This document shows positions 1-13,340 of a stretch of 13,340 nucleotides of DNA, in pieces. The notes beneath the pieces were generated by a model, which was given only the letters and a program-made list of their open reading frames with translations, ran no database searches and was not told the DNA's origin. Position 1 is the stretch's first letter. The number at the start of each line of letters is the position of its first letter. Position numbers and translations under genes: made by a program. The DNA is from a bacterium (GTDB taxonomy: Bacteria > CSSED10-310 > JAJRTK01): NCBI GenBank assembly GCA_024278345.1, contig JAJRTK010000110.1, positions 1 through 13,340 of the forward strand, in the 5' to 3' direction.

Positions 1-177
1 GTTGACAAGTCCACGCACGAAAGGAACCCACCGTTCAATTCCGTGAATCCCGTCCAGCCCGCCACCGGCAAGATGCCGGTGCCACCAGGGCGGCGCCGCG
101 GAGTGTAAAGCAAAAACGCGGGGATTTGATAGGTCCCGCTCCGAGTTTTGCCCTGTAGATGTTCCAGCCCCATTCCG
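1..177. other. Non-coding left edge
   Basis: I see no convincing coding region here. The minus-strand reading frame that crosses it is a shadow of the CPBP gene. Apart from the hairpin at 63-81 it holds a GC-rich patch near 88-105. A TTGACA hexamer at 2-7 has no -10 box at a suitable distance. The end of a gene further left may lie outside the window. Confidence 0.5.
63..81. repeat. REP-like perfect hairpin (8-bp stem, 3-nt loop)
   Basis: The arms CACCGGCA (63-70) and TGCCGGTG (74-81) are perfect inverted complements around the loop AGA. The element lies about 100 nt beyond the 3' end of the CPBP gene, in otherwise non-coding DNA. No T-run follows on either strand, so it does not look like an intrinsic terminator. 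Short GC-rich palindromes of this style recur as dispersed intergenic REP-like repeats in many bacterial genomes. Only one copy is visible here, so the repeat-family label is inference. Confidence 0.5.
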
Positions 178-735
178 TCAGCCTTTCTCCCATTCTCTTC
201 TCAGAAGCCAAAACCCGATCAGGTTGTTCAGGGCGTGGGTCGCCACGGGAATCCAGAGGTTTCCCGTCATTTGGTAGATGAATCCCAGGTAGAGCCCGGC
301 AAAGGCGGCCCAAATGCCATGGATGAGGAATAGCCGGTTCCATACGTGAACCAGGCCGAAGAGGAATGCCGCTGGCACGATTCCCAGGAGCGGTTGGAGC
401 ACCCCACGAAAAAAATACTCCTCCACGACGGCCGACATCAATGCCAAGAAAGGGATGTGACCTGGTTTGAGCGCAGGTCCCAAGATCCGCTGGAATGCTC
501 TCAACACCTTGTCGTAGGAGTTGAAAAGCTCTGAAAAGACCATGGAGCTCAGGATTAAAGGCACCGCCAGCCCGATTCCCAGGAGAAGCTCCCAGAGATC
601 GGGCCTCTGGAGAAAAATTTCCAGCTCGAACCACCAGGCCAAGCCCAGCCCGCTCACCACGATTGCCGCCGATTGGATGGTGAGTAACCTCCAAAGGTCC
701 GCCGTTGTCATTCTGAATTCGTCATTTTGGGCCAA
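178..735 (-). CDS. CPBP-family intramembrane metalloprotease (Abi/CAAX-like)
   Basis: A 185-residue hydrophobic protein with the three hallmarks of the CPBP (CAAX protease and bacteriocin-processing, formerly Abi) family. These are the EExxxRG motif at E105-E106...R110-G111, a second-motif histidine in FGLVH (H130), and HALNN near the C-terminus (H167, N170-N171). In the family the glutamates and histidines form the intramembrane catalytic or metal site. Hydrophobic segments lie near residues 18-36, 48-68, 95-103, 112-130, 138-155 and 160-178. The TTG start at 735 is preferred because AAGGAG sits 6 nt upstream; the in-frame ATG at 711 has no Shine-Dalgarno sequence. The gene is divergent from the exported-protein gene to its right. 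Members range from prenyl-protein-protease-like enzymes to bacteriocin-immunity proteins. The substrate here cannot be told. Confidence 0.88.
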   Translation of the reverse strand: MAQNDEFRMTTADLWRLLTIQSAAIVVSGLGLAWWFELEIFLQRPDLWELLLGIGLAVPLILSSMVFSELFNSYDKVLRAFQRILGPALKPGHIPFLALMSAVVEEYFFRGVLQPLLGIVPAAFLFGLVHVWNRLFLIHGIWAAFAGLYLGFIYQMTGNLWIPVATHALNNLIGFWLLRREWEKG

Positions 736-741
736 GGGTTA

Positions 742-747
742 CTCCTT
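742..747 (-). promoter_or_regulatory. Ribosome binding site supporting TTG start of CPBP gene
   Basis: Read on the minus strand, AAGGAG is followed by TAACCC and then TTG at 735, a 6-nt spacing. This decides for the non-ATG start over the ATG 24 nt further in, which has no comparable motif. Confidence 0.7.
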
Positions 748-823
748 CTTTTCCACCGAGCTACACTACACTGAAAAGGGCGCTTGTGGTAACGGGTTAT
801 CGGGGTTTTCATCGCATCATCAC

Positions 824-838
824 GCCGGTAGGACCGGC
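824..838. other. Small GC hairpin in the divergent leader region
   Basis: GCCGGT (824-829) and ACCGGC (833-838) form a perfect 6-bp stem with a 3-nt loop. It ends 12 nt before the Shine-Dalgarno AGGAG (851-855) of the exported-protein gene. It could be a leader structure or a palindromic binding site in the region between the two divergent genes. No function is shown. I found no convincing promoter in 736-861. Confidence 0.35.
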
Positions 839-861
839 CAAGGGAGAACCAGGAGCTCGAA

Positions 862-2061
862 ATGTGGGTGAACCAGGTTCGTAGCGTTTTTTTTTCGACG
901 GGCTTGAGGCGATTTGGATGGACCTTCATCCTGTCGGTTTGGTGGGGGATTTCCGGCGCCACGGTTTTGGCTCAGGTGCCGAAGAGCCTTGCGGGGACAT
1001 GGATCGCGGATGACGGAGGCAACCGGGTCGTCTTGAAAATCGAGACTTCCGGGAAATTCACTTTCGGGGAAAAGAAAGGGAATTGCCGTATTGCCGGGGA
1101 TCGATTGTTCGTCGTTCTTGACGGCAAAATGCAGCTCCTTCGGCTGGGCTTTGGCCGTGATTGGCTCCAGCTCGACGGCCATTCTGAGCTCGGGGGCCGC
1201 ATCTACCGGAGGTCAGGTACCCGCGGCGAGTTGGTGAAACCCACTCCCATTCCTGACGCGGTGGTTTTTTCGCCGGATGCACCACGAATTGTGGCTCCAG
1301 ATGGCCGCTTTTCTTTCATCGCGCCAAAGGGTACCGAAGCGACGTGGAAAGAACGGAAAGGCTACGGAGAGCTGGTGGTGCGGTTTCCCCGATCCCCAGA
1401 GGTGTACGCCAGGGTGTGGGGCTGGAAACTTGGAAACCGCGAGACTTTCCAGGCGATGGAAAAGCTTCTGAAGCGAAGACTGGAAAAGTTGCCAGGTTCT
1501 TACTCGGATGTGAAGCCCGTTGGCAAACCGGAGTGGGGAATGCTCTGGCGCTGGCCCGCCCGATCAACCAGAATCTCGGCCACCCCGAAAGAAGGGGAGG
1601 CAATGGCGATGACCGGATGGACAGCTTTGGTCCGCGCCAGGAGCTGGGCGGTCCAGGTGTTGGTCCTGGCGCCAAAGCCTCAGGCGGAGAAAGCGGTCAA
1701 GATGGCTCGCCAGCTTTTTCACGATCTCCGAATCCGCCCCGGCCAGCGGGATCGCCTGCTGGAACTGAAACTGTTGGGCGATTGGTTTGCCCCGGCCGAT
1801 GGGAGTCTGTTCCAGGCCGGAGACCGATTCTGGTTTGGACGAACCGGTATCTTCCGGAAGACCACCGATGCCGGGGAGAACGAGGGGAGATTCCAAGTTC
1901 GGGGCCGGTCGCTGTTGCTCTATTTAGGGGACTCGGAGAAGGAAGTCCAGCTAGAGGTTGCGCCGAAGGAAGAATCCGGATTCTGGGTCGAGATCAGTGG
2001 AGAAAGACTGCTTTCTTTGGACAGAGAACCCCTGCCTACCGAGGCTCAAGAGGAGGAGTAA
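862..2061 (+). CDS. Exported protein of unknown function with two lipocalin-like end domains
   Basis: This 399-residue protein is not a family I recognise. The N-terminus has basic residues then a hydrophobic stretch (about 19-36) ending VLA-Q, which suggests signal peptidase cleavage after A37. Residues 43-117 begin L-x-G-x-W and alternate short hydrophobic strands with charged turns, like lipocalin-like domains. Residues 300-390 begin LLGDW and show a similar strand pattern, so the two ends may be diverged copies of one fold. The middle part (about 145-292) starts PDGRFSFIAPKG and resembles mixed alpha/beta periplasmic domains such as the PsbP/DcrB type; that is a weak inference. The ATG at 862 has AGGAG 6 nt upstream. 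The sixA-like gene starts 2 nt after its stop, so the two are probably co-transcribed. A nine-T tract (887-895) lies inside the signal-peptide codons. Confidence 0.75.
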   Translation: MWVNQVRSVFFSTGLRRFGWTFILSVWWGISGATVLAQVPKSLAGTWIADDGGNRVVLKIETSGKFTFGEKKGNCRIAGDRLFVVLDGKMQLLRLGFGRDWLQLDGHSELGGRIYRRSGTRGELVKPTPIPDAVVFSPDAPRIVAPDGRFSFIAPKGTEATWKERKGYGELVVRFPRSPEVYARVWGWKLGNRETFQAMEKLLKRRLEKLPGSYSDVKPVGKPEWGMLWRWPARSTRISATPKEGEAMAMTGWTALVRARSWAVQVLVLAPKPQAEKAVKMARQLFHDLRIRPGQRDRLLELKLLGDWFAPADGSLFQAGDRFWFGRTGIFRKTTDAGENEGRFQVRGRSLLLYLGDSEKEVQLEVAPKEESGFWVEISGERLLSLDREPLPTEAQEEE

Positions 2062-2063
2062 GA

Positions 2064-2597
2064 ATGAAGGAGCTCCTGGTATTACGCCATGCCAAGTCAA
2101 GGCGAACCCCCTACGACGCGGACGATGTCACCCGGCCCTTGAACAAGCGGGGCGAGAGGAGCGCGCCGGCCATGGGTCGGATTCTTGCCCGTGCCGGACT
2201 GGTGCCGGATCTGATCATCAGCTCCCCGGCCTCCCGGGCGTTCCGGACAGCCGAGCTGGCGGCCGAAGCCATGGGTTACACCGGTGAGGTGCGGGTGGAG
2301 GGCCGCTTCTATTTTGAATCTATCGAGTCCGTATTTCGCGCTCTCCGTGGCCTGTCTGACTCAGTGGGGCGCCTCTTGATCGTGGGCCACAATCCAACCT
2401 TCGAGGAATTGGTTTGGCGGTTCGTCTGTGACAATCCAGCCGTGGGAGGGGCGGGACTGCGATTGCCCACCGCTTGCCTGGTCCTTGTCAACCTCTTTGT
2501 GGACCGGTGGTCCCAAGCTTCGCCCGGGTGTGGGCAGATCGAGTGGAGTATGCCGCCGCGGCTGGCACTGAAGATCGCCCCTGATCTGGCACCGTAA
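2064..2597 (+). CDS. sixA: SixA-type phosphohistidine phosphatase (histidine phosphatase superfamily)
   Basis: A 177-residue protein with the SixA signature. LRHAKS (R8, H9) carries the catalytic histidine that would take the phosphate; SPASRAFRTA (54-63) supplies phosphate-binding residues; VGHNP (107-111) carries the second catalytic histidine, H109. E. coli SixA is about 160 residues and removes phosphate from a histidine of HPt or PTS phosphocarrier proteins; the partner here is unknown. The reading frame is open far upstream, but the true start is ATG 2064. It is preceded by AGGAGGAG (2051-2058), and an earlier start would overlap the whole preceding gene. The 2-nt gap to that gene argues for translational coupling. 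Cytoplasmic; no signal peptide. Confidence 0.88.
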   Translation: MKELLVLRHAKSRRTPYDADDVTRPLNKRGERSAPAMGRILARAGLVPDLIISSPASRAFRTAELAAEAMGYTGEVRVEGRFYFESIESVFRALRGLSDSVGRLLIVGHNPTFEELVWRFVCDNPAVGGAGLRLPTACLVLVNLFVDRWSQASPGCGQIEWSMPPRLALKIAPDLAP

Positions 2598-2635
2598 TCC
2601 CTGTTTCGAAAAATATTGAGAATTGGGGAACGTTT

Positions 2636-2662
2636 CCAGGGGCTCTCTTGTTGTGAGCCTGG
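2636..2662 (+). terminator. Possible hairpin after sixA (weak terminator candidate)
   Basis: GGCTC (2641-2645) pairs with GAGCC (2655-2659) around a 9-nt loop. CCA/TGG extends the stem outside a GG bulge. It lies 39 nt after the sixA stop, where a terminator would be expected, but no T-run follows. Intrinsic termination is therefore doubtful. Confidence 0.25.
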
Positions 2663-2685
2663 ATAGTGGTGAACCCCAATGAACG

Positions 2686-2710
2686 GATTTTGCTGAAATT
2701 CAGTAAAATC
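2686..2710. promoter_or_regulatory. 25-bp near-perfect palindrome, operator candidate upstream of ABC operon
   Basis: The half-sites GATTTTGCTGA (2686-2696) and TTCAGTAAAATC (2699-2710) pair over at least 11 positions with a single G:T mismatch, centred on 2698. The element is AT-rich in a GC-richer background and sits about 75 bp before the GTG start of the ABC operon. It is not followed by a T-run, so a dimeric regulator site is more likely than a terminator. A weak sigma70-like -10 (TATTCT, 2715-2720) lies just downstream, with a poor -35 (TTGCTG, 2690-2695) inside the palindrome at a long 19-bp spacing. A bound protein would then block the promoter. The symmetry is seen; the operator role is inferred. 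Confidence 0.45.
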
Positions 2711-2784
2711 AGCCTATTCTGGAATCTCCGAATCGGCCCTCCAGACGAAGAGCCGGCGGTTGGAACCAGAGAAGGAGAGAAGCA

Positions 2785-3873
2785 GTGATCGAAGTGGAGG
2801 GAATCAGCAAACGGTATGGCGATCTCTACGCCATCCGGGACTTGAGTTTTTCCGTCGAAAAAGGAGATGTAGTCGGCTTCCTTGGCCCCAACGGAGCCGG
2901 AAAAACCACAACCATGCGAATCCTCACCTGTTTTTTCCCCCCTGCGGAGGGCAAGGCGCGGGTGGCTGGATACGATGTCTTCGATGATTCTCTGGAAGTG
3001 CGGCGCCGCATCGGCTACCTTCCCGAAAACCCGCCGCTCTACAGTGACATGACCGTCCGGGGCTACCTCAGGTTTGCCGCGAAGATCCGCGACGTTCCCT
3101 CTCGCCAGGTGACAAAGCGAGTCAGCGAGGTCATGGGTCGCTGTGGCTTGGAAAAGATGGACGAGCGCCTCATCGGTCATCTTTCCAAGGGATACCGGCA
3201 GCGTGTGGGACTGGCCCAGGCGCTGGTTCACGATCCGCCAGTACTCATTCTTGACGAACCCACAAGAGGCCTTGACCCGGCGCAAATCATCGAGGTTCGG
3301 GAGCTGATGCGCTCGCTTTCCCAGGAGCACACCATCATTCTCTCCACGCATATCCTTCCCGAGGTGAGTCAGGTATGCAAGAGCGTCGCGATTCTGAGTA
3401 ATGGCCGGATTGTGGCCAGCGGGACTCCGGAGAACTTGCAGGCTGGAGTCGAGGCGGTTTGCCATCTCGACTTGCAGATTTCGGGAAGCATGTCCGGAGC
3501 GGCGGAGCTGCTTTCCAAGGTTTCGGGTGTGTTGTCCGTGCGGACGGATCCGGCTCCAGAGGGAGCGGTTGCCGCGCTCACGTTAGATTATTTGCCGGAA
3601 GAAGATCCCCGTCAGGAAGTGGCAAGGGCACTGGTCAATGCTGGCTTTGGATTGCTGGAAATGAGCACCCGGGGAGTGAGCCTGGAGGATGTATATCTGC
3701 GGTTGCTCAAGTCCAGTGCTGGCCGCGAGTGGGCTGGTGGCGAACCTCCCATAGAGGAGTCGTTGCAAAGTGGGTCTACCGGAGAGGAGGCGGTTTCCGG
3801 GGGGGAAGAGTTGCCGGAAGCGGATGAGGCAGTGTCCGGCCCGGTGGCGCGGGAAGCGGAGGTGAAAGCATGA
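2785..3873 (+). CDS. ABC transporter ATP-binding protein, GldA-like
   Basis: A 362-residue ABC ATPase. Walker A is GPNGAGKTT (34-42), the signature loop is the variant LSKGYRQR (133-140), Walker B is VLILDE (152-158 region) with D-loop GLDP (162-165), and the switch histidine is STH (H189). LSKGY in place of LSGGQ and overall similarity to the NatA/GldA/CcmA class indicate an ATPase serving an ABC-2 permease. It would power the membrane complex made by the next three genes. The GTG start at 2785 has GAAGGAGAG (2771-2779) upstream. The last about 50 residues (from about 312) form a Glu/Gly/Ser-rich tail beyond the usual ATPase length, probably disordered. The stop overlaps the start of the permease gene by 4 nt (ATGA). 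The substrate is unknown. Confidence 0.9.
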   Translation: MIEVEGISKRYGDLYAIRDLSFSVEKGDVVGFLGPNGAGKTTTMRILTCFFPPAEGKARVAGYDVFDDSLEVRRRIGYLPENPPLYSDMTVRGYLRFAAKIRDVPSRQVTKRVSEVMGRCGLEKMDERLIGHLSKGYRQRVGLAQALVHDPPVLILDEPTRGLDPAQIIEVRELMRSLSQEHTIILSTHILPEVSQVCKSVAILSNGRIVASGTPENLQAGVEAVCHLDLQISGSMSGAAELLSKVSGVLSVRTDPAPEGAVAALTLDYLPEEDPRQEVARALVNAGFGLLEMSTRGVSLEDVYLRLLKSSAGREWAGGEPPIEESLQSGSTGEEAVSGGEELPEADEAVSGPVAREAEVKA

Positions 3874-4580
3874 AGAAGGTCTTTTATGTCTGGCAGCGCG
3901 AAGTCATAAGTCTGTTTACGTCGCCAGTTGGCTATGTCGCCGTGGCGGCGTTGACGCTCATCAATAGTTTCTTCTTTTGGCTCATCGCCAAGAGCTGGCC
4001 CTTCGCAAGCATGCAGCCATTGTTCGGGAACATGAGTATCACGCTTCTCTTTTTTGCCCCCGCTTTTACGATGCGGCAACTTGCGGAGGAAAAGCGGAGT
4101 GGGACGATGGAGCTCTTGTTCACGGCGCCCCTGACGGATGTTCAGGTCGTTCTGGGGAAGTATTTGGGGGCTTTTACTCTGTTCCTGTTTTCGGTTGTGG
4201 CCAGTTGGATTTATCCTGCCTTCCTCGCGATTTACGGATCGCCGGATTTCGGGCCCATTGCCGCGGGCTACCTTGGTTTGCTGCTCATTGGCGGATGCTA
4301 TTTGGTTGTGGGGCTGTTCGTTTCGTCGCTCACGAAGAACCAGATCGTGGCTTTCATCGGAAGCCTTGGGATTCTGCTCGTCATCTTCTTCCTTGAAGCT
4401 GCGATTCAGCTCCCTGACAACTGGATGATGTCGGTGTTGGCCTATCTGTCTTTGAGCTCGCACTTCATGCCGTTCACCAAGGGACTCATTGATCTGGGCG
4501 ATGTCGTTTTCTATGTGAGCTTCATCGCATTTTTCTTGTTCGCCACCGTGCGATCGGTGGAATCAAGGAAGTGGAGGTAA
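3870..4580 (+). CDS. ABC-2 type permease, GldF-like
   Basis: This 236-residue protein has about six hydrophobic segments (near 20-40, 54-68, 100-120, 133-153, 160-178, 212-228), the usual ABC-2 permease topology. Between segments 2 and 3 is the typical cytoplasmic motif RQLAEEKRSGTMELLFTAPL (69-88), seen in GldF and related permeases and taken to contact the ATPase. The start ATG overlaps the ATPase stop (ATGA), and the Shine-Dalgarno GGAGG-type sequence lies in the end of the ATPase gene. It would form the transmembrane channel or anchor with that ATPase. In Bacteroidota GldF works with GldA and GldG in gliding and secretion. Outside that phylum the role of such permeases is not established, so the name describes similarity only. 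Confidence 0.88.
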   Translation: MKKVFYVWQREVISLFTSPVGYVAVAALTLINSFFFWLIAKSWPFASMQPLFGNMSITLLFFAPAFTMRQLAEEKRSGTMELLFTAPLTDVQVVLGKYLGAFTLFLFSVVASWIYPAFLAIYGSPDFGPIAAGYLGLLLIGGCYLVVGLFVSSLTKNQIVAFIGSLGILLVIFFLEAAIQLPDNWMMSVLAYLSLSSHFMPFTKGLIDLGDVVFYVSFIAFFLFATVRSVESRKWR

Positions 4581-4587
4581 GGTCGTC

Positions 4588-6438
4588 ATGTTAAGCTGGA
4601 AAACTGCCAATGTCGGGCGACTGAGCGGGGCTGTGGGCCTTGCCATTGTTCTTGTGTCAGGAGTCATCGGGATTGCCCAAAGAGGCGGAATTACGACTCC
4701 TGTGTTTGTGGCCTTGCTCGTAGGACTGGGCATGGTGACGATTTCGTTTTTCTCCAGTGGCGCCATTTCCCGGAGGCAAGCCAAATACGGAACCAACATG
4801 GTCGTGAGTATCCTCTTGTTTGGCGCCATCCTGGGATTCGTCAACTATTTGGCTCACCGCTATCCCCAGCGCATCGACCTCACTCGCCAAGGGCTCTATT
4901 CCCTGTCGGACCAGACAAAGAAAATCCTGAGCAACCTTCAGGAAAAAGTCACAGCCATGGTCTTTGCCGTTCCGGGAAGAGGCGATGTGGAGCTGGTGCA
5001 GGACATCCTTGACACCTATGCGCGCCAGAGCGACAAGTTTGAGGTCAAAACCATCGATCCCGATGCAGACCCTGTGTTGCCCAAACTGCTAAAGATCCAG
5101 GAATACGGAACAGTGGCATTCGTCACAGGCGAAGAGCTGGAACAGGGCAAGCCAAAGCGGTCTCACCTTGTGACGCAAAGTGACTACATCGACAAAGACT
5201 ATACAGGGACACAGATGGGCCGGTCGCCTGAATACCGCTTCAAGGGTGAGCAGGCGTTTACCACGGCGATTCTTGGCGTCACCCAAGGCAGCCGGCAGAA
5301 GATCTACTTCTTGGCAGGTCACAAAGAGCTTCGACTCGACACGGATCTTCGGGCGTTCAAGGAGTCCTTGGAGGCGGAAAACTACGAAATCGAAGAACTT
5401 GTCCTTCCAAAAACTTACAAGGTTCCCGACGATGCCGCCCTCGTCATCATCGCCGGACCACAGCAGCCACTGCTGCCCGGGGAAGTCCAGGTCATGGTCA
5501 ACTACTTTAAGGGTGGTGGCAAGGGGCTCATTCTCCCCGGTCCACTGGGAGATCCGTCGCTCACTGAGCTGGTTTCGGAATTTGGCCTCACCATCGGTGA
5601 CGATGTCGTTGTCGATCCCTATAGCCGGAGTCTCTTTTCTCCCTATATCACGGTGGCAAGTGGGGCTGCCTACAAAGTTCATGAGATCACCGAAGGCTTC
5701 CAAGCGCAGAATGTGATGACGATTTTCAAGACGGCGCGGAGTCTGACGGTTGCCGACAAAACCGACCCTTGGACGGTCACTTCGCTGGTGGAGACCACCG
5801 AGGCGGCATGGGGTGAAAAGACCGATACCAGGCGTCCAAGGTGGGACAAGGATCAGGAAGTCGGCGGATCCATCCCCATGGCGGTCGTCGTGCAAGGCCC
5901 GGCCACAGATGTTCCGGCGGAGATCACGGTCAAGGCCCAAAGCGAGGAATTTGGCCTCGACGAAGTGGATCTGAGCGGAGTTCCCCAAGCCCAGGAGGTG
6001 CCTTCCAGCAGTGATTCCCAAGGGCCGGCCCACTCAGCGGAAACCAAGGCTTCCCCGGATGCGGCAACGGATGGTTCCAGTGAAGAAGATGGCGCGAACC
6101 AGGATGAAGATCCGGCAGCCGAGCCAGCCGAAACCAAGGAGGCGGATGAGCCCGAAACCATGCGCTGGGCCGACGAAACCCGCGTCGCTGTCATTTCTAC
6201 CGTGGGCATCGTTTCTGGCGAAGATTTCATGACCACGGGGAATCGCGACCTGATCCTCAACACCATCGGTTGGCTTGTGGAGAAAAAAGATCTCATTTCC
6301 ATCCGTTCCAAAGACACGCAGCCGCCCCCGCTTCGGCTCACCGAGGATCAGAAAAACGATGTTTTCCAGATCGCCGTGGTCCTTCTTCCAGCCTTGATCT
6401 TGGCCATCGGCATCGTCATTTGGCGGCGAAGGAGGTGA
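4588..6438 (+). CDS. GldG-like ABC transporter auxiliary membrane protein
   Basis: A 616-residue protein. Three N-terminal hydrophobic segments (about 13-30, 37-55, 71-88) are followed by the motif typical of GldG and ABC_transp_aux proteins, RIDLTRQGLYSLS then QTKKIL (about residues 95-114). A large periplasmic region follows. One C-terminal transmembrane segment (about 593-611) ends in a run of arginines. Residues about 471-523 are an acidic, Ser/Ala/Glu/Pro-rich linker, probably disordered, between the globular region and the final domain. GldG-type proteins accompany GldA/GldF ABC systems and may bind sugar or peptide ligands, but their biochemical role is unsettled. The ATG is 7 nt after the permease stop, with GGAGG (4573-4577) inside the end of the permease gene. 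The order ATPase, permease, GldG-like, DUF4340 is the main evidence that it belongs to this complex. Confidence 0.87.
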   Translation: MLSWKTANVGRLSGAVGLAIVLVSGVIGIAQRGGITTPVFVALLVGLGMVTISFFSSGAISRRQAKYGTNMVVSILLFGAILGFVNYLAHRYPQRIDLTRQGLYSLSDQTKKILSNLQEKVTAMVFAVPGRGDVELVQDILDTYARQSDKFEVKTIDPDADPVLPKLLKIQEYGTVAFVTGEELEQGKPKRSHLVTQSDYIDKDYTGTQMGRSPEYRFKGEQAFTTAILGVTQGSRQKIYFLAGHKELRLDTDLRAFKESLEAENYEIEELVLPKTYKVPDDAALVIIAGPQQPLLPGEVQVMVNYFKGGGKGLILPGPLGDPSLTELVSEFGLTIGDDVVVDPYSRSLFSPYITVASGAAYKVHEITEGFQAQNVMTIFKTARSLTVADKTDPWTVTSLVETTEAAWGEKTDTRRPRWDKDQEVGGSIPMAVVVQGPATDVPAEITVKAQSEEFGLDEVDLSGVPQAQEVPSSSDSQGPAHSAETKASPDAATDGSSEEDGANQDEDPAAEPAETKEADEPETMRWADETRVAVISTVGIVSGEDFMTTGNRDLILNTIGWLVEKKDLISIRSKDTQPPPLRLTEDQKNDVFQIAVVLLPALILAIGIVIWRRRR

Positions 6439-6444
6439 GGCGAG

Positions 6445-7920
6445 ATGAGCTTCCGAACGACATTCTCGATGCTTGCCGTCGCCCTCGCACTGGGCGGTTA
6501 TATCTATTTTTTTGAGAGCGAGGAAGTGCCGGATCCCCTTCAACCGGAGCTGATGAGCGTTTTTCAGAAGGGCGTTCAGGCCAAGGATATCCAGAAAATG
6601 CGCGTCGAGGCGGGGAAGGAAATCGTGGAGCTTGAAAGGTCCGGTGACGAGAGCTGGAAGCTGACCCAGCCCGTGTCGGCCCGGGCCGACAAATATCAGG
6701 CAGACGACGTGGCGAGTCTCTTGGCCCGCCTCGAATCCTCCCGGCGCCTGGAGAATCCAGACGATTGGTCGATGTTTGGCCTGGGAGAGGGCGCCCTCAA
6801 GCTGGAGTTCTACCTTGCGGGAAAGAAGGTTCCACGAGGAATTCTTCTGGGTGACAAGACGATTGACGGCCAGTCGATTTATGCACGAAGAACCGATGAC
6901 AGGAAGCTTCTTATTCTTCCTAAGGCCCTCAAAATCCGCCTGGAAAAAAAGGCTAACGACTGGAGGGACAAAAGCCTCACCGGCCTCAAATTTGACGACG
7001 TTGTCGCCCTCAAGATCGAGCGGGGCTCGGAAATCCTGGAAATAGAGAAGCAGGGGGATCGATGGATGATCGTCGCCCCTGAAAACGCGCCGGCTGACAA
7101 GACGGAAGTCGAGAGCCTGGTGCGCCAGCTCACGGGCCTCCGAGTGGACACTTTTGTCGAGGATGGGATCTTAGACAGTGCGAAACTTGCCGGCTATGGG
7201 CTTGACCCTCCGGCGATCCGTGTTGCTCTTCGGGTTGGGAAAACTGCTGCCACGACGGTGGAGCTCGCGGAAATCAAGACCGAGCCCGGTGCGGCCGGCG
7301 AATCTGAAGAAGCTGACTTGGAGGAGGTCAAACCTCCCGATGCAGCCAAGGAGGTCTATGCCCGTTTGGCCGGTGAGAACTCAGTCTACCTTGTTCCTGG
7401 TTCCGTGCTGGAGCCGCTTCGGCGGGATAGACTGAAATTTCGATTTCTTGGCCCGTTTTATTCCAGGCAATGGCAAATCGAAAAACTCGACTTCAAGGGG
7501 GAAGGGCTGGCGTTTTCCATGGCCAAGGAAAAAGGCGTTTGGCGTCTTGTGAAGCCAGAGGAGAAGGAACTCTCCGGTAGCGACGCCACGGCCTTTTTGA
7601 GCAAGCTCACCAACATGCGTTTCGCGGCCATGGTGGCGGGAGATTCTTTGGCTAAGACCGTTGGAAAGATCGTAATCGTCACCGACAAAAAGGACGATGC
7701 CGGAAAAGAAATCCAGGAAACTCTTCTTTTGGGGCTGAAGATCGACGGCGGGCGCACGGTCCAGAGAGAGGGTGAGAGGTTTGTCTACAAGTTGGAAGAT
7801 TCTTCTTACCAACCGGTGGTGGAGGCCGCTAAGAAGCTTCTCAAGAAAGACGAGGAAAAAGTGGAAGGCTTAGAGCCGGAAGGCCGCAGCACGTCCCCCA
7901 AGGCACCCAAGAGCCCATGA
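6445..7920 (+). CDS. DUF4340-family membrane-anchored protein with three repeats
   Basis: A 491-residue protein with an N-terminal membrane anchor (about 6-23) and a long periplasmic part. I see three diverged copies of one unit, starting near residues 49, 186 and 345. Each has a short hydrophobic strand, then W-x-(hydrophobic)-x-x-P (SWKLTQP, RWMIVAP, VWRLVKP), then a D-containing turn leading to L-x-x-x-L (LLARL, LVRQL, FLSKL). Copies 1 and 2 continue into GLG/GLD and a segment containing YARR or YARL. DUF4340 proteins commonly follow GldG-like genes, but their function is unknown. The gene starts 6 nt after the GldG-like stop, with GGAGG at 6431-6435. The C-terminal about 25 residues are Lys/Glu/Pro-rich. 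I infer a periplasmic scaffold or substrate-handling role in the ABC complex. Confidence 0.82.
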   Translation: MSFRTTFSMLAVALALGGYIYFFESEEVPDPLQPELMSVFQKGVQAKDIQKMRVEAGKEIVELERSGDESWKLTQPVSARADKYQADDVASLLARLESSRRLENPDDWSMFGLGEGALKLEFYLAGKKVPRGILLGDKTIDGQSIYARRTDDRKLLILPKALKIRLEKKANDWRDKSLTGLKFDDVVALKIERGSEILEIEKQGDRWMIVAPENAPADKTEVESLVRQLTGLRVDTFVEDGILDSAKLAGYGLDPPAIRVALRVGKTAATTVELAEIKTEPGAAGESEEADLEEVKPPDAAKEVYARLAGENSVYLVPGSVLEPLRRDRLKFRFLGPFYSRQWQIEKLDFKGEGLAFSMAKEKGVWRLVKPEEKELSGSDATAFLSKLTNMRFAAMVAGDSLAKTVGKIVIVTDKKDDAGKEIQETLLLGLKIDGGRTVQREGERFVYKLEDSSYQPVVEAAKKLLKKDEEKVEGLEPEGRSTSPKAPKSP

Positions 7921-7932
7921 TCCGGCATGCTA

Positions 7933-7961
7933 TTGCCCTGTTGGCCATTGCCGATTAGAGT
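7933..7961 (+). promoter_or_regulatory. Possible sigma70-like promoter for pheST
   Basis: TTGCCC (7933-7938) and TAGAGT (7956-7961) are separated by 17 bp, in the 71-bp gap between the DUF4340 gene and pheS. They match the consensus at three and four of six positions. I see no terminator in this gap, so readthrough from the ABC operon is also possible. No T-box or Phe-rich leader peptide is visible. Confidence 0.3.
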
Positions 7962-7991
7962 TGGTCATCTTTGGAACGAAAGGAGCCGAAG

Positions 7992-9521
7992 ATGGCCATG
8001 GAACTCAATGAGCAAGAGCATGCGGTTTTGTCGCTTCTCTCTCGTCACGCGGGCAGCCCCACAGTGGGCGATGTCGCCCAAAAAACTGGCCTCGATCAGG
8101 CGCAGGTCGCCGCGGTGGCCCACACTGCCAAACAGCGGGGCTGGATCGACGTAACCGAAAAAAAACGGAGTGAATTGTCTCTCGCCCCTGGCGCTGGCGA
8201 GCTGATTGCCCAGGGGCTTCCGGAGCGGAGATTCCTGGATCGGATGCCCCCGGGCCAGCCCTTGTCCATGCGAGATGCGGCAGGGTTGGCCAGGGAACTG
8301 GGAACCGCTCTCAACGAGGTCTTGCGTTACGGCGGGCAGAGAGGATGGTTCCGGAAGGCGGGGGGGGAACTTCACCTCACCGACGAAGGAAAGGCCGCAG
8401 CGGGGAAACCTGCTCCCGACGAGAGAGCCCTCCAGATTGTCGCGGAAAGAGGGCCCATCTTTCTGGACGAACTCGAGGGTTTGGGCGTTTCCGAGGGGGC
8501 CGCCGCCAAACTCCTCGCCAAGCGAGGCAATGTGGCTAAAACCAAGGTGAGGACTTTCCGAACCCTGGCGCTGACTCCCGTGGGCAGGGAGATCCTTTCG
8601 GGGGAATTGATTGTCAAGCGCCTTCGATCACAGCTCACCAGCGAAGACCTCACTACCGGTGGTTGGCGCCGGATCGAGCTCAAGCCCTACGACGTAACTT
8701 TGGCCGCGGAGACGGCGGTTCCGGTCAAATCGCACCCGTTTCAACGCATCCTGGAGCAAACCCGTCGCGCTTTCTTGGAGATGGGTTTCACGGAAATGGT
8801 CTCGCCCATGGTGGAAACAGCGTTTTGGGATTTCGATGCCCTTTTCCAACCGCAGGATCATCCGGCTCGGGACATGCAAGATACATTTTATCTTGCCAGA
8901 CCCGCTACTGGTCGTCTTCCGGCCTCGGAGCTCGTAGAACGGGTGAAGCGAACCCACGAGGACGGAGGCGATACGGGATCTCTTGGCTGGGGTTACCGTT
9001 GGAGTGAGGATCGGGCGCGGCGCATGGTTCTTCGGACACACACCACGGCGACGACGGTCCGGGCCCTTGCCGCTGACCCTAACCCACCCAGGAAGGTCTT
9101 TTGTGTGGGGCGGGTTTTCCGGAACGAAACGATTACTTACAAGCATTTGCCGGAGTTCACCCAGGTCGATGGCATCATCATCGACAAGAAGGCCAATTTT
9201 GCCATGCTTCTTGCCGTACTCAAGGAGTTCTACCGCAAGATGGGTTTCCAGAGGGTGAAGTTTAAACCGGCTTTCTTCCCTTACACGGAGCCCAGCGCGG
9301 AAGTCTTCGTTTGGATGGATTCGAAGAAGACCTGGATCGAGCTTGGAGGTTCCGGGGTCTTCCGGCCCGAGGTCACGAAGCCTCTGGGTTGCGATGTCCC
9401 CGTTCTTGCGTGGGGCCTAGGCCTCGAGCGCCTGGCCATGCAGCGCTACGGGCTTGGGGATATCCGAACGCTCTATTGGACGGATCTCGATTGGCTAAGG
9501 GAGGTACCGCTATGCCAGTAG
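7992..9521 (+). CDS. pheS: Phenylalanyl-tRNA synthetase alpha subunit, archaeal/eukaryal type
   Basis: A 509-residue catalytic subunit of the PheRS tetramer, charging tRNA-Phe in the cytoplasm. The N-terminal about 215 residues look like the winged-helix DNA-binding-fold domains seen in archaeal and eukaryal alpha subunits. Bacterial PheS is only about 330-350 residues and has a coiled coil there instead. The class II core follows: motif 1 near 248-275 (HPFQRILEQTRRAFLEMGF), motif 2 at 376-394 (FRNETITYKHLPEFTQVDG), the FFPYTEPSAEV phenylalanine-site segment (428-438) and motif 3 GLGLERL (475-481). The ATG at 7992 is chosen because AAGGAG (7979-7984) lies 7 nt before it; a TTG 21 nt upstream would overlap that site. 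The last 10 nt overlap pheT. Its neighbours are not the rplT or ihfA genes usual beside bacterial pheST. Confidence 0.93.
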   Translation: MAMELNEQEHAVLSLLSRHAGSPTVGDVAQKTGLDQAQVAAVAHTAKQRGWIDVTEKKRSELSLAPGAGELIAQGLPERRFLDRMPPGQPLSMRDAAGLARELGTALNEVLRYGGQRGWFRKAGGELHLTDEGKAAAGKPAPDERALQIVAERGPIFLDELEGLGVSEGAAAKLLAKRGNVAKTKVRTFRTLALTPVGREILSGELIVKRLRSQLTSEDLTTGGWRRIELKPYDVTLAAETAVPVKSHPFQRILEQTRRAFLEMGFTEMVSPMVETAFWDFDALFQPQDHPARDMQDTFYLARPATGRLPASELVERVKRTHEDGGDTGSLGWGYRWSEDRARRMVLRTHTTATTVRALAADPNPPRKVFCVGRVFRNETITYKHLPEFTQVDGIIIDKKANFAMLLAVLKEFYRKMGFQRVKFKPAFFPYTEPSAEVFVWMDSKKTWIELGGSGVFRPEVTKPLGCDVPVLAWGLGLERLAMQRYGLGDIRTLYWTDLDWLREVPLCQ

Positions 9522-11317
9522 TTGCCATCGGAGTCGAAAGGCTCAACCGATTTCTTGGAGTCTCCCGTCCCATGGCCGAGCTCGTGGAGGCACTGGAAAA
9601 CCTCGGGTGCGATGTTGAGGACACTGCCGAGGTGGTTCATTACCGCTGTGCAGTTTGTGGTATGACCACGGAAAAGCTTGCCCACGAAGCCCCACCCAAG
9701 CGGTGCGACCAGTGTTGCCACCAGTGTGATGCCGCCCTGTCCGAGGGTTCTCGGCAAGACGTGATCCGCCTCGACCTCTTGGCGGATCGCCCTGACCTCT
9801 TTGACACCGGTGGCATTTGCCGTGCCCTCAAGGGGGTGTTGGGTATCGAGGAAGGGCTCCCCCATTATGAAGCCCATCCGGGAACCATCGTGGTCCATAT
9901 CGATTCCGCTCTCGAACACGCGGAGAGCTACCGGCCTCACATCGTCTGCGCCGAGGTCGAGATGCCGCCTCTTGATGAGGAGATGCTCCGGGAGCTCATG
10001 CGTCTGCAGGAGAGCCTTCATTGGGGCGTCGGCAGGGATCGTAAGCTCTGTTCCATCGGGGTTTACGACCTTGCCGCCATTGAGCCACCTATAAAATACA
10101 CGACGATCCGGCCCGATGGTGGGACATTCGTGCCTCTGGCCTATGGAACCAAAGCTCTTACAGCTCGCGCTATTCTTGAGGAACATCCCAAGGGAGCCGG
10201 TTACGCCCACCTGCTATCGGGGTTGTCGGCGTACCCGCTTCTGGTGGATTCCAGGGGCCAGGTCTTGTCCATGCCTCCCATTATCAATAGCGAGGAGACG
10301 CGCTTGAAGAAGGGATCCACAAGGCTCTTCGTCGATGTGACCGGGATTGTGGAGGATGCTCCCAAAAATGCACTCCATACTCTTGTCTGCTCCATGGTGG
10401 AGATGGGTGGCCTTGTCAAGACGGTTGAAGTGGTCCAGTCCGATGGACGGAGCTCCAGTTGGCCCGATCTGAAGCCGCGGCGGCAGCCCATCGATCTCCG
10501 GGATGCTCGGCGCTGGCTTGGCCTCGATTCCAGTAATGGGGAGCTTCGACGTCTTTTTAGGAAGATGCGTCTCAGCGTCGAAGGGGAAGGGGACAAAGTG
10601 GAGGTCAGCTACCCGGCCTTCAGGACGGATATCCGTCACCCGGTGGATCTCTATGCCGATTTAGCGATTGGAGTCGGTTACGCCAAGATGCCGTCCGCGC
10701 AGCTTCCGACCCCCACCCAAAGCAGCCAGCGTCCGGAAGAACTGCTTGCCAACCGTGTTCGCCAGATTCTTCTTGGCATGGGGTGTTGGGAGATCATGAG
10801 CCTGATCCAAACCACCAACGACCACCACTTTGACGCATTGAGGATTGAGCCCAAGGGGGAATTCATACTGATTTCGAACCCCAAGAATTCAGAGGTCAAC
10901 ATTGTTCGCTGCCATCTGATGACTGGGCTTTTGGAGACCTTCCAGAAGAATCGCCGCAAGTCGGCTCCACAGAGTTTTTTCGAGGTTGGAAACGTGGTTC
11001 TCTTGGAGCCTGGGGCCGAGACCGGCACGCGGGAAGAGCGGCGCGTTGCATTCGCTACCATGGGCCCTGAAGCAGGGTTTGCCACTGTCCGGTCGCAGAC
11101 GGATGGGCTCCTTCATGAACTGGGCGTCTCTGGCCAATATAGAGCGGAGGAGCACCCTTCCTTCGTTTCGGGTCGTTGCGCCAAAATGGAAGTGCCTGGC
11201 TCTGCCGGTGTGGAAATTCGCGGGCGGCTTGGAGAGATTCATCCCGCGGTCCTGGAGCGGTTTTCCATCCCCTATCCGGTGGCTCTCGCGGAAATCACTC
11301 TCTGTCGCGTGCTTTGA
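9512..11317 (+). CDS. pheT: Phenylalanyl-tRNA synthetase beta subunit, archaeal/eukaryal type, with cysteine-rich insertion
   Basis: This 601-residue subunit matches the short archaeal/eukaryal beta form (about 550-600 residues) rather than the about 800-residue bacterial form. It lacks the N-terminal EMAP-like tRNA-binding domain and the C-terminal FDX-ACB domain. In order there is an N-terminal segment, ADRPDLFDTGGICRALKG (91-108), a B3/B4 region (about 125-300) that in the family edits mischarged Tyr-tRNA-Phe, a B5 domain (about 322-392, ending DIRHPVDLYADLAIGVGY) and a catalytic-like B6/B7 region (about 405-600). Residues 46-72 carry six cysteines in CxxC pairs, not part of the standard family plan as I know it. 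ATG 9512 has TAAGGGAGG (9496-9504) inside pheS, so translation is probably coupled. Confidence 0.92.
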   Translation: MPVVAIGVERLNRFLGVSRPMAELVEALENLGCDVEDTAEVVHYRCAVCGMTTEKLAHEAPPKRCDQCCHQCDAALSEGSRQDVIRLDLLADRPDLFDTGGICRALKGVLGIEEGLPHYEAHPGTIVVHIDSALEHAESYRPHIVCAEVEMPPLDEEMLRELMRLQESLHWGVGRDRKLCSIGVYDLAAIEPPIKYTTIRPDGGTFVPLAYGTKALTARAILEEHPKGAGYAHLLSGLSAYPLLVDSRGQVLSMPPIINSEETRLKKGSTRLFVDVTGIVEDAPKNALHTLVCSMVEMGGLVKTVEVVQSDGRSSSWPDLKPRRQPIDLRDARRWLGLDSSNGELRRLFRKMRLSVEGEGDKVEVSYPAFRTDIRHPVDLYADLAIGVGYAKMPSAQLPTPTQSSQRPEELLANRVRQILLGMGCWEIMSLIQTTNDHHFDALRIEPKGEFILISNPKNSEVNIVRCHLMTGLLETFQKNRRKSAPQSFFEVGNVVLLEPGAETGTREERRVAFATMGPEAGFATVRSQTDGLLHELGVSGQYRAEEHPSFVSGRCAKMEVPGSAGVEIRGRLGEIHPAVLERFSIPYPVALAEITLCRVL

Positions 11318-11365
11318 CGGGAATGTCGGTTTTGGGCAGAGCCCCGGGGGCCAAGGAGTCATGCC

Positions 11366-12043
11366 ATGATCGTTCGTCTCAGATTCTTTGCTTTGTATCG
11401 GGAGCTTGTAGGAAAAGAGGAAAGCCGGATTGAGCTTCCTGAAGGAGCCCTGGTCTCGGATTTGCTTCGGGAAGTCCGGCGCCATGAGCCACGGCTCCGG
11501 GATCTTCCAGAGCACGTATTGGCGGCGGTGAATTTGGATTATGTGCCGCCGGATCACCCGTTGCGCCATGGAGACGAGGTTGCCCTCATCCCGCCTGTTG
11601 CCGGTGGCTCTGGATCGTCACCCATTTGTGTCACCGATGGACCCATCGATCCCCAGAAACTCCTCCAGGTCGTCGCCACGCCGGCTGCCGGAGCCCTAGT
11701 CCTCTTTGTGGGAACCGTCAGAGACGTTTCTCAAGGCCGAGCGGTGGTCTACCTCCAGTATGAGGCCTATGTGGAGATGGCGGAAAAGAAACTCCTGGAG
11801 ATCGCCGCGGGGGCCAGTCGGAAGTGGGATCTTTGCGGCGTCGCCGTGGAACATCGTGTGGGCAAGCTTGATCCAGGAGAGGTCGCTGTGGCTGTTGCAG
11901 TATCAGCGGCGCACCGAAAGGAAGCCTTCGAGGCCGGTCGGATGATTATCGATGAGTTGAAGAAAGAGGTTCCCATCTGGAAAAAAGAGGGCTATGCTGA
12001 TGGCGAGGTTTGGGTCGATCCGGGCAGTTGTTGTCATGGATAG
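11366..12043 (+). CDS. Fused molybdopterin synthase, MoaD-MoaE
   Basis: A 225-residue fusion of both molybdopterin synthase subunits. Residues 1-81 are a MoaD ubiquitin-like domain ending PPVAGG (76-81), where free MoaD would end in the Gly-Gly that carries the thiocarboxylate. Residues 88-225 are MoaE: FVGTVRD (114-120), EHRVG (162-166), SAAHR and EAFEAGR (180-192), and LKKEVPIWKKE (198-208). By alignment from memory, K199 and K206 correspond to the catalytic lysines K119 and K126 of E. coli MoaE. The enzyme turns cPMP into molybdopterin. Because the Gly-Gly is internal, the domains probably must be cleaved after G81, as reported for mycobacterial MoaX. ATG 11366 has AAGGAG 7 nt upstream. 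It lies 48 nt after pheT; no other Mo-cofactor gene is in the window. Confidence 0.92.
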   Translation: MIVRLRFFALYRELVGKEESRIELPEGALVSDLLREVRRHEPRLRDLPEHVLAAVNLDYVPPDHPLRHGDEVALIPPVAGGSGSSPICVTDGPIDPQKLLQVVATPAAGALVLFVGTVRDVSQGRAVVYLQYEAYVEMAEKKLLEIAAGASRKWDLCGVAVEHRVGKLDPGEVAVAVAVSAAHRKEAFEAGRMIIDELKKEVPIWKKEGYADGEVWVDPGSCCHG

Positions 12044-12259
12044 CGGGGACTGAGGCCGCCCATGCCAGCTCCCCGGTTGAATCCGGAGTTGGTTGGTGGA
12101 TCCCGTGGTTGGTCGATGAGAGGCGAGTGGCGGACGGTCGGACGACCGCCGACGGGAGCGGAAGTCAACCCATGGAAAAACAAGTGGTTTTCCCTCCATC
12201 TGTTCCTTGTGAATGAATCGATTTCATCATCGGGATGAGCTACAATTTGGGAGACCAGA
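12044..12259. other. Intergenic region after MoaD-MoaE, no gene seen
   Basis: Short open frames here lack coding character and good start sites. A GC-rich inverted repeat CGGTCG/CGACCG lies at 12135-12148. A second, GGAAAA (12174-12179) with TTTTCC (12188-12193), could form a weak stem but has no T-run after it. I cannot identify a clear terminator for the upstream gene. Confidence 0.45.
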
Positions 12260-12288
12260 TTGACAGGTTGTCTTGGAGTGCCTAGGCT
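12260..12288 (+). promoter_or_regulatory. Strong sigma70-type promoter of the TPR gene
   Basis: A perfect -35 box TTGACA (12260-12265) is followed by exactly 17 bp and the -10 box TAGGCT (12283-12288), which keeps the important T1, A2 and T6. Transcription would start near 12295, giving a leader of about 90 nt before the ATG at 12385. This is the best promoter match in the window. Confidence 0.6.
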
Positions 12289-12298
12289 AACAACCTGT
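12263..12298. promoter_or_regulatory. Inverted repeat overlapping the TPR promoter (operator candidate)
   Basis: ACAGGTTGT (12263-12271) and ACAACCTGT (12290-12298) are perfect 9-bp inverted copies, with centres 27 bp apart. The left arm overlaps the -35 box and the right arm lies at the predicted start site. If transcription starts near 12295 the left arm is not in the RNA, so the symmetry would act as DNA, for example as a repressor site. If a promoter further upstream is used it could instead be an RNA stem with an 18-nt loop. Confidence 0.45.
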
Positions 12299-12331
12299 GT
12301 TTTCCGCCGTCACAGGAACGTAAGGCAAACC

Positions 12332-12355
12332 ATGCCGCGGTGCTTTATACGGCAT
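12332..12355 (+). other. Leader hairpin upstream of TPR gene
   Basis: ATGCCG (12332-12337) pairs with CGGCAT (12350-12355) around a 12-nt loop, inside the predicted 5' leader and 17 nt before the Shine-Dalgarno AAGGAG (12373-12378). It might influence translation or stability. No known riboswitch pattern was recognised. Confidence 0.25.
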
Positions 12356-12384
12356 CTTGGAAAAAAGAACTGAAGGAGACATCC

Positions 12385-13340
12385 ATGAAGGGATGGGAGC
12401 GTTTTGTCGGAGCCGCACTGGTTATGACCATGGGCCTGTTTTTTGCGTCCCCGGCTTCGGCTGACGAGTATTACCGCAAGGGCTTCGAGTTCTACAAGGC
12501 TAAACGGTTCAAGGAAGCGGCTCAGGAGCTTGAAAAATCGGTGCAGGCGGGCAATGCGGATTACGGTGTCCTCTACCTTTTGGGAACCTGTTATGGGAAG
12601 GCCAAGAACTGGGCCAAGGCCATCGCCCCGCTCAAGCGCGCGACCAACCTGGATCCTGGGAAAAAGGATGCCCACTTCATGTTGGGTTACGCTTTTACCA
12701 AGAAGAGTCCACCAGATTATTTCAAGGCTGCCGAGGCATTTTCCTCGGGGCTCAAGGTTGCACCGAATGACTACCAGCTCAGCTTTTATACAGGCTATAG
12801 TTACTTCCGGGCCCGTAAATATGCCCGTGCCATCAGGCCGTTGGAGAAAGCCCTCAAACTTAGGCCTGGCGACATCAACACCCTGTACCCCCTGGGTGCT
12901 TCCTACGTGAAGAACGACAACTGCGCCAAGGGCATTCCGACTCTGGAGCAGGCCTTGACAAAGAAGCCCCAGGATGCGGGAATCGTCGCTCTGTTGCTCC
13001 ACTGCAATTCCCAGGCCGGCAACTACTCGGAGACGCTCAGATTCGCGAAACTTGCCCTTGAGATCAATCCAAGTGACACCGGCGCCATGAACTCCATGGG
13101 TAAGGCTTATCTGGAAATGAAGAAGTGGGATGAAGCTCTCGCGGCTTACCAGAGGCTGGCCAAGACGGATCCCAAGAATGGGTTTGCTTTCTACTACCAG
13201 GGCCAAATCCACTCTTTCAAGGGGGGGAACAGTAAGAAGGCGGGCATGGTGGATGCCGCCATCGCTTCTTTTTCCAAGGCGGTGGATGCCTATCAAAAGG
13301 CCATCAAGCTGCAGCCCAGGAAGTGCCGCTGGATCTATAA
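12385..13340 (+). CDS. Exported tetratricopeptide repeat (TPR) protein, 3' end outside window
   Basis: The frame is open from ATG 12385 to the window end: 318 codons with no stop, so the gene continues beyond. ATG has AAGGAG 6 nt upstream. Residues 1-26 are a clear signal peptide: a basic start, a hydrophobic core and SPASA before D27. From residue 27 at least seven TPR units of about 34 residues follow one another, with typical YxxGxxYxxxxxxxxAxxxLxxAL spacing and unit ends such as LDPGKKD (89-95), LRPGDIN (159-165), INPSDTG (227-233) and TDPKNG (261-266). An eighth unit (about 267-312) has a loop insertion near 280-290. TPRs are protein-binding scaffolds; the partner is unknown, and the protein should be periplasmic or at the outer membrane. 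A strong promoter and its own leader suggest an independent transcript. Confidence 0.88.
   Translation, partial: MKGWERFVGAALVMTMGLFFASPASADEYYRKGFEFYKAKRFKEAAQELEKSVQAGNADYGVLYLLGTCYGKAKNWAKAIAPLKRATNLDPGKKDAHFMLGYAFTKKSPPDYFKAAEAFSSGLKVAPNDYQLSFYTGYSYFRARKYARAIRPLEKALKLRPGDINTLYPLGASYVKNDNCAKGIPTLEQALTKKPQDAGIVALLLHCNSQAGNYSETLRFAKLALEINPSDTGAMNSMGKAYLEMKKWDEALAAYQRLAKTDPKNGFAFYYQGQIHSFKGGNSKKAGMVDAAIASFSKAVDAYQKAIKLQPRKCRWIY

Follow-up and report, generated by a model that had tools for sequence, protein, structure and literature searches.

A predicted zinc ribbon in the B1 hairpin of archaeal-type phenylalanine-tRNA ligase beta subunits from a bacterial lineage

Three forms of phenylalanine-tRNA ligase (PheRS), a textbook enzyme, are recognized. 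In the open-licence literature that we searched, we found no mention of a zinc site in its beta subunit (PheT). The bacterial contig JAJRTK010000110.1, analyzed here over 13,340 nucleotides (referred to as the window), encodes a PheT with six cysteines packed into a short N-terminal segment. This raises the questions of what this cluster is, whether other bacteria share it, and what it may contribute to the enzyme.

The PheRS genes of the window and their cysteine cluster

We base the following analysis on these features of the window:

7992 to 9521, + strand: pheS, PheRS alpha subunit (NF003210, 535 bits, cut-off 350)
9512 to 11317, + strand: pheT, archaeal-type PheRS beta subunit, 601 amino acids (TIGR00471 pheT_arch)
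9641 to 9760, + strand: insertion in the B1-domain hairpin, PheT residues 44 to 83, made up of the predicted zinc ribbon and the inner ends of a two-stranded stalk (2cxi superposition and AlphaFold)
9647 to 9658, + strand: first knuckle, C46-A-V-C49 (C46 in 60/64 aligned rows, C49 in 58/64)
9704 to 9715, + strand: second knuckle, C65-D-Q-C68 (C65 in 60/64 rows, C68 in 58/64)
9716 to 9727, + strand: C69-H-Q-C72, extra cysteines of the window sequence only (the C69 column is Gly in 53/64 rows)
9788 to 9799, + strand: RPDL motif, residues 93 to 96, after the returning stalk strand (R93, P94, and D95 invariant)

The window PheT scored 434.4 bits against the archaeal-type model TIGR00471, above the curated cut-off of 282.65, versus only 99 bits against the bacterial-type PheT family. 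Its Pfam matches were limited to B1, B3_4, B5, and CLM, while the B2 (PF01588) and FDX-ACB (B8) domains, both present in the Thermus-like bacterial-type PheT L015, were not found in it by Pfam. Judged by its sequence, the protein is an archaeal-type PheRS beta subunit, which we call a variant with ∼40 extra residues in the B1 hairpin because this hairpin is not short as in Pyrococcus horikoshii; a short hairpin without insert is the usual feature of TIGR00471 members, although it lies outside the curated definition of that family. No second PheT was found in the 6.06-Mb draft genome (completeness, 87.9%).

With the pheS start set at the first ATG of its frame, pheS and pheT overlap by 10 nucleotides (window positions 9512 to 9521). 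An overlap of 10 or 13 nucleotides recurs in 36 of the 54 related loci with pheS upstream, which suggests that translational coupling of the two genes has been kept across phyla. Read by eye, the region upstream of the pair (2785 to 7920; an ABC ATPase, a permease, and two long open reading frames) resembles a gliding-type (Gld) ABC transporter cluster, and the 225-amino-acid open reading frame downstream (11366 to 12043) appears to join a MoaD-like part to a MoaE-like part.

The N terminus of PheT contains EVVHYRCAVCGMTTEKLAHEAPPKRCDQCCHQCDAAL, and its cysteines lie at positions 33, 46, 49, 65, 68, 69, and 72, plus later positions. Codons 46 to 72 correspond exactly to window positions 9647 to 9727, 15 residues separate C49 from C65, and RPDL starts 20 residues past the cysteine segment, all in agreement with the original prediction of six cysteines with a 15-residue spacer ahead of this motif. 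Among 20,000 composition-preserving shuffles of the window PheT, 41 contained CxxC-x(10-20)-CxxC anywhere and 27 contained at least six cysteines within 27 residues. Chance clustering was rejected at these frequencies (∼0.1 to 0.2% of shuffles), with conservation (see below) as the stronger and deciding evidence. A haem site was likewise rejected, as the CxxCH motif is absent and the only trace was a weak HmcA match.

The cluster lies in an insertion of the B1 hairpin

To place the cluster in the known structure of the subunit, we superposed the N-terminal fragment of P. horikoshii PheRS beta (PDB 2cxi) on our model, which gave a Z score of 44.1 and an rmsd of 1.6 for 345/347 residues (model residues 2 to 390 versus chain residues 2 to 348). 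The arrangement of B1, B3/4, and B5 is the same in both proteins, but 389 model residues span the 347 chain residues, and the P. horikoshii protein has a tight turn, DDVWEENGKVYFKL, without a ribbon where the window PheT carries its ∼40-residue insert. The TIGR00471 profile match begins only at PheT residue 83, at profile position 42. That such a site is missing from standard beta subunits, as originally proposed, thus holds for 2cxi and TIGR00471, the one structure and the family profile on which the archaeal comparison rests; the genome survey described below covers bacteria. Short hairpins were also found in archaeal-type PheTs of bacteria (L003, L005, L006, and L118 to L127).

Four of the six cysteines are conserved across bacterial phyla

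The search for related loci, run from a six-row alignment, retrieved 66 loci from named genomes. Since both retrieval patterns (LGCDV.. and L[PA][VD]RPD[LI]FD) lie outside the four cysteines C46, C49, C65, and C68, the search did not select for this tetrad. In the resulting alignment of 64 PheT rows, window included, the complete tetrad CxxC-x15-CxxC was present in 58 rows, half of it in two, and none of it in four. The four cysteines are the best-conserved columns within residues 44 to 83 (91 to 94%), and the typical form of the motif is CxxCG-x(14)-CxxCG with a proline three residues before the second pair. A further 30 loci, four of them unreadable by the simple pattern that we used, gave the tetrad in 24 of 26 readable cases, although here the ribbon itself served as the query and some loci repeat earlier genomes. 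The suspicion that the cysteines form an insertion common to a group of bacteria was therefore borne out in the alignment.

The two remaining cysteines behave differently. C69 replaces the conserved Gly of the second knuckle, with C72 following it, and in the closest named relative, a Candidatus Schekmanbacteria genome (L053; PheT 57% identical), the tetrad is present whereas C69 and C72 are absent. These two residues are private to the window protein and probably dispensable. Of the zinc site first read from six cysteines, the part formed by C46/C49/C65/C68 stands and the part formed by C69/C72 does not, and a two-metal cluster of six cysteines was rejected for the same lack of conservation.

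According to NCBI ranks, the retrieved loci belong to Planctomycetota, Acidobacteriota, Myxococcota, Eiseniibacteriota, Fischeribacteriota, Calditrichota, Caldifarciminota, and Gemmatimonadota, with one Spirochaetota bin and the unplaced KSB1 and Aminicenantes; as nearly all of these genomes are metagenome bins, isolated odd placements may be binning errors.

Besides the cysteines, P62, and the Gly that follows the second knuckle, the insert has few columns conserved at 75% or more; an acidic residue occupies position 54 in every one of the 64 rows. Two groups depart from the tetrad. In UBP7, the insert has about the same length and keeps the acidic residue 54 and proline 62 but has none of the four cysteines; in a Myxococcota pair, C49 and C68 are gone and two of the four cysteines are left. 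Given what the UBP7 insert retains without cysteines, it seems to be the shape of the insert, rather than the metal, that matters.

The insert is predicted to fold as a zinc ribbon

AlphaFold2, run with the 64-row alignment, predicted the window PheT with a mean pLDDT of 93 (86 to 92 over the insert), and the insert folded alone from 60 rows reached 91 to 95 over window PheT residues 41 to 80. Two long strands (residues 33 to 45 and 77 to 89) form the stalk in this model, and a short strand lies between the knuckles. The best structural neighbor was the MCM N-terminal zinc domain (Z of ∼5, rmsd of 1.8 over 42 residues), a modest score for such a short domain. Foldseek with the ribbon alone gave eS27 and aRF1 (best E value, 0.21). 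These nearest structures are Cys4 ribbons, but no single match was significant. Profile searches with 60 members gave repeated weak matches to FmdB-type (37 members), rubredoxin-like (24 members), and RNA polymerase P zinc ribbons, as well as to Zn_ribbon_8 (19 members), and other ribbon families likewise matched only weakly among members. For the FmdB-type family TIGR02605, the window insert scored 12.4 bits versus a cut-off of 31.3, placing it outside that family. The ribbons of the MCM N-terminal domain, eS27, FmdB, and RNA polymerase subunit P have two CxxC knuckles, like the insert, and the fold that is predicted for it, but they belong to proteins unrelated to PheT; the likeness is one of fold and motif.

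Conservation, profile matches, and predicted fold thus agree with a zinc ribbon in its four-cysteine rather than its six-cysteine form; for these four of the six residues, the cysteines are neither unconserved among relatives nor dispersed in the predicted structure. The tetrad very probably binds one Zn2+, which would be structural and tie both knuckles together. The rubredoxin-like matches of some members could also point to an iron site or redox switch, or to a zinc sensor of PheRS activity. An essential sensor is hard to reconcile with UBP7, where all four cysteines are replaced, and with the Myxococcota pair, where two of four are missing, and the UBP7 insert argues against metal or redox sensing in general. 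We therefore consider a sensing role, one of the functions first suggested for the cluster, very improbable.

The predicted ribbon belongs to a distinct lineage of bacterial PheRS

To gain an idea about the history of the insert, we built a tree of 81 PheT rows from which the insert columns were left out. All 68 long-hairpin rows fell on one side of a single branch (SH-aLRT, 99; FastTree, 0.94), with archaea and eukaryotes represented on the other side by only one row each, both from printed alignments. The tree requires three changes of state, most simply explained by one gain and two losses, the first in the four UBP7 rows, which lack the entire tetrad, and the second in the Myxococcota pair (C49/C68 gone). 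PheS follows the same split, with 46 to 61% identity in ribbon-group genomes but 33 to 34% where a genome of the same phylum has the short type. These sequence comparisons place the predicted ribbon in a bacterial lineage of its own among archaeal-type PheRS beta subunits. In the UBP7 loci (L093, L097, L098, and L100), pheS is not located upstream of pheT; their PheS is encoded elsewhere and is of the ribbon lineage.

The short-type genomes G001 and G002 share the phylum of the window, showing that ribbon and short kinds are mixed within it. This one phylum holds two kinds of archaeal-type PheRS, short (L003 and L006) and ribbon bearing (window and L053), and at least one of them was thus probably acquired by transfer. 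Archaeal-type PheRS has been well described in Spirochaeta, Borrelia, and Treponema, where, as here, both subunits of a bacterial enzyme are archaeal type (Andam and Gogarten 2011, PMC3191353). The spirochaete beta subunits have 514 to 573 amino acids (PMC3191353), in contrast to ∼595 to 630 for most ribbon members. The short-type bacterial PheTs compared here lie on the opposite side of the tree, and none of them is tied by name to Spirochaeta, Borrelia, or Treponema.

The pattern of losses also bears on the idea that the insert is only a local fold stabilizer, a by-product kept folded by zinc and having no partner. Such a role would accord with the variable sequence between the knuckles, where little is conserved at 75% besides the cysteines, Gly, and P62, and with PheTs that were retained after the cysteines had been lost twice. 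It sits poorly with the maintenance of the insert across many phyla and of the acidic residue 54 even where the cysteines are gone, and we regard it as distinctly unlikely.

The same hairpin accepts different inserts, and the ribbon may be a docking arm

In bacterial-type PheT, the B1 hairpin carries B2, an EMAP II-like OB-fold, which PF01588 matched at residues 54 to 146 of L015, between LGFETDRIERV and VVLDLEVTPNRPD. Read from sequence and the published order of bacterial PheRS beta domains (PMC3275996), the B2 site is the site of the ribbon, although B2 is an OB-fold of ∼95 residues and the insert is a predicted Cys4 ribbon; we claim no homology between them. The bacterial-type PheT L018 lacks B2 by Pfam and has a short turn at this hairpin. 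Bacterial-type PheTs of ∼690 amino acids whose N terminus is without B2 also include L008, L021, and L026, with Pfam confirmation for L018. Bacterial PheTs with and without B2, together with the ribbon carriers, indicate that the B1 hairpin accommodates nothing, an OB-fold, or a predicted ribbon.

The main rival to a docking ribbon is a B2-like role in tRNA binding, for which the shared position speaks: the predicted ribbon would replace the B2 OB-fold and help to keep tRNA-Phe bound, or to bind it again, while it is charged or edited. A zinc-ribbon insertion also exists in GlyRS, where it has been linked to aminoacylation (PMC10810186). However, the net charge of the insert averages −2.8 (range, −7 to +1), there is no conserved basic patch apart from R at positions 43, 45, and 55, which only some rows have, and PheTs without B2, such as L018, indicate that the hairpin site tolerates emptiness. 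Unspecific RNA binding is unlikely because the insert is negatively charged, which weakens this form of the tRNA-binding role originally suggested. We consider the B2-like role unlikely overall, and its narrower version, in which the ribbon stands in for B2 in holding tRNA for editing, so that unrelated domains at one site would serve the same end, somewhat more so.

The negative charge, together with the acidic residue 54 in all rows, fits contact with a protein, or a role in local structure, better than unspecific RNA contact. Our preferred reading, with moderate confidence, is that C46/C49 and C65/C68 form a Cys4 zinc ribbon where the lengthened B1 hairpin has its tip, and that this ribbon is most likely a docking arm. 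The ribbon would form a rigid arm that touches a protein surface, most likely that of the N-terminal domains of the alpha subunit or of some other region of the (alpha-beta)2 tetramer. This full proposal of a rigid arm with such a contact is tentative, possible rather than probable, and the partner itself is a guess.

The ribbon-bearing PheRS represents a recognizable further architecture of this enzyme that occurs in many bacterial phyla. Its predicted metal site has no counterpart at that place in the PDB relatives aligned. Among bacteria with an archaeal-type PheRS, the ribbon is a clear marker of a lineage that is separate from the short type, and the comparison reveals the B1 hairpin as an acceptor of different inserts. 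If the predicted ribbon does stand in for B2, a second bacterial lineage, of archaeal-type PheRS, would have placed a zinc ribbon in the hairpin of B2 to do the job of B2.
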